Origin: Brachybacterium squillarum M-6-3
GTDB lineage: Bacteria > Actinomycetota > Actinomycetes > Actinomycetales > Dermabacteraceae
Length of the DNA: 64,000 nucleotides
Assembly (NCBI RefSeq): GCF_000225825.1
Contig: NZ_AGBX01000001.1
Coordinates: 62,001-126,000 of the forward strand
Direction of reading: 5' to 3'
The position numbers and the translations under genes are program-made. Shown here piece after piece: positions 1-64,000 of the stretch. Position 1 is the stretch's first letter. Each line of letters opens with the position of its first letter. Under the pieces are notes generated by a model. The model was not told where the DNA came from. It worked only from the letters and a program-made list of their open reading frames with translations, and searched no databases.

Positions 1-1420
1 CCAGCAGCCCGGTGAGGTCGTGCAGGGCGGTGAGGTCGCCGCACAGCAGCCGCACCCGCCGCGGACCGTCCCCCGACGCGGCCCGGGCGAGAGCCACGCC
101 GCCGGCCATCGAGGTGGTGCCGTCGATGCCGGCGAGGCCGCGGTTGGCGATCACCCGGGCCGCGGTGGGGCCGGCGTGGCGGTCGAGGTCGCGGACCAGC
201 GAGGAGGAGCCGAGCACGAGCACATCCCCCTCCCCCGCGGCCTCCCAGACGGCGAGCGCGGCTTGGGCCTGCCAGGGCAGATCCTCCCGGGCGGTGGCGG
301 CCTCGGCGCCCGCCTCGCGCCAGGCGGCGAGGTGCTCCTCGCGGGCGGCCGCCCCCGCGGCGTCGGGGCCGGGGGCGGTCAGGGCGGGCACGACCAGCCG
401 GGCGCGGCGGGCGGCGTCGGGGTAGTCGGGCTGCGGGTCCACGACGATCACCTCGACGTCCTCGGCACCCAGCAGGCCGGAGACGACGGCACGCTGCAGG
501 GTGGGGTGGCCGTGGACGACGGCGCGACGGGGGCGCAGGGGGTGGCTCGGATCGGCCATCACGGCGGCCAGCAGCTGCGGGGCGGCGGGGACCAGGGTGT
601 CGCCGTCGCGGGCGCCCGAGGAGGGTTCGGCCAGCAGCGGCAGGCGATGGGCGGCGGCGAGCTCGCGGGCGGCGGGGCCGGCGCCGTCCCCGGCGACGAT
701 CACCGTGCGGGCGTCCAGGGGCAGGGAGACGGGGGTGGGGGCGGGGGGCGCGACCCGGTGGGTGAGCACGATCCGCTCCCCCGTCCCCTGGTCCCGGCCG
801 TGCTCGGCGGGCACGAGCGGGTCGCGGAAACCGAGGTTCAGGTGGACCGGGCCGGGGTGGTCCCCGCGGGCGGCGGCCACGGCGCGGGCAGCGGTGGAGA
901 CCATCGTGCGCAGCTCGGCGGGGCTCGCGGCGCCGCCCCCGGGGGCGGGGAGGTCGACGGCGAGGCGGACGGCCCCGCCGAACAGCCCGACCTGGTCGGT
1001 GGTCTGGTTGGCACCGGTGCCGCGCAGCTCGGCGGGACGGTCGGCGGTGAGCACGAGCAGCGGCACCCGGGCGTGGTGGGCCTCCATCACCGCGGCGTGC
1101 AGGTGCGCGGTGGCGGTGCCGGAGGTGGTGGCGACGGCGGCGGGTCGGGACGGGTCCCAGCGGGAGATGCCGAGGGCAGTGAAGGCGGCGGAGCGTTCGT
1201 CGATCCGCACGTGCGCGCGCAGGCCCGTCGCGACCTGTTCGTCCTCGAGCGCGTAGACCAGCGGGGCGGAGCGGGAGCCGGGGGCGAGCACGAGGTCGCC
1301 GACGCCGAGTCCGGACAGCGCCCGCAGCAGGGCCGTGGCCGCCTGCACGGCGCCCGAGCCGCGGGACGGGGGGACCGTGATGTGGGCGGGCGCGGGGAGG
1401 CTGGACGGGTCAGCGGGCAT
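1..1420 (-). CDS. menD: MenD, SEPHCHC synthase (C-terminus cut by window edge)
   Basis: This thiamine-diphosphate enzyme joins isochorismate and 2-oxoglutarate to make SEPHCHC, the first committed step of menaquinone synthesis in the cytosol. About 473 residues are visible. The N-terminal Pyr-domain signature APGSRSAPL lies at residues 46-54 and the proton-relay Glu in RIDERSAAF is residue 75. The stretch SGTATAHLHAAVMEAHHARV and the ADRP motif are typical of the family. The PP domain with the GDG cofactor motif lies beyond base 1. The ATG at 1420 is preceded by CAGACT and six bases, so the mRNA may be leaderless. It is divergent from the ABM gene and begins a men cluster. Confidence 0.93.
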   Translation of the reverse strand, partial: MPADPSSLPAPAHITVPPSRGSGAVQAATALLRALSGLGVGDLVLAPGSRSAPLVYALEDEQVATGLRAHVRIDERSAAFTALGISRWDPSRPAAVATTSGTATAHLHAAVMEAHHARVPLLVLTADRPAELRGTGANQTTDQVGLFGGAVRLAVDLPAPGGGAASPAELRTMVSTAARAVAAARGDHPGPVHLNLGFRDPLVPAEHGRDQGTGERIVLTHRVAPPAPTPVSLPLDARTVIVAGDGAGPAARELAAAHRLPLLAEPSSGARDGDTLVPAAPQLLAAVMADPSHPLRPRRAVVHGHPTLQRAVVSGLLGAEDVEVIVVDPQPDYPDAARRARLVVPALTAPGPDAAGAAAREEHLAAWREAGAEAATAREDLPWQAQAALAVWEAAGEGDVLVLGSSSLVRDLDRHAGPTAARVIANRGLAGIDGTTSMAGGVALARAASGDGPRRVRLLCGDLTALHDLTGLL

Positions 1421-1426
1421 GGGGGC

Positions 1427-1439
1427 AGTCTGTCATTCT
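1427..1439. promoter_or_regulatory. Abutting divergent -10 elements of menD and the ABM gene
   Basis: On the minus strand CAGACT (1427-1432) sits six bases before the menD ATG. On the plus strand CATTCT (1434-1439) sits six bases before the ABM ATG. The two -10-like hexamers are one base apart, so both promoters share one RNA polymerase footprint if transcription starts at the start codons. This is a sequence reading, not mapped starts. Confidence 0.45.
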
Positions 1440-1445
1440 CGGGGC

Positions 1446-1778
1446 ATGGAGCCCTCTCCCGCCCCCGCTGCGTCCCGGCACGGCACGGTGCGTCTGCACG
1501 GTGTGCTGCGCTGCGCCGACGCCGAGGAGGCGCGGACCGTGACCCGCCACCTGCCTCAGCATCTGACCCTCACCCGGGCCGAGCCCGGCTGCCTGTCCTT
1601 GCGGGTCGAGCCGAGCGCGGAGCCCCTGGTCTGGGAGGTCGCCGAGGAGTTCGCGGACGCCGGGGCCTTCCGCGCCCACCAGCAGCGGGTGGCGGCCTCC
1701 GCCTGGGGCCGGGCCACCGCCGACATCGCCCGGGAGTACACGGTCGACGGGCTGCCCGAGGAGGGCGAGGAGGGCTGA
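1446..1778 (+). CDS. ABM-domain (antibiotic biosynthesis monooxygenase-type) protein
   Basis: The 110-residue protein has the size and pattern of the ABM ferredoxin-like fold: a first beta strand (VRLHGVLRC), a helix rich in E and R, the strand LSLRVEPSAEPLVWEVAEEF, then AFRAHQQRVAASAWG before a terminal strand. Such proteins are usually dimeric cofactor-free quinol monooxygenases or small-molecule handling proteins. I chose the ATG at 1446 because nothing upstream resembles the family and a -10-like element lies six bases before it. It sits between menD and menC but is divergent to both, so a quinol-related role is only suggested by location. Confidence 0.75.
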   Translation: MEPSPAPAASRHGTVRLHGVLRCADAEEARTVTRHLPQHLTLTRAEPGCLSLRVEPSAEPLVWEVAEEFADAGAFRAHQQRVAASAWGRATADIAREYTVDGLPEEGEEG

Positions 1779-1789
1779 GCGCGCCCGCC

Positions 1790-2767
1790 TCAGATCAGCG
1801 CGGCCACCTCGGCCAGGCGCCACTCCCACCGTTCCTCCGTCGCATCCGGGGCGGCGTGCCGTGCAAGCATCCCGGGGCTCGGCGCGGGCCGGGCGGCGGG
1901 GATCTCCCCGTCGACGGCGTGCAGCGGCTCCTCGACCAGGTCCCCGGTGAGCAGGGTCGCGGTCGCGAGGCCGCAGGCGTGCGGCAGCTGCGGCAGGGCG
2001 GCGGCCAGGGCCAGCCCGGCCGACAGCCCCACGCTGGTCTCGAGCGCCGAGGAGACCACCACGGGCAGGCCCGCCTGCTCGGCCAGCTCCAGGCAGCGGG
2101 CCACCCCGCCGAGCGGCTGCACCTTCATCACCAGCACGTCGGCGGCCTCGGCGCGGGCCACCCGCAGCGGGTCCTCGGCGCGGCGCACGGACTCGTCGGC
2201 GGCGATCGGCACGTCCAGCTCGCGGCGCAGGGCGGCGAGGTCCTCGATCGCGGCGCAGGGCTGCTCGGCGTACTCCAGGCCCCCGGCGGCGCGGTCCAGC
2301 AGCGGCAGTGCGGCGCGGGCCTGCTCGAGGTCCCAGGCGGCGTTGGCGTCGATGCGGATGCGGGCCTCGGGACCGAGGGCGTCGCGCACCGCCTCCAGCC
2401 GGTCGGCGTCCTCGGCGAGGGTGGAGGCCGGATCGGCCACCTTCACCTTCGCGGTCCGCGCGCCGCCCACCCGGGCCAGGCGGTGGGCGAGGGCGGGCGG
2501 CACCACGGGGATGGTGGCGTTGACGGGGACGGTGCCGCGCACGGGGTCGGGCCGCCCAGTGGTGGCGTCGGCGAGCGCGGCCCACAGCCAGGCGGCGGAC
2601 TCGGCGGCGTCGTAGTCCAGGAAGGGGGAGAACTCCGCCCAGCCGGCGGGGCCGCGCAGCACCACGCCCTCCCGCTCGGTGATGCCGCGGAAGCGGGTGG
2701 TCATGGGGATCGCGAAGGCGTGGGCCTCCTCGATGCCGCGGTCGCGGAGGGTATCGGGGATGCGCAT
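1790..2767 (-). CDS. menC: MenC, o-succinylbenzoate synthase
   Basis: An enolase-superfamily dehydratase that converts SHCHC to o-succinylbenzoate. The 325-residue length matches the actinobacterial form. The acid-base lysines are in AKVKVADP (Lys107 and Lys109). The metal ligands are Asp140 (RIDANAAWD), Glu168 (EYAEQP) and Asp191 (AADES), and Lys215 is in VMKVQPLGG. All expected catalytic residues are therefore present. The start at 2767 follows TAGCCT plus seven bases with no Shine-Dalgarno sequence, indicating a leaderless message. The ABM gene ends 11 bp from its stop codon. Confidence 0.94.
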   Translation of the reverse strand: MRIPDTLRDRGIEEAHAFAIPMTTRFRGITEREGVVLRGPAGWAEFSPFLDYDAAESAAWLWAALADATTGRPDPVRGTVPVNATIPVVPPALAHRLARVGGARTAKVKVADPASTLAEDADRLEAVRDALGPEARIRIDANAAWDLEQARAALPLLDRAAGGLEYAEQPCAAIEDLAALRRELDVPIAADESVRRAEDPLRVARAEAADVLVMKVQPLGGVARCLELAEQAGLPVVVSSALETSVGLSAGLALAAALPQLPHACGLATATLLTGDLVEEPLHAVDGEIPAARPAPSPGMLARHAAPDATEERWEWRLAEVAALI

Positions 2768-2774
2768 GGCCCCG

Positions 2775-2780
2775 AGGCTA
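2775..2780 (-). promoter_or_regulatory. Predicted leaderless -10 of menC
   Basis: TAGCCT on the minus strand lies seven bases upstream of the menC ATG and no purine-rich ribosome site is present between them. Confidence 0.45.
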
Positions 2781-2817
2781 TCGAGGCGGCCCCGGACCTG
2801 CGGCATCGCGACATGCG

Positions 2818-2866
2818 GCGAGGCGGCCGCCCTCGGGGGGAGAGCTCCCGGGGGTGACCGCCTCGC
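2818..2866 (-). terminator. Hairpin after the TM2/DUF4352 gene
   Basis: A nine-base stem (GCGAGGCGG at 2818-2826 with CCGCCTCGC at 2858-2866) encloses a GC-rich 31-nt loop that can itself fold. It begins 10 bases after the stop codon of the minus-strand TM2 gene. There is no U-tract, as is common in this GC range. Confidence 0.4.
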
Positions 2867-2875
2867 GCGGGCCTC

Positions 2876-4111
2876 TCAGCCCAGATCCACCTCGGCGGTG
2901 TCCCCGAACCACATCGGGGTCATCTCGAGGGTGGTGACCTCCGCGCCCTCGGGCACGTCGTACAGGAGCACCCCGGTGTAGGTGTTGCCGGGGTTGACGC
3001 TCTCGATGATCAGCGGCTCGTCGAGGTACCAGTCGTCATCGGAGGTGGAGTACTCGGTGCCGGCGTCGTCGGTGAGCACGAAGTCCTCGGACCAGACCGA
3101 GACCTCCTCGTCACCCTGGTTGCTGACGGAGACGTGCACGAGGATGTACTCGCCCTGCGCCTCGGCCCCGAAGTACTCGTCGCCGATCGAGTCGACGCCG
3201 CGCTCGACCTCGGTGACGGTCAGCTCCACGCCGTCGACCGCGACGGGCTCGCCGATGCCGGCCGCCGCCGGGACCTCCTTGGCGGGAGGTTCTTCCGCAG
3301 TCGTCTCCTCCGCCGGGGCGTCCTCGGTGGTCTCCGCCGCCGCGGCCTCCTCCTCGGCGGGGGTCTCCTCCGACACGGCCGCCTCGTCCTCGACGGCCTC
3401 GGTGGTCTCCTCGACGGAGCTCGAGGAGGTGGTGGTGACGTCGGAGGTGGCGACGCTGACGCCGAGGTTCAGCAGGCCACCGCCCACGATCACGACGGCG
3501 CTGATGATCCAGGCCATGACCTTGTAGCGGTCGCGATCGGCCAGGGGTCGGCCGTAGCGGTCGTGGGAGGCGCCGGCGAGGTGCAGGATCAGGTCGACCA
3601 GCGCCCAGATGCCGCAGCCGCCGAGGGTGAACAGCTTGCCGAGGCCCAGGCCCACCTGGCCCAGGTATAAGCGGTCGATGCCGAGTCCGCCGAGGAACAG
3701 CGAGAGCAGCCAGGTGACGAGGAAGGACTTCGGCGGGATCGGCTGCCCGGTGCGCGGGTCGATCGGGCCGGGCACCGCGACACCGGCCGGGGCAGCCGGG
3801 GACCAGGCCGGGGCTCCGGGCGCGAGGGAGGGGCTGGGCTGCGCGGGGGGCGTCTGCTGGCCGTACGGGCTGGGCTGACCGTAGGGGCTGGGCTGACCGT
3901 AGGGGCTGGGCTGACCGTAGGGGCTGGGCTGACCGTAGGGGCTCTGCGGGGCGTAGGCGCCGCCCTGCGGGGCCGACGTGCCGGCGGGGCTCCCGTCTCC
4001 GTTCGAGGAAGCGGGCGGGGGCCAGGAGCCGGTGGGCTGCTGCCCGGCGGGTGACGTCGGCTCGCTGCCCTCGGGGGCGGGGCCGTACGGGGAGGTGGGT
4101 CCGGTGGACAC
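2876..4111 (-). CDS. TM2-domain / DUF4352-type membrane protein with Pro-Tyr-Gly repeats
   Basis: The 411-residue protein starts at GTG 4111, seven bases after GAGGAGA. The order is: a low-complexity N-terminus with about four tandem PYGQPS units; a TM2 domain (KSFLVTWLLSLFLGGLGIDR followed by YLGQ) with two membrane helices around residues 150-200; a further membrane helix; a long Glu/Ala/Thr-rich acidic linker; and a C-terminal beta domain resembling DUF4352 (VTEVERGVDSIGDEYFGAEA, then YILVHVSVSNQGDEEVSVW). TM2 plus an extracellular Ig-like domain suggests a surface protein of unknown function. It does not appear to belong to the men pathway. Confidence 0.75.
   Translation of the reverse strand: MSTGPTSPYGPAPEGSEPTSPAGQQPTGSWPPPASSNGDGSPAGTSAPQGGAYAPQSPYGQPSPYGQPSPYGQPSPYGQPSPYGQQTPPAQPSPSLAPGAPAWSPAAPAGVAVPGPIDPRTGQPIPPKSFLVTWLLSLFLGGLGIDRLYLGQVGLGLGKLFTLGGCGIWALVDLILHLAGASHDRYGRPLADRDRYKVMAWIISAVVIVGGGLLNLGVSVATSDVTTTSSSSVEETTEAVEDEAAVSEETPAEEEAAAAETTEDAPAEETTAEEPPAKEVPAAAGIGEPVAVDGVELTVTEVERGVDSIGDEYFGAEAQGEYILVHVSVSNQGDEEVSVWSEDFVLTDDAGTEYSTSDDDWYLDEPLIIESVNPGNTYTGVLLYDVPEGAEVTTLEMTPMWFGDTAEVDLG
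3861..3944 (-). repeat. 18-bp tandem repeat inside the TM2 gene
   Basis: Units of 18 bp starting CCGTA recur at 3861, 3879, 3897, 3915 and 3933. They encode the PYGQPS hexapeptide repeat on the minus strand. The units are almost identical at DNA level, so copy number could vary between strains without changing the frame. Confidence 0.85.
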
Positions 4112-4591
4112 GCGGTCTCCTCGGGGTCGGGCGTCGCGGGGGAAGCGCGTCGGGGGACGGGGAGGGGCTGCGGCGATGACGCCGCGGGACGGTCTCGGCG
4201 GCGGTGAACCGCGATGCCGCAGGTCAGCGACACTCCCACCATTGTTATGGAAACTTTGATGATTTCTGGCCGAGTGACCCGATCGTGACCGAGGGTGAGA
4301 CACGCCGCACCGGGATAGCCCCGCTCCCCCGCAGCAGGCGTCACGCACCCCCCCGCACCATGCGCCGCGCGCCCCGGCTCTCCGGTTCTCCGGCGGCCCG
4401 CGAAAATCGGGCGCTCAGTGCGGGGTCCCTCCTCCAGGACGCTGTGACCCCTCGTCAGGCGCCCGATCTTCGCAGCGCCCGACAGGAATCATGGGTGGGG
4501 GACTGGCAGCTGGGCAGGAGCGGGGCACGGGACAGGGGCGGGACGGTCGAAAACAGGTGCGGGGCCAGGCCGACCGGGGCAGGATCCCGGT
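4112..4591. other. Gene-free divergent intergenic region
   Basis: No credible gene is seen. The notable content is an AT-rich patch at about 4237-4272 (CATTGTTATGGAAACTTTGA), the lowest-GC stretch nearby. It most likely carries promoter elements for the minus-strand TM2 gene. The rest is ordinary GC-rich sequence leading to the GNAT start. Confidence 0.4.
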
Positions 4592-5119
4592 ATGGACCCG
4601 GCTCCCCACGCACCGTCACCAGCACCCGCACCGTCACCGTCTCCTGCACCTGCACCTGCACCTGCACCTGCACCTGCACCTGCACCTGCGAGCGATCCCC
4701 CGTTTCCTCACTCCCCCTCCCCCGCCCCACTGCACCTGCGCCCGGTGCGTGAGGGGGATGCGGCGGCCGTGGCCGAGGCCTTCGCCTCCGCGGAGGACAT
4801 GGGCCGCCAGGGGGACGTGCGCGACCTGCCTTCGGGGGAGCGCTATGTGACGTGGCTGCGCCAAGAGCCCCGGGAGGCGACCGCCGTCACCGATGCCGCG
4901 GACCGGATGATCGGCCTGGTGGGGATCACGATCGATCCGGCCAACCGATCCGGCTGGTTCTTCTCCTGGCTGCACGCGGCGTACCGGGGACAGGGACTCA
5001 TGGCGCGGGCGGCGGGCTTCGTGCACGAGGGGACGGAGCGGGGGAAGTTCCTCATCGCCGGGCGCCGGGTGGACGTGCTCACCTGCGGCCGCCTGCGGAG
5101 CGATCCCCCTCCGCGCTGA
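4592..5119 (+). CDS. GNAT-family acetyltransferase with internal deletion, probably inactive
   Basis: The 175-residue reading frame opens with a Pro-Ala run encoded by a CCTGCA microsatellite. RimJ/RimL-type GNAT sequence follows: LHLRPVREGDAAAVAEAF, then MIGLVGITIDP and the acetyl-CoA motif A region SWLHAAYRGQGLMARAA. It then jumps directly to GFVHEGTERGKFL and VDVLTCGRLRSDP, which in full-length relatives is the end of the protein. About 30 residues carrying the rest of the CoA-binding helix and the following strand appear to be missing, in frame. Relatives usually have ARAA on both sides of the lost part, suggesting repeat-mediated deletion. The stop codon lies in a large inverted repeat. 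Confidence 0.6.
   Translation: MDPAPHAPSPAPAPSPSPAPAPAPAPAPAPAPASDPPFPHSPSPAPLHLRPVREGDAAAVAEAFASAEDMGRQGDVRDLPSGERYVTWLRQEPREATAVTDAADRMIGLVGITIDPANRSGWFFSWLHAAYRGQGLMARAAGFVHEGTERGKFLIAGRRVDVLTCGRLRSDPPPR
4643..4690 (+). repeat. Hexanucleotide microsatellite (CCTGCA)n in the GNAT gene
   Basis: There are seven perfect CCTGCA units and one imperfect unit. They encode alternating Pro-Ala near the protein N-terminus. Copy-number change would keep the reading frame. Confidence 0.9.
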
Positions 5120-5189
5120 GAACCGGCTCCGTGTGCACCAGCAACGCCCTATGAGCGGTCCTGGTGCACCGGGAGCCCGTTCTCAGCGC
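5113..5189. repeat. Large imperfect inverted repeat with 29-bp arms
   Basis: The left arm (5113-5141, GCGCTGAGAACCGGCTCCGT...) and right arm (5161-5189, ending GAGCCCGTTCTCAGCGC) are inverted copies with only a few mismatches. They enclose 19 nt. The GNAT stop codon lies in the left arm. It lacks a U-tract and is longer than other terminators here, so it may be a REP-like palindromic element or a small mobile remnant as well as a terminator. Confidence 0.6.
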
Positions 5190-5304
5190 ACGCCGCCGGG
5201 GAGAGAGGGACAGGGGCAGGCGGGAGACAGGGCGGAGCGTGGCAGCAGGGAATGGGACGAGGCGTGGCAGCGGGAAGTAGGACAGGGGCCGGGCCGGCCG
5301 GGGA

Positions 5305-5310
5305 TACGCT
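5305..5310 (+). promoter_or_regulatory. Predicted leaderless -10 of menB
   Basis: TACGCT lies seven bases before the menB ATG at 5318, with no Shine-Dalgarno sequence in between. Confidence 0.45.
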
Positions 5311-5317
5311 GAGCGAC

Positions 5318-6298
5318 ATGACCGATGCCGCCGCTCCCCTGCCCGATCCGGTCTCCGAGACCTTCGACCCCCGACGCTGGCGGGACGTCCCGCCCGTCGA
5401 GCACGGGGGCCCGGCCTTCACCGACATCACCTACCACCGGGCCGTGGACCGCGGCGACGACCAGGCACGCGACCTGCCCTGCGTGCGCATCGCCTTCGAC
5501 CGGCCCGAGGTGCGCAACGCCTTCCGCCCCCGCACCGTGGACGAGCTGTACCGCGCCCTCGACCACGCCCGTCTGGACCCCTCGGTGGGCGTCATCCTGC
5601 TGACCGGCAACGGCCCCTCCCCCAAGGATGGCGGCCGTGCCTTCTGCTCCGGCGGTGACCAGCGCATCCGCGGCCGCTCGGGCTACGAGTACGCCGAGCA
5701 GGAGGAGCTGGGCGACACCGCCGCAGTGCGCGCCCGCTCGGCCGGCCGACTGCACATCCTCGAGGTCCAGCGCCTCATCCGCACCACGGGCAAGGTGGTG
5801 ATCGCCGTGGTCAACGGCTGGGCCGCCGGCGGCGGGCACTCCCTGCACGTGGTCGCGGACCTCTCGATCGCCTCCCGCGAGCACGCCCGCTTCAAGCAGA
5901 CCGACGCGGACGTCGGCTCCTTCGACGGCGGCTTCGGCTCCGCCTACCTCGCCAAGCAGGTGGGCCAGAAGCGCGCCCGGGAGATCTTCTTCCTGGCCGA
6001 GGAGTACTCCGCGCAGGAGGCCTACGACTGGGGCGGCGTGAACCGGGTGGTGGACCACGCCGAGCTGGAGGACACCGCACTGGCGATGGCCGCGACCGTC
6101 GCCGGGAAGTCCCCGCAGGCGATCCGGATGCTGAAGTTCGCCTTCAACCTGGCCGACGACGGCCTGATGGGACAGCAGGTCTTCGCCGGCGAGGCCACCC
6201 GCCTGGCGTACATGACCGACGAGGCCGCCGAGGGCCGCGACGCCTTCCTGGACAAGCGCGCCCCCGACTGGTCCGCCTTCCCCCACCCGCAGGGCTGA
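5318..6298 (+). CDS. menB: MenB, 1,4-dihydroxy-2-naphthoyl-CoA synthase
   Basis: A crotonase-fold enzyme that closes the second naphthoquinone ring from o-succinylbenzoyl-CoA. Of its 326 residues, the oxyanion-hole loops are FCSGGDQ (109-115) and NGWAAGGGH (166-174). In QTDADVGSFDGG the Asp at about 196 replaces the glycine of bicarbonate-dependent MenB. This is the type found in Mycobacterium, where the side-chain carboxylate substitutes for bicarbonate. The start at 5318 was chosen from homologous length and the -10 placement. Its TGA overlaps the menE ATG by one base (TGATG), so translation is coupled. Confidence 0.96.
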   Translation: MTDAAAPLPDPVSETFDPRRWRDVPPVEHGGPAFTDITYHRAVDRGDDQARDLPCVRIAFDRPEVRNAFRPRTVDELYRALDHARLDPSVGVILLTGNGPSPKDGGRAFCSGGDQRIRGRSGYEYAEQEELGDTAAVRARSAGRLHILEVQRLIRTTGKVVIAVVNGWAAGGGHSLHVVADLSIASREHARFKQTDADVGSFDGGFGSAYLAKQVGQKRAREIFFLAEEYSAQEAYDWGGVNRVVDHAELEDTALAMAATVAGKSPQAIRMLKFAFNLADDGLMGQQVFAGEATRLAYMTDEAAEGRDAFLDKRAPDWSAFPHPQG

Positions 6299-7593
6299 TG
6301 ACCTCCCTGAGCGTGCCGACCGGGCCGTGGCTGCGGCCGCCCCCCTTCGACGGCTCGGCCGCGTCGATGGCCGCCCACGCGGCGGCGATCGGCGCCGTGA
6401 TGGCGGGCGAGGGCCGGCTCTGGCTCGGGCCCGGGGACCCGCCCGCCTCCCTGCCCGCCGGGGCGGAGGACACGGTGCTGGTGGTGCCGACCTCCGGCTC
6501 CACGGGGGAGGCGAAGTCCGTCGCCCACCCGCTGCGCACGCTGCTGACCTCACAGGACGCCACCGCAGCCCTGTTCGAGGCCGAGGGGATCCCTGCTCAA
6601 GGGCACGGCCTCTGGCTGCCGCTGCTGCCGCCCACCCACATCGCCGGGGTGCAGGTGCTGGCCCGCGCCCACCGCACCGCCCAGGTGCACGGCCTGGACG
6701 CCCCGGCCCTGCCGGCGGAGCTGCCGGCGCTGGACGCCCACTTCGACGCGGCCCGCTTCGTGGCGCTCGCCGAGCCGGCCCTGGCCGCCGCGGAGGCCGC
6801 GGGTCTGCCGGCCTTCACCTCCCTGGTGCCCACCCAGCTCGGACGCCTGCTCAGCGGGGCCACCGCCGATCACGCCCGGGCCCGCGGCCTGCTGCGGCGC
6901 TTCGCCGCGATCCTGGTGGGTGGCGCCGCCACCCCGCGGGAGACCCTCGCCGCGGCCCGCGCGCGCCGCATCCCGGTGCGCACCACCTACGGCTCCTCGG
7001 AGACCGCGGGCGGCTGCGTCTACGACGGGGTGCCGCTGCCCAGGGTGCGCCTGCAGCTGACGGATCCCGCCGCGGCCGAGGACGGCTCCCGGGAGGGCCG
7101 CCTGCAGGTCGCCTCCCCCACCCTCGCCACGGGCCTGCTCGGCCCGGACGGCTCCCTCGACAGCTCCCCCTTCGCCGCCGTCGACGGGGAGCGGGTGCTG
7201 GTCACCAGCGACCTCGCCCGGATCGACGCCGACGGGACCCTGACCGTGCTGGGCCGGGCCGACGACGTCATCGTCACCGGCGGCCTCAAGGTGCTCCCGC
7301 AGGACGTGGAGCGGGCCGTGGAGGCCTCCCTGGTGCTGCGGGACCTGGTGACCGGCTGCATCGTCGTCGGCGTGGCGGACCCTGAGTGGGGGCAGCGGGT
7401 GGAGGCCCTGGTGACGCTCGGCCCCGGTGCCCGCCCCGAGGAGGCCACGGCCCTGCTGCGGTCCGCCCTGCGGATCACGGACCTGCCCGCCGCGGCGCTC
7501 CCCCGCCGGGTGCACGTGGTCGAGCAGCTGCCGCTGCGGGGCATCGGCAAGCCGGACCGGGCCGCCGCCCGGGACCTCGCCGCCGCCCGCTGA
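6298..7593 (+). CDS. menE: MenE, o-succinylbenzoate-CoA ligase
   Basis: An adenylate-forming enzyme that activates o-succinylbenzoate with ATP and CoA before MenB acts. The P-loop-like A3 motif VVPTSGSTGEAKSV is at about residues 62-75. TTYGSSETAGG gives motif A5. VTSDLARIDADGTLTVLGR holds the hinge Asp and Arg (A7/A8), and GIGKPDR near residue 420 carries the A10 catalytic lysine. At 431 residues it is a short form, as in other actinobacteria. Its ATG overlaps the menB stop codon by one base. Confidence 0.93.
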   Translation: MTSLSVPTGPWLRPPPFDGSAASMAAHAAAIGAVMAGEGRLWLGPGDPPASLPAGAEDTVLVVPTSGSTGEAKSVAHPLRTLLTSQDATAALFEAEGIPAQGHGLWLPLLPPTHIAGVQVLARAHRTAQVHGLDAPALPAELPALDAHFDAARFVALAEPALAAAEAAGLPAFTSLVPTQLGRLLSGATADHARARGLLRRFAAILVGGAATPRETLAAARARRIPVRTTYGSSETAGGCVYDGVPLPRVRLQLTDPAAAEDGSREGRLQVASPTLATGLLGPDGSLDSSPFAAVDGERVLVTSDLARIDADGTLTVLGRADDVIVTGGLKVLPQDVERAVEASLVLRDLVTGCIVVGVADPEWGQRVEALVTLGPGARPEEATALLRSALRITDLPAAALPRRVHVVEQLPLRGIGKPDRAAARDLAAAR

Positions 7594-7713
7594 GCCCGCA
7601 CCCTTCCCGCACCGCTCGCCCCCTCGCCCGCTTCCTCCGCACCCGCCCGGCTCCGGGGCCGACACGAGGGACGCCTCACGTGGCTGCCCGGCGGGTCGCC
7701 GCGGGCGCCGACG

Positions 7714-7743
7714 TATCCTCGATCAGGCCGCGCGCGCGGCCTG
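7714..7743 (+). promoter_or_regulatory. menA leader: -10-like element and 20-bp palindrome
   Basis: TATCCT (7714-7719) is a candidate -10. It is followed at once by a perfect 20-bp palindrome (7724-7743: CAGGCCGCGC and its reverse complement), which would sit on the transcription start. No repressor is identified. The rest of the 186-bp menE-menA gap shows nothing else. Confidence 0.35.
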
Positions 7744-7779
7744 CCTCGACCGCCCCGACTTCCCCTCCCGAGGAGCACG

Positions 7780-8673
7780 ATGGCCAGCCTCTCCCAGTGG
7801 GTGCAGGGCGCCCGCCCCCGCACCCTGCCCGCAGCCGTCGCCCCGGTGGCCGCCGGCACCGGTGCCGCGGTGCAGCAGCTCGCCCTCGACGGCGCGGTGC
7901 CCGCCTCCGTGGTGCTGCCGCGGGCCCTGCTGGCCCTGGCCGTGGCGCTGTGCCTGCAGATCGGCGTGAACTACGCCAACGACTACTCCGACGGCATCCG
8001 CGGCACCGACGACGACCGGGTGGGGCCCTTCCGCCTCACCGGTTCCCGCGCCGCCGCCCCGCGGGCCGTCAAGCGCGCCGCCGTGGGCAGCCTGGCCCTG
8101 GGCGGCCTGTTCGGGCTGATCCTCATCGCGGCGGCCGGCATGTGGTGGGCGCTGGTGATCGGCGCGGCCGCGATCGCCGCGGCCTGGTTCTACACCGGTG
8201 GGAAGAGGCCCTACGGCTATCTGGGTCTCGGGGAGCTGTTCGTCTTCGTGTTCTTCGGGCTGGTGGCCGTCAACGGCTCCGCCTACGCGATCGCCCAGCG
8301 GCCCGGCATCGTGCCGCTGCTGGTCTCGATCGCGATCGGCCTGCTGGCGGTCGCGATCATGCTGACCAACAACCTGCGGGACATCCCCACGGACCGTCTG
8401 GCCGGGAAGCGCACCCTGGCGGTGCGGCTCGGCGACCGCGGCACCCGGATCCTGTTCGCCGTGTGCCTGCTGGCGCCCTTCGCGCTGCTGATCCCGGTGA
8501 TCGCCCACCACTGGCCGGCGGCGATCGCGCTGCTGGCGCTGCCGGCGGCGCTGCGCCCGGTGCGCACGGTGCTGGGCGGAGCCACCGGCCGTGGCCTGAT
8601 CCCGGTGCTGGGGGCGACGGGGAAGCTGGAGCTGCTCTACGCCGTGCTGCTGATGGTGGGTCTGGTCCTCTGA
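7780..8673 (+). CDS. menA: MenA, 1,4-dihydroxy-2-naphthoate polyprenyltransferase
   Basis: A UbiA-superfamily membrane enzyme that attaches the polyprenyl tail to DHNA to give demethylmenaquinone. It is 297 residues long with about eight or nine membrane helices. The first Asp-rich motif is NYANDYSDGIRGTDDDR (residues 64-80). The second is DIPTDRLAGKRTLAVRLGD around residue 200. These bind the Mg-diphosphate of the prenyl donor. An upstream GAGGAGC gives a normal ribosome site. The final methyltransferase (MenG/UbiE) is not in the window. Confidence 0.95.
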   Translation: MASLSQWVQGARPRTLPAAVAPVAAGTGAAVQQLALDGAVPASVVLPRALLALAVALCLQIGVNYANDYSDGIRGTDDDRVGPFRLTGSRAAAPRAVKRAAVGSLALGGLFGLILIAAAGMWWALVIGAAAIAAAWFYTGGKRPYGYLGLGELFVFVFFGLVAVNGSAYAIAQRPGIVPLLVSIAIGLLAVAIMLTNNLRDIPTDRLAGKRTLAVRLGDRGTRILFAVCLLAPFALLIPVIAHHWPAAIALLALPAALRPVRTVLGGATGRGLIPVLGATGKLELLYAVLLMVGLVL

Positions 8674-8689
8674 CCGGTCCGCGGGGCGC

Positions 8690-9103
8690 TCAGCGGCGCT
8701 CGCCCTCGGGCTGCTCCGCGGCGAGGGTCTCCGCCTCCACCTCGTCATCCTCGGGGTCCTGCCCTGCCTGCTCCTCGTCCTGCCCTGCTTGTCCGGGCAG
8801 GCTCGCGGGGCCGCGGCGGTCCTCGGGATCGGCGACGGTGGCGGCGTCCAGCAGGGCGTCCTCCTCCTCGGCGTCCTCATCGACCACGGCGCCGCGGCGC
8901 TCACGGCGGCGCTCGTCGGCGTCCTGCCAGCTGCGGGCGGCGGCCTCCCGGGGGCGGCGCAGGAACAGGATCGACAGCAGCATCGCGATCAGCGCGGCCA
9001 GCAGGCCGGCGAGGATGAGCCCGATGCCGACGGCGCTCAGCACCCACCACAGCACCAGCCACAGGGCCAGGCGGATCACGGAGAACAGGAGCACGGAGCG
9101 CAT
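8690..9103 (-). CDS. DUF4229-type two-helix membrane protein
   Basis: The 137-residue protein has two N-terminal hydrophobic segments (SVLLFSVIRLALWLVLWWVL and IGLILAGLLAALIAMLLSIL). A basic stretch and a highly acidic Glu/Asp-rich tail follow. DUF4229 proteins sit beside menA in many actinobacteria; their function is unknown. The ATG at 9103 lies six bases after TACGCT and no earlier start is plausible. It is convergent with menA, leaving 16 bp. Confidence 0.75.
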   Translation of the reverse strand: MRSVLLFSVIRLALWLVLWWVLSAVGIGLILAGLLAALIAMLLSILFLRRPREAAARSWQDADERRRERRGAVVDEDAEEEDALLDAATVADPEDRRGPASLPGQAGQDEEQAGQDPEDDEVEAETLAAEQPEGERR

Positions 9104-9109
9104 GGGCCC

Positions 9110-9115
9110 AGCGTA
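9110..9115 (-). promoter_or_regulatory. Predicted leaderless -10 of the DUF4229 gene
   Basis: TACGCT on the minus strand is six bases before the ATG at 9103, with no ribosome site between. Confidence 0.45.
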
Positions 9116-9165
9116 GAGGCCGCGGATGGGAGCGGGATGCACACCCCGCGTGCAGGGGCCGCCCC

Positions 9166-9171
9166 TAGACT
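9166..9171 (+). promoter_or_regulatory. Predicted leaderless -10 of the PLD_N-type gene
   Basis: TAGACT is six bases before the ATG at 9178, with no ribosome site between. Confidence 0.45.
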
Positions 9172-9177
9172 CGGGGC

Positions 9178-9540
9178 ATGGCACGTGCTCTCCTCGCCAT
9201 CGTCTCGGTCGGCCTGACCGTCTTCGCGCTGGCCGACTGCATTCAGACGCACGAGTCCCGCCTGCGGGGCCTGCCGCGGTGGGCGTGGATCGTGCTGATC
9301 GTGCTGATCCCCTGGGTGGGCCCGCTCACCTGGATGCTGATCGGCAAGGAGCGCGGGGAGGACGGCGGCACCGCGACGCGGCGCAGCCCCCGTCGGCAGG
9401 GCCCGCTGGCTCCCGACGACGACCCCGAGTTCCTGCGTCGCCTGGACGAGGACATCCGCCGCGAGCGCCGGGACCGGCGCCGCGAGCAGGGAGACGACGA
9501 CGGCGGGGACGGCACCGCGGGTCGCGCCGGCACCGGCTGA
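9178..9540 (+). CDS. PLDc_N-type small membrane protein
   Basis: The 120-residue protein has two membrane helices. The second carries the PLDc_N signature PRWAWIVLIVLIPWVGPLTW followed by MLIGK. A charged Arg/Asp-rich cytosolic tail follows. This module is the N-terminal anchor of cardiolipin synthases, but here no phospholipase domain follows. The protein is therefore a stand-alone membrane protein of unknown role, common in actinobacteria. Confidence 0.75.
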   Translation: MARALLAIVSVGLTVFALADCIQTHESRLRGLPRWAWIVLIVLIPWVGPLTWMLIGKERGEDGGTATRRSPRRQGPLAPDDDPEFLRRLDEDIRRERRDRRREQGDDDGGDGTAGRAGTG

Positions 9541-9588
9541 GCGAGGCCCCGCGGGTTCGGAGGCTCCGTCGGCCGGCGCTGCTCCGGC

Positions 9589-10632
9589 TCAGAGCCCCGA
9601 GTAGGAGTGCAGGCCGTTGATGACGGTGTTGACGATCGTGTAGTTGAAGACCACGGCGGTGAAGCCGGCCAGGGCCAGCCAGGCGGCGCGGCTGCCGCGG
9701 AAGCCGCCGGTGGCGCGGGCGTGCAGGTAGGCGGCGTAGATCACCCAGATGATGAAGGTCCACACCTCCTTGGGGTCCCAGCCCCAGTAGCGGCCCCAGG
9801 CGTCGCGCGCCCAGATCGCCCCGAAGATGAGGGTGAAGGTCCAGCAGACGAAGGCCACGGAGTGGATGCGGAAGCTCAGCGCCTCGAGGCTGGTCGAGGA
9901 GGGCAGACGGTCCAGCACCCGGCCGAATCCGCCCCAGTGGGCGGGATCGGCCTCGCCCTCGGTGCGGCGGGCGGCCAGGGCGCGCTCGTGGCGGGCGGTG
10001 AGCAGCTGCATCGCGGCGACCACGGCGCCGAGGATCGACAGGGCGGTGGCGAGCACGGCGACGCCGATGTGGATGACCAGCCAGTGGGAGTTCTGCAGGC
10101 TGGGGGTGAGCTCCGCGGCGGGCACGATCCAGAAGGTCTGCGCGGCCAGCAGGAGCAGCAGCACGGGGCCGACGACGAAGGTGCCGAGCGAGCGCAGCTC
10201 GCGGCGGCGCAGCGAGAAGATCAGGAAGGCGAGCATCACCACGGCGGAGCTGGTGGTCGCGAACTCGTACATGTTGGCCCAGGGCACGCGGGCGGTGGCC
10301 ACGGCCCGCAGCACCACGCCGAGGGCGTGCAGCACCACGGCGGCGGAGCTGAGCAGGAAGGCGAAGGTCTGCGGGGACATGGATCCCGGGGCGGCCGGCT
10401 GCTCGGCGGGGGCCTCGGGCTCGGGCCGCTCCCCCGCCGCGTCACCGGGGCCGGCGCCGACGGTGGCGGGCACGGCGGCCTCGGCGCGGTCCTTCGCCTC
10501 CAGCCGGGCGTCGCTGCGGCGCTGCGAGGTGGAGGCGAGGTCGGCGGCGAAGCCGAGCAGCGCGAGCACGTACAGCACGATCGCGATGACGATGGAGAGG
10601 TTGGCGACCTCGGCCAGCTGCTGATCGATCAC
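9589..10632 (-). CDS. ccsB: CcsB/ResC, cytochrome c synthase haem-handling subunit
   Basis: A 347-residue polytopic membrane protein of the CcmC/CcsA/ResC family, the haem-exporting partner of ResB in system II cytochrome c maturation. The haem-handling WGWDPKEVW signature lies near the C-terminus, and the conserved His residues sit in flanking helices. A low-complexity Pro/Glu insert is present between the first and second helices. The GTG start at 10632 overlaps the resB stop by four bases (GTGA). It is last in the operon that begins at 14456. Confidence 0.92.
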   Translation of the reverse strand: MIDQQLAEVANLSIVIAIVLYVLALLGFAADLASTSQRRSDARLEAKDRAEAAVPATVGAGPGDAAGERPEPEAPAEQPAAPGSMSPQTFAFLLSSAAVVLHALGVVLRAVATARVPWANMYEFATTSSAVVMLAFLIFSLRRRELRSLGTFVVGPVLLLLLAAQTFWIVPAAELTPSLQNSHWLVIHIGVAVLATALSILGAVVAAMQLLTARHERALAARRTEGEADPAHWGGFGRVLDRLPSSTSLEALSFRIHSVAFVCWTFTLIFGAIWARDAWGRYWGWDPKEVWTFIIWVIYAAYLHARATGGFRGSRAAWLALAGFTAVVFNYTIVNTVINGLHSYSGL

Positions 10633-12404
10633 GGGGTGTCCCTCCCGGGGGTGGTGTCCTCCGCCGCGGACGGGGGATCGTCCGTGGGGGTCGTCTGCTC
10701 ATCCTGCCCCGCGGACAGCCGCGCGGCCAGGGCGTGCACGTCGTCCTCGAGGGACGGGTCGTCGCTGCGGGCCAGCCCGGCGACCTCCATCACGGCGCCG
10801 CCTCCCTCGCGGGGCAGCACCCGCACCCACACCCGGCGGCGGGGCACGAACAGCGAGGCGATCAGGCCGGCGACGGCGGTGAGGGCGCCGATCAGCACCC
10901 AGCGCTCGAAGGGGTCGTGGGCCACGTCGAAGGCGGCGTAGCGGCGCACCCCGTCGAAGCTGAGGGTGGAGCCGTCCGGCAGGGTGATCTCCTCGCCCTG
11001 GTAGAGCCGCACCAGGACGGGGGTGTCCTCGCCCTCCTCGGTGAGCGGCTCCAGCGTGGAGACGTCGACCTCGTAGGCGTTGGGCAGCTCGTCGCCGTCC
11101 AGGCCCAGGTCGCCCTGGTAGACGGTGACCACGACCTGCGGGTCCAGCAGATCGGGGTAGACGGAGTGGGGGCCGTTCTCGTCGATCTCGCCGGTGGGCA
11201 GGAAGTAGCCGACGACGGCGGTCTGTTCGGGCTGGGCGTCGGGGGCCTTCATCACCAGCTGCGAGGTGTAGCCGGTGTCGCCGAGCGGCACGGTGATCTG
11301 CGGACCCTCGGCGACGACGTTGCCCTCGGGGTCGGTGAGGGTGACCTCGGGGGCGTAGCCGTTGCCGAGCAGGTACATGGAGGCGCCCTCGACCCGCAGC
11401 GGCCTGTTGACCTCGACGGTCTGGGTGGTGGGCTCCCCGTCGGGGGTCACCACGGACACGTCGGCCTCGAAGCTGGTGGGCTGGCCGAAGTTCTGCGGGG
11501 TCTGGGTGGTGTTGTAGGTGGCCCGGAAGTCGTCCAGGGTGAGCTGGAAGGAGGGGAGGTCGGCGCTGTCGTACCAGGCGCCGGACTCGAAGGAGTCGTA
11601 CTGGGTGAGCGAGTTGGAGAAGCCGCCGCCCTCGATCACGGTGATCTGGCCGCGGTAGGAGGTGAGCTGGCCGCCGGCGATGCAGACCAGCACCACCACC
11701 AGGGAGACGTGGAACAGCAGGTTGCCGGTCTCGCGCAGCAGGCCGCGCTCGGCGCTGACGGAGGCGGCGCCGCGGGCCTCCTCGCGCCGCTCGGTGCGGT
11801 AGCGGGAGCGGCGCAGGGACTTCTGCGCGGCCGCGAGCAGCTCCTCGGCGTCCGCCCCGGGCAGCTCCACCCGGGTGTGGCCGACGAAGCGGGTCAGCCT
11901 GGCGGGGGTGCGCGGGGGCTTCGAGCGCAGCTGACGGGCGTGGACCATCACCCGCGGGACGATGCAGCCGATCAGGGAGACGAACAGCAGCAGGTAGATG
12001 GCGGAGAACCAGGGGGAGCTGAAGACCTCGAAGAAGCCCAGGGTGTCCAGGATCTCGCCCCAGCGACCGTTCTCGGCGAGGTACTGCTCGGTCAGCGCGG
12101 GGTTCACGCTGCGCTGCGGGTAGAGGGAGCCGGGGACGGCGGCGACGGCCAGCAGCATGAGCAGCACCAGGGCGGTCTGCATGCTGGTGAGCTGGCGCCA
12201 GAGGAACAGCAGGGTGCCCCGCAGCCCGAGCGCGGGGACGCTCACGGGGGCCTGCTTGCTGGACCAGCGGCCGGAGGTCTCCCCCGAGGCGTCGGAGGCG
12301 ACCTGGCTGTCCGGGGCCTGCTCACCCGCGGGCTCCTCGGCCGGGACGTTCTCAGCCGGAGCCTTGTCAGCGGGGCTGCGGTCCGTGCGGTTCTTGCGCG
12401 CCAT
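10629..12404 (-). CDS. resB: ResB/Ccs1, cytochrome c biogenesis protein
   Basis: The ResB half of the system II cytochrome c synthase, which delivers apocytochrome and ligates haem outside the membrane with CcsB. After a disordered Glu/Ala-rich N-terminus, membrane helices carry the TALVLLMLLAVAAVPGSLYP signature. A large extracytoplasmic beta domain and a last helix (WVLIGALTAVAGLIASLFVP) follow. The C-terminal tail is acidic. The ATG at 12404 overlaps the ccdA stop (TGATG); a GTG three bases earlier is an alternative start. Confidence 0.93.
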   Translation of the reverse strand: MARKNRTDRSPADKAPAENVPAEEPAGEQAPDSQVASDASGETSGRWSSKQAPVSVPALGLRGTLLFLWRQLTSMQTALVLLMLLAVAAVPGSLYPQRSVNPALTEQYLAENGRWGEILDTLGFFEVFSSPWFSAIYLLLFVSLIGCIVPRVMVHARQLRSKPPRTPARLTRFVGHTRVELPGADAEELLAAAQKSLRRSRYRTERREEARGAASVSAERGLLRETGNLLFHVSLVVVLVCIAGGQLTSYRGQITVIEGGGFSNSLTQYDSFESGAWYDSADLPSFQLTLDDFRATYNTTQTPQNFGQPTSFEADVSVVTPDGEPTTQTVEVNRPLRVEGASMYLLGNGYAPEVTLTDPEGNVVAEGPQITVPLGDTGYTSQLVMKAPDAQPEQTAVVGYFLPTGEIDENGPHSVYPDLLDPQVVVTVYQGDLGLDGDELPNAYEVDVSTLEPLTEEGEDTPVLVRLYQGEEITLPDGSTLSFDGVRRYAAFDVAHDPFERWVLIGALTAVAGLIASLFVPRRRVWVRVLPREGGGAVMEVAGLARSDDPSLEDDVHALAARLSAGQDEQTTPTDDPPSAAEDTTPGRDTP

Positions 12405-13231
12405 CACACCACCGGGTCGAAGGTCGAGATCACGGTACCCAGATCATTCATCCAGGCGGTCCACTGGCCGGTCAGCAGCAGCACGCCGATCGCGATCAGC
12501 AGCGCCCCGGAGAGCAGGCCGATGGTGCGACGGTGCCGGGTGAGGGCCCGGGACAGGCCCAGCGCGCGCTCGAAGAGCAGGGCGAAGAGCACGAAGGGGA
12601 TGCCGAGGCCGAGTGAGTAGGCCAGGGCGAGGATGCCGCCGCGCAGGGCGGCCCCGCCGCCCGCGCCGCCGTCCAGGGACAGCGCGACGATCGCGGCGTA
12701 GGTGGGTCCGATGCAGGGCGTCCAGCTGAGCCCGAAGACCAGGCCCATCACGGGAGCGCCCCACAGGCCCGGGTCGGGCTTGCGGCCCTGCAGCCGGGCG
12801 GTGCCGGACAGGGCCGGGAACACGCCCATGAACAGCAGGCCCATGGCGATGACGACCACCCCGGCGATGCGGGTGATCCACACCTGATGGGCCTGCAGCA
12901 GGTAGCCGAGGGTCCCGGCGAAGCCGCCGAGGATCATGAACACGACGGTGAAGCCTGCCACGAACAGGGCCGAGCCGAGCAGCATCCGGGTGCGGGAGCT
13001 GCGGCCCGCTCCCCCGCTGCCCCCGCGGGGCGCCTGCGCGCCGACGGTGCCTGCGGTGGCGCCCTGCCCGGCCAGGCCGGAGACGTAGCCGAGGTAACCG
13101 GGCACGACGGGCAGCACGCAGGGCGAGAGGAAGGCGACCAGGCCCGCGGCCGCCGCGACGGCCACCGCGAGCAGCAGGGAGCCGGAGAGCGCGGTGGCGG
13201 AGAAGGCGGAGCCGAGGTCGGAGAGGTTCAC
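12404..13231 (-). CDS. ccdA: CcdA, transmembrane thiol-disulfide carrier
   Basis: It moves reducing equivalents across the membrane to keep apocytochrome c haem-binding cysteines reduced. The 275-residue protein has six or more helices. The first active Cys is in LSPCVLPVVPGYLGYVSGL, and the second is in GLSWTPCIGPTYAAI. An insert rich in Gly/Arg lies between helices 1 and 2. The GTG start at 13231 overlaps the stop of the upstream TlpA-like gene by four bases. Confidence 0.94.
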   Translation of the reverse strand: MNLSDLGSAFSATALSGSLLLAVAVAAAAGLVAFLSPCVLPVVPGYLGYVSGLAGQGATAGTVGAQAPRGGSGGAGRSSRTRMLLGSALFVAGFTVVFMILGGFAGTLGYLLQAHQVWITRIAGVVVIAMGLLFMGVFPALSGTARLQGRKPDPGLWGAPVMGLVFGLSWTPCIGPTYAAIVALSLDGGAGGGAALRGGILALAYSLGLGIPFVLFALLFERALGLSRALTRHRRTIGLLSGALLIAIGVLLLTGQWTAWMNDLGTVISTFDPVV

Positions 13232-13812
13232 TGCTCCTCCAGCACCGCGTCGATCATGGCGCGCAGCACGGAGGGGTCGGCGGCACCGGAGATGCGTCCG
13301 GCCACCCGACCCTCGGGGTCGAGCACGAGGGTGGAGGGCACCGCATTGGGGGCCACCTCGCCGCGGAGGTCGTACATGATGCTGGCGTCGAGGTCGGGCA
13401 ACGAGGGGTAGGTGATGCCGTACTGCTCCTCGAAGGCCTGGGCGGGCCCGACCTCGTCGCGCACGTTGACACCGATGAAGGAGACGCCGCGGTCGGCGTA
13501 GTCCTCGTGGATGGCCTGCAGCTCGGGGGCCTCCTTGCGACAGGGCGGGCAGGAGGCGTACCAGACGTTGACGATCAGCACCTCGCCGCGGGCGTCCGCG
13601 GCGGCGAAGTCCTCCCCCGCGTAGGTGGTGCCGGAGAACTCGAGGGCCTCGCCCCGGTCGGCGGGCTCGATCTCGGTGGTGACGCCGTCGCCGGAGACGT
13701 AGCCGGTCTCGTAGCGCTCGGAGGTGTCGGTGCCACCGCAGGCGGCCAGCAGGGCGGTCCCGGCGAGGGACCCGGCAGCGGCGAGCAGGCGGCGGCGGGA
13801 GGGGCCGCTCAC
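13228..13812 (-). CDS. TlpA/ResA-like lipoprotein thiol-disulfide oxidoreductase
   Basis: It is probably the extracytoplasmic reductant of apocytochrome c, receiving electrons from CcdA. The 194 residues begin with a twin-arginine-like signal (SRRRLLAAAGSLAGTALLAA) ending in a lipobox cysteine. The thioredoxin domain has the catalytic pair in WYASCPPCRKEAP and the cis-Pro region NAVPSTLVLD. The GTG start at 13812 overlaps the preceding phosphatase stop by four bases, showing translational coupling through the whole operon. Confidence 0.9.
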   Translation of the reverse strand: MSGPSRRRLLAAAGSLAGTALLAACGGTDTSERYETGYVSGDGVTTEIEPADRGEALEFSGTTYAGEDFAAADARGEVLIVNVWYASCPPCRKEAPELQAIHEDYADRGVSFIGVNVRDEVGPAQAFEEQYGITYPSLPDLDASIMYDLRGEVAPNAVPSTLVLDPEGRVAGRISGAADPSVLRAMIDAVLEEQ

Positions 13813-14456
13813 GTGAGCTTCCCGCCGGTGGCGTCGACCGCGTCGGCGTAGAGCTCGGCGGCGGGCTCGGCGTAGTCGACCCCGGCCAGGTGGGGGCCGA
13901 CGAAGCGGAAGCTGGTCACGGAGCACAGGCCGCACTGGCGGCGGCGGGGGTCGTGCACGAGGGGCTTGCCCTGGGCGCTGCGGCGGGTGAGCCAGATGGG
14001 CAGCTGGTGCAGCACGAGCACGGCCTCGTGACCTTCGGCCTCGGCGCGCGCGGCGTGCATGGCGGCGGTGACCCGCTCGACCTGCGCGGCGTAGGGCTCC
14101 CCCCAGGAGGGCTTCAGCGGGTTCACGAAGTGGCGCCAGTTGCGGGGATCGGTGAAGCGGGCCTCGCCGTGGCCCATGCGCTGGCCCTCGAAGTGGTTGG
14201 CGGACTCGATGAGCCGCTGGTCCGTCTCGACGGGCAGGTCGTGGGGTGCGGCGATGGGGGCCGCGGTCTGCTGGGCCCGCAGCAGCGGGGAGGCGCGCAC
14301 GAGCGTCACGTCGCGATCGGCCAGGTGTCCCCCGGCCAGCTCGGCCATCGCCTCCCCGCGCTCGCTGAGGCGGTACCCGGGCAGGCGTCCGTAGAGGATC
14401 CGCTCGGGATTGTGCACCTCGCCGTGGCGGACGAGGTGGACGGTGGTGGTGGTCAT
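13809..14456 (-). CDS. Histidine phosphatase family (phosphoglycerate mutase-like) protein
   Basis: A 215-residue branch-1 histidine phosphatase. The RHG motif with the phosphorylated His is at residues 10-12 (HLVRHGEVHNPE). The second Arg region is LVRASPLLRAQQT. EALLVLHQL-type sequence near residue 130 holds the C-terminal His. The substrate cannot be read from sequence. This gene heads the cytochrome c maturation operon, as in many actinobacteria, but no direct role in it is known to me. GGAGGAAG upstream gives a ribosome site. Confidence 0.85.
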   Translation of the reverse strand: MTTTTVHLVRHGEVHNPERILYGRLPGYRLSERGEAMAELAGGHLADRDVTLVRASPLLRAQQTAAPIAAPHDLPVETDQRLIESANHFEGQRMGHGEARFTDPRNWRHFVNPLKPSWGEPYAAQVERVTAAMHAARAEAEGHEAVLVLHQLPIWLTRRSAQGKPLVHDPRRRQCGLCSVTSFRFVGPHLAGVDYAEPAAELYADAVDATGGKLT

Positions 14457-14514
14457 CGGTGGGCTTCCTCCGTGGGGCTCGCAGCGGCCTCACGGTACCA
14501 ACCGAACCTGCGGA

Positions 14515-15066
14515 TCAGCCCGGGGCGGACTCGTCCTCGTGAGCAGGCGGACACCCCAGGTCGATGGGTGCGTCGGCGGGCAGCGTGCGCCCGAGGATGC
14601 GACCCAGCTCGAGGAAGTCGTCGTGGCCGACGACGTCCAGCAGCAGCTCGCGCACGGAGCGCACGTGGGTGGGGGCCGCGGCGTGCAGCAGCGCCCGCCC
14701 GGACTCGGTCAGCTGGGCCTGACGACCGCGGCCGTCCTCGGCGCAGCGCACCCGCTCCACCAGCCCGCGCCGTTCCATGCGGGAGACGGTGTGGGTGAGG
14801 CGGGAGCGGGAGTGGACCACCTTGTCGGCGAGGTCGGACATCCGGATGGCGCCTCCCTCGGTCTCGGACAGGCGCACCAGGATCTCGTACTCGGCCAGGG
14901 ACAGGTCGATCTCGGGATCCTGCCCCAGCACCTCGGCGAGGCGCTCGGTCAGCAGGGTGGTCGCGTACAGGAACCGGCGCCAGGCCTCCTGCTCGTCACG
15001 GCTGAGCCACAGCTCCTCCGGGGTCGACGCCCCGGAATGCCCCGCGGTTGACAACGTGGCATGCAT
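14515..15066 (-). CDS. MarR-family transcriptional regulator
   Basis: The 183-residue winged-helix repressor contains the recognition helix MSDLADKVVHSRSRLTHTVS and the wing (GLVERVRCAEDGRGRQAQLT). The ATG at 15066 was preferred because AGGAGAA lies eight bases upstream; an in-frame ATG at 15114 has no ribosome site. It is divergent from yceI and shares a 126-bp regulatory region with an inverted repeat. Autoregulation and control of yceI are likely but inferred. Confidence 0.88.
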   Translation of the reverse strand: MHATLSTAGHSGASTPEELWLSRDEQEAWRRFLYATTLLTERLAEVLGQDPEIDLSLAEYEILVRLSETEGGAIRMSDLADKVVHSRSRLTHTVSRMERRGLVERVRCAEDGRGRQAQLTESGRALLHAAAPTHVRSVRELLLDVVGHDDFLELGRILGRTLPADAPIDLGCPPAHEDESAPG

Positions 15067-15112
15067 CACGTTCTCCTGTTCTCTCGGGAGCCCCATCTTG
15101 TCAGACCTCTCC

Positions 15113-15127
15113 AATCTAGTTTAGATT
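15113..15127. promoter_or_regulatory. Candidate MarR operator between marR and yceI
   Basis: A perfect inverted repeat, AATCTA-GTT-TAGATT, sits in the only AT-rich segment of the divergent marR/yceI intergenic region. MarR proteins usually bind such short palindromes next to their own gene. Confidence 0.55.
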
Positions 15128-15192
15128 TCAAACATAAGCCAGCGGGTGGGTGAGCCCGACCTGCTGGGCATATCGTCACAAAGGAGAACCCC

Positions 15193-15723
15193 ATGAGCGA
15201 CCTCACTCCCGGAACGTGGACGCTGGACCCCGCCCACACCACCGTCGGCTTCACCGTCCGTCACGCCGGCATCTCGAAGGTGCGCGGCACCTTCGGCGAC
15301 CTCGAGGGCACCCTCGTCGTGGGCCAGGGCGGCGATGACCTGCGATTCGAGGCCACCCTGCAGACCGCCTCGGTCTCCACCGGCAACGCCGACCGCGACG
15401 GTCACCTCAAGAGCGCCGACTTCTTCGACGCCGAGACCTTCCCCGAGATCCGCTTCGTCTCCACCGAGATCTCCGGCGACTCCCTCACCGGCGAGCTGAC
15501 CATCCGCGACGTCACCAAGCCGGTCACCCTCGACTTCTCCTACGAGGGCGCCGCCACCGATCCCTTCGGCACCTACCGTGCGGGCTTCACCGGCGAGACC
15601 ACCATCTCCCGTAAGGAGTTCGGGCTGACCTGGAACGCCGCCCTCGAGGCCGGCGGCGTGCTGGTCTCCGACGAGGTGAAGATCCAGATCGAGGCCGAGT
15701 TCACGGCTCCCGCCGCCGCCTGA
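15193..15723 (+). CDS. YceI-family (lipocalin-like, isoprenoid-binding) protein
   Basis: The 176-residue single YceI domain begins WTLDPAHTTVGFTVRHAGIS and continues with VRGTFGDLEGTLVVG and the middle SVSTGNADRDGHLKSADFFD signature. Family members form a beta-barrel that binds polyisoprenoids, often quinone-like. No signal peptide is present, so it is probably cytosolic. AAAGGAGAA gives a strong ribosome site. Divergent pairing with a MarR regulator is a common actinobacterial arrangement. Confidence 0.92.
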   Translation: MSDLTPGTWTLDPAHTTVGFTVRHAGISKVRGTFGDLEGTLVVGQGGDDLRFEATLQTASVSTGNADRDGHLKSADFFDAETFPEIRFVSTEISGDSLTGELTIRDVTKPVTLDFSYEGAATDPFGTYRAGFTGETTISRKEFGLTWNAALEAGGVLVSDEVKIQIEAEFTAPAAA

Positions 15724-15840
15724 TCCCCCCGGGGAGCCCCGCTCCCCCACGCCCGGGCCGTCCGCTGTCGCAGCGGGCGGCCCGTCGCGCGTCACGTCCT
15801 GTCCTGTCGCGCGTCGTCCCGTCTCGTCCGGACCCCTGGA

Positions 15841-15846
15841 TAGGCT
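15841..15846 (+). promoter_or_regulatory. Predicted leaderless -10 of the glutaredoxin-like gene
   Basis: TAGGCT is seven bases before the ATG at 15854, with no ribosome site between. Confidence 0.45.
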
Positions 15847-15853
15847 CGGCCCC

Positions 15854-16165
15854 ATGAGCAGCCCCCGCATCCCCTCCCCGCACGACCGGGACGCCCGCGT
15901 CCTGTACCTGACCCGGGAGGGCTGCCACCTGTGCGAGGAGGCGCTGCCCGTGGTGCGGGCCGAGGCCGACCGCGCCGGCACCGTGGTGGAGGTGCGCGAC
16001 ATCGACGCCGAGGGCGAGGGCTCGGCCCTGCAGCGCGACTGGGACCACGACGTCCCGGTGGTCATCGTCGACGGCGCCGTGCACGCCCGCTACCGGGTGG
16101 ACGCCGCGGACCTGCGCGGAGCGCTCGCCCGCCGTCCGCTGTGGCGGCGCCTGCTGCGGCGCTGA
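15854..16165 (+). CDS. Glutaredoxin-like thioredoxin-fold protein
   Basis: The 103-residue protein has the DUF836/glutaredoxin pattern. The strand VLYLTREGCHLCEEA holds the redox CHLC pair. VVEVRDIDAEGE follows, then the cis-Pro strand DVPVVIVDGAVHARYRVD. Such small proteins probably reduce cytosolic disulfides, with the partner unknown. A perfect hairpin follows within 45 bases. Confidence 0.85.
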   Translation: MSSPRIPSPHDRDARVLYLTREGCHLCEEALPVVRAEADRAGTVVEVRDIDAEGEGSALQRDWDHDVPVVIVDGAVHARYRVDAADLRGALARRPLWRRLLRR

Positions 16166-16206
16166 GTCCCCACCGCTCACCCCGGGCCCCACAGGCCCCC
16201 GGGCAA

Positions 16207-16240
16207 GGAGAAGCCCCCGCCGTCCGGCGGGGGCTTCTCC
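16207..16240. terminator. Bidirectional terminator hairpin
   Basis: A 15-bp perfect stem (GGAGAAGCCCCCGCC and its complement) with a four-base loop lies between the convergent glutaredoxin-like and bTHX genes. It could end both transcripts. Confidence 0.8.
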
Positions 16241-16265
16241 GTGCGAGACCGGTGGTCTCAGGCGC

Positions 16266-16364
16266 TCACTTCTTGTTGCGGCGCTGGTGACGGGTCTTGC
16301 GAAGCAGCTTGCGGTGCTTCTTCTTGGACATGCGCTTGCGACGCTTCTTGACGACGGAACCCAT
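16266..16364 (-). CDS. bTHX/bS22-like ribosomal protein (AURKAIP1/COX24 domain), 32 aa
   Basis: This tiny gene encodes 32 residues, [20 protein letters not shown] followed by [12 protein letters not shown]. The [17 protein letters not shown] signature matches the actinobacterial 30S-associated AURKAIP1/COX24 family. Nearly half its residues are Lys or Arg, consistent with binding 16S rRNA in the small subunit. The gene stands alone, with its own upstream region and the shared hairpin downstream. Confidence 0.9.
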
Positions 16365-16479
16365 GGGTACCTCGCGTTCTGCAGGCGCGTGCCTGCCTCG
16401 GGATCAGGATCAGGGTGCGGGGCTCGGCGCTGCCCACACGGGGTGCGGCCGGGGCCCACGCCACGGTCGACCGCCCATT

Positions 16480-18159
16480 TTACACGCGCGCGGGGGCGGT
16501 CCCACCCTCGGCCCGTGCGAGATCGCTCGCAGTGCGGGCCCCCCGCTCGAGCTCGGCCGCGACCTCCTGCACGACCAGGGCGTCGGCCACGTCGTGCACC
16601 CGGTCCCGCAGGATGCGGCGGGCCCGGCGGGCCCGGGCCGCCCCGGCGAGCGCGGCGAGGGTGCCGCCAGCGACGGCCAGCAGGATCCCGGCGCCGACGC
16701 CGAGGGCGACCAGCACCGTGGGCAGCGGGATCGGCACCCACAGCTCCTGGACCATCGGCATCGGCGGCGCGGGCACGCCGAAGAAGCCGAGCACCGCGTT
16801 CAGCGCCAGCCAGCCCAGGCCGACCACGGCCGCGAGCAGGGCGAGCCACTGCAGCAGGTTCCACAGGGGCCACCACCAGGAGGTGTCGCGGCCGCGAAGG
16901 TCGGCCTCGGCGACGGCCTGGTCCAGGCCGTCGGGCAGCTCGGCCTCGCGGGCGCGGGCGGCGCGGCGCACGGCGGCCCGCCAGGGGTCGCTGCCGCCGC
17001 GGGAGGCGGCATCGGCGAAGGTGCGCACGCCGCCGGAGGCGCGGGCGCGGGTGGCGGCGTCGGGCTCGGGCAGGGAGGTGCGCTCCAGGGTGTTGGCCTC
17101 CCGGCCCTGGGCGATGCCGAGGCGGCGCAGCGGGTCGGTCCGCAGGCGGGAGATCCAGCGCAGCGGGGGCCAGCCCACCCGGGTGGCGGCGCGGTGACGG
17201 TAGGAGCCGCCGACGGCGGTGACCACGGGCTCGATGCGGGCGGCGGCCTGCAGGTCCGCGTCGAGGGCGCGGATCGCGGCGGCGGGCACCCGCTCCGGCA
17301 GGTCCGCGGGGTCGGCGGCGGCGCGCAGGCGGCGGGCGGCGGCGGTGACGTCGGCCCGCTGGCGGGAGGCGGCGGCCTCCCGGGTGCGGGCGATGTCCAC
17401 CAGGGCCTCGCGCAGCTCGGCGACGCCCTGGCCGGTCTCGGCGGAGGTGCCGAGCACGGGGGCGGACTCCAGGCCGTCGCGGCGGGCGAGGGCTGCCAGG
17501 GAGTCCAGCACCGGACCGCGCTCGGCCTCCCGGATCCGGTCGAGCTGGTTCAGCACCAGCACGGTGACGGCGTCGTGCCCGGCGAAGGGCCGCACGAAGT
17601 CCTGGTGCAGCACGGCGTCGGCGTACTTCTGGGGGTCGGTGACCCAGACGATCACGTCGACCATGCCGGTCATGTGCTCGGCGAGGGCCCGGTTGGCGGC
17701 CTCGCGGGAGTCGAGGTCGGGCAGGTCCAGCAGCACGATGCCGGGGGCCCCCTCCTCGCGGCGGCGGCGAGGGGCGGCGGCGGTCTCCAGGGCCGCGCCG
17801 GTGCCGTCCAGCAGGTGGCGCTGCTCGACCCCGAGCCAGTCCAGCAGGGGGTCGGCGCCGAGCTCGCCGAGCACCGCGGCGACCGGCTGGGAGGTGGTGG
17901 GCCGGCGCACCGCGGCGCGGGTGACCTCGGTGCCGACCAGGGCGTTGACCAGGGAGGACTTGCCGGAGCCGGTGGCGCCGAAGACGCCGATCACGGTGTG
18001 CTCGGCGGAGAGGGCGCGGCGGCGGTCGATGCGGTCCAGCACGTCCCGGGCGGCGGCGACGTCGACCGCGGGGGCGATGCCGTCCAGCAGCTCGGTCGCC
18101 TCGGCGAGGGCCTCGATCCGGGCGGCCAGGGGCACGGCGGAGCGGCGCCGGGGGCTCAT
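16480..18159 (-). CDS. Membrane-anchored dynamin/Era-like GTPase (second of tandem pair)
   Basis: The 559-residue protein has G1 GATGSGKSS (about residue 60), G2-like PTTSQP, G3 LLDLPDLDS and G4 LNQLDRI, so a complete GTPase site. After a helical middle segment, two membrane helices follow near residues 425-500 (LLQWLALLAAVVGLGWLALN and VLVALGVGAGILLAVAGGTL). A short basic cytosolic tail ends it. The ATG overlaps the stop of the first GTPase by four bases, so the two are made together. A membrane-remodelling or cell-envelope role is inferred from dynamin-like architecture. Confidence 0.8.
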   Translation of the reverse strand: MSPRRRSAVPLAARIEALAEATELLDGIAPAVDVAAARDVLDRIDRRRALSAEHTVIGVFGATGSGKSSLVNALVGTEVTRAAVRRPTTSQPVAAVLGELGADPLLDWLGVEQRHLLDGTGAALETAAAPRRRREEGAPGIVLLDLPDLDSREAANRALAEHMTGMVDVIVWVTDPQKYADAVLHQDFVRPFAGHDAVTVLVLNQLDRIREAERGPVLDSLAALARRDGLESAPVLGTSAETGQGVAELREALVDIARTREAAASRQRADVTAAARRLRAAADPADLPERVPAAAIRALDADLQAAARIEPVVTAVGGSYRHRAATRVGWPPLRWISRLRTDPLRRLGIAQGREANTLERTSLPEPDAATRARASGGVRTFADAASRGGSDPWRAAVRRAARAREAELPDGLDQAVAEADLRGRDTSWWWPLWNLLQWLALLAAVVGLGWLALNAVLGFFGVPAPPMPMVQELWVPIPLPTVLVALGVGAGILLAVAGGTLAALAGAARARRARRILRDRVHDVADALVVQEVAAELERGARTASDLARAEGGTAPARV

Positions 18160-19931
18160 GCCTGCTCCCGGATCCCGGCGGCGAGCCGTTCCAGGGCCTC
18201 GGCGTCGGCGCCGAGGGCGGCGGCGCCCTCGATCCCCTCGAGGGCGTCCAGGCGCGCGGTGAAGGGCTCGAGCCGGGAGTCGACCAGGGCGTCCAGCCGC
18301 GCGGTGAGCTGCTCGCGGGCGATCCGGGCCATCCGCCGCACGGCCTCGTCGCCGAAGATCGTCTCCAGCAGCTTCTGGCCGACGACGGCGGTGCCGGCGC
18401 CGACGCCGACCTCGAGGCCGGTGGGGATGAAGGCGGTGGAGGCGAAGACGACGATCATCAGCGCGACCCCGACGACGTTGACGCCGAGGGAGAGCACCCG
18501 CGCCCTGGTGCGGCGGTCGGCGCCCTCGGTGCGGACGATCTCCAGCACGTCGCCCTGCCAGGCGCGGATGGAGGCGGCGGCCTGCTCGGGGAAGTCCTCG
18601 GGCAGGCGGGAGAGGTCCGCCCCCTCGGCGAGGGCCTTGCCGGCGGGGCTCGCGCGCCAGGCTCCGTCGGCGCGCTCGGCGCCGCGGGCGGACTCGTCGA
18701 CCACGACCTGCACGAGGCCGGTGCCGAGGGCCTGCTCGGCGGCGACGGCGGGGGCGGTGCGGCCGGTGAGGACCATGCCGATGCGGTCGCGGAGGCGGGA
18801 GATCATGCTCTCCACCCCGCGGAAGAAGTCGCCGGTGCCGACGACGTCCTGCCAGCGGGCCAGCACCTCGCCGCGCAGCAGGGTGCCGTCGCCGACGGCG
18901 GCCTCGATGCGCGACCTCGCCTCGGCGAAGGCGTCCTCGGCCTCGCCGCGCAGCCGGGCGACCTCGGTCTGCTGGGCCAGGCCGTGCTCGGCGACGGTGC
19001 GGGCGGAGCCGGCGAGGTCGGCGACGGCCCCGGCGAGGGTGCGGCGGGCGATGCGGGCGCGGGACTCCCCGTCGGCGGCGAGGGAGGCGAGGTGGCCACG
19101 CAGCTCGGCGACCACGGCGGCGGGCAGCAGCGGCTCCTCCCCCATCTCGGTCTCGGGGACCAGCAGCAGGCGCTGCACCTCGATGCCCTCGGCCTCGAGC
19201 ATGGCGCGGAGGTCCGCGCCGAGCTCCTCGGCGACGCCGGGGCGGTCGGGGATCCGGTTCATCACCACGTCGACGGTGACCTCGCGGCGGGCGGCGGTGC
19301 GCAGCACCTCCCAGGGCACGGCGTCGGCGTAGCGGTTGGCGGTGGTGACGAACAGCCAGAGGTCGGCGGCGCGCAGCAGCTGGCGTGCGAGCTCCCGGTT
19401 TCCGGTGGCGACGGAGTCGATGTCGGGGGCGTCCAGCAGGGCCAGGCCGCGGGGGATGCCGTCCTGGGCGCGCAGCTCGAGGCTGGTGGCGGCGGCGTCG
19501 CCCTCCGCGGCGGGCCCGGACACGTCCGCGAGATCGCCCTCCGGGAGCGCGCCGGCGTCGCCGCCGCGCACGCGGGCCAGGCCCGGCAGGATCCGGGTGC
19601 CGGTGAACCAGGCCTCGTCCTCGGGGTGGTGCAGCAGCACGGGCCGGCGCGTGGTGGGACGGATCGCGCCGGAGCGGCTGACGACCTCGCCGACCAGGGC
19701 GTTGACCAGGGTGGACTTGCCGGCGCCGGTGGAGCCGCCGACCACCACCAGCAGCGGGGCGTCCAGGGACGCCAGGCGCGGGGCCACGTGGTCCTCGAGC
19801 TGGGCGAGGGCGGCATCGACGTCGGCGCGGGCCTGCTCGGCCCCGGCGACGGGCAGGGGCAGGCGCAGCTCCCGCAGGTGCTCGGCGAAGTCTGCGAGCA
19901 CCGCGGTGGAGGCGGTCGGGCTGGTGGTCAT
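18156..19931 (-). CDS. Dynamin/Era-like GTPase with membrane segment (first of tandem pair)
   Basis: The 591-residue protein starts at ATG 19931 behind GGAGGAG. The GTPase site has GGSTGAGKST (G1), PTTRRP (G2 region), LLDAPDID (G3) and MNRIPD (G4). A long helical region follows, then one or two hydrophobic segments (VNVVGVALMIVVFASTAFIP and the next Gly-rich stretch) and a C-terminal helical tail. The layout resembles bacterial dynamin-like proteins, which act in pairs in Streptomyces (DynA/DynB) and mycobacteria (Ini proteins). Homology to those exact proteins is not established here. Confidence 0.8.
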   Translation of the reverse strand: MTTSPTASTAVLADFAEHLRELRLPLPVAGAEQARADVDAALAQLEDHVAPRLASLDAPLLVVVGGSTGAGKSTLVNALVGEVVSRSGAIRPTTRRPVLLHHPEDEAWFTGTRILPGLARVRGGDAGALPEGDLADVSGPAAEGDAAATSLELRAQDGIPRGLALLDAPDIDSVATGNRELARQLLRAADLWLFVTTANRYADAVPWEVLRTAARREVTVDVVMNRIPDRPGVAEELGADLRAMLEAEGIEVQRLLLVPETEMGEEPLLPAAVVAELRGHLASLAADGESRARIARRTLAGAVADLAGSARTVAEHGLAQQTEVARLRGEAEDAFAEARSRIEAAVGDGTLLRGEVLARWQDVVGTGDFFRGVESMISRLRDRIGMVLTGRTAPAVAAEQALGTGLVQVVVDESARGAERADGAWRASPAGKALAEGADLSRLPEDFPEQAAASIRAWQGDVLEIVRTEGADRRTRARVLSLGVNVVGVALMIVVFASTAFIPTGLEVGVGAGTAVVGQKLLETIFGDEAVRRMARIAREQLTARLDALVDSRLEPFTARLDALEGIEGAAALGADAEALERLAAGIREQA

Positions 19932-20007
19932 GTCTCCTCCGGGCTCGGTGCGTGCCCCGTCCGTGCGGGGCCCCGCCATTCTGCCTGGTGGAGCATCCAG
20001 CGGCACG

Positions 20008-20023
20008 GTGACTCGAGAGTCAC
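20008..20023. promoter_or_regulatory. 16-bp palindrome in a divergent promoter region
   Basis: GTGACTC-GA-GAGTCAC is a perfect inverted repeat midway between the divergent GTPase operon and the orphan membrane-protein gene. It has the form of a dimeric repressor site. No regulator is encoded next to it. Confidence 0.4.
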
Positions 20024-20075
20024 AATGTGGGCATCCGCGACGAAGACCCCGACGACCGGGGTGGAGAAGGTACTC

Positions 20076-21020
20076 ATGGCCAGCGACCGAGGAACACACG
20101 ACGACCCCGACGATTGGACGCCGGAGCATCGCACGGTCCGCGGGCACGCACGGTGGTTCGTGCCGCTGCTTCTCGCGCCGGTGTTCTACTACGGCTGCGC
20201 CGTGCTCCTCGTCCTGATCCCGTCCGACCGGGACGGGATCGGGGCGCTCGGCTTCTCGCTGCTGACGCTCGTGATCGCGGCCTGCGTGATTCTCGGCCCC
20301 GTGGTGTGTCTGGTCTTCGTCGTCCGGGGCCTCCGACGGATCTGGATCAGCTGGCGGCGGTCGCGAGGGCACTTCTCTCGCAGGGATCGTCAGCAGATCG
20401 CCGAAGCCCGGCAGGGGCACGAGGCGGTGGAGTACGCGATCCGGCTGCGCGAGGATCTGCTCCGGGGCCGTGGCGCTCCCATCCTCCGCCCCGCCGACCT
20501 CATGCCTGCTCACGGGGAGGTCTTCCATCTGCGGGGGGCCTGCCGGTACCAGCGCTTCTACGGGCAGGATGTCACCTACACCACCTCCTCCCCGATGGCC
20601 TACGGACGCCCTCTGTTCGTCGCGGCCGTCATGCTCACCTCGGCGGCCTCGAACTCCGCGGCGAGGTCGAGTGCCGCTGCCGCTGCCCGTGCCCAATGGC
20701 GCGAGCACCAGGTGCTCGACACGATCGTCACGGACCGGCGACTCTTCTGCCGCAGCGCGGCACGGGGCTGGTTGACCTTCGACTACGGGGGCATCACGGC
20801 CTTCCACCCCGACGCGCCCTCGCAGTCGATTGTCCTGGAGTTCGAGCGAGGCAATCCCCTCTACCTCAGCGGACCCATCGTGCCGGCGGCCACGATGATC
20901 ATGGTCGGGCACCGGCTCGGTGCGGAGGGACTGCGCTCGCACGCCTCCGTCCAGCAGCTGCTGGCCTCCCGCGGGCCGGCCGCGGCGCGTCTGAACGCAC
21001 TGGAGCAGGGGAGGTTCTGA
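20076..21020 (+). CDS. Uncharacterised two-helix membrane protein
   Basis: I do not recognise a named family. The 314-residue protein has two N-terminal membrane helices (WFVPLLLAPVFYYGCAVLLV and LLTLVIAACVILGPVVCLVF). A basic stretch and a large soluble domain follow. The latter contains LDTIVTDRRLFCRSAARGWL, then FDYGGITAFHPD and IVLEFERGNPLYLSGPIV, a pattern like a PH-type membrane-associated domain. The ATG at 20076 follows GGAGAAGG by five bases. It lies alone between the GTPases and acuC. Confidence 0.6.
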   Translation: MASDRGTHDDPDDWTPEHRTVRGHARWFVPLLLAPVFYYGCAVLLVLIPSDRDGIGALGFSLLTLVIAACVILGPVVCLVFVVRGLRRIWISWRRSRGHFSRRDRQQIAEARQGHEAVEYAIRLREDLLRGRGAPILRPADLMPAHGEVFHLRGACRYQRFYGQDVTYTTSSPMAYGRPLFVAAVMLTSAASNSAARSSAAAAARAQWREHQVLDTIVTDRRLFCRSAARGWLTFDYGGITAFHPDAPSQSIVLEFERGNPLYLSGPIVPAATMIMVGHRLGAEGLRSHASVQQLLASRGPAAARLNALEQGRF

Positions 21021-21059
21021 GGGTTCCATCGCCGGGACCGCGCGCCGAGGGCGCGGGGA

Positions 21060-22325
21060 TCAGTCCAGGAACGGGTCCAGACCCCACTCGGGGAAGGCGG
21101 CGCGGCGGGCGGCCTGCACGGCCCGGTCCAGGGGGTCCTCGGGGTCGTAGCCGGCGGCCCAGTCGGCCACCTCGAGGCCGCGGCCGTCGCCGTAGGTGAG
21201 GACCGTCGGGTCGGGCCACAGACCGTTGGCCTCGCGGGCGGCGGCCGCTGCCTCCAGGTAGTCCTCGGGCATGCGGGCCTCCGGGTCCAGGGGGTCCCCG
21301 GTGGCGACGGCGATGAGCTGCGCCCAGGAGCGCGGCACCACGTCGATCACGGCGTAGCCGCCCCCGCCGAGGGCCAGCCAGCGGCCCTCGCAGACCTCGT
21401 CGGCGACCTTCCGCAGGGTGGTCATCACGGCGCGGTGCGCCTCGAGGGTGACGCGGAAGTCGGCCAGGGGGTCGGCGCGGTGGGTGTCGGCGCCGTGCTG
21501 TGTGACCAGCAGGCCGGGGCCGATGGCGCGGGCCAGGGCGGGCACCACGGACCGGATCGCGCGCACCCAGCCGGCGGCGTCAGTGCGCGGCGGCAGCGGC
21601 ACGTTGATGGCGCTGCCCGTCGCCCCGGCGCCGCCGGCGTCCTGCACGAAGCCGGTGCCGGGGAACAGCCGCTCCCCCGTCTCGTGCACGGAGAGGGTGA
21701 TCGCGCCGGGCTCGTCCCAGAGGGCACGTTCGACGCCGTCGCCGTGGTGGACGTCGACGTCGATGTACAGCACCCGGCCGACGCCGGCGTCCAGGGCGTG
21801 GCGCAGGGCGATCGCGGCGTCGTTGTAGATGCAGAAGCCGGAGGCGGAGCCGGGCTTGGCGTGGTGCATGCCGCCGGCGACGTTCACGGCGCGGCGGGCC
21901 CGGCCGGCGAGGATCTCGTCCAGCCCGGCGAGCGTGCCGCCGACGATCCGGGCGGAGGCCTCGTGCATGCCGGGGAAGGTCGGCACGTCGTCGCCGCCGA
22001 GGCCGAAGGGCAGCAGCTCGGCGGCGGGCGGCGCGGTGTCGGGCTCGGAGGCGCGGCGCACGGCCTCGACGTAGGCGGGCTCGTGCACGCTGGTGAGCTG
22101 GGCGTCGGTGGCGATCGGAGCGCCGATCACCCGCACCCCGGGGCGCTCCAGCAGCCCGGCGGAGCGGGCCAGCTTCTCGGTGAGCTCGAGCCGCACCGGG
22201 GACATGGGGTGGTAGGGGCCGAAGTCGTAGGCCAGCAGCGCCGGGTCCCAGACCACGGCGCAGCCCGGCTCCTGATCCGGGTGCTGGGCGGCCGGGTCCT
22301 CGCCGGCGGTGCTGCCTCGCTGCAT
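21060..22325 (-). CDS. acuC: AcuC-type deacetylase (histone deacetylase superfamily)
   Basis: A zinc lysine deacetylase, probably acting on acetylated acetyl-CoA synthetase. It is 421 residues long. The HDAC active site is complete: GGMHHA (His154-His155), GFCIYNDAAIAL (about 163-173) and the zinc ligands in IDVDVHHGDG (Asp189, Asp191, His193). GGGGYA near residue 320 holds the Tyr-loop equivalent. The ATG at 22325 follows TACGCT by six bases, a leaderless arrangement. The acs gene it normally serves is not in the window. Confidence 0.9.
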   Translation of the reverse strand: MQRGSTAGEDPAAQHPDQEPGCAVVWDPALLAYDFGPYHPMSPVRLELTEKLARSAGLLERPGVRVIGAPIATDAQLTSVHEPAYVEAVRRASEPDTAPPAAELLPFGLGGDDVPTFPGMHEASARIVGGTLAGLDEILAGRARRAVNVAGGMHHAKPGSASGFCIYNDAAIALRHALDAGVGRVLYIDVDVHHGDGVERALWDEPGAITLSVHETGERLFPGTGFVQDAGGAGATGSAINVPLPPRTDAAGWVRAIRSVVPALARAIGPGLLVTQHGADTHRADPLADFRVTLEAHRAVMTTLRKVADEVCEGRWLALGGGGYAVIDVVPRSWAQLIAVATGDPLDPEARMPEDYLEAAAAAREANGLWPDPTVLTYGDGRGLEVADWAAGYDPEDPLDRAVQAARRAAFPEWGLDPFLD

Positions 22326-22331
22326 GTCCGA

Positions 22332-22337
22332 AGCGTA
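22332..22337 (-). promoter_or_regulatory. Predicted leaderless -10 of acuC
   Basis: TACGCT on the minus strand is six bases before the acuC ATG. It faces the ktrB promoter region. Confidence 0.45.
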
Positions 22338-22401
22338 CCGATCCCCGGCGTGGGTCGTAGACTGCGCCGCGGCAGCGAGCACGCGACGGAGGGGTGAGGA
22401 C

Positions 22402-23817
22402 GTGGATCCACGCAATCCCTCGACGGCGCCCATCCACCCGGCCCTGCACCCCACCCGGTCCACGGTCTCCCGCTTCCGCCAGGTGATCCAGCACTTCGCC
22501 ACGCCCACCCCCGCCCGGCTGGCACTGACCGCCTTCACGGGCCTGATCGCCCTGTTCACGGCGCTGCTGTCGCTGCCGGCGGCGAGCGCCGACGGGGAGC
22601 GCACCGCCCTCGTCGACGCCCTGTTCACCGCCGTCTCGGCGGTGTGCGTGACGGGCCTGGTCTCCGTGGACACCGGTGAGCACTGGTCCGACCTGGGCCT
22701 GGTGATCATCGCGGTCGCGATCAAGCTCGGCGGCCTCGGCATGCTGACCGTGTTCTCCCTGCTGAGCCTGTCGGTGATGCGGAAGATGAACCTGGCGCAG
22801 AAGCTGCTGACGGCCACCGAGACCCGTACCGAGAAGCTCGCCGAGGTGGGCAACGTGGTGCGCACCGTCGTCATCACCTCCTCGATCTTCGAGGTGGCGA
22901 CGTTCATCCTGCTCACGCCCTACATGATCGTCACCGACCATCCGCCGGGCCGTTCGGTGTTCCTGGGCGCGTTCTATGCGATCAGCGCCTTCAACAATGC
23001 CGGCTTCATCCCCGAGGCGGAGGGTGTGGCCCAGTACGCCGGGGACCCGTTCTTCCTGATCCCGGTGGGGATCGCGGTGCTGGTGGGCTCGCTGGGCTTC
23101 CCGGTGATCCTGGTGATGGTGAAGAAGTGGAAGCACCCGGTGCGCTGGAGCGTGCACGTGAAGCTGACGCTCGTCACCACCGGGATGCTGTTCGGTCTCG
23201 CCTGGGTCGGGCTGCTGGCGATGGAGTGGGCGAACCCCGACACCCTCGGCGAGCACGGCATCGGCCGCAAGCTCCTCACCAGCTGGTTCACGGCGATCAT
23301 GCCGCGCTCGGGCGGCTTCTCCACGCTGGACATCGGACTGATGACCGGCGAGTCGCGGCTGCTGATGGACGCGCTGATGTTCATCGGCGGCGGCTCCGGC
23401 TCCACCGCGGGCGGCATCCGGGTCACCACCTTCGCGCTGCTGATGCTGTCGATCTGGGCGGAGGTGCGCGGCAACCCGGACGTGGAGGTCTTCGGCCGTC
23501 GCATCCCCTCGGAGACCATCCGGCAGGCCATCGGCGTGCTGGTGATGGCCGTGTCCGTGGTGATGATCGGGACCTTCCTGATGCTGCGGATGACGGCCTT
23601 CACCCTGGACCAGTCGCTGTTCGAGGTGCTCTCCGCCTTCGGCACGGTGGGGCTCTCGACGGGCATCACCGGGACCCTGCCCACCGATGCGAAGCTCGTG
23701 ATCATCGCGCTGATGTACATCGGCCGGCTGGGGCCGATGACGGTGGCGGCCTCCCTGGCGCTGCGCTCACGCACCCGGATGATCCGCTACCCCCTCGAAC
23801 GTCCCATCGTCGGCTGA
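22402..23817 (+). CDS. ktrB: TrkH/KtrB-family potassium uptake channel subunit
   Basis: The 471-residue transporter has four M1-P-M2-type repeats. The selectivity-filter segments include TAVSAVCVTGLV, ISAFNNAGF, GGGSGSTAGGIRVTT and FEVLSAFGTVGLSTG. It conducts K+ (often Na+-linked) together with the RCK protein encoded downstream. The GTG at 22402 was chosen for the GGAGGGGTGAGGAC ribosome site and the family N-terminus. An earlier ATG at 22309 would overlap the acuC start. Confidence 0.92.
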   Translation: MDPRNPSTAPIHPALHPTRSTVSRFRQVIQHFATPTPARLALTAFTGLIALFTALLSLPAASADGERTALVDALFTAVSAVCVTGLVSVDTGEHWSDLGLVIIAVAIKLGGLGMLTVFSLLSLSVMRKMNLAQKLLTATETRTEKLAEVGNVVRTVVITSSIFEVATFILLTPYMIVTDHPPGRSVFLGAFYAISAFNNAGFIPEAEGVAQYAGDPFFLIPVGIAVLVGSLGFPVILVMVKKWKHPVRWSVHVKLTLVTTGMLFGLAWVGLLAMEWANPDTLGEHGIGRKLLTSWFTAIMPRSGGFSTLDIGLMTGESRLLMDALMFIGGGSGSTAGGIRVTTFALLMLSIWAEVRGNPDVEVFGRRIPSETIRQAIGVLVMAVSVVMIGTFLMLRMTAFTLDQSLFEVLSAFGTVGLSTGITGTLPTDAKLVIIALMYIGRLGPMTVAASLALRSRTRMIRYPLERPIVG

Positions 23818-23876
23818 GCGCCGCAGACACCGACACACCACTCCCCCGACCGCCCTCCCGACCGCAGGAGCACCCC

Positions 23877-24548
23877 ATGCCCCGTTCCCGTCAGAACAGC
23901 GACAGCGTGCTGGTGATCGGCCTCGGCCGCTTCGGCGCCTCCCTGGCCTACACCTTGGAGCGCCTGGGCACCCCGGTGCTCGCCATCGACACCAGCGCCG
24001 AACTGGTGCAGGAGAACGCCTCCCTGCTCACGCATGTGATCCAGGGCGACGCCACCCAGGCGGAGGTGCTCTCCGAGATCGACGCCGCCTCCTTCTCGGT
24101 GGCGGTGGTGGGCGTCGGTTCCTCGGTGGAGTCCAGCGTGCTGATCACCGCGAACCTGGTGGACCTGGGCGGTCCCGTGATCTGGGCGAAGGCGATCTCG
24201 GCCCCGCACGGGAAGATCCTGCGGCGGATCGGCGCCCACCACGTCACCTTCCCCGAGGCCGATGCCGGCAACCGGGTGGCGCACCTGGTCAACGGGCGGC
24301 TGATGGACTTCATCGAGTTCGACGACGACTTCGCGATCGTGAAGATGCGCCCGCCGAAGGAGGTGCACGGCGCGAGCCTCACCGACTCCGACATCCGCCA
24401 GCGCTTCGGGGTGACGATCGTGGGCGTGAAGTCCCCCGGCAAGGACTTCCACTACGCGGCGCCGGACACGGTGATCCAGCCGCACGACGTGGTCATCGTC
24501 GCCGGGGAGACCTCGAAGATCGAGCAGTTCTCGAAACGTCCGAAGTGA
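23877..24548 (+). CDS. ktrA: KtrA/TrkA-type RCK regulatory protein
   Basis: The 223-residue cytosolic gating ring subunit of the potassium system. The Rossmann RCK_N domain begins VLVIGLGRFGASLAYTLERL and has the acidic nucleotide-ribose residue in VLAIDTS. The C-terminal RCK_C domain begins near residue 140 (FDDDFAIVKMRPP). GCAGGAG gives a ribosome site 59 bp after ktrB, so the pair forms an operon. Confidence 0.93.
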   Translation: MPRSRQNSDSVLVIGLGRFGASLAYTLERLGTPVLAIDTSAELVQENASLLTHVIQGDATQAEVLSEIDAASFSVAVVGVGSSVESSVLITANLVDLGGPVIWAKAISAPHGKILRRIGAHHVTFPEADAGNRVAHLVNGRLMDFIEFDDDFAIVKMRPPKEVHGASLTDSDIRQRFGVTIVGVKSPGKDFHYAAPDTVIQPHDVVIVAGETSKIEQFSKRPK

Positions 24549-24552
24549 CTCC

Positions 24553-24573
24553 GGCGGGGATCAGTCCCCCGCC
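24553..24573. terminator. Short stem spanning the ktrA/proC convergent stops
   Basis: GGCGGGG (24553-24559) pairs with CCCCGCC (24567-24573) across six bases. It occupies the whole gap between the two convergent genes and part of the proC 3' end. Confidence 0.4.
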
Positions 24574-25397
24574 ATCTCCTTCGAGCGGTCGGCGGCGGCC
24601 TGCATGGCGCTGGCGATGGCGGCGCGCCCGCCGCGGCGCTCGAACTCGGCCAGGCCCTCCACGGTGGTGCCGCCGGGGCTCGTGACGGTGCCGCGGGCGA
24701 CCGCCACGTGCTGGCCGCTCTCGCGCAGCAGGCCGGTGGCGCCGCGCACGGTCTGCTGCACCAGCTCGGTGGCGAGGTCGCGCTTGAGGCCCTCGCGCAC
24801 GCCCTCGTCGATCATCGCCTCCATGAGGGAGAAGACGATGGCGACCAGGGAGCCGGCGGTGCCGATGAAGGCGTGCACCTGGCCCTCGGTGATGTCGACG
24901 CTGACGCCGGCGCAGGAGAACAGGGCGTGCACGAGATCGTGCTGGGCGTCGGTGACGGCGTCGCCGCGCATGAGGCCCACGGCGCCCTCCCCGACGGAGA
25001 TCGGCACGGAGGGCATGGCCCGCTCGACGGCGGTGTCCGCGGGCAGCGCCTCCTGCATCTGGGCGAGGGTGGTGCCGGCGGCGAGGGAGACCACGACGGC
25101 GCCCTCGGCGAGGCCGTCGCCGATCTCGGCGAGCAGGTCGAGGATCTGGTAGGGCTTCACCCCGAGGACGACGACGTCGGCGCCGTCGACGGCGGCGGCC
25201 CGGTCAGCGGCAGCGGTCACGCCGAGCTCCGCGGCGGCGCGCTCGCTGCTGGCCGGGGAGGAGTTCACGATCCGCACGTGCTGTGGGTCGGTGCCGGCGG
25301 CGAGCATGGCGCGCACGACGGGGCCGCCCATGTTGCCGGCACCGATCACGGCGACGGTGGTGGTGGACAGGTCGGTCTGCGAGGCGTTGTCGGTCAT
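24561..25397 (-). CDS. proC: ProC, pyrroline-5-carboxylate reductase
   Basis: It reduces pyrroline-5-carboxylate to proline with NAD(P)H. The 278 residues start with the dinucleotide motif VAVIGAGNMGGPVVRAML (about residues 16-33). The conserved VLGVKPYQI and VSLAAGTTLAQM motifs follow. The C-terminal dimer domain ends with TSPGGTTVEGLAEFERRGGR, the family signature. TAGGGT lies seven bases before the ATG; GGGGAG just before the start could also serve as a ribosome site. Confidence 0.95.
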   Translation of the reverse strand: MTDNASQTDLSTTTVAVIGAGNMGGPVVRAMLAAGTDPQHVRIVNSSPASSERAAAELGVTAAADRAAAVDGADVVVLGVKPYQILDLLAEIGDGLAEGAVVVSLAAGTTLAQMQEALPADTAVERAMPSVPISVGEGAVGLMRGDAVTDAQHDLVHALFSCAGVSVDITEGQVHAFIGTAGSLVAIVFSLMEAMIDEGVREGLKRDLATELVQQTVRGATGLLRESGQHVAVARGTVTSPGGTTVEGLAEFERRGGRAAIASAMQAAADRSKEMAGD

Positions 25398-25404
25398 GCT
25401 CCCC

Positions 25405-25410
25405 ACCCTA
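25405..25410 (-). promoter_or_regulatory. Predicted -10 of proC
   Basis: TAGGGT on the minus strand is seven bases before the proC ATG. Confidence 0.4.
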
Positions 25411-25475
25411 GGGGCTCGGCCCGACACGGTGCCCGACAGGTGCCCGGCGGGAGCGGTGCCCACCAGGTGACGTGC

Positions 25476-25691
25476 TCAGCGACCCCAGTGGGGCGGCACG
25501 TCCCCGGCCAGCCGCGCGTCGTTTGACTCGTCGCTGCCCGGCTCGGGGGCGTCCTCCGCCACCCGGTCGGGCAGGATCTTGCCCTCCTCGCGGGGCGCGG
25601 CGGCGGGGCGCTCGGCGGGGGCGTCCCAGGCGATCGGCTTCCCGGTCATCGAGGAGATCACCACCCGCCCGCCGGGCGCCCCGGTGCTCAC
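25476..25691 (-). CDS. Small hypothetical protein coupled to the helicase-like gene
   Basis: A 71-residue protein starting at GTG 25691, which overlaps the stop of the large upstream gene by four bases. It opens with a short hydrophobic strand (RVVISSMTGKPIAWD), continues with an Ala/Glu/Pro-rich linker and ends SNDARLAGDVPPHWGR. The end resembles short conserved actinobacterial proteins I have seen as hypothetical. No function is known. The overlap suggests co-translation with the helicase-like protein. Confidence 0.55.
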   Translation of the reverse strand: MSTGAPGGRVVISSMTGKPIAWDAPAERPAAAPREEGKILPDRVAEDAPEPGSDESNDARLAGDVPPHWGR

Positions 25692-28600
25692 TGGCGCTCC
25701 TGGAAGCGGCGGATCGCGCTGGAGACGGAGACGTCCAGCAGCACGGAGCGCTGCTCGAAGCCGAGGAAGGCCCGCACCTCGGTGGCCAGGTGCTCCTCGA
25801 GGCGGGCGCGACCGTCGGAGCAGACGTACTCGACGACCGCGTCGAAGTCCTCGCTGGAGTAGAAGGACAGCGGGTGGCCGGCGGGCACCTGCGGACGGGG
25901 CAGGCGGTGGCGGATGGTGGCCACGCCCTGCGGGGAGCTGCCGGACTCCTCGGCCTGGACCAGGCGCAGGGCCCGGTCCAGGGAGCGACGGATGCGGGCG
26001 GCCTCGCCGTCGGGGTCGATGAACAGCGCCCACGACCAGACCCGCTCGGTGGCCCAGCCGGCGGCCTCGAGGCGCTCGGCGCGCAGCCGGTCGCGCTCGC
26101 GCTGGCTCGGGGTGGCGACGTAGCGGGAGCCGTCGGTGTCCACGGCCAGCAGCAGGCGGCCGGGCAGGTCGGGATGGCCGAGGGCCAGCTCGATGCGGTC
26201 CTCGGTGAGGCCGAAGTCGCGCTCGACGACCAGGCCGAGGCGCCAGAGCCGGTCGGCGAGGTCGCGCACCAGGGCATCGGTCTCCAGCTCCCGCGGCTGG
26301 TGCGCGGGGGTGGTGGGAGCGGCCGGATCCTCGGTGGAGGTGTCCTCGGACGGGTCCGCGGTGCCGTCCGGGTCCTCGGGAACATCCGAGTCCGCGACGG
26401 CCGGGGTCTCCACGGAAGCGGTCTCCGCGGGCTGCTCCGGACTCCCCGGGTCCCGGGGCTCGGCGGCGGCATCGGCCGTGTCCTCGGCCGACGAGTCCTC
26501 ACCGGTCCCGGGCTCGGTCGGCGCGTCCTGGTCCTCCGTCTCGACCCCTTCGCCCTGCACGGCGTCGTCCTGCACGACGTCGTCCCGCACCGCGTCGACG
26601 GAGCCGGCGTCGTCGTGCTCCTCCTCGGCCTGCCGGGCCTCGGCGGTCTTGCGGGCCAGGGCCGCCTCGATGGCGGCGTCGAGGTCCTGCTCCTCCCGCT
26701 CCGGGGAGACGGGGGCGGCCTCGGCCGGGGGCGCGGGCACCACGGCGGGCACGGCGCCGGTGCGCGGCGGCCGGGTCTCGCGGGCGGGCTCCTCGGCCGG
26801 GGCGGGGCTCTCCCCCGCCGCGCCGGTCAGCGCCGCCACGTGGGAGAGCACGGCGACGTCACGGCCGCCGCGCAGCACCCACAGCAGGGCCCGCAGGTCG
26901 CGGGCGCCGTCGCTGCGCAGCCGGGAGGGGTCCAGGTCCTCCACGTCGATCGCGGAGACCACCAGGGTGCGGCCGCGGGCGCGGGTGACGAGGGTGGCCA
27001 GGGCCTTGCGACCGCCGTCCTCGGAGAGCGGGCCGAAGCGGTGCAGCAGCCGACCGTGGGGGGTCTTGCCGAAGCCGAGGGAGACGATCACGTCGTCCCG
27101 CACGATCCCGGCGGCGTGGGCGGCGGGCACCACGGTGAAGTACTCCCCCGCGGCGGGGTCGAAGAAGCCGCGCAGGGCGGGGATCACGGAGACCGTGTTC
27201 ATCACCCGCTCCATCACCCGGCGGGCGTGCTCCGCGGTGACGGTGAGCACCGCGAGGGAGCGCTCGGGGCGGCTGCGGGCGTGCTCGATCACCAGGTCGG
27301 TCACCCGGCGCAGCTCCGCCTCGGTGGACTCGACGTACTCGGTGGCCTCGGAGACGGGGCCGGTGCCGTGCTCGACGCGCACCAGGCGGTCGTCCTCCGC
27401 GGGCACGGGGCTGGGCACGGCGACGGTCTCCCCGGCCAGGCCGCGGCGGCGGGCGAAGGCGCGCAGGCCGTCGCGGGCGGGCTGCGGGTCGCGGTGCAGC
27501 TCGGCCCAGGGGGCGATGCGCAGCATGTCGTCCAGCAGACTGGGGGCGGCGTCCCCGCCGTACTCGAGGGGGTCGCCGACCACGACGGTCTGGGCGCCGC
27601 GCACGATCGAGGGCAGGGCCGCGGCGGTGGGCAGGCGGCCGCCGTCGGCGACGATCACCACGTCGAAGTGGCGGCCGCGCGGGATCACCTGCGGCACCAG
27701 GTACGGGGAGGCCAGCCAGGTGGGCCGGGCGCGGAACAGGATGTCCTCGTACTTGGCGGCGAGGTCCCGGATGGACACGGTGGAGGAGCGGGCGAGCTCC
27801 CCGATGGCGGCGCGGGAGGTGTCCGGGTAGGCCTTCATCGTGGCCACCCGGGCCTCATCGGCAGCGGCGTGGACCCGCGCGGAGGCGGCGGCGAGGGAGG
27901 CCGCGTCCAGGCGGCGGAAACGCTCGGCGACCTGCGAGAGGGAGGTGCCGTCGTACTGGGAGATGGTGGGCTCCGCGCCCGCGATCAGCTCCAGCACGCT
28001 GCGCCACCAGGCCAGGTCCAGCTCGGAGGCGACCTGCTCGCGGGGCACGCGGCGGGTACGGAGGTCCTCGACCAGCTCTCCGAGGCCGTCGAAGGCCAGG
28101 CGGCGCAGCAGCTCGGTGCGGCGCGGCAGGGTCGCCAGATCCGCACGGTCGCGGTGGAGGGCGTCGAAGCGCTCCTGCAGCACCTCGATGTCGGTGCCGA
28201 GCAGGTCGGCGCCCGCGGGGGTACCGTCCAGCAGCACGGCCAGCTCGTCGAGCAGCTTCTGCGCCTGGGCGACGGCGCCGCGGGCGGTGTCCAGGGTGCC
28301 GGGCACGGAGGGGCTCGCGGTCTCGGAGGCGGCCACGCGACGCCAGTCCTCCCGCACCTGGGCGGCGACGGCGAGCTCCTGGTGCAGGTCCGGGGCGAGG
28401 GCGGCGGGGCGCTGCAGGGCGGCGGCCTCGCGGCGCAGGCGACGGCGCTGGCCCCAGCTCAGGGTCACCCCGTGCTCCTCGCGCCAGCGCTTGTCCCCGG
28501 TCGCGGCGACCAGGGCCGGCAGGTCCGCGGAGAACACGGCGCCCTGGAAGGTCTCCAGCACCACGGCCACCCGGTCCAGCAGGGCGATCCGCTCGGCGAG

Positions 28601-30403
28601 ACGTCGGATGGAGGTGGCGGGCTGCAGGCCCAGGCTCTCGCCGGTGGTGGTGGCGGCTCGGCGCAGGCGCGGCAGGCTCAGCTCGCGCAGCTCCCCGATC
28701 AGGGCCTCGGCGCGCCGGGCCTGGGTGTCGGAGCTGATGGGCGCGCCGTACCAGGCGGTCTCCTCGGGACCGGTGCTGAGCACGCCCAGCTCGGCGGCCT
28801 CCTGCAGTGCCTCGGCGTAGCGCAGGCGGTCCTCGCCGATCATCTGGGTGGCGACCTCGCCGCGCAGCCGCACGGTGGTGCGGGGGGCGGGACGGCGACG
28901 GGTGAGGGCGGCGAGCGCAGAGATCGCGTCGTGGGCGGAGGCGCCCCAGGGCTGCTGCACCCGGTGCATGGCCTCGACGTGGCCGGTGAGGATCTCGCGC
29001 ATCTCCCCCAGCTCGGCCGGGTCGGCGTCCTGGGCGCCGAGGCCGTGGCTGCCGGCGCGTCGGAGGCTGCGCAGCAGCGCGGCGGAGGCGTTGCGCTGCA
29101 GGGAGGGGTCCGGCGAGAGGTCGAAGACGAGCTCCTCGACGCCGCGGCCGCGGGCGATCTCGACCAGCTCGGCGAGGTGGCGGCGGCGCTGGGAGAGCAC
29201 CAGCACGCTCCTGCCGCGGGCGTTGAGCTCCTCGGCGAGGTCGACCACGAGGTCCAGGGTGGGGCTGCCGGGGGCGGCGGCCACGGCGAGGTCCTGCCCG
29301 GCGAGCACCTGGGCCAGCACGGCCTGGTGGTCGGGGTCGACGGCGGCGACGAGCTCCTGCTCGGCGGGCAGCTCGGGGCGGGGCGCCGCGGCGGCGGTGC
29401 GCAGCTCCTCACGGGCGCCGCGGTCCCCGGCCAGGGCGGCGACCAGGTCGCTGCCCGCCCAGTCCTCGCGCTCGGCGGCGAGGTCCTCGGCGACGGAGCC
29501 GGCGGCGTCCATCAGGTTGCCGACGACGAGGGCGTGGGTGATGCGGAAGCCGGGCAGCGGCTCCCCGAGGGAGCGGAAGGCGTCCAGCACCGGGTTCGGG
29601 TCGAAGCCGTGGGTGGAGTCGGTGGTGGCCAGCAGCGCGCGGGCGTCGACGGCGACCCCGGCCTCGCGGAGGGCGCGCAGCAGCACGGGGTTCAGATCGG
29701 CGGTGGCGTCGATCTCGAGGTCGACGTCCTCACGGGCGTTGCCGCGCAGCCGCAGGGTGATGGGGCGGACCAGCACGGGGGCGTGCACGGGGGCGGCGCC
29801 CTCGGCGGGGATCCAGCTGGCCTCGCCGATGCCGAGGTGGCAGGTGGTCAGGCCGACCTCCTCCGCGTGCCGCTCGGCGACCTCGCGGATGGTGCGGGCG
29901 TGGGCGCGGGCGTCGGCGAGGGCGCCGACCTCGCGCACCAGGGAGGAGAGCCGGGTGGGGCCGCGGCCGGCCAGCAGCTGGGCCAGGCCCGAGGGATGGG
30001 AGTGGCTGAGGTCCAGCACCGTGTCGCCCGCGCGCATCTGGGTGAGGAAGGAGGGGGCGGTGCTGCCGCCGGTGATCTGGTGCGCCCAGCGGTCCAGGGC
30101 GTCGGCGACCACGTCCTCGCGGCTGAGGGGCTGGTGGTCGCGCGGCTGGACGGGGAGGTCGTCCTCGTCCTGCTCGGGGGCGATGCCGGCGCCGACCTCG
30201 TCGAGGCGGCGCTGGACGACCACGTCGACGCCGCCGGTGGCGGGCTTCCCGGGCGCGGGGCGGGCCGTCGTCCCGGGGCGCGGCTCGGGCTCGGCGGCGG
30301 GCTGCTCCGGCCCCTCGGAGGCGGTGCTCGCCCCCTCGGCCGGGGTGCTCGAGGAGGGGGCCGTGTCCTCGGAGCGCTTCTTACCGCGCAGGAAACTCCA
30401 CAT
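25688..30403 (-). CDS. Giant SF1-helicase-like protein with degenerate motifs and nuclease-like C-terminus
   Basis: The 1571-residue protein follows the DUF4011/SF1 helicase plan of large restriction- or defence-like proteins. Motif I, however, is AAAPGSPTLDL (about 375) without GK(T/S). The motif II position reads FDVVIVADGGRLP (about 915) instead of DEAS/DEAD. Motif Ia-like SVLVLSQRRRHLAEL and motif VI-like KALATLVTRARGRTLVV remain. An acidic linker (about 1230-1370) leads to a DUF559/MTES_1575-like domain (LGHPDLPGRLLLAVDTDGSR, then ERDRLRAERLEAAGW) in which the usual ECDG is DTDG. ATP hydrolysis by the canonical site looks impossible; a structural or regulatory role is inferred. Confidence 0.7.
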   Translation of the reverse strand: MWSFLRGKKRSEDTAPSSSTPAEGASTASEGPEQPAAEPEPRPGTTARPAPGKPATGGVDVVVQRRLDEVGAGIAPEQDEDDLPVQPRDHQPLSREDVVADALDRWAHQITGGSTAPSFLTQMRAGDTVLDLSHSHPSGLAQLLAGRGPTRLSSLVREVGALADARAHARTIREVAERHAEEVGLTTCHLGIGEASWIPAEGAAPVHAPVLVRPITLRLRGNAREDVDLEIDATADLNPVLLRALREAGVAVDARALLATTDSTHGFDPNPVLDAFRSLGEPLPGFRITHALVVGNLMDAAGSVAEDLAAEREDWAGSDLVAALAGDRGAREELRTAAAAPRPELPAEQELVAAVDPDHQAVLAQVLAGQDLAVAAAPGSPTLDLVVDLAEELNARGRSVLVLSQRRRHLAELVEIARGRGVEELVFDLSPDPSLQRNASAALLRSLRRAGSHGLGAQDADPAELGEMREILTGHVEAMHRVQQPWGASAHDAISALAALTRRRPAPRTTVRLRGEVATQMIGEDRLRYAEALQEAAELGVLSTGPEETAWYGAPISSDTQARRAEALIGELRELSLPRLRRAATTTGESLGLQPATSIRRLAERIALLDRVAVVLETFQGAVFSADLPALVAATGDKRWREEHGVTLSWGQRRRLRREAAALQRPAALAPDLHQELAVAAQVREDWRRVAASETASPSVPGTLDTARGAVAQAQKLLDELAVLLDGTPAGADLLGTDIEVLQERFDALHRDRADLATLPRRTELLRRLAFDGLGELVEDLRTRRVPREQVASELDLAWWRSVLELIAGAEPTISQYDGTSLSQVAERFRRLDAASLAAASARVHAAADEARVATMKAYPDTSRAAIGELARSSTVSIRDLAAKYEDILFRARPTWLASPYLVPQVIPRGRHFDVVIVADGGRLPTAAALPSIVRGAQTVVVGDPLEYGGDAAPSLLDDMLRIAPWAELHRDPQPARDGLRAFARRRGLAGETVAVPSPVPAEDDRLVRVEHGTGPVSEATEYVESTEAELRRVTDLVIEHARSRPERSLAVLTVTAEHARRVMERVMNTVSVIPALRGFFDPAAGEYFTVVPAAHAAGIVRDDVIVSLGFGKTPHGRLLHRFGPLSEDGGRKALATLVTRARGRTLVVSAIDVEDLDPSRLRSDGARDLRALLWVLRGGRDVAVLSHVAALTGAAGESPAPAEEPARETRPPRTGAVPAVVPAPPAEAAPVSPEREEQDLDAAIEAALARKTAEARQAEEEHDDAGSVDAVRDDVVQDDAVQGEGVETEDQDAPTEPGTGEDSSAEDTADAAAEPRDPGSPEQPAETASVETPAVADSDVPEDPDGTADPSEDTSTEDPAAPTTPAHQPRELETDALVRDLADRLWRLGLVVERDFGLTEDRIELALGHPDLPGRLLLAVDTDGSRYVATPSQRERDRLRAERLEAAGWATERVWSWALFIDPDGEAARIRRSLDRALRLVQAEESGSSPQGVATIRHRLPRPQVPAGHPLSFYSSEDFDAVVEYVCSDGRARLEEHLATEVRAFLGFEQRSVLLDVSVSSAIRRFQERQ

Positions 30404-30524
30404 GGTGTCCCAGGCTACCGGGAGCGGCCTCCCGCACCCCCTCGACGTGCCGGGCCGGGACGGGAATCACCGCAGGTCGCCCCGGGTTTCGCAATCAGGG
30501 CGAAGCAGGCGTCCCGGACAGGGA

Positions 30525-31466
30525 TCACACCTCGTGCAGACGCACCCCGGTCTCGCCGAGGTGGGTGCGCAGCTCCTCGGGGACGGGCCCGGCGATGACC
30601 AGGTCGGTCAGGGCGGCGACGGGGCAGATGCCGGCGAGCGCGCGGTGGCCGAGCTTGTCGGGGGTGGCCAGGCCCACGACACGGCGGGCGTGGCCGATCA
30701 TCGTGCGGGTCACCCCGGCCTCGGCGTCGGAGTTGCAGGTGAGGCCGGCGTCGATGTCCAGGCCGACGGTACCCACGAACATGGTGTCCAGCCAGAGGTC
30801 GCGCATGGTCGCGGTGGCCAGCGGCCCGGTGAGCTCGAAGGAGTAGGGCTCGGCGACACCGCCGAGCACGACGGTGCGCACGGAGGGGCGCAGCACGGTC
30901 TCGATGGCGATGTTCAGGGCGGCGCAGACGACGGTGAGGCCGGGGGTGCCGTCGCGGGAGTCGACGTCGGGGCGGGCGACGGCGCGGCGGGCGGTGGAGG
31001 TGGTGGTGCGGCCGCCGTTGAAGCCGATGATCTGGCCGGGCTCGATGAGGGCGGAGGCCGTCGCGGCGACCCGTTCGCGCTGGGTGCCGTCCTGGTCGGT
31101 GGCGCGCGGGGTGGCGGCCAGGGAGTAGGCGACGTCGACGGCGACGATGCCGCCGTGGGTGCGGCGGGCGAGCTGGGCGCGCTCCATCTCCACGAAGTCG
31201 CGGCGCACGGTGGACTCGCTGATGCCGAGGTCGGCGGCGACCTGGGACACGCTCAGGCGCTTGGCCTCCGAGAGCAGGGTGAGGATGTGGTCCCAACGCC
31301 CGGACTTGTCCAGTCCCGCGGTCCCGTGCTCCGCACCGTCGCGGCCGGGCTCGGTGGCGCCGGCGGGTGAGGAAGGAGACGAGGCGGGGGATGAGTCATC
31401 GGATCTGCGCAGGTTCACGCATGCAGTATTGCGCGGATGCCGGGAGGTCTGCCGCAGATCGCTCAT
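30525..31466 (-). CDS. DeoR/GlpR-family transcriptional regulator
   Basis: The protein is about 313 residues from ATG 31466; other in-frame starts (TTG 31472, GTG 31418) are possible because none has a clear ribosome site. After a disordered N-terminus, the DeoR helix-turn-helix (RLSVSQVAADLGISESTVRR, then DFVEMERA) is followed by a sugar-phosphate-sensing domain. Its anchors are IGFNGGRTTTSTAR and the closing GHRALAGICPVAALTDLVI. DeoR proteins usually repress sugar or polyol operons, but no such operon adjoins it, so its targets are unknown. Confidence 0.88.
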   Translation of the reverse strand: MSDLRQTSRHPRNTACVNLRRSDDSSPASSPSSPAGATEPGRDGAEHGTAGLDKSGRWDHILTLLSEAKRLSVSQVAADLGISESTVRRDFVEMERAQLARRTHGGIVAVDVAYSLAATPRATDQDGTQRERVAATASALIEPGQIIGFNGGRTTTSTARRAVARPDVDSRDGTPGLTVVCAALNIAIETVLRPSVRTVVLGGVAEPYSFELTGPLATATMRDLWLDTMFVGTVGLDIDAGLTCNSDAEAGVTRTMIGHARRVVGLATPDKLGHRALAGICPVAALTDLVIAGPVPEELRTHLGETGVRLHEV

Positions 31467-31581
31467 CTTCAATCATCTGTGGCCGGATTTTCCCGATCAC
31501 GTTTGAGTCACGGGCGCCTCGTGCCTATGTTGGTCGGCGTCGCCCCGCACGGGGCGTTTCCCGACCGGAAGGATGATCGCC

Positions 31582-31773
31582 ATGGGCTTCGATGACGCGC
31601 TGAACAAGGCCAAGGACGCCGCTGCGGACAACCCGGAGGCCGTCGACAAGGGTATCGACACCGCCTCGGAGAAGGTCCAGGAGCGCACCGGCGACGCCAC
31701 GGACGAGAAGGTCCAGGGCGCCGCGGATGCCGCCAGCGAGCGCTTCGGCTCCGGTGGTGGCGAGGGCAACTGA
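31582..31773 (+). CDS. Rv0909/MT0933-type small antitoxin-like protein
   Basis: A 63-residue, highly charged helical protein (MGFDDALNKAKDAAADNPEA, then SEKVQERTGDATDEKVQGAA). It resembles the MT0933 antitoxin family and, more loosely, CsbD-like stress proteins. The ATG at 31582 sits nine bases after GGAAGGA, better placed than the ATG at 31573. No toxin-like gene is adjacent, so a toxin-antitoxin role is doubtful. A strong hairpin follows. Confidence 0.7.
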   Translation: MGFDDALNKAKDAAADNPEAVDKGIDTASEKVQERTGDATDEKVQGAADAASERFGSGGGEGN

Positions 31774-31792
31774 GCCCTCCCCCTGATTCGCA

Positions 31793-31827
31793 GGAGACCC
31801 CGGCACCGTCACGGTGCCGGGGTCTCC
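31793..31827. terminator. Bidirectional terminator hairpin
   Basis: A 16-bp perfect stem (GGAGACCCCGGCACCG and its complement) with a three-base loop lies between the convergent Rv0909-like and CopC genes. Confidence 0.85.
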
Positions 31828-31868
31828 TCGTGTCCGGGGGTCCCTGACCAAGCTCTCTGAGCGGGGGC

Positions 31869-32450
31869 TCAGTCCCGGCGGCGCAGCGCAAGCACGGCGC
31901 CGAGGGCGACGACCAGCACGGCCACGCCGATGATGGCGATCAGCAGCACCGGGGACCCGGAGTCCCCGGAATCCGCGCCCTCGGCGGGGCTCGCCTCGGC
32001 GCTCGCGGAGGCGGTCGGCTCCGCGGCCTCGGTGGTCTCCTCTGTGGCGGGATCCTGCTCGACGGTGAAGGTCTGGGTGCCCTCGATGGGGTGACCGTCG
32101 GAGGAGACGACCCGCCACTGCACGGCGTAGTCGCCGGCGGGCAGGGAGTCCTCGATCGCGGCGGTGACCTCGGGCCCGTCGACCTCGGGGGTCAGCTCGG
32201 CGACGGTCTCACCCTCGGCGTCGGCGATCTGCACGACGGGACCGACGTCGAGGATGTCGGCCGAGTAGGTGAGGGTGACCTCCTCAGGGGAGGTCTCGAA
32301 GCTCGCGCCGTCCTCGGGGTCGGCGGAGACCAGGGTGTCGTGGGCGAGCGCCGGGGCGGGGATCATCACGGCGGCCACGAGCAGGGCGGCGAGCAGGGCG
32401 AGCAGGGACGCGGGGAGGGCGCGGAGGCGCCCGGGGGCATGCGTGATCAC
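31869..32450 (-). CDS. CopC-domain copper-resistance-type exported protein
   Basis: The 193-residue protein starts at GTG 32450 and has a Sec signal ending APALAHD, which leaves a CopC-typical N-terminal His. The CopC beta-sandwich follows (TLVSADPEDGASFETSPEEV, then WRVVSSDGHPIEGTQTF, whose DGH is a metal-site signature). A Thr/Ala/Glu-rich stalk and a C-terminal membrane anchor (VLLIAIIGVAVLVVALGAVL) complete it. It would sit outside the membrane and handle copper. No CopD is adjacent. Confidence 0.9.
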   Translation of the reverse strand: MITHAPGRLRALPASLLALLAALLVAAVMIPAPALAHDTLVSADPEDGASFETSPEEVTLTYSADILDVGPVVQIADAEGETVAELTPEVDGPEVTAAIEDSLPAGDYAVQWRVVSSDGHPIEGTQTFTVEQDPATEETTEAAEPTASASAEASPAEGADSGDSGSPVLLIAIIGVAVLVVALGAVLALRRRD

Positions 32451-32456
32451 CCGGCC

Positions 32457-32462
32457 AGGCTA
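32457..32462 (-). promoter_or_regulatory. Predicted leaderless -10 of copC
   Basis: TAGCCT on the minus strand lies six bases before the GTG start, an example of leaderless initiation at GTG. Confidence 0.45.
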
Positions 32463-32556
32463 CGCCGGGGCATCCGGACCTCCCGGGCGTCGCGGACTGG
32501 ATCGCCGCGACGCTGTCGGCGCCCTCACATCGGCGGGGCCGACGCGGCGAAGGGGC

Positions 32557-34011
32557 TCAGCGCAGCGGTCGCTCGTGCTCCAGCACGGGCACGGCGGCGC
32601 GGGCGGCGGCCACCTCGGCGAGGTCCAGGTCGACCAGCAGCATGCCCTCCTCGCGGCCGAGCTCCTGGCGCACCTGGCCGAGGGGCCCGATCACGGCGCT
32701 GTGGCCGACGCCGCGGGGGGCGCGGCCACGGTGCGCGGGCGGCGGGGCCTGGTCGGCGGCGAGCACGGCGACCGTGGCGTCGAGCGCGCGGGCGCGCAGC
32801 AGCAGGCGCAGCTGCTCGACCTTTCCCTCGCCGTCGCCCCAGGCCAGGGGGAGGAGCACGGCCTGGGCGCCGCGGCGGGCGAGCGCCGTGAACTGGGCGG
32901 GGAAGCGGACGTCGTAGCAGGTCGTGAGGCCCAGACGGGTCCCGTCGAGGTCGATCGTCACCAGGTCCTCGCCGGGGGCGACGGTGTCGGACTCGCGGGC
33001 GCCGAAGGCGTCGTAGAGGTGGATCTTGCGGTACTCGGTGGCGAGGCCGGGCCCGCGCACGACGAGGGTGTTGTGCACCCGGGCCCCGTCGGCAGGGGTG
33101 AAGGAGCCGGCGACCACGGTGATGCCGTGCCGCTGCGCGAGCTCCTCCAGCAGGGCGACCAGCTCGCCGTGATGGCGCTCGGCGGCCTCGCGCAGGTCGT
33201 GGCCGAAGGCGATCAGGCTGGCCTCGGGCAGCACCACCAGCCGGGCGCCGGCCGCGGCGGCCTGCTCGACGGCGCGGCGCACGGTGGCGAGGTTCTCGGG
33301 GACGTGCCCGGTGATACGGACCTGGGCGAGGGCGATGCGCGGCCCGGCGGCCTCGCGGACCGCCTCGACGTCGGCGGGGGTGTCGAGGTCGGTGGCCTCG
33401 CTGCCGCGGGCGGGCAGCCGCCGCAGTTCCCCCTTCCCCAGCGCGCGGTACAGGCGGTGCATGCCGAGGTCGGCCCAGCCGCCGTCGGGGTGGGCGACGG
33501 CGTCCAGGGCGGCGCGCAGGCGCGGCAGGGGCCAGGCGGCGCAGAGGTACTGCAGGTGCCCGTCGGGGGCCTCGAGCGCCACCACCTGCTCCCCCGCGGG
33601 GTCGGCGAGCAGCAGGGCGGCGAGGGTCTCGCTGCGCAGCAGCGGCATGTCCCCGGCGAGGACCAGCACGCGGGCCCGGGGGTCCTCGACCAGCGCGTCC
33701 GGGAGCGCCTCGACCCCGCGGGCCACGGCCGCGAGCGGGCCGGAGCGGGGCGGGTCCTCCCGCACGAAACGGCAGCCGTGTCGCTCGATCAGTTCGACGC
33801 CGTCGGTGCCCTCGGGGCCGACGACGATGCGGTGGGCGGCGGGGGCGACCCGCAGCACGCGGTCCAGGCTGGTGGCGCCGGCGACCTCGAGGCGGGTCTT
33901 GTCGGTGCCGCCGAGCCGGGCGGCGGTGCCGCCCGCGAGGACGATCGCGGCGGTGCGCTGCTCGGAGGCGGCGAGGGCGGAGCGGTCCGGGGGCGGGGCG
34001 TCGGCGGCCAT
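32557..34011 (-). CDS. Fusion of MobA-like nucleotidyltransferase and carbon-nitrogen hydrolase
   Basis: The 484-residue protein joins two enzymes. Residues 1-215 are MobA/NTP-transferase-like, with the nucleotide loop AAIVLAGGTAARLGGTDKTR, the metal Asp in VLVLAGDMPLL and a DLDTPADVE end. Residues 225-484 are a nitrilase-superfamily amidase with Glu (VLPEASLIAF), Lys (YRKIHLYDAFG) and Cys (TTCYDVRFP) all present. The hydrolase half resembles omega-amidase or deaminated glutathione amidase types. Whether the halves act in one pathway, for example molybdenum cofactor nucleotide attachment, is unknown. CAGGAT is six bases before the ATG. Confidence 0.85.
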   Translation of the reverse strand: MAADAPPPDRSALAASEQRTAAIVLAGGTAARLGGTDKTRLEVAGATSLDRVLRVAPAAHRIVVGPEGTDGVELIERHGCRFVREDPPRSGPLAAVARGVEALPDALVEDPRARVLVLAGDMPLLRSETLAALLLADPAGEQVVALEAPDGHLQYLCAAWPLPRLRAALDAVAHPDGGWADLGMHRLYRALGKGELRRLPARGSEATDLDTPADVEAVREAAGPRIALAQVRITGHVPENLATVRRAVEQAAAAGARLVVLPEASLIAFGHDLREAAERHHGELVALLEELAQRHGITVVAGSFTPADGARVHNTLVVRGPGLATEYRKIHLYDAFGARESDTVAPGEDLVTIDLDGTRLGLTTCYDVRFPAQFTALARRGAQAVLLPLAWGDGEGKVEQLRLLLRARALDATVAVLAADQAPPPAHRGRAPRGVGHSAVIGPLGQVRQELGREEGMLLVDLDLAEVAAARAAVPVLEHERPLR

Positions 34012-34098
34012 GTCCCGATCCTGCCACGGCCGCCCCGGTCCGGAACGGTACGATGTCCGCGGTCCGCACGCGGGCCGGGCATCGGCGAGAGCCGATCA

Positions 34099-34171
34099 GC
34101 CCCCGTAGCTCAGGGGATAGAGCACCGCTCTCCTAAAGCGGGTGTCGGCAGTTCGAATCTGCCCGGGGGCA
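34099..34171 (+). tRNA. tRNA-Arg (anticodon CCT)
   Basis: A 73-nt cloverleaf. The acceptor GCCCCCG pairs with CGGGGGC, the D-arm is GCTC...GAGC, the anticodon arm is CCGCT-CTCCTAA-AGCGG (anticodon CCT), and the T-arm is GGCAG-TTCGAAT-CTGCC. The discriminator is A and CCA is not encoded. It reads the rare AGG codon. A truncated gene lies directly downstream, a common integration scar at tRNA 3' ends. Confidence 0.96.
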
Positions 34172-34226
34172 CTGTTGAGGACGCATCACCGCCCGGTCGA
34201 GATCTCACCGGGCAGGGTCGTGATCG

Positions 34227-34758
34227 GTGACCGCGGCCTGCCTTCGCGCCACCGTGCGGAGGACGGCCGACCGCATCCGCGCCGCCTACGGCCCCGAGCC
34301 CCTCGGGGAGCTGATGGAGGCCGCCGTGCAGGCGTTCGAGCAGACCGCCGAGTTCCAGTTCGACGAGGTCGCCCAGGTGCGCATGGACCATTGGCACCAG
34401 GGGCCCGTGGTGGTTTTCTCGGTGACGCCGCCTGGTGCCCGACGTTCTACTCCGGGATGGGGGCGAGCACCGCGGTCGGCGCCGCGGACCTGCTCGGCAC
34501 GCTCGTCGCCGAGCACCCCAAGGACCTCCACACGGCCCTGGGCACCTGGGAGCGGGTGCTGCGCCCCGAGGTCGACGCCTTCCAGAAGATCGGCGTGGTC
34601 AACCGCGTCAGCTTCACCCCGGCCACCGAGAAGGAGTCCCGGCAGCGCTACCGCCGGATGACCCTGATCCGCTCGGTCATCTCGAACCGGCTGCTCGCCC
34701 CGCTGCTGCGTCTGCGGTCCTTCCGGCAGCGCCAGCAGGACCTCACCGCCCTGGTCCG
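34227..34758 (+). pseudogene. C-terminal remnant of FAD-dependent monooxygenase, frameshifted
   Basis: Two frames together give an aromatic-ring monooxygenase-like C-terminus. The first frame reads RTADRIRAAYGPEPLGELME...FDEVAQVRMDHWHQGPVVV. The second, from 34421, reads GDAAWCPTFYSGMGASTAVGA, then DLLGTLVAEHP. The GDAAW motif is the conserved FAD-ribityl site. The shift lies in a TTTT run near 34414-34418, where VVVLGDAAW would be expected. The N-terminal FAD-binding half is absent; the fragment begins within 60 bases of tRNA-Arg. Its second frame has no stop before the next gene. Confidence 0.75.
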
Positions 34759-34917
34759 AACACCGGGCGCCGTCTCCGGGCCTCCCCGCCGCATCCGGCC
34801 GCGAGGCCCGGATCACGCCGGGGTCCCGGTGACGGGCGCGGAGGCCGCGGATACCCTGGTGGGCACGCCGATTCCCCGTCCGGCTCCCCTCTCCCCCGGC
34901 CTCCCCAGGAGCACCCT

Positions 34918-36447
34918 GTGTCCCCCGTGCCTGCCGCCCCCACCATCGACGTCGCCGCGCCCACTCCGCAGGAGCGCCAGCGCGTCGCCCTGACCCTGCG
35001 TCGGCCCGGCTGGCTGAAGACCGAGGTGCTGGGCGGCCTGGTGGTGGCGCTCGCGCTGATCCCGGAGGCCATCGCCTTCTCGGTGATCGCCGGGGTCGAC
35101 CCCCGGGTGGGCCTGTTCGCCTCCTTCACCATGGCGGTGACCACGGCGATCCTCGGCGGGCGGCCCGCGATGATCTCCGCCGCGACCGGCGCGGTGGCCC
35201 TGGTGATCGCGCCGCTGATGGCCTCCCACGGCCTGGACCACCTGATCGCCGCCGTGGTGCTGGCGGGTGTCTTCCAGGTGGCGCTCGGCCTGGTGGGCGC
35301 GGCGCGGCTGATGCGCTTCGTGCCCCGCTCGGTGATGGTCGGCTTCGTCAACGCCCTGGCCATCCTCATCTTCACCTCGCAGCTGCCCGAGCTGATCGGG
35401 GTGCCCTGGCTGGTGTACCCGCTGACCGCGGCGGCGCTGGCCGTCGTGTTCCTGCTGCCGAAGGTCACCACCGCCGTGCCGGCCCCGCTGGTGGCGATCA
35501 TCGTGCTGACCATCGTGGTGGTCGCCGGGGGCTGGCAGGTGCCGACGGTGGGCGACAAGGGCGCCCTGCCGGAGTCGCTGCCCGCCCTGATGCTGCCCGA
35601 CGTGCCGCTGACCCTGGAGACCCTGCAGATCATCGCGCCCTACGCCCTGGCGATGGCCGTCGTGGGACTGCTGGAGTCGCTGATGACGGCGAAGCTGGTG
35701 GACGACATCACCGACACCCGCTCCGACAAGACCCGCGAGTCCTGGGGGCAGGGCGCCGCGAACATCGTCACCGGCCTGTTCGGCGGCATGGGCGGCTGCG
35801 CCATGATCGGCCAGACCATGATCAACGTGAAGGCATCCGGGGCCCGCACCCGCATCTCCACCTTCCTGGCCGGCGTGTTCCTGCTGATCCTGGTGGTGGC
35901 GCTCGGCGACCTGGTGGCGCTGATCCCGATGGCCGCGCTCGTCGCGGTGATGATCTTCGTGTCGTGGGCGACCTTCGACTGGCACTCGATCCGGCCCCGC
36001 ACGCTGGCGCGGATGCCGCGCGCGGAGACCACCGTGATGCTGGTGACCGTGGTCGCGACCGTGTGGACGCACAACCTCGCCATCGGCGTGGTGCTCGGCG
36101 TGCTGGTGGCGATGGTCGCCTTCGCGAACCGGGTGGCGCACCTGGCCCGGGTGGACCGCGAGATCGTCGAGCTGGACGGTTTGACCACGGCCCGCTACAC
36201 CGTGGAGGGCGAGCTGTTCTTCGCCTCCTCCAACGACCTGTACACGATGTTCCACTACGCGGAGGATCCGCGGCACGTGGTGATCGACATGCACCGCAGC
36301 CACCTCTGGGACGCCTCCACCGTCGCGGCGCTGGACGCGGTCACGGAGCGGTACGGTCAGCTCGACAAGCACGTGGACGTCGTGGGCCTGAACGCCGCCA
36401 GCCGCAGGATGCGGGTGCGCCTGGCCGGCCTCGCCTCCCAGGGCTGA
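34918..36447 (+). CDS. SulP-family anion transporter with STAS domain
   Basis: The 509-residue transporter starts at GTG 34918 after CCAGGAG. About ten to twelve membrane helices begin with the SulP signature GGLVVALALIPEAIAFSVIAG. The family motif GLFGGMGGCAMIGQT follows, and a C-terminal STAS domain (LFFASSNDLYTMFHYAEDP, then VIDMHRSHLWDASTVAALDA) starts near 425. SulP proteins carry sulfate, bicarbonate or dicarboxylates, and the substrate cannot be assigned here. Confidence 0.92.
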   Translation: MSPVPAAPTIDVAAPTPQERQRVALTLRRPGWLKTEVLGGLVVALALIPEAIAFSVIAGVDPRVGLFASFTMAVTTAILGGRPAMISAATGAVALVIAPLMASHGLDHLIAAVVLAGVFQVALGLVGAARLMRFVPRSVMVGFVNALAILIFTSQLPELIGVPWLVYPLTAAALAVVFLLPKVTTAVPAPLVAIIVLTIVVVAGGWQVPTVGDKGALPESLPALMLPDVPLTLETLQIIAPYALAMAVVGLLESLMTAKLVDDITDTRSDKTRESWGQGAANIVTGLFGGMGGCAMIGQTMINVKASGARTRISTFLAGVFLLILVVALGDLVALIPMAALVAVMIFVSWATFDWHSIRPRTLARMPRAETTVMLVTVVATVWTHNLAIGVVLGVLVAMVAFANRVAHLARVDREIVELDGLTTARYTVEGELFFASSNDLYTMFHYAEDPRHVVIDMHRSHLWDASTVAALDAVTERYGQLDKHVDVVGLNAASRRMRVRLAGLASQG

Positions 36448-36482
36448 GCCCCGTCCCCCACCCGCACACGACAGGAGCAGCC

Positions 36483-36770
36483 ATGAGCGAGAAGGACCCC
36501 TCGGGCGGGCGGCGCACGCCGCGCCGCTCCTTCGACGCCACCTGGCTGCCCTTCGGCTTCATGATCGGCACCGCGGTGGGCATCGGCACGGGCATGGTGA
36601 TCTTCGGCAGCCTGCTCGCAGGCGTCGTCGTCGGCGTGCTGCTGGGCCTCGCGATCGGGGTGGCGATGGGCCTCTCCCGGGGCCGCGGCCACCGCAGCCC
36701 CGAGGAGGTCGAGGACGCCCTCATCGAGGCCGCGGAGCGCGAGGCGGAGGCGCGGCGGCGCCGGGACTGA
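36483..36770 (+). CDS. Small Gly-rich membrane protein
   Basis: A 95-residue protein behind GACAGGAGC. It has a hydrophobic Gly/Val hairpin (FGFMIGTAVGIGTGMVIFGS and LLAGVVVGVLLGLAIGVAMG) flanked by basic residues and a charged C-terminal helix. The pattern is a glycine-zipper membrane protein of unknown function. It follows the SulP gene by 35 bp and is probably co-transcribed. Confidence 0.65.
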   Translation: MSEKDPSGGRRTPRRSFDATWLPFGFMIGTAVGIGTGMVIFGSLLAGVVVGVLLGLAIGVAMGLSRGRGHRSPEEVEDALIEAAEREAEARRRRD

Positions 36771-36789
36771 GGGCCGCCACGCCCCCGTC

Positions 36790-37890
36790 TCAGTCGGCGA
36801 CGGCGACCTCGCGACCCTCCTCGGCGGAGGCGTAGCAGGCGTCCAGCACCCGCGCCCGGCGCAGGGCCAGGCGGCCGCTGTGCCCGGCCGGGTCCCCGGC
36901 GCGCACCACGGCCAGGAAGTTCGCGACGGCGGCGGCGTGCCGCCCGTCGGGACCGACCTCGGGGTGCAGCTCGGCGGGGAAGCCCTCCACATCGGTCCAC
37001 ACGGCGATGGTGTCCTCGTGCCCGGGCGCGTTGAAGGTGATCCGGGCGCCGCCCTCGCTGCCGTAGAGCTCGAGGATGCACTGGTCGTGCGGCACGTACT
37101 GGGCCCAGCTCGCCTCGAGGGCCAGGGCCCGTCCGTCCTCGAGCCGCAGCAGCGCGGTGGCGAGGTCCTCCACCTCGAAGGGCACATCGGCGGCGACCTC
37201 GGAGACGCCGAAGCCGGAGCCCCCGCGGCCGCGGGGGCCGAACTCGGCGAAGGTGCTGGCAGAGGCGCTCAGCACGCACGGCTCCCCCATCAGGTGCAGC
37301 GCCATGTCCAGCATGTGCACGCCGATGTCGGCGAGCGCGCCGCCGCCCGACTTCTCGGCCTGGGTGAACCAGGTGCCCAGGCCCGGAATGCCCTCGCGGC
37401 GCAGCCAGGCGGCCTTGGCGTAGGAGATGCGGCCCAGCACGCCGGCGGCGACGACCTCGGCGAGCGCGGTGACGTCGCCGCGCTGACGGTGGTTGAAGGA
37501 CACCTCGAGCACACGGCCGGTGCGCTCGGCGGCCTCGACCATGCGGGCGGCGGCCTCGGCGGACTCGGCCATCGGCTTCTCGCAGAGCACGTCCACCCCG
37601 GCCTCCAGCGCGGCGATGGCGATGGGTGCGTGCAGGAAGGTGGGGGTGGCCACGGAGACCACGTCGAGCTGCTCGGCGGCGAGCATGTCGCGGTAGTCGC
37701 GGTGGCGGCCGGGCACCTCGTACTGCGCGCCGAAGCGCTCCAGCAGGTGCTCCTCCATCGCGGCGATCGCCACCAGCTCCACCCCGGGATCGGCGGCGTA
37801 GGCGTCCAAGTGCTGCTGTCCGGCCCAGCCCAGGCCGATCACCCCGGCGCGCAGCGGACGGTCGGCGGGACGGGAGGGGGTGCTGGTCAC
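36790..37890 (-). CDS. Gfo/Idh/MocA-family oxidoreductase
   Basis: A 366-residue NAD(P)-dependent sugar- or inositol-type dehydrogenase. The N-terminal Rossmann fold starts RAGVIGLGWAGQQHLDAYA, and the catalytic EKP motif is in VLCEKPMAES. The C-terminal domain shows GGGALADIGVHMLDMALHLM, with the conserved D-x-x-x-H. The GTG at 37890 follows AAGGAG by ten bases. The substrate is unknown. It is divergent from the acrylyl-CoA reductase-like gene. Confidence 0.9.
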   Translation of the reverse strand: MTSTPSRPADRPLRAGVIGLGWAGQQHLDAYAADPGVELVAIAAMEEHLLERFGAQYEVPGRHRDYRDMLAAEQLDVVSVATPTFLHAPIAIAALEAGVDVLCEKPMAESAEAAARMVEAAERTGRVLEVSFNHRQRGDVTALAEVVAAGVLGRISYAKAAWLRREGIPGLGTWFTQAEKSGGGALADIGVHMLDMALHLMGEPCVLSASASTFAEFGPRGRGGSGFGVSEVAADVPFEVEDLATALLRLEDGRALALEASWAQYVPHDQCILELYGSEGGARITFNAPGHEDTIAVWTDVEGFPAELHPEVGPDGRHAAAVANFLAVVRAGDPAGHSGRLALRRARVLDACYASAEEGREVAVAD

Positions 37891-38019
37891 GGCGGGGGCT
37901 CCTTCGCGGGCGGGGATGGGCGGCGTCCACCCTATGTCCGGGAGCCTGCTGGCAGACTGGATGCCCCTCACCCCGTTGCCACACCCCCACCGCCACACCC
38001 CCACTGCGAAGGAGTCCCG

Positions 38020-39006
38020 ATGCGCGCCATCGTCGCCCAGGAGAAGGGCCGGCCCGCCGAGCTGGTCCAGGTGCCCGCCCCCACCCCCGGACCGGGCGAG
38101 GTGCAGATCGCCGTCGCCTACTCCTCCCTGAACTACAAGGACGGGGCGACGGTGATGGGCCGTCCCGGCTTCGTCCGCTCCTATCCGCTGACCGTCGGCA
38201 TCGACGCGGTCGGCACCGTGATCGCGACCGGCGAGGGCGTCGAGGAGCCGGCCCCCGGCACCCTGGTGGTGCTCAACGGCGCCGGCGCCGGGGAGTCCCG
38301 GCCGGGCGGCTTCGCCGAGGTCACCACCGCCGCGGCGGAGTCCGTGGTGCCGGTGCCGGAGTCGCTGACCGCGGAGCAGGCCGCCGTGATCGGCACGGCC
38401 GGCTTCACGGCCGCCCTGGCGGTGATGGCCATCGAGGACCACGGCCTGGCCCCGGGCGACGGGGAGGTGCTGGTCACGGGCGCCGCGGGCGGCGTCGGCT
38501 CGGTCGCGATCAGCCTGCTCGCCACCCGCGGCTACACGGTGGTGGCCTCCACCGGCCGCGCCGACAGCGAGGGCGCCTACCTGCGCTCCCTCGGCGCCGC
38601 CCGGGTGATCGACCGCGCCGAGCTCTCCGACGGCCCCGAGGCGCCCCTGGCCTCGCAGCGCTGGGCCGCGGTGGTCGACGGGGTCGGCTCCTCCACCCTC
38701 GCCGCCGCGCTGGCCGCCACCCGCTACGGCGGCATCGCCGTGGCCTACGGCCTCGCGCAGGGCATGGACCTTCCCACCACCGTGCTGCCCTTCATCCTGC
38801 GGGCGGTGACCCTGACCGGCGCGAACTCGGTGGATGCCCCGCAGGACGTGCGCCGCCGCGCCTGGGAGCTGCTGGGCGCCGAGCTGGACCAGGAGGCGCT
38901 GGCCGCGATGACCCGCGGCATCGGCCTGGCCGAGGTGCCGGCGGAGGCCGAGGTGATCCTCGAGGGCGCCGTGCGAGGCCGCACCGTCGTCGACGTCCAT
39001 GCCTGA
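38020..39006 (+). CDS. AcuI/YhdH-type acrylyl-CoA reductase family protein (MDR)
   Basis: A 328-residue zinc-free medium-chain reductase. It shows the YhdH/AcuI features SSLNYKDGATVMGRPGFVRS and PLTVGIDAVGTVI, then the NADPH motif GAAGGVGSVAISLLA and TGANSVDAPQDVRRRAW near the end. Relatives reduce acryloyl-CoA or other conjugated carbonyls with NADPH. AAGGAG gives the ribosome site. It overlaps the next gene by eight bases in another frame. Confidence 0.9.
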   Translation: MRAIVAQEKGRPAELVQVPAPTPGPGEVQIAVAYSSLNYKDGATVMGRPGFVRSYPLTVGIDAVGTVIATGEGVEEPAPGTLVVLNGAGAGESRPGGFAEVTTAAAESVVPVPESLTAEQAAVIGTAGFTAALAVMAIEDHGLAPGDGEVLVTGAAGGVGSVAISLLATRGYTVVASTGRADSEGAYLRSLGAARVIDRAELSDGPEAPLASQRWAAVVDGVGSSTLAAALAATRYGGIAVAYGLAQGMDLPTTVLPFILRAVTLTGANSVDAPQDVRRRAWELLGAELDQEALAAMTRGIGLAEVPAEAEVILEGAVRGRTVVDVHA

Positions 39007-39472
39007 GACCGCGCCCACCGACACCGACCCGACGCTGGCGGAGATCCGCGCCGAGCTCGCCGGGATGGAGGACGAGGGGATGCGCGCCGTCAACGAGCGC
39101 CACGGCGACGCCCACTCGGTGAACCTCACGGCGCTGCGCCGCGCATGGATCGCGGATCCGGACCCGGTGGTGGCGAGCGCCGGCTGGGCACTGACCAGCC
39201 ATGTGCTGCGCAAGGGCGAGGAGGAGCTGGACGTCCCGGCCGTGCTGGACGTGATCGAGGCGCAGATGGCCGCCGCCTCGGAGCGCCTGCAGTGGGCGAT
39301 GAACGAGACCCTCGCGACCATCGGCATCGAGGTCCCGGAGCTGCGCGAGCGGGCGCTGGCCATCGGCGAGCGCCTCGGCGTGCTGCGGGATTACCCCACC
39401 CCCGCGGGCTGCACCTCCCCCTTCGCCCCGGCCTGGATCGCGGAGATGGTGCGCCGCCGCGAGGAGGGCTGA
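38999..39472 (+). CDS. AlkD-like DNA alkylation repair protein lacking its central repeats
   Basis: The 157-residue protein matches both ends of the DNA_alkylation (AlkD-like HEAT) family. These are MRAVNERHGDAHSVNLTALR at the start, and AGWALTSHVL, then ERLQWAMNETLATIGIEVPE and GCTSPFAPAWIAEMVRR at the end. Relatives are about 230 residues; here NLTALR runs straight into RAWIADPDPVV, so about 75 residues of HEAT repeats are missing in frame. The DNA-binding groove would be incomplete, and the protein is probably inactive. The comparison relies on remembered family sequence. Confidence 0.65.
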   Translation: MPETAPTDTDPTLAEIRAELAGMEDEGMRAVNERHGDAHSVNLTALRRAWIADPDPVVASAGWALTSHVLRKGEEELDVPAVLDVIEAQMAAASERLQWAMNETLATIGIEVPELRERALAIGERLGVLRDYPTPAGCTSPFAPAWIAEMVRRREEG

Positions 39473-39566
39473 TCCCGCCCCGCCCGCGATGACGGGGATG
39501 CCCGGGTAGTCTCGGCCGGACGCGGCGCCGCGCGAGGGCGGGCCGCCCGGAGCCCAGGAGGCCGCC

Positions 39567-39920
39567 ATGACCACCCCCGACAGTCCCGACTCCCCTGAGG
39601 TCACCGTGCAGGAGGACCCGGGCCGCCACCGCTTCGAGGTGCTCTCCGGGGAGGCCCTGGCGGGCTTCTCCCAGTACCTCGAGCACGAGGAGGACGGCAC
39701 CCGCCAGCGCATCTTCTTCCACACCGAGATCGACGACGCCTACAAAGGTCAGGGCCTCGCCTCGCAGCTCACCCGCACGGCGCTGACCGACTCGGTCGCC
39801 GCGGGCTTCCGCATCGTGCCGGTGTGCACCTACGTGAAGCGCTGGCTCGGCTCGCACGACGACGTCGAGGGGCACGTGGACCGCGTGCGCCCCGAGCACC
39901 TGGAGGCGCTGCGCCGATGA
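39567..39920 (+). CDS. Small GNAT-like acetyltransferase (YjdJ/NATD1 type)
   Basis: A 117-residue protein of the short GNAT class. It has EVLSGEALAGFSQYLEHEED, then IFFHTEIDDAYKGQGLASQL with the CoA-binding G-x-G-L-A signature, and RIVPVCTYVKRWL near the end. Such proteins probably act as N-acetyltransferases, with unknown substrate. GGAGGCC precedes the ATG, and TAGTCT about 55 bases upstream is a possible -10. Confidence 0.88.
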   Translation: MTTPDSPDSPEVTVQEDPGRHRFEVLSGEALAGFSQYLEHEEDGTRQRIFFHTEIDDAYKGQGLASQLTRTALTDSVAAGFRIVPVCTYVKRWLGSHDDVEGHVDRVRPEHLEALRR

Positions 39921-40184
39921 GGACGCCGGTCCCCGCCGACGACATCCCGGAGCTGGCCGCGGCCGACCCGGAGCGGCTCGGCGAGCACGGCAACAGCGTG
40001 CGCGGTCAGCGTGTCTTCGAGCAGCTCTCCACCGACATGGGCATGCACCTGTTCGGCGCGGAGCTGCTGGACCTGATGGAGGGCTGCCGGGAGGGCACCG
40101 GATCCTGCTGCGCGGCCCGGACGGGTGCTGCCGGAGCCGGACCTCGGCGACGGCCACCGGCCCGAGCCGGCCCCCGAGGGCTGA
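39917..40184 (+). pseudogene. Small ORF, apparently frame-disrupted hypothetical gene
   Basis: An ATG at 39917 overlaps the preceding stop (ATGA) and gives a plausible start, MRTPVPADDIPELAAADPER, then VFEQLSTDMGMHLFGAELLD. After about 55 residues this frame turns into low-complexity Arg/Gly/Ala sequence and would run through the terminator. A more protein-like end (RVLPEPDLGDGHRPEPAPEG) appears in another frame, with a TGA at 40182-40184 just before the hairpin. I do not recognise the family. It may be a real gene broken by one or more frameshifts. Confidence 0.35.
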
Positions 40185-40189
40185 GGGGA

Positions 40190-40222
40190 CCGGCCCGGAC
40201 CGTGCACGACGGTCCGGGCCGG
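40190..40222. terminator. Bidirectional terminator hairpin
   Basis: A 14-bp perfect stem (CCGGCCCGGACCGT and its complement) with a five-base loop lies between the plus-strand gene run and the convergent fdhA gene. Confidence 0.8.
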
Positions 40223-40232
40223 CCAGGTCCGA

Positions 40233-41450
40233 TCAGGAGCGGATGTACCCGTTCGGGTTCAGCACGTACTTCTTGGCGGCGCCCTGGTCGAAGTCGGCGT
40301 AGCCCTGCGGGGCCTCGTCCAGGGTGATCGGGGTGGCCTGCACGGCCTTCGCGATCTGCACCTTGTCGGCCAGGATCGCCTGCATCAGCTGCCGGTGGTA
40401 CATCATCACCGGGCACTGGCCGGTGGTGAAGGACAGCGACTTCGCCCAGCCCAGGCCCAGCCGGATCGACAGGGAGCCCTCCTGCGCGGCCTCGTCCACG
40501 CCGCCCGGGTCGCCGGTGACGTAGAGGCCGGGGATGCCGAGCGCGCCGCCGGCCTCGGTGAGGTCCATCAGGGAGTTCAGCACGGTGGCGGGGGCCTCGG
40601 TGGCGGCGCCGTCGCCGTGGCCGCGGGCCTCGAAGCCCACCGCGTCCACGCCGCACTCCACCTCGGGCACCCCGAGGATCTGCTCGATCTGGTCCCGCGG
40701 GTCGCCCTTCGACACGTCCACGGTCTCGCAGTCGAAGGAGCGGGCCTGCGCCAGCCGGTCCTCGTTGAGGTCGCCGACGATGACCACCCCGGCCCCCAGC
40801 AGCTGCGCGCCGACGGCGGCCGCGAGGCCCACCGGGCCGGCGCCCGCGATGTACACGGTGGAGCCGGGCTTCACCCCGGCGGTGTACGCCCCGTGGAAGC
40901 CCGTGGGGAAGATGTCCGAGAGCATCGTCAGGTCGAGGATCTTCTCCAGCGCCTGGTCGCGGTCGGGGAACTTCAGCAGGTTCCAGTCGGCGTAGGGGGT
41001 GAGCACGTACTCGGCCTGCCCGCCGACCCAGCCGCCCATGTCGACGTAGCCGTAGGCGCTGCCGGGCCGGTCGGGGTTCACGTTCAGACAGATGCCGGTC
41101 TTGCGCTCCTTGCAGTTGCGGCAGCGGCCGCAGGCGATGTTGAAGGGCACCGAGACGATGTCCCCGACCTTGATGAACTCGACGTCGGGGCCCACCTCGA
41201 CCACCTCGCCGGTGATCTCGTGGCCCAGGATCAGGCCCTCGGGGGCGGTGGTGCGGCCGCGGACCATGTGCTGGTCGGAGCCGCAGATGTTCGTGGCGAC
41301 GGTGCGCAGGATGGCCCCGTGGGGCACCTTGCGGCCGATGTTGGCCGGGTTCACGCCCGGCCCGTCCTTGAGCTCGAACTCGGGATAGGGGGTGTCGACC
41401 ACCGCCACCTTCCCCGGTCCCTGGTATGCGACGGCGCGATTCTCAGACAT
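40233..41450 (-). CDS. fdhA: Zn-dependent dehydrogenase, glutathione-independent formaldehyde dehydrogenase type
   Basis: The 405-residue zinc MDR enzyme matches the PFDH/FdhA group. The catalytic zinc Cys is in NICGSDQHMVRGRT, and the His-Glu is in LILGHEITGEVVE. The four structural-zinc cysteines lie in NIACGRCRNCKERKTGICLN. The NAD motif is VYIAGAGPVGLAAA. The insertion PGSAYGYVDMGGWVGGQAEY is typical of this group. AAGGACAACG precedes the ATG. Substrates may be formaldehyde or other aldehydes/alcohols. It is divergent from the gluconate-type SDR. Confidence 0.9.
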   Translation of the reverse strand: MSENRAVAYQGPGKVAVVDTPYPEFELKDGPGVNPANIGRKVPHGAILRTVATNICGSDQHMVRGRTTAPEGLILGHEITGEVVEVGPDVEFIKVGDIVSVPFNIACGRCRNCKERKTGICLNVNPDRPGSAYGYVDMGGWVGGQAEYVLTPYADWNLLKFPDRDQALEKILDLTMLSDIFPTGFHGAYTAGVKPGSTVYIAGAGPVGLAAAVGAQLLGAGVVIVGDLNEDRLAQARSFDCETVDVSKGDPRDQIEQILGVPEVECGVDAVGFEARGHGDGAATEAPATVLNSLMDLTEAGGALGIPGLYVTGDPGGVDEAAQEGSLSIRLGLGWAKSLSFTTGQCPVMMYHRQLMQAILADKVQIAKAVQATPITLDEAPQGYADFDQGAAKKYVLNPNGYIRS

Positions 41451-41631
41451 CGTTGTCCTTCCCTCTCGGGTCCAGCCGACCTCGTCCTCGAGGCCGTGGG
41501 CGCCAGCCTGCACCCTCGCCCCGGGGGGAGGCAATGGGCAGGCCCCGGCGATTTCCCGGGGCGCGTCCTGCGATACGGTGGCGGCGCCCGTCGCCCGCCG
41601 GCGACGCGGATCCGCCGTGCCGGGAGTCCTC

Positions 41632-42408
41632 ATGAGCGTCCGCCCCTCGCCGTTCGACCTCTCCGGGTGTCTGGCCCTGGTCACCGGCTCCACCCGCGGC
41701 ATCGGCCGCACCCTCGCCACCGGCCTCGCCCGCGCCGGCGCCGGGGTCATCGTCCACGGCCGTGCCGCCGACACCGCCCGGGCCGTCGCCGCCGAGATCA
41801 CCGCCGACACCGGCGCCGAGGTGCATGCGACGGCCTTCGACGTCACCGACACGGCCGCGATCGACGCCGCCCTCACCGATCTGGAGGCCGCGCACGGCAC
41901 CCCGGACGTGCTGGTCAACAACGCGGGCGTGCAGCGCCGTGCGCCGATCAGCGAGGTCAGCGACGAGGACTGGGAGGAGCTGCTGGCCACCAACCTCGGC
42001 AGCGCCCTCAAGTGCGCGCGCCGCGTCGCCCCGGGGATGATCGCCCGCGGCAGCGGCAAGATCATCCAGATCGGCTCGGTGCAGTCGCAGCTCGCCCGCC
42101 CCTCCATCGCGGCCTACAGCGCCACCAAGGGCGGGGTCGTCATGCTCACCAAGGGCCTCACCGCCGACCTCGCCCCGCACGGCATCCAGGTCAACGCCGT
42201 CGCCCCCGGCTACTTCGCCACCGAGCTCACCGCCGCCCTGGTCGAGGACGAGGAGTTCTCGGCCTGGGTCACCTCGCGCACGCCCGCCGGACGCTGGGGC
42301 GAGACCGAGGACCTCGTCGGTCCCCTCGTCTTCCTCGCCTCCGCCGCCTCCGACTTCGTCACCGGGCAGGTGCTCTACGTCGACGGCGGCATGACCTCCG
42401 TCGTCTAG
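41632..42408 (+). CDS. SDR oxidoreductase, gluconate 5-dehydrogenase-like
   Basis: A 258-residue classical short-chain dehydrogenase. It has the cofactor motif TGSTRGIGRTLATGL (about residues 20-34), NNAG, and catalytic Ser (IGSVQSQ) with YSATK. The C-terminus ends FVTGQVLYVDGGM. Sequence around PFDLSGCLALVTGSTRGIG resembles gluconate 5-dehydrogenase (IdnO/Gno). The next gene, a GntP permease, supports a gluconate or idonate role. Confidence 0.85.
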   Translation: MSVRPSPFDLSGCLALVTGSTRGIGRTLATGLARAGAGVIVHGRAADTARAVAAEITADTGAEVHATAFDVTDTAAIDAALTDLEAAHGTPDVLVNNAGVQRRAPISEVSDEDWEELLATNLGSALKCARRVAPGMIARGSGKIIQIGSVQSQLARPSIAAYSATKGGVVMLTKGLTADLAPHGIQVNAVAPGYFATELTAALVEDEEFSAWVTSRTPAGRWGETEDLVGPLVFLASAASDFVTGQVLYVDGGMTSVV

Positions 42409-42469
42409 CCTGCCCGATGTCGCCGCATCACCGTTTCCCCCACCCCCTCAGCAAGGAGGCTGATCCCCC

Positions 42470-43882
42470 ATGGAAGACCTCGTCCTGACCTGGGAACTCG
42501 GCACGGCAGGCCTGCTCATCCTGGCCGCCTCCGCCGTCGCGTTCCTGCTCGTGCTCATCATGGCGTTCAAGATCCACGCCTTCCTGGCCCTGATGATCAC
42601 CTCGATCGGCACGGCCCTGGCCGCCGGCATCCCGCCGGACCGCCTCGTCGAGGCCCTCGGCGTCGGCTTCTACCCCACCCTCGGCCAGGTGATGATGCTG
42701 GTCGCCCTCGGCGCGATGCTGGGGCGGATGATCGAGGCCTCCGGCGGCGCCCAGGTCCTCGCCGACAGGATGATGGACATCTTCGGCGAGAAGCACGCCG
42801 GCGTCGCCCTGTCCGTGGCCAGCCTGCTGATGGGCTTCCCGATCTTCTTCGACGCCGGTCTCGTGGTGATGATGCCGATCATCTACGCGGTCGCCCGCCG
42901 CACCGGCGCCTCGTTCCTCTCGATCGCCCTGCCCAGCGCCGTCGCCTTCAGCGCGATGCACATCTTCTCCCCGCCCCACCCGGGCCCGGTCGCGGCCACC
43001 GCCACCCTCGGCGCCGACGTCGGCCAGGTGCTCATCGTCGGCCTCGTCTTCGCCGTCATCATCTGGACGATCGTCGCCCCGCTGTCCGGCAAGGTCCTCG
43101 GCGCCCGCCTGCAGCTGCCCGTGCCCGACCTGCTGGACTCGGCCAGCGGCGAGGAGACCGGCTTCGAGTCCTCCCCCAAGGTCGGCACCATCATCGGGCT
43201 GCTCGCCCTGCCGCTGGTGCTGATCCTGCTCAACACCGGCCTGAACACCGTGGCCGCCACCACCGATGATCCCGAGGGCTTCCTCGGCCAGCCCGTGGTC
43301 GCCGCCCTGCGCATGCTCGGCGAGACCCCGGTGGCGCTGCTGATCACCGTGATCGTGTCGATGTTCGTGCTCGGTTGGGGTGCCGGGAAGTCCGGGACCC
43401 TGATCGAGAAGATCGAGGACTCCGCCCTCGGCCCGATCTGCTCCGTGGTGCTCGTGACCGGCGCCGGCGGCATGTTCGGCGGCGTACTGCGCACCACCGG
43501 CATCGGCGAGGCCGTGGCCGACTCCCTGAACCAGGTGGGGCTGCCCGTCATCGTCGCCGCCTACCTGATCGCGCAGATCGTGCGCCTGGCGCAGGGGTCG
43601 GCGACCGTCGCCCTGACCACCGCCGCCTCCCTGATGGCCGCCGTGGTCGCCGCCGGCGACTTCTCCACCTTCCAGGTGATCGCCCTGGTGATGGCGATGT
43701 CCGCGGGCTCCGTCGGCTTCGCGCACGTCAACGACTCCGGCTTCTGGCTGGTCAGCCGCTTCTTCGGGATGAGCATGAAGCAGACCCTGGGCACCTGGAC
43801 CCTGATCCAGGGCGCGATGGGCCTGATCGGCTTCGCCCTGTCGCTGGTGCTGTACGGCATCGCGGGTGCGATCGGCATCTGA
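42470..43882 (+). CDS. GntP-family gluconate:H+ symporter
   Basis: A 470-residue permease with about twelve helices. GntP signatures include HAFLALMITSIGTALAAGIP, GFPIFFDAGLVVMMPIIYAV and the family motif HIFSPPHPGPVAATATLGAD. AGGAGGCTG gives a strong ribosome site, 61 bp after the SDR gene, with which it probably forms a gluconate-use operon. A stem-loop follows. No gluconate kinase is in the window. Confidence 0.93.
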   Translation: MEDLVLTWELGTAGLLILAASAVAFLLVLIMAFKIHAFLALMITSIGTALAAGIPPDRLVEALGVGFYPTLGQVMMLVALGAMLGRMIEASGGAQVLADRMMDIFGEKHAGVALSVASLLMGFPIFFDAGLVVMMPIIYAVARRTGASFLSIALPSAVAFSAMHIFSPPHPGPVAATATLGADVGQVLIVGLVFAVIIWTIVAPLSGKVLGARLQLPVPDLLDSASGEETGFESSPKVGTIIGLLALPLVLILLNTGLNTVAATTDDPEGFLGQPVVAALRMLGETPVALLITVIVSMFVLGWGAGKSGTLIEKIEDSALGPICSVVLVTGAGGMFGGVLRTTGIGEAVADSLNQVGLPVIVAAYLIAQIVRLAQGSATVALTTAASLMAAVVAAGDFSTFQVIALVMAMSAGSVGFAHVNDSGFWLVSRFFGMSMKQTLGTWTLIQGAMGLIGFALSLVLYGIAGAIGI

Positions 43883-43906
43883 CCCGGACCGTTCGCCCTC
43901 ACGACG

Positions 43907-43940
43907 GGAGGCACGCCTATCCTCGGACGGGCGTGCCTCC
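43907..43940 (+). terminator. Terminator hairpin after the GntP gene
   Basis: An 11-bp perfect stem (GGAGGCACGCC and GGCGTGCCTCC) with a 12-nt loop lies 24 bases after the stop codon. Confidence 0.7.
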
Positions 43941-43980
43941 TCCACGTCCCGCCCTTCCACGATCCGAGAGAGAGTCCCCG

Positions 43981-44589
43981 ATGACCCAGCAGTCCTACCC
44001 CGGTTCCCCCTCCCCGCAGCCCGAGCAGCCGGGGCAGCAGCCCGGCGGCCCGGCCTCCGGTGACCAGCAGGCCCCGACCCCGGCCTACAGCTCCCCCGCG
44101 CCGGCCCCGCAGTCCTGGGGCTCGCCCTACGACGCCCCCGCCGCCGGCTACGGCAGTGCCGCGCCTGCGCCGGAGGGGCACCAGATCCCCACCTCGAGCC
44201 CCGGCTTCGCCCCCGTCGCGGACTCCTCCGGCGGCCGCTCGCGGGACGTCGGCTTCTTCGCGGCGATGTTCGACTTCGGCTTCCAGCACTTCATCACCGT
44301 GAAGTTCTCCTCGTTCCTGTACGTGCTGGCCTGGGTCGTGGCGGTGCTGGTGTGGGTGCTGAACATCCTGTTCGGCATCATCTGGGGCTTCGTCCTGGCC
44401 GGCGGCGGCATGTACTACGACGGCCCCTCCTTCACCCCGTGGCCGCTGATCATCGGGATCGTGCTGGGCTGGATCCCTTCGGTGATCGCCATCGTCGCGA
44501 TGCGCCTCGGCCTCGAGTTCTCGGTGGCCACCATCCGCACCGCCCAGAACACGGAGGACCTGGTCTCGCTGCAGAAGGGCTCCCGATGA
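43981..44589 (+). CDS. DUF4282-domain membrane protein
   Basis: The 202-residue protein has a Pro/Gln/Ser-rich N-terminal 90 residues. The DUF4282 domain follows: FFAAMFDFGFQHFITVKFSS, two membrane helices (FLYVLAWVVAVLVWVLNILF and LIIGIVLGWIPSVIAIVAM) and the end SVATIRTAQNTEDLV. The family has no known function. Its stop overlaps the next ATG by four bases. Confidence 0.85.
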   Translation: MTQQSYPGSPSPQPEQPGQQPGGPASGDQQAPTPAYSSPAPAPQSWGSPYDAPAAGYGSAAPAPEGHQIPTSSPGFAPVADSSGGRSRDVGFFAAMFDFGFQHFITVKFSSFLYVLAWVVAVLVWVLNILFGIIWGFVLAGGGMYYDGPSFTPWPLIIGIVLGWIPSVIAIVAMRLGLEFSVATIRTAQNTEDLVSLQKGSR

Positions 44590-45569
44590 GGCTCGCCGTC
44601 GTCGGCAACGGGAAGATCGTCCAGGAGTTCCTGCCGCAGGCCGCGCAGGTGCCCGGCCTGGAGCTGGCCGCGATCGTCGGACGCGAGTCGGCCCGCGCCA
44701 CCCTGGAGGACCTCCGGGAGCGCCACGGCATCGGCGCCGTGTACACCGACTACGCCGCCGCCCTCGCCTACCCGGGCATCGACGCCGTGTGGATCGCCCT
44801 GCCGAACTCTCTCCATCACGCCCACGCGAAGCAGGCCCTCGAGGCCGGCGTCCACGTGATCTGCGAGAAGCCTTTCGTGCTGGCGGAGGAGCAGCTCGCC
44901 GAGCTGCGGACCCTCGCCGAGGAGCGCGGGCTGATCCTGGTCGAGGCCATCACCACGGTGGACCTGCCCGCCTACCGCTGGCTGCAGGAGAACCTCGGCC
45001 GGGTCGGCGACCTGCGGATGATCCAGTGCGAGTACTCGCAGTACTCCTCCCGCTTCGACGCCTTCCGCGAGGGCACCATCGCCCCCGCCTTCGACCCGGC
45101 GCAGGGTGGCGGTGCCCTGATGGACCTCGGTGTCTACACCGTGCACTTCGTGCTGGGCCTGCTCGGCGCCCCGTCGACCGTGCAGTACACGCCGACCATC
45201 GAACGGGGCGTGGACACGTCGGGCGTGCTGACCCTCGGCTACGAGGGCGCGCTCGCGGCGTGCGTGACGGCGAAGGACTCGGGCGGCCCGGCGCGCACGA
45301 AGATCCAGGGCACGGCCGGGGCGCTCGTCGTCGAGGGGCCGCCGAACGTGGTGCCGGGCGTCGACTGGTACCCGAACGGGGCGGAGCCGGAGCGGATCGA
45401 GCTGCCGGTCCCCGCGCATCGCATGATCGAGGAGTTCCGGGCCTTCGTCGCGATCGTCGACGGGGTGGACCTCGCCGAGCGCGATCGGCGCCTGGACCAC
45501 AGCCAGCGGGTGCTCGCGACCACCCTCGCGGCGGCGCGCTCGGCGGGGCTGCGGCTCGGGGAGGGCTGA
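44586..45569 (+). CDS. Gfo/Idh/MocA-family oxidoreductase
   Basis: A 327-residue NAD(P)-dependent dehydrogenase. Its short Rossmann start is MRLAVVGNGKIVQEFLPQA, with CEKPFVLAEEQ holding the catalytic Lys and LMDLGVYTVHFVLGLLG in the substrate domain. It resembles the smaller scyllo-inositol/dihydrodiol dehydrogenase-like branch. The ATG overlaps the DUF4282 stop (ATGA), an unexpected partner for a soluble enzyme. The substrate is unknown. Confidence 0.88.
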   Translation: MRLAVVGNGKIVQEFLPQAAQVPGLELAAIVGRESARATLEDLRERHGIGAVYTDYAAALAYPGIDAVWIALPNSLHHAHAKQALEAGVHVICEKPFVLAEEQLAELRTLAEERGLILVEAITTVDLPAYRWLQENLGRVGDLRMIQCEYSQYSSRFDAFREGTIAPAFDPAQGGGALMDLGVYTVHFVLGLLGAPSTVQYTPTIERGVDTSGVLTLGYEGALAACVTAKDSGGPARTKIQGTAGALVVEGPPNVVPGVDWYPNGAEPERIELPVPAHRMIEEFRAFVAIVDGVDLAERDRRLDHSQRVLATTLAAARSAGLRLGEG

Positions 45570-45597
45570 GCACCGTCGTCGACCCCGTCGGCGGCGG

Positions 45598-46458
45598 TCA
45601 GTCCCGGGCGGGGTGACGGCGTCGGCGTCGGCGCTCGGCCCGGGTGTCGTCGTTGGCGTAGGCGTAGTAGATGCCGATCAGCACGCCGCCGCCGATGAAG
45701 TTGCCGACCAGCGCGATCGCGACGTTCCCGGTGGCGGCGGCGACATCGAGCCCGCCCTGCAGGCCGACGATGAGGAACAGCACCGTGTTCGCCACCGAGT
45801 GCTCGAAGCCGAGGAAGGCGAAGACGAACACCGAGGCGACCATGACCAGGCACTTCGCCAGGTCCTCCTTCACGAAGCCGTTGTAGACCACGAGCATCGC
45901 GATGTTGATCATGAAGTTGCAGAAGATCGCCCGGACCAGCAGGTCGCCCCAGCCGGTCACGCCCTCGCCGATGTACGCGAGCTTGTGTTCGACGGCCAGG
46001 TCCACCTGCTCCCCCACGGCCCCGTCGATGAGGGTCGAGAAGCGCACCAGCACCGCGATGAGCAGACCGCCCAGGGCGTTGCCGAGGTAGCAGAGCCCCA
46101 GCACCCGCAGGGAGTTGCCGAGGCCGGTGCGGTGGTAGTACGCACCGATCGACACGATCATCATGTTGCTGGTGAGCAGCTCGGACTTCGAGTAGTAGAT
46201 GAGGACCAGGGCCGCCCCGAAGACCGCCGCGCCGACCATCGCGCCGACGCGGGCCAGGTCCCCGTTCCCGACCTCGGCGAAGCCCGCGATGATCGCGTAG
46301 TTCGTGAGGTACATGGTGCCGATGATGATCCCGGCCATCGCCGCCCGCATCAGGTAGACACGGATCAGGGCGCCGCTCATCTGGGTCTTCGTGTCCAGAG
46401 CCTCCAGCGCCGTGGAGATGAAGACCTTGCCCGGGAACAGGGTGCTCGGATCCGCCAT
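45598..46458 (-). CDS. Formate/nitrite (FNT) transporter family channel
   Basis: A 286-residue pentameric-type anion channel with six helices. FNT signatures are AAMAGIIIGTMYLTNY, the conserved asparagine region AIFCNFMINIAMLVV and FLGFEHSVANTVLFLIVGLQ with the gating His. Transport of formate, nitrite or related acids is likely; sequence alone does not decide which. The ATG at 46458 was preferred over 46500 by family length. It fits the anaerobic genes at the right end of the window. Confidence 0.88.
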   Translation of the reverse strand: MADPSTLFPGKVFISTALEALDTKTQMSGALIRVYLMRAAMAGIIIGTMYLTNYAIIAGFAEVGNGDLARVGAMVGAAVFGAALVLIYYSKSELLTSNMMIVSIGAYYHRTGLGNSLRVLGLCYLGNALGGLLIAVLVRFSTLIDGAVGEQVDLAVEHKLAYIGEGVTGWGDLLVRAIFCNFMINIAMLVVYNGFVKEDLAKCLVMVASVFVFAFLGFEHSVANTVLFLIVGLQGGLDVAAATGNVAIALVGNFIGGGVLIGIYYAYANDDTRAERRRRRRHPARD

Positions 46459-46533
46459 GGTCCATAGAGTCCCACGGCGCCGCGGCCGCGTCCCGGCCAA
46501 AGGGCCCCTTGTGGGAGGCGGGCGTCAGGGACA

Positions 46534-46539
46534 TAGGGT
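46534..46539 (+). promoter_or_regulatory. Predicted leaderless -10 of pncA
   Basis: TAGGGT is six bases before the ATG at 46546, with no ribosome site between. Confidence 0.45.
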
Positions 46540-46545
46540 CGGGTC

Positions 46546-47124
46546 ATGGCACGGGCACTGCTGATCGTGGACATCCAGAACGACTTCACCGAGGGCGGGG
46601 CGCTCGGCGTCGAGGGCGGCGGGGACGTCGCCCGAGGCGTGAGCGCCCACCTCGCCGCGCGGGTCGCGGACTACAGGGCGATCGTCGCCTCCCGTGACTG
46701 GCACGAGGCCGAGGGTGACAACGGCGGCCACTTCGCCGCCGGGGAGCCGGATTTCCGCACCACCTGGCCGGTGCACTGCGTGCAGGGCACGCCGGGCGCC
46801 GAGTACCACCCGGACCTGGACCTCGCCGCCGTGACCCATCACGTCCGCAAGGGACAGGGAGTGCCGGCGTACTCGCTGTTCGAGGGCACCGCGGAGGACG
46901 GCTCCTCCCCCGGGCAACTGCTGCGGGGGCTCGGCGTGCTGGAGGTCGACGTGGTCGGCATCGCGACCGATCACTGCGTGCGGGCGACGGTGATGGATGC
47001 CGCCGAGCTCGGCTTCCGGGTGCGCGTGCTGACCGACCTGGTGGCCGGCGTGGCCCCGGGGACGACGGATGCCGCGCTCGCGGAGATGGCCCACGCCGGG
47101 GCGGAGCTGGTGGCCTCGGAATAG
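46546..47124 (+). CDS. pncA: PncA, nicotinamidase
   Basis: An isochorismatase-fold amidase that converts nicotinamide to nicotinic acid for NAD salvage. Of its 192 residues, the triad is Asp9 (LIVDIQNDF), Lys102 (HVRKGQG) and Cys144 (ATDHCVRAT). The metal site begins with Asp51 and His53 (SRDWHEA). All expected residues are present. Confidence 0.94.
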   Translation: MARALLIVDIQNDFTEGGALGVEGGGDVARGVSAHLAARVADYRAIVASRDWHEAEGDNGGHFAAGEPDFRTTWPVHCVQGTPGAEYHPDLDLAAVTHHVRKGQGVPAYSLFEGTAEDGSSPGQLLRGLGVLEVDVVGIATDHCVRATVMDAAELGFRVRVLTDLVAGVAPGTTDAALAEMAHAGAELVASE

Positions 47125-47602
47125 GGACTGCTCGGGGACCTCGGCAGCAGCGATCCTTCCACCCTTGGAGGCCGATCCCCGCGCACAGGCCCTCCCCGTT
47201 CGTCCTCCCAGCTCGTGCCGTCGCCAGGCCGCCGCGTGCTGCGGACCTCGACTCCGTGGCACACCCGCCGCCCCCTTCCTGTTGCCACGCGACCGGACGT
47301 CACCGCCGGGGGTTCGCAACGCCCGTCTCTCTCTCTCCGTGACCCACCCTGCTCCGGCGCGACTCTGCGTCGCGCGCCCGATCGCACTCCCGGGAACCCC
47401 GGATACGCACCGTCGAGCTGAGCCCTGCCCCCGACCCTGTGTGCCCCACCCGAGATCTGGCGCCACGTCTTGCCCGAGTTGTCCCCAAGAGGTGCCGGGG
47501 GTGTTGTTTGTCTGATCCGTTCCGTAGACTCGATGCATCGAACACGTGTTCGATGTATGAATGGTCCGCGCAGGCCACAGGCTCGGGAAGGGGGCGAGGT
47601 TC
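47125..47602 (+). other. Gene-free region with the HNH-gene promoter at its right end
   Basis: No credible gene is found. The first 380 bases show nothing recognisable. At the right end TAGACT (47525-47530) is a likely -10 element with TTGTTT about 15 bases before it, followed by the SOS box. Confidence 0.5.
47536..47555. promoter_or_regulatory. LexA SOS box upstream of the DUF222/HNH gene
   Basis: A perfect 20-bp palindrome contains TCGAACACGTGTTCGA, an exact match to the actinobacterial SOS consensus TCGAAC-N4-GTTCGA. It begins five bases after the -10 element, so bound LexA would block transcription start. DNA damage should therefore induce the gene. Confidence 0.85.
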
Positions 47603-49522
47603 ATGGGTGACGACGATCTGGAGACGCGCGGCACCGGGATGCTGTTCGCGATGCCCGAGATGGCCGCTCGCGATTCCCCTCCCTCGATCGTCGACCCGTC
47701 CCCGCACCAATCCCTTCTACCTCAACCATCGTCCCCGTCCCCGTCCCCACCCCCTGCCCCGTCCACGGCGCTCGCCTCCCACGCCTCTGCCCTGCCTTCT
47801 GGCGCGGGCTCCGGCTGCCCGGCGCTGTCGCGGCGGTTGCGGGGTCGTGGTGGGAGTCGTGCGCCGGTGGGGTCGGTGGCGGGTCCGCGGGTGCGGGAGT
47901 CGCTCCCGGCGCGGGTGGAGGTCGAGGAGGACTCCCGGGCAGCACGGCTGCTGGGGGAGGTGTGGGACCACGCCGCGATGGAGTCCCGCGCCCATGCCCG
48001 GCAGCTCCGCCGGGTGATCGCCCTGTCCGAGGACCTGTGTGAGGGTCCCGTCGGGGAGGGCCGGGAGTCGTTCGACCGCGAGGCGTGCGAGTACGCGCTC
48101 GCGCAGGCCCTGCGCTCCACCATCGGCCATGCCGGCTACCTCCTGGAAGAAGCCCTCCGCACCACCCAGTGCTTCCCTGCCTGCCTGGGCCTGATGGAGA
48201 CCGGGGAGCTTCCCCTGCGGTGGATGCGCCGCGTCCTCCGCGTCTCCGGCGCCCTGTCCGAGACCACCCAGCAGGCCCTCGACAAGACCGTCGGAGGGTG
48301 GGATCTGCGCATCGGGGAGGACTCCTTCCGCCGTCGCCTGTCCCTGACCATCCGCCACCTCCGCGACCTCGACGACCAGGCAGAACCCCCTGCCGTCCCG
48401 GAGCGGTCGGTCACGATCGGCACCCCGGACCAGGACGACGGCACCGCCTGCCTGTTCGTCCAAGGACCAGCCCCGGAGATCCTCGCCCTCGGCCACCGCC
48501 TGGACGCCGCGGCCCGCGCGATCCGCACCCGGCAACGCGAGCACCTCGCCCACCCCGACCAGGGCCCGGTGCCCTTCGACGACGGCACCATCGAGACCAG
48601 CGGGGAGGTGATGACGCTGGGCCGGTTGCGCTACGAGGTCCTCACCCGCAGCATGCTCGACACCGGTGGCATCGAGGTGCCCGCGGAGCGGTTCCGGCTG
48701 AACGTCACCGTCCCCGCCCTCACCCTGCTCGGTCTCTCCGAGGCGCCGGGGATGCTGGATGGCATCATCCCGATCCCCGCGGCGATGGCTCGTGATCTCG
48801 CGGCCGGGGAACCGACCTGGTACCGGGTCCTGACCGACCCGGCGGAGGGGACGTTCCTGCCGTTGCCCGCGCAGCGATACCAGCCCACAGCGCGGATGCT
48901 GGAGCACCTCCGCCTGCGCAACCCGGTGTGCGCGGTGCCCGGCTGCACCAGGGGTGTGCGGCATGGTGCGGAGGCCGACCACATCACGGAGTACGACCAC
49001 GAGCATCCCGAGCTGGGTGGACTCACCGAGGTGGAGAACCTCCACCTGCTGTGCACCCGCCACCACCAGATGAAGACCGCCGGGACACTCCGCCCCCACC
49101 GCGACACCCCCACCAGCCCCCGCGAGACCGGCACCACGACCTGGTGGATCCCCCGCCCCACCGGGACATGCAGCCCGAGCAGCCCCGTCACCCCGGCCAC
49201 GGTCCGCGACGACACCGACCTCATGACCCCGGACACCATCCGTGACCTCGAGACCCCATGGGGCACCTACCTCCACCGCACCACCCGGCCAGACGCCGAC
49301 CCGGAGAACGCCCCGGACACCCAAGCGACGGCCGCTCCATCAGGAACCACCTGTACCGGCCCCGCCGGCAACGGAGAGCCCGCGCCCATCAATCGCCGAG
49401 CAGCCATCACCGGGAAACACTCATCCGGCGCTCGCCACGGAACGGGGAGCGGTCCCGGCGACCCGCCCGGTCCCCGAGCTGGCACCGGCCCTCCCCTGGG
49501 GACGGACCCACCACCCTTCTGA
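47603..49522 (+). CDS. DUF222 / HNH endonuclease-domain protein (13E12 type)
   Basis: The 639-residue protein has a disordered N-terminus, then the all-helical DUF222 region (about 100-420). A C-terminal HNH module follows near residue 445: the zinc-knuckle CAVPGCTRGVRHGAEADHI, HPELGGLTEVENLHLLC and TRHHQ. A Pro/Thr-rich tail ends it. The 13E12 family is abundant in actinobacteria and some members are SOS-induced; their activity is not settled. The ATG at 47603 follows a GGGGGCGAGG ribosome site. Confidence 0.88.
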   Translation: MGDDDLETRGTGMLFAMPEMAARDSPPSIVDPSPHQSLLPQPSSPSPSPPPAPSTALASHASALPSGAGSGCPALSRRLRGRGGSRAPVGSVAGPRVRESLPARVEVEEDSRAARLLGEVWDHAAMESRAHARQLRRVIALSEDLCEGPVGEGRESFDREACEYALAQALRSTIGHAGYLLEEALRTTQCFPACLGLMETGELPLRWMRRVLRVSGALSETTQQALDKTVGGWDLRIGEDSFRRRLSLTIRHLRDLDDQAEPPAVPERSVTIGTPDQDDGTACLFVQGPAPEILALGHRLDAAARAIRTRQREHLAHPDQGPVPFDDGTIETSGEVMTLGRLRYEVLTRSMLDTGGIEVPAERFRLNVTVPALTLLGLSEAPGMLDGIIPIPAAMARDLAAGEPTWYRVLTDPAEGTFLPLPAQRYQPTARMLEHLRLRNPVCAVPGCTRGVRHGAEADHITEYDHEHPELGGLTEVENLHLLCTRHHQMKTAGTLRPHRDTPTSPRETGTTTWWIPRPTGTCSPSSPVTPATVRDDTDLMTPDTIRDLETPWGTYLHRTTRPDADPENAPDTQATAAPSGTTCTGPAGNGEPAPINRRAAITGKHSSGARHGTGSGPGDPPGPRAGTGPPLGTDPPPF

Positions 49523-49706
49523 CCGCCACCTTTCCAGCCGACTCCCGCGCACTGCGCCACGATCCCCACTCTGCCGAGAGGCCGCCACCCTGGTGACGGC
49601 TCTCTCGGCACGTGCAGGGTCAGGCGCGTCCGGAGCCGCGCAGCCGTCCGCCATGTCCCACGGCCGCGTGAGCACGGGCTCAGTTCTCTGCGAGGTGGAT
49701 TCGGCG

Positions 49707-50224
49707 TCAGCCACGAAGGTTGGCGAACGGGAGGCGACCGTGCGCGCGGACGAACGCACCGAGCATCTCCGACTCGATCTCCTCCGGATCCCGGTCCGTC
49801 ACCTCACGCCAGGCGACCAGCAGTTCTGCACTGTCGCGAAGCTGCCAGACGTACCGACCTCCCAGTGCCCCACAGGGTCCCCGGCACCGAAACCACGGTA
49901 CTCGTCCAGGCGCTTCCGGAGCCCGCGTCTCCCCCGGCGACCGCCCGAGGCCTTCCCGATGTACGCCACCGGGCTGTCGGCCACCCATTGGGCATCCAGA
50001 CGGTCGACCGGGACGCTCGGATCCCGCCCCTGGAAACGTCCCGCCGGACTCTCCGACAGGAACTCCGGTGACTCCGCAGACACCCTCACGACCACATAGA
50101 CACCGGGGCCTCTCGGCACCTCGACATCGGGAAGGTCGGCGAAGGGGACGAAGCCACGGAATCCCTCGTTCCGGAGCGCTGACCACGGCTCGAGTCCCCC
50201 GGCGACACGGTGGAAGACACCCAT
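49707..50224 (-). pseudogene. GIY-YIG-like gene with a one-base frameshift
   Basis: From ATG 50224 (behind GGGGAGGGGCGAGG) the frame reads [14 protein letters not shown], then [20 protein letters not shown] and [10 protein letters not shown], a GIY-YIG-like core. It continues to [15 protein letters not shown], where it shifts. The following frame gives [20 protein letters not shown], then EEIESEMLGAFVRAHGRLPF to a stop at 49707. Restoring one G in the GGG run at about 49861-49864 rebuilds a continuous protein of roughly 170 residues. A sequencing error or a recent mutation are both possible. Confidence 0.7.
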
Positions 50225-50244
50225 GCCCTCGCCCCTCCCCACGG

Positions 50245-50317
50245 TGGGCCCCGTGGGGATCGAACCCACGACCCGCGGATTAAAAGTCCGATGCTCTGCC
50301 AACTGAGCTAGAGGCCC
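50245..50317 (-). tRNA. tRNA-Lys (anticodon TTT)
   Basis: A 73-nt cloverleaf on the minus strand. The acceptor GGGCCTC pairs with GGGGCCC, and the D-arm is GCTC AGTTGGCA GAGC. The anticodon loop is CTTTTAA (anticodon TTT), and the T-arm is GTGGG TTCGATC CCCAC. The discriminator is A and CCA is not encoded. The frameshifted GIY-YIG-like gene starts 21 bases downstream on the same strand. Confidence 0.96.
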
Positions 50318-50497
50318 CTGCCCGCCAGCGCGAGCCCGACCATCCTAGCGGCGGCGCGGCGACCTCCGTGCCCGTGCCGGAGGGCTGGGGAGCACCGTCC
50401 CTGCACGGCAGAGGGAGCGCTGGCAGGACCGTGGCCTTCGGAGGCGCCTGCCCCGGCACGCTCCGGACCTGCCACGCTCGACGCCCCTGGAACGCCG

Positions 50498-50531
50498 ACG
50501 CGGCGGCACCCCGCCAGGGATGCCGCCGCGT
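50498..50531 (-). terminator. Terminator hairpin after the Pro/Gln-rich membrane protein
   Basis: An 11-bp perfect stem (ACGCGGCGGCA and its complement) with a 12-nt loop lies 15 bases after the stop codon at 50546. Confidence 0.65.
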
Positions 50532-50545
50532 GGAGAACGGGAGGC

Positions 50546-51211
50546 TCAGGCGTTCTTCCGCCGCTGGACCACCAGCAGGATGATGCCGATGACCAGCAGG
50601 ACGAAGCCGAGGAACCCCCCGAACAGGCCCAGCAGGACGCCGCCGAGGGTGCCGAGGATGCCGCCCACACTGGGCGGCGGGCCGATCGCGACGGCCTCGC
50701 CGTAGCAGTCGATCATGTAGTCCCCGGAAGTGTCCACGGTGAAGTCGTCGAAGGACGTCCAGGCCTGGCCGTCCGCGGTGACCGTGTAGCTCGTCGTGCT
50801 GTCGCCCAGCTCGATCTGTCCGGGCCCGGAGATGTTGCAGGACGGGGGCGTGGCGCCCTCGGGGGCGTAGGCGATGAGCTGCTGCCCCTCCTCCGCGGTG
50901 AAGGTGCCCGAGCCGGTCGAGAAGGTCTCCACCGATTCCATGCTGCCGGCGGTGTTCAGCGCGCCGACGACCGTCACGATGATCCCGACGACGACGCTGA
51001 GCGCCAGGATCACCGCACCCACGATGATGAGGATCTTCGGGGCCTTGGACTTCTTCTTCGACGGGGCGGACTGGCCACCCTGCGGCGGCATGCCGGGCTG
51101 CTGCCCGTAGGCCGGCGGCTGCGAGAAGCCGGGCTGCTGCGGGGATCCGGGCTGCGGCTGCTGCGGGGGCTGGGACCCGCTGCCCGGGGCGCCGGGGTAA
51201 GGACTGCTCAT
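50546..51211 (-). CDS. Uncharacterised Pro/Gln-rich two-helix membrane protein
   Basis: A 221-residue protein. The first 55 residues are Pro/Gln/Gly-rich and end in a Lys-rich stop (PSKKKSKAPK). A membrane helix follows (ILIIVGAVILALSVVVGIIV), then a beta-rich outer domain (SGTFTAEEGQQL, and YTVTADGQAWTSFDDFTVDT with one cysteine pair). A final hydrophobic helix ends in a basic tail. This domain order recurs in actinobacterial hypothetical proteins, and no function is known. Confidence 0.65.
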   Translation of the reverse strand: MSSPYPGAPGSGSQPPQQPQPGSPQQPGFSQPPAYGQQPGMPPQGGQSAPSKKKSKAPKILIIVGAVILALSVVVGIIVTVVGALNTAGSMESVETFSTGSGTFTAEEGQQLIAYAPEGATPPSCNISGPGQIELGDSTTSYTVTADGQAWTSFDDFTVDTSGDYMIDCYGEAVAIGPPPSVGGILGTLGGVLLGLFGGFLGFVLLVIGIILLVVQRRKNA

Positions 51212-51358
51212 GAGGAGGCTCCTGGGATCGTCGAGGGATGGTCGGAGGAGGCCGACGGAATGACCGTATAACGCACATCACACCCGGTGGTGGCGCCGTC
51301 CGCGGTCGATACCCGACCGTGACGCCAGGTCACCCAGCACCTCGACCGGGCGCTCTCC

Positions 51359-51364
51359 TATGAT
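51359..51364 (+). promoter_or_regulatory. Predicted leaderless -10 of yigZ
   Basis: TATGAT, close to the ideal -10, lies six bases before the ATG at 51371, with no ribosome site. Confidence 0.5.
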
Positions 51365-51370
51365 CGGTCC

Positions 51371-52036
51371 ATGCCCGATCCTCTCGTGCTCGCCGACGAC
51401 GTCGAGTCCGAGCTGGTCGAGCGCCGCTCCCGTTTCCTCACCCGGCTGCACCGGGTGGAGAGCCCCGAGCAGGCCGAGGAGCACCTGCGGTCCGCACGCA
51501 CCGCCCACCCCGACGCCCGCCACCACTGCAGCGCCCTGGTCATCTCCCCCGGTCCGAACAGACCGGTGGTCCACCGTTCCAGCGACGACGGGGAGCCCTC
51601 CGGCACGGCCGGGATGCCGATGCTGCAGGCACTGCTGCACGCCGAGCTCACGGACACCCTCGCGATCGTCACCCGCTACTTCGGCGGGGTGAAGCTCGGC
51701 GCGGGTGGCCTGGTCCGCGCCTACACCGCCGCCGTCGAACAGGCCGTCGCCGCCGCGACCCTGCTCCGCCGCACCGACCTGGCTGTGGTGCGGCTCGAGG
51801 TGCCGCACGCCGAGGTGGGGATCGCCGAGCATGCGCTGCGGCTGTGGGCGCAGACGAGCGGCGCGGTCGTGGAGGACACGACCTACGGCGCCCGTGCCGC
51901 CACCCTCACGGTGCTCACCGATCCGGCGACCATCGACAGCCTCGTCGCCGACGTGGCCCGCTGGTCCACGGGCCGCTTCACCCCCGAGCAGGACGGGACC
52001 CGCCGCGCCGACGTGCCCCGCGACACCGGCGCCTGA
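51371..52036 (+). CDS. YigZ/IMPACT-family protein
   Basis: A 221-residue protein with the UPF0029 N-terminal domain: SRFLTRLHRVESPEQAEEHL, then the signature SDDGEPSGTAGMPMLQAL and RYFGGVKLGAGGLVRAY. A ferredoxin-like C-terminal domain follows. Relatives are linked to translation control, but the bacterial function is unclear. Its stop codon abuts the convergent gene's stop codon with no gap. Confidence 0.93.
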   Translation: MPDPLVLADDVESELVERRSRFLTRLHRVESPEQAEEHLRSARTAHPDARHHCSALVISPGPNRPVVHRSSDDGEPSGTAGMPMLQALLHAELTDTLAIVTRYFGGVKLGAGGLVRAYTAAVEQAVAAATLLRRTDLAVVRLEVPHAEVGIAEHALRLWAQTSGAVVEDTTYGARAATLTVLTDPATIDSLVADVARWSTGRFTPEQDGTRRADVPRDTGA

Positions 52037-52771
52037 TCAGGGGTCCAACCCCGGCAGGTCCACGTACCACTCGGGGATGCTCTTCAGCGGTCGGCAGGAC
52101 CCCTCCGGCGAGCTGACCAGCAGCGTCAGCACCTCGAAAGCCGCATCCCGCAGCAGGGTGGTGAAGTCCTCGATGGCGTCCTCGGGCCGCACCGGATGCA
52201 CCCATCGCCAGCCGGAGGTCGGGTCGTCACGCAGGTCCACCGGGTCGCGGGAGATCGCGAAGGCGGTCCCGGGCGGACGCACCGCGTCGAGGATCGCCTC
52301 CAGCACCGCGCTGAGGTCGCCCCCGGCCACGGTGGCCAGGGAGTCCCCGCTGCCGCGGCCGGAGGCCACCTCGATCACGAGGGTCCCCTCCCCCGCGGCC
52401 TGGTCCCACTCCAGCGACTGGATCGCGAAGACGGCTCCGGCCGCGTCGTACTCGGCCATCAGCACCCGGGCGATCCGCTCGGCCCGGTCGATGACGGCCT
52501 CGACGCGCCGGTCGTGCACGGTGACGTCGACGGCGAGCACCCCGCCCAGGCGGCCCTTCTGGGCGACGGCCTCCCGCGGCACCACGTTCGCGTTGTACAG
52601 CAGGGCGTAGTAGGGCACGGCGAGCGCCTCGGCCAGACCCGGCGAGGGGTGGGGGCGCTCCGCGAGCGGGGCGGCCTCGGGCCGCGGCGCCAGGCCGTAG
52701 CGCGCCGCGAGGTGCTGCAGCTGATCGGTGGGACCGGGGGTCGCGCGGCCCGGACGGGCGCTGGGGGCCAT
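52037..52771 (-). CDS. Uncharacterised 244-aa protein
   Basis: No known domain is recognised. The soluble protein has YYALLYNANVVPREAVAQKG in the first third, then a likely alpha/beta domain (DYDAAGAVFAIQSLEW-like, GTLVIEVASGRGSGDSLATV). It ends VSSPEGSCRPLKSIPEWYVD. No signal peptide or membrane helix is visible. The ATG at 52771 lies six bases after TAGCGT, a leaderless arrangement. It is convergent with yigZ and shares no operon. Confidence 0.6.
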   Translation of the reverse strand: MAPSARPGRATPGPTDQLQHLAARYGLAPRPEAAPLAERPHPSPGLAEALAVPYYALLYNANVVPREAVAQKGRLGGVLAVDVTVHDRRVEAVIDRAERIARVLMAEYDAAGAVFAIQSLEWDQAAGEGTLVIEVASGRGSGDSLATVAGGDLSAVLEAILDAVRPPGTAFAISRDPVDLRDDPTSGWRWVHPVRPEDAIEDFTTLLRDAAFEVLTLLVSSPEGSCRPLKSIPEWYVDLPGLDP

Positions 52772-52777
52772 GCGCCC

Positions 52778-52783
52778 ACGCTA
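52778..52783 (-). promoter_or_regulatory. Predicted leaderless -10 of the 244-aa protein gene
   Basis: TAGCGT on the minus strand is six bases before the ATG at 52771. Confidence 0.45.
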
Positions 52784-52790
52784 CAGACGA

Positions 52791-52823
52791 CGACGCCGCC
52801 CCGGGAGACCCGGGGCGGCGTCG
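52791..52823 (-). terminator. Terminator hairpin after the GlsB-type gene
   Basis: A 15-bp perfect stem (CGACGCCGCCCCGGG and its complement) with a three-base loop lies 22 bases after the GlsB-type stop codon. It is immediately upstream of the next minus-strand promoter. Confidence 0.8.
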
Positions 52824-52844
52824 AGATGCTCGGTCGAGCGGGGA

Positions 52845-53129
52845 TCAGGCGCGGTTCTTGGTGACCAGCCCGTAGATCGCCATCACCACGATGGCGCCGA
52901 CGACGGCCAGCGCGATCGTGCCGATGCTCCACGGGTTGTCCATGATGCCGCTGACGCCGGAGCCGCCGAAGAGGCCACCGATCAGGCCGCCGACGATCGC
53001 GCCGACGACGCCGAGCACGATGGTCATGCCCAGGCCCATGGCCTGCTTGCCCGGCATGAGCGCCCGGGCGATGAGGCCGATGATGCCGCCGATGATGATC
53101 CAGGAAATGATGGCCCACAGAAGACCCAT
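52845..53129 (-). CDS. GlsB/YeaQ/YmgE-family membrane protein
   Basis: A 94-residue protein with three short hydrophobic helices: LLWAIISWIIIGGIIGLIAR, then MTIVLGVVGAIVGGLIGGLF and ALAVVGAIVVMAIYGLV. The MPGKQAMG loop is characteristic of this transglycosylase-associated family. Members are linked to stress responses, with no known mechanism. The ATG at 53129 is eight bases after AGGAG and was preferred over the GTG at 53138. Confidence 0.88.
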   Translation of the reverse strand: MGLLWAIISWIIIGGIIGLIARALMPGKQAMGLGMTIVLGVVGAIVGGLIGGLFGGSGVSGIMDNPWSIGTIALAVVGAIVVMAIYGLVTKNRA

Positions 53130-53214
53130 GTCACTCACTCCTCACGGGGTTGGGGAAGGGGAAGAAATGCCCCGCCAGTGTGCATCATGCGAGGTGGATC
53201 CGGGGTCAGGACAC

Positions 53215-53263
53215 CCACGAGGCCACGACCGAGCGGTCGGACCGCCGGGTCGTGGCCTCGTGG
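53215..53263 (-). terminator. Terminator hairpin after nrdF
   Basis: A 16-bp perfect stem (CCACGAGGCCACGACC and its complement) encloses a 17-nt loop that itself can pair. It begins ten bases after the nrdF stop codon. Confidence 0.8.
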
Positions 53264-53272
53264 ATCAGTTCC

Positions 53273-54349
<1,077 letters not shown>

Positions 54350-54473
54350 TCACCCTCCGGCCGTGACGGGGCCGCCGACTTTGGTCGGAGGTGCCCGACC
54401 CGGCCCCGGCATACGGTCGTCCCATTCCCGCCCACCACCGGCCCACGCGGCCCCGGACCCCCTGAGGACCCGC

Positions 54474-55796
54474 ATGGACACCGTCGCCCCTGCAGCCCCC
54501 GACAGCAGCCATTCGCACTGCGCCCGGCCCCCGCGTTCCCTCGCCCCGGACCTGGCGCGCGGCCTGATGCTGCTGCTGATCGTGCTCGCGAACTCCTCAT
54601 GGTTCCTCTGGGGCCGGGAGGTCTCGGGGTTCTCCGCGCACGTGCCCGCCGAAGGACCGCTGGACCGGGCGCTGCAGGCCTTCATGGCCGTGGCGGTGGA
54701 CGGGCGCAGCTACCCGCTGTTCGCGGTGCTGTTCGGCTACGGGATGGTGCAGTTCGCCCGCTCGCGCGTGGACCGCGGCATCGAGCCGACCGCGGTGCGA
54801 CGGATGCTGCGCCGCCGCCACTGGGCGATGCTCCTGCTGGGCGCCCTGCACGCGGCGCTGCTGTTCTACGGGGACGTGCTCGGCGCCTACGGCGTCGCCG
54901 GCCTGGTGCTGGTGTGGCTGTTCTTCGGCCGCCGTGACCGCACCCTGCTGGTGTGGTCGATCGTGCTGACCGCCCTGCACGCGATCTCCGCGGCCCTCTC
55001 CGTCGTCAGCGGACTGCTGCTCGCCCGGGCCGCCGACCCCGCGATAATCGCGCAGATGGAGACCGGCGGCGGGTTCGACATGGGGGCCTTCCGCGACCTG
55101 GCCTACGGTGACGCAAACTACCTGGTCTCGGCCGGGGTGCGGCTGGGCACCTGGCTCCCGGTCACGATCGGCCAGGGCCTGTTCTCCATGATCCCGATCG
55201 CGATCCTGCTGGGCTGGCTGGCGGCGCGGCACCGGGTGCTGGACGAGCCCTGGAACCATGTCCGCCTGCTGCGCCGCACCGCGGTGATCGGCATCGCCTT
55301 CGGCTGGGCGGGCGGCGTGCCCAGCGCCCTGATCGCCCTGGACGTGATCGCCCTGCCCGACGCCCTGTCCTGGACCTTCCTGGGCCTGACCTCGGTAACG
55401 GGTCTCGGCGCGGGGCTCGGCTACGCGGCCCTGTTCGGGCTGCTCGCCACCCGGGTGGAGGCGCGCACCGAGGCGATGGGCCGGATGCCGCTGCCGGCGC
55501 GGGCCCTGTCCGCCGTCGGCAAACGCTCCCTGACCTTCTACCTGTTCCAGTCCCTGGTGATGGCGCCGCTGATGGCCGGATGGGGCCTCGGGCTCGGCGA
55601 GCACCTGGGCACGACCCAGGTGCTCGCCGTGGCCCTCGGTGTCTGGCTGCTCTCCCTCCCGCTGGCCATGGTGCTGGAGGCGCGGGACCGGCGGGGGCCG
55701 GCCGAGGTGCTGCTGCGACGCCTCACCTACGGCCGGCACGACCCGGCCGGAGGGGCTCAGGCGGCGCGCGAGAAGACCTCGACCCCGAGCTCCTGA
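54474..55796 (+). CDS. DUF418-family polytopic membrane protein
   Basis: A 440-residue protein with about ten helices. The start (SLAPDLARGLMLLLIVLANS, then SYPLFAVLFGYGMVQFARS) and end (SAVGKRSLTFYLFQSLVMAP, the DUF418 signature) match this acyltransferase-3-related family. Function is unknown, possibly envelope related. GAGGA precedes the ATG. Its 3' end overlaps the convergent nrdG gene by 40 bases. It interrupts the nrd genes. Confidence 0.85.
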   Translation: MDTVAPAAPDSSHSHCARPPRSLAPDLARGLMLLLIVLANSSWFLWGREVSGFSAHVPAEGPLDRALQAFMAVAVDGRSYPLFAVLFGYGMVQFARSRVDRGIEPTAVRRMLRRRHWAMLLLGALHAALLFYGDVLGAYGVAGLVLVWLFFGRRDRTLLVWSIVLTALHAISAALSVVSGLLLARAADPAIIAQMETGGGFDMGAFRDLAYGDANYLVSAGVRLGTWLPVTIGQGLFSMIPIAILLGWLAARHRVLDEPWNHVRLLRRTAVIGIAFGWAGGVPSALIALDVIALPDALSWTFLGLTSVTGLGAGLGYAALFGLLATRVEARTEAMGRMPLPARALSAVGKRSLTFYLFQSLVMAPLMAGWGLGLGEHLGTTQVLAVALGVWLLSLPLAMVLEARDRRGPAEVLLRRLTYGRHDPAGGAQAAREKTSTPSS

Positions 55797-56500
55797 CCAC
55801 GGGCACGGGCCGCACCCAGGGCCTGCTCGAATCGGCCCGGCCAGTCCCGCTCCTCCCCCAGCGTCGCCGCGAAGCCCGCCGCGGCGCCGGTGGATCGCGC
55901 CCGCTGCAGAACCAGGTGGTCGCCCCCGGTGGCCGCGACCTCCGCGAGGACGGCGGGGACCTGGCCGAGCAGGCCGGGCGTCACCGTCATCCGCAGCTCG
56001 TGCTCCACGCCGGACCCCCGGAGCAGGCGCAGCGACCGCTCCGCGCGGGGTGCCGCCCCCGGACGACCGACGAGGGCCGCGTAGCCCGCCCGGGAGGCCT
56101 TCACGTCCAGACCGACCCAGTCCAGCAGCCCCTCCTCGAGCAGGGCGCGCAGGCGCCCCGGGAAGGCGCCCCCGGTGTGCAGGCCGACCTCGAAGCCCGC
56201 CTCCCGCACCGCCCGGGCGGCGGGGATCAGGGCGTGCTGGAGGGTGGCCTCGCCGCCGCTGAACACCACGGTGTCCAGCAGCCCCCGCCTCCGCTCCAGC
56301 AGCGCCGCGAGCGCCGCGAAGGGCACGGCCCCGGGAGCCAGCGGGTCCAGGATCGAGGGGTTGTGGCAGTACCCGCAGCGCCAGGGGCAGCCCTGGCAGA
56401 ACACCGTCGCGCTGAGGTGACCGGGCCGGTCCACGGAGCTGAGGGGCACCAGGCCGGCGATGCGCAGGTCCTCGGCCGTGGCGGTGGTCCCGGGGCTCAC
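55757..56500 (-). CDS. nrdG: NrdG, anaerobic ribonucleotide reductase activase
   Basis: A radical-SAM enzyme that installs the glycyl radical on NrdD. Of its 247 residues, the cluster motif is CX3CX2C in CPWRCGYCHNP, and the SAM-binding GGE is in VVFSGGEATLQ. DWVGLDVKA and the later strands complete the partial barrel. The GTG at 56500 overlaps the nrdD stop by four bases, so the activase is translated with its target. Confidence 0.92.
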   Translation of the reverse strand: MSPGTTATAEDLRIAGLVPLSSVDRPGHLSATVFCQGCPWRCGYCHNPSILDPLAPGAVPFAALAALLERRRGLLDTVVFSGGEATLQHALIPAARAVREAGFEVGLHTGGAFPGRLRALLEEGLLDWVGLDVKASRAGYAALVGRPGAAPRAERSLRLLRGSGVEHELRMTVTPGLLGQVPAVLAEVAATGGDHLVLQRARSTGAAAGFAATLGEERDWPGRFEQALGAARARGQELGVEVFSRAA

Positions 56501-58326
56501 CGCAGCACCGCTCCGTGCGCGGCGGCGGCCGCCTCCGTGAAGAAGGTGCGCTCGGCGACCTCGCCCTGCTTGCCGATGTTGAAGGAGGCCACGGGCCGGA
56601 AGTAGCCCATCACCCGGGTCCACACCTCACAGCTGCTCCCGCAGATCTCGCAGACCGTGTGCTCCCCGGAGAGGTACCCGTGCACCGGGCAGACCGAGAA
56701 GGTCGGGGTGATGGTGAGGTAGGGCAGGCGGAAGCGGGAGAGGGATCGTCGGACCAGCTCCCGGCAGGCCTGGGCGGAGCTCATCGCCTCGTCCATGTAC
56801 AGGTGCAGCACGGTGCCGCCGGTGTACTTCCCCTGCAGCTCCTCCTGCAGCTCGAGGGCCTCGAAGGGATCCTCGGAGGCGCCGACGGGGATCTGCGAGG
56901 AGTTCGTGTAGTAGGGCTGCTCCGCGGTGCCAGCGGTGAGGATCCCGGGGAACCGGGCCCGGTCCTCCTTCGCGAAGCGGTAGGTGGCGCCCTCGGCGGG
57001 CGTGGCCTCCAGGTTGAACAGGTGCCCGGTCTCCTCCTGGAACTCCACCATGCGCCCCCGCAGATGGTCCAGCACCCGCAGGCACATCGCCTGGCCCTCG
57101 GCATCGAGCAGGTCGAGGGCATCCCCCGAGAAGTTCCGCACCATCTCGTTCATCCCGTTCACCCCGAGGGTGGAGAAATGGTTCTCCAGGCTGCCCAGGT
57201 AGCGGCGGGAGTAGGGGAACAGGCCCTCGGCCATGAGCGCTGCCACGGTGGCCCGGCGCCGCTCCAGGGTGTCCTTGCCCAGCTCGAGCAGCTCGTCGAG
57301 GGCGGCGAGGAGCCCGGGCTCGTCGCCGGCGTGCAGGTGGCCCAGCCGACCCATGTTCACGGTGACCACCCCGATGGACCCGGTGAGCTCGGCGGAGCCG
57401 AACAGTCCGTTGCCGCGCTTGAGCAGCTCCCGCAGGTCCAGCTGCAGGCGGCAGCACATGGACCGGATCATCCCCGGGTCCAGGTCGGAGTTCAGGAAGT
57501 TCTGGAAGTAGGGCAGGCCGTACTTCGCGGTGAGCGTGAACAGGAGCTCGGCGATCTCCGACTCCCAGTCGAAGTCCTCGGTGATGTTGTAGGTGGGGAT
57601 CGGGAAGGTGAAGGCCCGGCCATCGGCGTCCCCGGCGGTCATCACCTCGAGATAGGCCCGGTTGATCAGGTCCATCTCGGCCTGCAGCTCGCCGTAGGTG
57701 ACGGGCTCCAGCTCCCCGCCGATCAGGGGCTGCTGCTCGCGCAGGTCCGGGGGGCAGACCAGGTCGAAGGTGAGGTTGGTGAAGGGGCACTGGGAGCCCC
57801 AGCGGCTGGGCACGTTGAGGTTGTGCACCAGCTCCTGGATGCCCTGGCGCACCTGCTCGTAGGCGAGCCCGTCGCGACGGACGAAGGGCGCCAGATACGT
57901 GTCGAAGGAGCTGAAGGCCTGCGCACCGGCCCACTCGTTCTGCAGCGTGCCCAGGAAGTTCACGATCTGGCCGCAAGAGGAGGAGAAGTGCCGTGGCGGC
58001 GTGGAGGCGATCGCCCCGGGCACCCCGTTGAAGCCCTCCTCGAGCAGGGCGCGCAGTGACCACCCGGCGCAGTAGCCGCTCAGCATGTCGAGGTCGTGGA
58101 TGTGCAGGTCGCCCTCGCGGTGGGCCCGGCCCGCGGCGGGGCTGAACACCTCGTCCAGCCAGTACGTGGCGATCATCTTCCCGGCCGAGTTGAGGATCAG
58201 CCCGCCCACCGAGTAGCCCTGATTGGCATTGGCGTGGATCCGCCAGTCGGAGCGGTCGAGGTACTCGGTGAGGGTGGCGATCGGGTCGATCAGGTGGGGG
58301 GCGGCGGGACGGTCCAGGGCGGGCAT
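56497..58326 (-). CDS. nrdD: NrdD, class III anaerobic ribonucleoside-triphosphate reductase
   Basis: A glycyl-radical reductase of 609 residues for dNTP synthesis without oxygen. It opens WRIHANANQGYSVGGLILNS and has active-site regions such as HFSSSCGQIVNFLGT and WGSQCPFTNLTFDL. The zinc-binding end is CPVHGYLSGEHTVCEIC, and the glycyl-radical Gly574 is in TRVMGYFRP. No ATP-cone precedes the catalytic core, so dATP feedback through a cone is absent. Candidate tandem NrdR boxes lie upstream. Confidence 0.95.
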   Translation of the reverse strand: MPALDRPAAPHLIDPIATLTEYLDRSDWRIHANANQGYSVGGLILNSAGKMIATYWLDEVFSPAAGRAHREGDLHIHDLDMLSGYCAGWSLRALLEEGFNGVPGAIASTPPRHFSSSCGQIVNFLGTLQNEWAGAQAFSSFDTYLAPFVRRDGLAYEQVRQGIQELVHNLNVPSRWGSQCPFTNLTFDLVCPPDLREQQPLIGGELEPVTYGELQAEMDLINRAYLEVMTAGDADGRAFTFPIPTYNITEDFDWESEIAELLFTLTAKYGLPYFQNFLNSDLDPGMIRSMCCRLQLDLRELLKRGNGLFGSAELTGSIGVVTVNMGRLGHLHAGDEPGLLAALDELLELGKDTLERRRATVAALMAEGLFPYSRRYLGSLENHFSTLGVNGMNEMVRNFSGDALDLLDAEGQAMCLRVLDHLRGRMVEFQEETGHLFNLEATPAEGATYRFAKEDRARFPGILTAGTAEQPYYTNSSQIPVGASEDPFEALELQEELQGKYTGGTVLHLYMDEAMSSAQACRELVRRSLSRFRLPYLTITPTFSVCPVHGYLSGEHTVCEICGSSCEVWTRVMGYFRPVASFNIGKQGEVAERTFFTEAAAAAHGAVLR

Positions 58327-58393
58327 GGGGGCGTTCTCCTTCGGGGCTCCGCCACGACGGCTGTCGCGGCGGAGCCCACGCTAGGACCGGACC

Positions 58394-58440
58394 ACAACAC
58401 CTAGTGCCTGCAACACGCCATCAACCCCACATCTTGTGGT
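58394..58440 (-). promoter_or_regulatory. Tandem NrdR-type boxes upstream of nrdD
   Basis: Two palindromes, CAC-CTA-GTG centred at 58402 and CCACA-TCT-TGTGG centred at 58433, lie 31 bp apart. That is the three-helical-turn spacing of paired NrdR boxes (consensus ACACWATATATWGTGT). The position, about 75-110 bases upstream of nrdD, fits a promoter. The first box is the weaker match. Confidence 0.6.
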
Positions 58441-58480
58441 GACGGCGCGTCACGACCAGGAGTGGTCGGGACCGAGGTCC

Positions 58481-60067
58481 TCAGTGTTCCGTGGCACCCT
58501 CCGCCCCGGCCCCGGTGAAGGCCCGCACCTCCATCTCCGCGGTCTTCTCGGCGTGGTTCGCCGAGGGCTTGGTGAGCAGGGTGCCGACGATGCCGAGGGC
58601 GAAGCCCAGCGGGATCGAGACGATGCCCGGGTTCGACAGCGGGAACAGGTCGAAGTCGGCGCCGGGGAACATCGAGGTCTCGTGGCCGGAGACGGCCGGG
58701 GACAGCACGATCAGGACCAGGCAGGAGCCCAGGCCGCCGAGCATCGAGGCCAGCGCCCCGCCGGTGTTGAACCGCTGCCAGAACAGCGAGTACAGGATGG
58801 TGGGCAGGTTCGCGCTGGCCGCGACCGCGAAGGCGAGCGCCACCAGGAAGGCCACGTTCTGCCCCAGCGCCAGGATGCCGCCGACGATGGAGACGATGCC
58901 GATGCCCACCACGGTCATCCGCGCCACCTTCACCTCGTCGTCGGGGTGCACCGCGCCCTTGCGGATCACCGAGGCGTAGATGTCGTGGGCGAAGCTGGTG
59001 GCCGCGGTGATCGCGAGGCCCGCCACCACCGCCAGGATGGTCGCGAAGGCGATCGCGGAGACCACCGCCATCAGCACCGGCCCGCCGATGGCGAGCGCCA
59101 GCAGCGGTGCGGCCGCGTTCTCCCCGCCCGGGGTGGAGGGGTCCTGCAGGATCTCGGGGCCGACCAGGGCGGCGGCGCCGTAGCCGAGCACCAGGGTGAG
59201 CAGGTAGAAGATGCCGATGATCCAGATCGCCCAGACCACCGAGCGCCGCGCCTCCTTACCGGTGGGCACCGTGTAGAAGCGCATCAGCACGTGGGGCAGG
59301 CCGGCCGTGCCGAGCACCAGCGCGAGGCCCAGGGAGAGGAAGTCGACGGGGTTGGGGTACTTCAGGCCGGGCGCGAGGACCGCCTCGCCCTCGGGCGACA
59401 TCGCGACGGCGTCGTCCAGCAGGGCGGAGACGTCGAAGCCGTAGCGGGCCAGCACGATGATCGCGAGGATCCCGACGCCGACCACCAGCAGCACGGCCTT
59501 GATGATCTGCACCCAGGTGGTGCCCTTCATGCCGCCGACGATCACGTAGACGATCATCAGCACGCCGACCACCGCGACGGTCAGCGCCGTGGCGATGCCG
59601 CCCTCGAGGCCGAGCAGCAGGGCCACCAGGCCGCCGGCGCCGGCCATCTGCGCGATCAGGTAGAAGAAGCAGACGGCGAGGGTGGTCAGGGAGGCGGCCA
59701 TCCGCACCGGGCGCTGGCGCAGCCGGAAGGACAGCACGTCGGCCATCGTGAACTTGCCGGTGTTGCGCAGCAGCTCGGCGACCAGCAGCAGCGCCACCAG
59801 CCAGGCCACCAGGAAGCCGATCGAGTAGAGGAAGCCGTCGTAGCCGGCCACGGCGATCGCGCCGCAGATGCCGAGGAAGCTGGCGGCACTCAGGTAGTCG
59901 CCGGCGATGGCGATGCCGTTCTGGGGTCCGGAGAAGGAGCGCGAGCCGGTGTAGTACTCGGAGGCGCTGGCCTTCTGGCGCGAGACCCGGAAGACGATCA
60001 CGAGCGTCAGGGCCACGAACAGCCCGAAGACGATCATGTTGATGACGGGATTGATCTGCTCAGTCAT
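58481..60067 (-). CDS. Cation/monocarboxylate symporter (ActP/MctC-like, SSS family)
   Basis: A 528-residue sodium:solute symporter with about thirteen helices. Signatures include ASEYYTGSRSFSGPQNGIAI, AGDYLSAASFLGICGAIAVA and the SSS motif GTAGLPHVLMRFYTVP. It probably imports acetate, propionate or pyruvate. It overlaps the upstream DUF485 gene by eight bases, the usual actP-yjcH arrangement. With acuC elsewhere in the window, this suggests acetate use. Confidence 0.92.
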   Translation of the reverse strand: MTEQINPVINMIVFGLFVALTLVIVFRVSRQKASASEYYTGSRSFSGPQNGIAIAGDYLSAASFLGICGAIAVAGYDGFLYSIGFLVAWLVALLLVAELLRNTGKFTMADVLSFRLRQRPVRMAASLTTLAVCFFYLIAQMAGAGGLVALLLGLEGGIATALTVAVVGVLMIVYVIVGGMKGTTWVQIIKAVLLVVGVGILAIIVLARYGFDVSALLDDAVAMSPEGEAVLAPGLKYPNPVDFLSLGLALVLGTAGLPHVLMRFYTVPTGKEARRSVVWAIWIIGIFYLLTLVLGYGAAALVGPEILQDPSTPGGENAAAPLLALAIGGPVLMAVVSAIAFATILAVVAGLAITAATSFAHDIYASVIRKGAVHPDDEVKVARMTVVGIGIVSIVGGILALGQNVAFLVALAFAVAASANLPTILYSLFWQRFNTGGALASMLGGLGSCLVLIVLSPAVSGHETSMFPGADFDLFPLSNPGIVSIPLGFALGIVGTLLTKPSANHAEKTAEMEVRAFTGAGAEGATEH

Positions 60068-60398
60068 CGAGGATCTCCCCCGTCTCCATCTCGCGGCGGA
60101 TGGCCTCGGCGTGGGGGTCGTAGCGCTTGTCGGCCCAGGAGCGGTACAGCATCGTGATCGCGAAGGTCGTGACCACCTGCCCGAGGCCCAGCAGCAGGCC
60201 CACGTTGATCGAGCCGATCACGGGGGTGGCGTACAGCCCCGGCGCGAAGCTGGCCAGCAGCACGTAGACCAGGTACCAGGCCAGGAACAGCACGGTGAGC
60301 GGGACGATGAAGCGGAGGAACGAGCGCCGCAGGCGCTGGAAGTCGGCGGACTGCTGGACGGCGATGCTGCGCGCACCGACGTCGTCGGGTGCGGTCAT
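60060..60398 (-). CDS. DUF485 (YjcH-like) small membrane protein
   Basis: A 112-residue protein with two membrane helices (IVPLTVLFLAWYLVYVLLAS and INVGLLLGLGQVVTTFAITM) and a charged end (YDPHAEAIRREMETGEILDD). DUF485 proteins are encoded beside ActP-type symporters and may assist them. It is the first gene of the symporter operon. AAAGGAGTCTC is the ribosome site. Confidence 0.9.
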   Translation of the reverse strand: MTAPDDVGARSIAVQQSADFQRLRRSFLRFIVPLTVLFLAWYLVYVLLASFAPGLYATPVIGSINVGLLLGLGQVVTTFAITMLYRSWADKRYDPHAEAIRREMETGEILDD

Positions 60399-60426
60399 GA
60401 GGAGACTCCTTTGTCGGATGACCGGA

Positions 60427-60483
60427 GGGTGACCGGCCAGTCACCCTGGGGGCCGACTGTAACCCAGGTCACGAAGATGTCAC
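60427..60483 (-). promoter_or_regulatory. Promoter and operator of the DUF485-symporter operon
   Basis: On the minus strand GTGACA (60478-60483) and TACAGT (60456-60461) are separated by 16 bases, a good -35/-10 pair. Just downstream, GGGTGAC-CGGCCA-GTCACCC (60427-60446) is an inverted repeat over the expected transcription start, a likely repressor site. Confidence 0.5.
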
Positions 60484-60534
60484 GACTGCCGCATGTCGGA
60501 TGCTCCGGACCGGTCCGTCTCGGCATCCCCCTTC

Positions 60535-60559
60535 CCGTACTACGGCTGCCGTAGTACGG
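60535..60559. promoter_or_regulatory. PadR operator
   Basis: CCGTACTACGG-CTG-CCGTAGTACGG is a perfect inverted repeat with 11-bp arms, 41 bases before the padR ATG. It overlaps a possible -10 (TACGGT, 60555-60560). Autoregulation by the adjacent PadR protein is the simplest reading. Confidence 0.7.
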
Positions 60560-60600
60560 TGACGGCAGTACAGGACATCGCCACCCGGGAAGGAGTCGCC

Positions 60601-60936
60601 ATGATCGGAGCCGACGCGATCCGCGGCCACATCGACCTGATCCTGCTGGCCCTCCTCGAGCCCCGCCCCTCCTACGCCTACGAGATCTCCAAGACGATCA
60701 CCGACCGCTCCGGCGGCGACTACCTGATCAAGCAGACCACCCTCTACACCGCGGTGAAGCGGCTGCAGACGCAGGGCCTGCTGGACAGCTACGACGACGT
60801 CTCCGAGACCGGCAAACCCCGCACCTACTACAAGCTCACCCCCGCGGGTCATGAGCAGCTCGACGTCAAGCGCGACGAGTGGCGCAGCACCCGTGACCTC
60901 GTCGACCACTTCGCCGAAGGGCAGGCCATCCCATGA
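60601..60936 (+). CDS. PadR-family transcriptional regulator
   Basis: A 111-residue winged-helix repressor: DLILLALLEPRPSYAYEISK, then IKQTTLYTAVKRLQTQGLLD (recognition helix) and TYYKLTPAGHEQL, without the long C-terminal dimer domain of larger PadR proteins. GGAAGGAG gives a strong ribosome site. The stop overlaps the next gene (ATGA), so it probably controls its own operon. Confidence 0.93.
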   Translation: MIGADAIRGHIDLILLALLEPRPSYAYEISKTITDRSGGDYLIKQTTLYTAVKRLQTQGLLDSYDDVSETGKPRTYYKLTPAGHEQLDVKRDEWRSTRDLVDHFAEGQAIP

Positions 60937-61976
60937 CCGTCATCGACTCCTACCTCGACACCCTCTTCGCCCCCTACCCCGACAGCCCCCGCCTGCGCGA
61001 GGCCCGCGGGGAGCTGCGCGAGATGATGGAGGACAAGCAGCAGGACCTGATGGCCCGAGGGATCAGCGAGTCCCAGGCCGTGGGCCAGGTGATCGCCGAG
61101 TTCGGCAGCCTCGAGGAGGTCTCCGAGGACCTCGGCATCGCCGGGGAGCTGCGCGGACCGCGGTTCGGCGCGGACGCCGAGCGCACCGGGCCCGCCGAGC
61201 CCACCGTGGAGCCCGAGCGGATCGAGGCCTTCATCGGCGCACTGCGCGGCACCCGCGGGCTGCTGGCCACGGCCGTGCCCCTGTTCGTCCTCAGCTCCGT
61301 CCCGCTGCTGCTGCTCATCGCCGCCTCCGGGCGCTTCGACGACCAGCCCGAGACCGCCGCTGTCGTGGCCGGGCTGGTGCTGCTCCTGCTCGCGGTCGCC
61401 ACCGGCGTGGTGCTGCTGGTGGTGCGCGGCGGCCGGCTGGCACGCTTCGCGGACATCCGGGAGCGGCGCTTCACCCCCACCGCGGCCACCCGGCGCCGCG
61501 CCGAGGCCCTGCGCGCCGAGCACGCCCCGCGCCGCACCCTGGGCCTCGCCGTCGCGATCACCCTGTGGATCCTCTGCGCCCTGCCGGTCGTGATCACCGG
61601 GCTGCTGAGCTCCGGCACCGAGGACCCGATGCCGCTGTACGGGGTCTGCGGGACCCTGGTGATGGTGGCCCTGGGCCTGGCGATCGTGCTCTCGGGCTCC
61701 TGGTCCGGTGAGGCCGCCGACGCCCTGGAGCAGAAGGTCGACGAGGACGACCTCACCGAGAGCGCCCATCACCCCGCGATCCGGGTGATCGCCGCCGTCT
61801 ACTGGCCGATCGTCACCGCCGTGTTCCTGGCCTGGGGCCTGATCGGCAACTCCTGGGACGTCAACTGGATCATCTGGCCCGTGGCCGGTGTGCTCTACGG
61901 CGGCCTGTGGGCGCTGAACGCGGCCCTCGGCTCCGGGGACCGGCTCAGCGCCGGGCGACGAGCAGCAGGCAGGTGA
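60933..61976 (+). CDS. DUF1700/permease-prefix-type membrane protein
   Basis: A 347-residue protein. The N-terminal helical segment (VIDSYLDTLFAPYPDSPRLR, then DLMARGISESQAVGQVIAEF) is the permease-prefix or DUF1700-like module common in PadR operons. About six membrane helices follow, with a charged loop. Such PadR-linked pairs respond to envelope or antibiotic stress in other bacteria; the role here is inferred. It overlaps the convergent MFS gene by 32 bases. Confidence 0.8.
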   Translation: MTVIDSYLDTLFAPYPDSPRLREARGELREMMEDKQQDLMARGISESQAVGQVIAEFGSLEEVSEDLGIAGELRGPRFGADAERTGPAEPTVEPERIEAFIGALRGTRGLLATAVPLFVLSSVPLLLLIAASGRFDDQPETAAVVAGLVLLLLAVATGVVLLVVRGGRLARFADIRERRFTPTAATRRRAEALRAEHAPRRTLGLAVAITLWILCALPVVITGLLSSGTEDPMPLYGVCGTLVMVALGLAIVLSGSWSGEAADALEQKVDEDDLTESAHHPAIRVIAAVYWPIVTAVFLAWGLIGNSWDVNWIIWPVAGVLYGGLWALNAALGSGDRLSAGRRAAGR

Positions 61977-63309
61977 GCGAGACGCTCACCCCGGCGCAGA
62001 TGGCGATCGCCATCGGCAGGGAGGAGCTGGTGCCGGCGAGGCCCACCAGGGGCGCGGCCACGGCCGCCGAGAAGGAGAAGCCGAGCCCCAGCAGGGCCGA
62101 GCCGGTGCCCGCGTAGTCCGTGGCGTGCTGCGAGGCCATCGCCGCACCGTTGCCGAAGATCAGGCCCTGCGGGGCGATCACCAGGAAGAAGGCCGGCAGC
62201 ACGATCCACACGGGCGTGCCCAGGAACAGCGCTCCGATCAGCAGGGCCAGAGCCGCGCAGGCCACGATGGTCAGGCCGATCGAGATCAGCCGCCGCGGGT
62301 GGTAGGTGCGGGTCAGCCGCGCGGAGGTGAAGGACATGATCATCATGCCCAGCGAGTTGATCGCGAAGGCCACCGAGTAGGCCTGCTCGGAGAAGCCCAG
62401 CATGGTCTGCAGCACGAAGGTCGAGGCGGAGACGTAGGACATCACCGCGAAGGCCGAGGCGCCGTTGACCAGCAGGTAGGCGGTGAAATTGCGTCGCCGC
62501 AGCAGCCGGCCCGCATTGCCCAGGAAGGCACGGAAGCCGCCCGCATGGCGCCGCGAGGGCGGCAGCGACTCGGGGATCAGGAACAGCACCCCGATCAGCG
62601 AGATCAGGGACATCGCCCCGATCACCCAGAACACCTCGCGCCACTGCCCCACCAACAGGATCAGGCCGCCCAGCAGGGGCGCCACGATCGGGGCGACGCC
62701 GCCGACGCCCTGCATGATGTTCATGGTGCGGAACAGCTCGGGGCCGTCGGTCATGTCGATCAGCACCGCCCGCCCGAGCACCATGCCGAAGCCGCCGCCG
62801 ATGCCCTGCAGCACCCGGAACACGGTCAGCAGGGTGATGTCCGGCGCCAGGGCGCAGCCGATCGAGCCGCCCAGGCACAGCAGGATCCCGATGATCAGGG
62901 GGACGCGGCGGCCGAGCCGGTCCGAAGCGGGGCCGGCGACGATCTGACCGGTGGCGGTGCCCACGAAGAAGGCCGTGATGGTCAGCTGCACCCGCGCCGC
63001 CGTGGTGCCGAGCGAGTCGATCACCTCGGGGAACGCCGGGATGTACATGTCGGTGGCGAGCGGACCGATCGCGCTGAGGGTGGTCAGCACGACGATCACC
63101 ATCGCGGTGACCTTGGTGCGGGTGCGCGCGTACTCCTGCTCGGTGGGGAGCCGGGCGAGGTCGCGGTCGTGCACGTCCTCGAGCACGGGGATGCCGCCGG
63201 TCATGGTCGGCAGCGGGCCCGTGGTGGTGGGCACCGGGATGCCGCCGGTCATCGTGCGCGGGGTCGGCTCGCGGCGTCGGGGCTGGTCGGCGTCGTCGTG
63301 AACGTTCAT
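61945..63309 (-). CDS. Bcr/CflA-type MFS multidrug efflux transporter
   Basis: A 454-residue 12-helix drug:H+ antiporter. It shows LSAIGPLATDMYIPAFPEVI, the MFS motif A GPASDRLGRRVPLIIG and the antiporter region VLQGIGGGFGMVLGRAVLID. The cytosolic N-terminus carries MTGGIPV twice. The ATG at 63309 has a weak ribosome site, so the true start might be further in. Substrates are unknown. Confidence 0.88.
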   Translation of the reverse strand: MNVHDDADQPRRREPTPRTMTGGIPVPTTTGPLPTMTGGIPVLEDVHDRDLARLPTEQEYARTRTKVTAMVIVVLTTLSAIGPLATDMYIPAFPEVIDSLGTTAARVQLTITAFFVGTATGQIVAGPASDRLGRRVPLIIGILLCLGGSIGCALAPDITLLTVFRVLQGIGGGFGMVLGRAVLIDMTDGPELFRTMNIMQGVGGVAPIVAPLLGGLILLVGQWREVFWVIGAMSLISLIGVLFLIPESLPPSRRHAGGFRAFLGNAGRLLRRRNFTAYLLVNGASAFAVMSYVSASTFVLQTMLGFSEQAYSVAFAINSLGMMIMSFTSARLTRTYHPRRLISIGLTIVACAALALLIGALFLGTPVWIVLPAFFLVIAPQGLIFGNGAAMASQHATDYAGTGSALLGLGFSFSAAVAAPLVGLAGTSSSLPMAIAICAGVSVSLTCLLLVARR

Positions 63310-63509
63310 GTGAAGGGGCGGGGTCCTGCCGGGAGCGGGGAGGGAGGGGTGGGGTGGTGCGGGGCGGCGCCGGTGGTGAGCCGGAGCCGACCGGGGCGAC
63401 CGTCCGGTCGAGCCTACGCCCGCACCGGCGCGGGGCACGACCCGGTTTCCGCCGATTCCCGCGCCCGGATCGGGGGTGGGCACCGGCGGATCGCGGGGCG
63501 CACGCACGC

Positions 63510-63543
63510 GGGCGGGCCGCCCCCTGCCGGGGACGGCCCGCCC
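63510..63543 (-). terminator. Terminator hairpin after nrdE
   Basis: A 15-bp stem with one mismatch (GGGCGGGCCGCCCCC and GGGGACGGCCCGCCC) and a four-base loop lies 26 bases after the nrdE stop codon. It shows that the nrdE transcript can end before the MFS gene. Confidence 0.75.
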
Positions 63544-63568
63544 GTCGTGGATCGGCGCGGATGCCTGA

Positions 63569-64000
63569 TCAGAGCATGCAGCTCACGCAGCCCTCGACCT
63601 CGGTGCCCTCGATCGCCATCTGCCGCAGGCGGATGTAGTAGAGGGTCTTGATGCCCTTGCGCCAGGCGTAGATCTGCGCCTTGTTGACGTCGCGCGTGGT
63701 CGCGGTGTCCGGGAAGAACAGCGTCAGCGACAGGCCCTGGTCCACGTGCTTCGTGGCCTCGGCGTAGGTGTCGATGATCTTCTCGTAGCCGATCTCGTAC
63801 GCGTCCTCGTAGAACTCGAGGTTGTCGTCGGTCATGTACGGCGCGGGGTAGTACACCCGGCCGATCTTGCCCTCCTTGCGGATCTCGATCTTGGAGACGA
63901 TCGGGTGGATCGAGGAGGTGGAGTGGTTGATGTAGGAGATGGAGCCGGTCGGCGGCACCGCCTGCAGGTAGGCGTTGTACATGCCGTGGGTCTTCACGTC
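63569..64000 (-). CDS. nrdE: NrdE, class Ib ribonucleotide reductase alpha subunit (C-terminus only)
   Basis: The last 143 or so residues of the catalytic subunit are in the window. The family sequence [20 protein letters not shown] is followed by [20 protein letters not shown] and the swinging redox tail GCVSCML, whose cysteine pair accepts electrons from NrdH. The rest lies beyond base 64000. A hairpin follows immediately, and its partner nrdF is about 9.3 kb further along the same strand. Confidence 0.96.

Follow-up and report, generated by a model that had tools for sequence, protein, structure and literature searches.

The window, by which we mean the whole 64,000-nucleotide stretch of Brachybacterium squillarum M-6-3 DNA analysed here, encodes a 1571-residue helicase/nuclease-like protein that, to judge from sequence comparison, probably serves as a core non-catalytic nucleic-acid-binding scaffold or scanner, working with a small subunit that ends in a PPHW tail and doing a job independent of a motor. 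The gene belongs to a family that forms part of the core gene set of the window's order, and its relatives are DUF4011-type SF1 helicases with a terminal MTES_1575 nuclease. By sequence and retention criteria its product is a putative pseudohelicase, predicted to be inactive. Loss of the motifs is well supported; how the large protein and the tail act together we infer. The features are:

25688..30403 (-), large helicase/nuclease-like coding sequence, 1571 aa, opening with ATG and closing with TGA; catalytic motifs absent
29405..30124 (-), N-terminal domain, residues 94-333, at the DUF4011 position; conservation 0.835 in Dermabacteraceae
29246..29278 (-), degenerate Walker A, residues 376-386, from alignment; conservation 0.702
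27824..29116 (-), long insertion, largely helical in the model's secondary structure, that separates the Walker A part from the motif II part; residues about 430-860
27623..27667 (-), motif II position, residues 913-927, where DE has given way to a ADGGRLPTAAALP-type sequence, from alignment; conservation 0.907
26969..26989 (-), motif VI, VTRARGR, residues 1139-1145, retained, from alignment
26279..26836 (-), acidic, variable linker spanning residues about 1190-1375 and scoring 0.303 for conservation across 1200-1370
25979..26263 (-), MTES_1575 nuclease-type domain, residues 1381-1475; Pfam PF18741, 58.6 bits against a gathering cut-off of 38.2
26117..26140 (-), altered nuclease site DTDG..YV, residues 1422-1429, replacing E.DG..YH, from alignment
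25691..25906 (-), helical C-terminal region, residues 1500-1571, where canonical relatives have DUF3320; conservation 0.916, the highest stretch scored
25476..25691 (-), partner coding sequence, 71 aa, with PPHW tail; GTG start at 25691, overlapping the large gene's stop as GTGA
25626..25664 (-), partner box VVISSxTGKPIxW, found in Dermabacteraceae partners, from alignment
25479..25526 (-), partner C-terminal tail SNDARLAGDVPPHWGR, from alignment and regex counts

Motor motifs, nuclease site and predicted fold

The 1571-residue frame is unbroken across 25688-30403 on the minus strand. At the Walker A site the protein reads AAPGSPTLD, the Walker A Lys being absent, and its motif II reads VADGG, with DE gone; both sequence marks of SF1 helicase function, GK(S/T) in Walker A and DE in motif II, are thus missing. 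Alignment confirmed what had been proposed from the DNA alone, namely an SF1-type helicase/nuclease relative that lacks the motor motifs, with no GK(T/S) in Walker A, VADGG as motif II and DTDG as nuclease motif. Canonical motifs elsewhere in the protein, which would have told against that proposal, were sought by pattern and not found: [AG]x4GK[ST] has no match anywhere in the 1571 residues. The same whole-protein scan disposed of a cryptic P-loop. The sole GK(S/T) string, GFGKTPHGR at residue 1112, lies within RecA domain 2 and is not a P-loop, because the intact orthologues L058-L060 carry G(R/K)TPHGR at that position.

Conservation was scored on the window protein plus 24 of 28 Dermabacteraceae loci (set aside were L016, whose frame is split, and L022, L026 and L032, which are partial). 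Motif II (0.907) and the C-terminus (0.916) exceed the mean of 0.773 for residues 94-1190, and Walker A falls below it (0.702). The Pfam DUF4011 profile (PF13195, cut-off 22.2 bits) has no match to the window protein among hits with E up to 1; it passes the cut-off in the relatives L058 (26.9 bits), L060 (29.0) and L072 (23.5). By position, the C-terminus would be the equivalent of DUF3320, which is matched in the paralogue from the same genome.

The MTES_1575 domain lacks the E.DG..YH residues by which a PF18741 domain would be judged a nuclease; these we take to be catalytic, as in EDxHD/Vsr-type nucleases. The His of the relatives' ECDGATYH is Val in the window protein, and this His is missing in every readable row of the order sample (30/30) and of family f17 (55/55). 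The E to D change in DTDG would by itself be mild, and loss of the His is the stronger sign, from sequence, against nuclease activity.

The predicted model of residues 1372-1571 resembles I-Bth0305I with a Foldseek probability of 1.00 but an E-value of 0.067. For the large protein the model has moderate confidence (pLDDT 70.6, pTM 0.49) and, as regards a UPF1-like double RecA fold, gives matches to IGHMBP2, UPF1 and Dna2 at probabilities of 0.77-0.99, all with E above 0.001; ranked by E, the leading matches are low-probability ones to dynein, MukB and proteins like them. This moderate confidence and the weakness of the structural matches were counted against a scaffold role. A search for sequence relatives in the PDB gave one weak match, to myosin light chain (E 0.92), which was rejected.

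A small partner with a PPHW tail

The original observation of a tiny protein overlapping the stop codon was borne out by the 71-residue frame and its GTGA overlap. An RTGA-type stop/start overlap is retained in 25 of 27 Dermabacteraceae loci, and a PPHW-bearing frame follows the large gene in all 27. Judged on these sequences, motif loss combined with partner conservation across Dermabacteraceae excludes chance. More widely, the PPHW tail is a separate frame in 66 of 96 readable loci and fused in 22; regexes did not find it in the remaining 8, which were counted against a scaffold role. The counts are the union of two regexes, which disagree on L066, L067, L084, L140 and L157. In the sequences compared, copies with the motor and copies without it alike have the small PPHW-ending tail, either coupled or fused. 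The L067 protein has a C-terminal extension beyond the PPHW motif. A search of the same genome for a second partner copy gave no more than a 37%-identical stretch (E 7.7).

Distribution, neighbourhood and the case for defence

Relatives turned up in all but one of the genomes sampled from the window's order (38 of 39) and likewise from one family (58 of 59), and all 28 genera of the order sample retain the gene. A search with a single query protein, from Actinomyces oris (E 1e-6), found mscL downstream, at a distance of 3 kb or less, in 29 of 44 loci, including the Lys-bearing L058, L059, L060 and L101; ProC and DeoR-type genes neighbour the large gene in the window. Outside the class, six of eight phylum matches were taken for comparison: GPPGTGKS was present in all five loci with a readable site, DE in 6/6, and the PPHW tail in 0/6. 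Absences in the class and phylum searches are weak because scoring was limited to 18 and 13 candidate places per genome, respectively.

The top profile matches are annotated as defence: PADLOC PDC-S37 (308.9 bits, E 2e-92, no curated cut-off shown), NCBIfam antiphage_ProA (NF058533, 277 bits) and Hhe_antiphage (NF042953, 141.3 bits). The same genome also carries a canonical HEPN-DUF4011-helicase-MTES_1575-DUF3320 protein (L093) that scores 1429 bits with ProA. The large gene might then have a core function in phage defence or genome integrity, its product being a dead sensor, akin to ProA, Hhe and PDC-S37, that signals through the tail partner. We consider such a defence role possible but unlikely: the window's scores fall far under the NCBIfam equivalog cut-offs of 1500 bits for ProA and 2000 for Hhe, and near-universal presence, the conserved mscL neighbourhood, the ProC and DeoR-type neighbours and the altered nuclease site all count against it. 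The defence or sensor role originally suggested was not established; the gene sits in the chromosomal core beside conserved neighbours, unlike a mobile defence gene. The literature searched yielded nothing on PDC-S37, on a pseudo-helicase or on ProA with DUF4011.

Repeated loss of the motor

No readable Dermabacteraceae copy has the P-loop pattern (0 of 27, counting the window's). Some lineages of the order retain GPPGTGKS and DEAS, and others have neither; GK(S/T) stands at the Walker A site in 3 of 33 order-sample rows versus 36 of 57 readable f17 rows. Motif states were called by regex on an alignment that took in 6 of the 24 aligned Dermabacteraceae loci and omitted L090 and L091, of the same genus; order-sample genomes G012 and G030 were left out. 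Parsimony on quick trees of 109 and 110 rows gave at least eight changes of Walker A state, and a single clade of all Lys-less rows was rejected in two tests (p-AU 1.27e-5 and 1.96e-5). The 109-row tree omitted the partial or split L062, L070, L092, L104, L114, L115, L125 and L130, and the 110-row tree additionally L172 and the long-branch rows L078, L089, L156 and L162. On the latter the nuclease His changed once. Parsimony on the quick tree thus shows the His changing once, at the base, and Walker A at least eight times later, with the frame kept. Five independent pairs sit on starred tree branches; in independent-pairs tests of Walker A against the other motifs, the pairs were too few for significance.

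A non-canonical yet active ATPase or nucleotide binder, with another residue in place of the Walker A Lys, would fit the loop's Pro-Gly, invariant across 25 aligned Dermabacteraceae copies, the retained motif VI with its Arg, and the uniform Lys to Arg change at Walker A in family f38. The rest of the Walker A loop, however, varies in Dermabacteraceae, with conservation below average, and DE is also gone in 19 of 21 Lys-less f17 rows, so that we regard this explanation as quite improbable. The f17 rows also include mixed states, four with Lys and no DE and two with DE and no Lys, and these were counted against a scaffold role. So was retention of the Lys in 36 of 104 family rows, in which copies ATP must matter.

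Selection on the large gene

Of 15 pairs, 5 yielded a corrected dN/dS (YN00), in the range 0.050-0.064; the other ten, presumably at synonymous saturation, include both window pairs and all three Lys-bearing pairs. Uncorrected pN/pS was 0.22-0.53 across nine pairs, each below 1, with 0.29 for L005/L015 and 0.22 each for L018/L028 and L099/L109. The strength of selection depends on method, because the last two pairs gave YN00 values of 0.064 and 0.053. Near synonymous saturation, the uncorrected ratio of three window pairs (0.48-0.53) was somewhat above that of three Lys-bearing pairs (0.35-0.45), an observation counted against a scaffold role. Median root-to-tip distance in f17 was 1.81 for Lys-less and 1.28 for Lys-bearing copies, and this faster evolution was counted likewise.

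In the measurable pairs, then, selection on the coding sequence is purifying. The claim that selection maintains the gene stands as far as the low dN/dS, the nine pN/pS values below 1 and near-universal retention go; it is qualified by the faster Lys-less f17 copies and by window pairs too divergent for a corrected estimate. That the large gene is decaying and on its way out would fit the faster Lys-less copies, the uncorrected window-pair ratios and the frames split in single genomes (L016, L090, L125), but is very improbable given that most copies are long intact frames, dN/dS is low in five pairs, all 28 sampled genera keep the gene and the partner overlap is conserved.

A proposed role for the protein and its tail

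The motor has been lost repeatedly, the gene is near-universal and the partner is nearly always adjacent or fused; the useful job therefore probably has no need of the motor. On the scaffold or scanner reading that we favour, the family's conserved job would not need ATP, and the SF1 fold would serve as a nucleic-acid-binding cleft. Interfaces may be provided by the C-terminus, which is DUF3320-like, and by the rebuilt surface of motif II, and the PPHW tail may dock the large protein to a host partner, for which DNA-processing or repair machinery is the likeliest candidate. In copies with an intact motor, ATP hydrolysis would be accessory to the same job. We tentatively propose a history for this near-universal order-core complex of pseudo-helicase and PPHW subunit: the nuclease site may have been lost first, the tail recruited, and the ATPase then discarded repeatedly, turning a defence-type helicase-nuclease into an ATP-independent scanner or scaffold with a docking peptide.

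We found no functional study of this gene family in the literature searched. This appears to be a core gene across a large bacterial order, and its orthologues with and without motor motifs make a natural experiment on which helicase function is retained under selection. Whether free or fused, the PPHW tail could serve directly as bait in a search for the partner.

Comparison with known systems

The closest known proteins are the antiphage_ProA or MTES_1575-type DUF4011 helicase-nucleases, such as L093 and PDC-S37, which share the homologous helicase core, the MTES_1575 domain and the DUF4011-like N-terminal and DUF3320-like C-terminal positions. Unlike them, the window protein has no HEPN match and no catalytic motifs, has a PPHW tail partner, and is core rather than accessory. 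Two further pairs are similar by description. Flanking the Pseudomonas aeruginosa defence hotspot cDHS1 is a large DUF4011 gene of the core genome, listed next to a small, conserved hypothetical gene (PMC10250203), an arrangement that resembles the window pair. Hachiman likewise joins a helicase to a coupled partner, but its HamB is described as an active sensor helicase and HamA as a nuclease effector (PMC10925250, PMC12278908).

In principle, by analogy, the large protein may be compared with helicases that work without a motor. Deinococcus radiodurans PriA is a helicase orthologue without ATPase or unwinding activity that keeps DNA binding, with evidence for interaction with DnaB (PMC4504706); it differs in helicase family and pathway, and its state was established by biochemistry, whereas that of the window protein, in a family with recurrent loss, is predicted from sequence. 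The inactivated helicase domains of AddB and RecC recognise Chi (PMC4824097) and likewise have an SF1 fold without most motor motifs, binding a single-stranded DNA sequence. They differ in belonging to the UvrD-like subfamily and in their stable complex with an active helicase.

Motor and nuclease sites of the large protein

25688-30403, minus strand: large helicase/nuclease-like ORF, 1571 aa

Loss of the canonical motor motifs, as claimed in the original prediction, was borne out: the P-loop pattern is absent across the whole 1571-aa protein. At the Walker A position the sequence is AAPGSPTLD, at motif II VADGG and at the nuclease site DTDG..YV; motif VI, TRAR, is retained. The single GK(S/T) string lies in RecA domain 2, where intact orthologues have G(R/K)TPHGR. 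MTES_1575 was the sole Pfam match (58.6 bits). The small protein noted at the stop of the large gene is also present, as a 71-aa ORF with a GTG start and a GTGA overlap.

A single scan across species genomes found 28 loci, in Brachybacterium, Dermabacter, Helcobacillus and in MAGs classified only as far as Actinomycetales. None of the 27 readable copies, the window copy included, has the P-loop pattern, and ADGGRLPTAAALP-type sequence replaces motif II in the 25 aligned copies, with A, D, L, P and T invariant. Conservation in Dermabacteraceae is 0.907 in the motif II stretch and 0.916 at the C-terminus, both above the 0.773 of residues 94-1190 overall, and 0.702, below it, in the Walker A loop. 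Motor-motif loss in the window protein is a trait of its family. The same genome carries a canonical paralogue (L093 2526-9110; contig C8, ~677.0-683.6 kb), a 2195-aa open frame with an intact P-loop. It matches HEPN_Swt1, DUF4011, AAA_11/12, MTES_1575 and, under its cut-off, DUF3320; its score of 1429 bits with the NCBIfam antiphage profile ProA is slightly below the cut-off of 1500.

The model of residues 88-1190, built from 25 sequences (pLDDT 70.6, pTM 0.49), has two alpha/beta parts separated by a long helical insertion. Its fold matches include IGHMBP2, UPF1 and Dna2 (probability 0.77-0.99, none with E ≤ 0.001), the best by E being dynein- and MukB-like proteins of low probability. The C-terminal part, modelled at pLDDT 80.9, is similar to the catalytic domain of I-Bth0305I (probability 1.00, E 0.067). 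These predicted folds accord with the sequence profiles and are not strong alone.

Repeated loss of motor motifs among relatives

In the order sample (Actinomycetales), GK(S/T) was kept in 3/33 aligned rows, the same three that keep DE, the motif II acidic pair. In another family, f17, the Walker A lysine was kept in 36 of 57 readable rows and absent from 21; 19 of those 21 also lack the acidic pair and two have it, while four rows have the lysine without the pair. Outside the class, motif II was kept in all six loci (L168-L173), and GPPGTGKS in the five among them with a readable Walker A.

Walker A state changed at least eight times on a 109-row tree; change counts alone cannot separate gain from loss, and the outgroup rows carry the lysine. 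A single clade of the 68 Lys-less rows was rejected (p-AU 1.27e-5). A second tree, to which outgroup rows were added and from which long branches were taken out, gave eight changes and rejected a 65-row Lys-less clade (p-AU 1.96e-5). Both trees were quick LG+G4 inferences in which some forks are open and long branches are flagged. On a 41-row mixture-model tree, SH-aLRT was 100 for the clade of 34 Lys-less rows that holds the window copy. The nuclease histidine changed once on the tree with added outgroup rows, and motor-keeping rows of families f5 and f17 already lack it.

In family f38 (L096-L099, L105-L110) arginine replaces the Walker A lysine throughout, as PG(T/S)GRTQ, and motif II reads (E/D)DA; judged from sequence, this variant is possibly an altered nucleotide site. 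Database names for this family mislead: an Actinomyces oris copy (L033, NZ_CP116225.1) is annotated 'DNA helicase' despite a Walker A of APPGSDVA. The large gene is split across two reading frames in the single genomes of L016, L090 and L125, through sequencing error or in reality.

A short partner, free or fused

All 27 of the named Dermabacteraceae loci examined have the PPHW tail ORF. These were excluded from a survey of 103 order, f17 and class loci, 96 readable and seven cut off. By the union of two regex scans, a separate short ORF carrying PPHW, PPHY or PPHF lies downstream of the large gene in 66 of the 96, and in 22 the large protein has a PPHW-type motif fused at its own C-terminus. 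No such tail was found in eight (L065, L080, L095, L100, L106, L107, L108, L112), among which L112 falls with the canonical relatives and L095 joins rows from outside the class on the tree; none was seen in six loci outside the class. One of the scans gave 19 separate and 15 fused tails with Lys-bearing copies, and 42 separate and 7 fused with Lys-less copies. Fused and separate forms across lineages are a usual sign of a shared complex.

Selection

The original prediction also held that selection maintains the protein. Selection is purifying in the measurable pairs, but its strength is method-dependent, and for the window's own pairs it is poorly estimated. YN00 gave dN/dS of 0.050-0.064 in 5 of 15 pairs (three Dermabacteraceae, two f38) and no value for the other ten, including both window pairs. 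For two of those five pairs the uncorrected pN/pS count was 0.22; three window pairs fell within 0.48-0.53 and three Lys-bearing pairs, at comparable distance, within 0.35-0.45. Root-to-tip paths in f17 were longer for Lys-less rows (median 1.81 vs 1.28; the accompanying p-value ignores relatedness).

Distribution and neighbourhood

An N-terminal-domain profile matched 38/39 genomes of the order sample, in 28/28 genera, and 58/59 genomes of f17. The class sample matched in 25 of 148 genomes, ten in the order (own genome counted) and 15 elsewhere; 103 of the genomes lacking a match may include members of the order. The phylum sample matched in 14 of 198, eight outside the class. Several weaker matches beyond the order are probably canonical relatives: on the 109-row tree L111 and L112 fall beside the canonical outgroup.

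The gene mscL lies within 3 kb downstream of the large gene in 29/44 loci, beside Lys-bearing and Lys-less copies alike; no mscL match was seen in Dermabacteraceae. There, 26 of 28 loci have a ProC match on the downstream side, the available sequence stopping too early in the other two. The large gene is a core gene, and given its wide retention and conserved neighbours its pattern is not that of a mobile defence island. Elsewhere in the window are two adjoining ORFs with Dynamin_N matches (16480-21029) and a single ORF that combines a MobA-like NTP transferase domain with a carbon-nitrogen hydrolase domain (32557-34011).

Proposed function and known systems

Motor and nuclease would be dispensable in many lineages, the long chain and tail partner being retained, and a binding function would be the simplest reading. 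The large protein would be a putative nucleic-acid scaffold or scanner, with the PPHW tail a putative route of hand-over to other machinery. It may alternatively have a core immunity role; its scores with defence-named profiles are intermediate (PADLOC PDC-S37, 308.9 bits; ProA, 277 bits vs a cut-off of 1500; the NCBIfam profile Hhe, 141.3 bits vs 2000). An unusual nucleotide-binding mode may be another alternative.

Helicase folds can serve as such a binding scaffold or scanner, as papers on Deinococcus PriA (PMC4504706) and AddB/RecC (PMC4824097) show. Pseudo-helicases are a known kind, as are DUF4011/MTES_1575 helicases. No paper on this helicase-like family was recognised in the literature searches made, and as far as these go, neither repeated motor loss in a core gene nor a PPHW partner, whether free or fused, has been described. 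In Pseudomonas aeruginosa, according to PMC10250203, a core DUF4011 gene, adjoined by a conserved small hypothetical gene, flanks the defence hotspot cDHS1; this pair may be a parallel to the one in the window.
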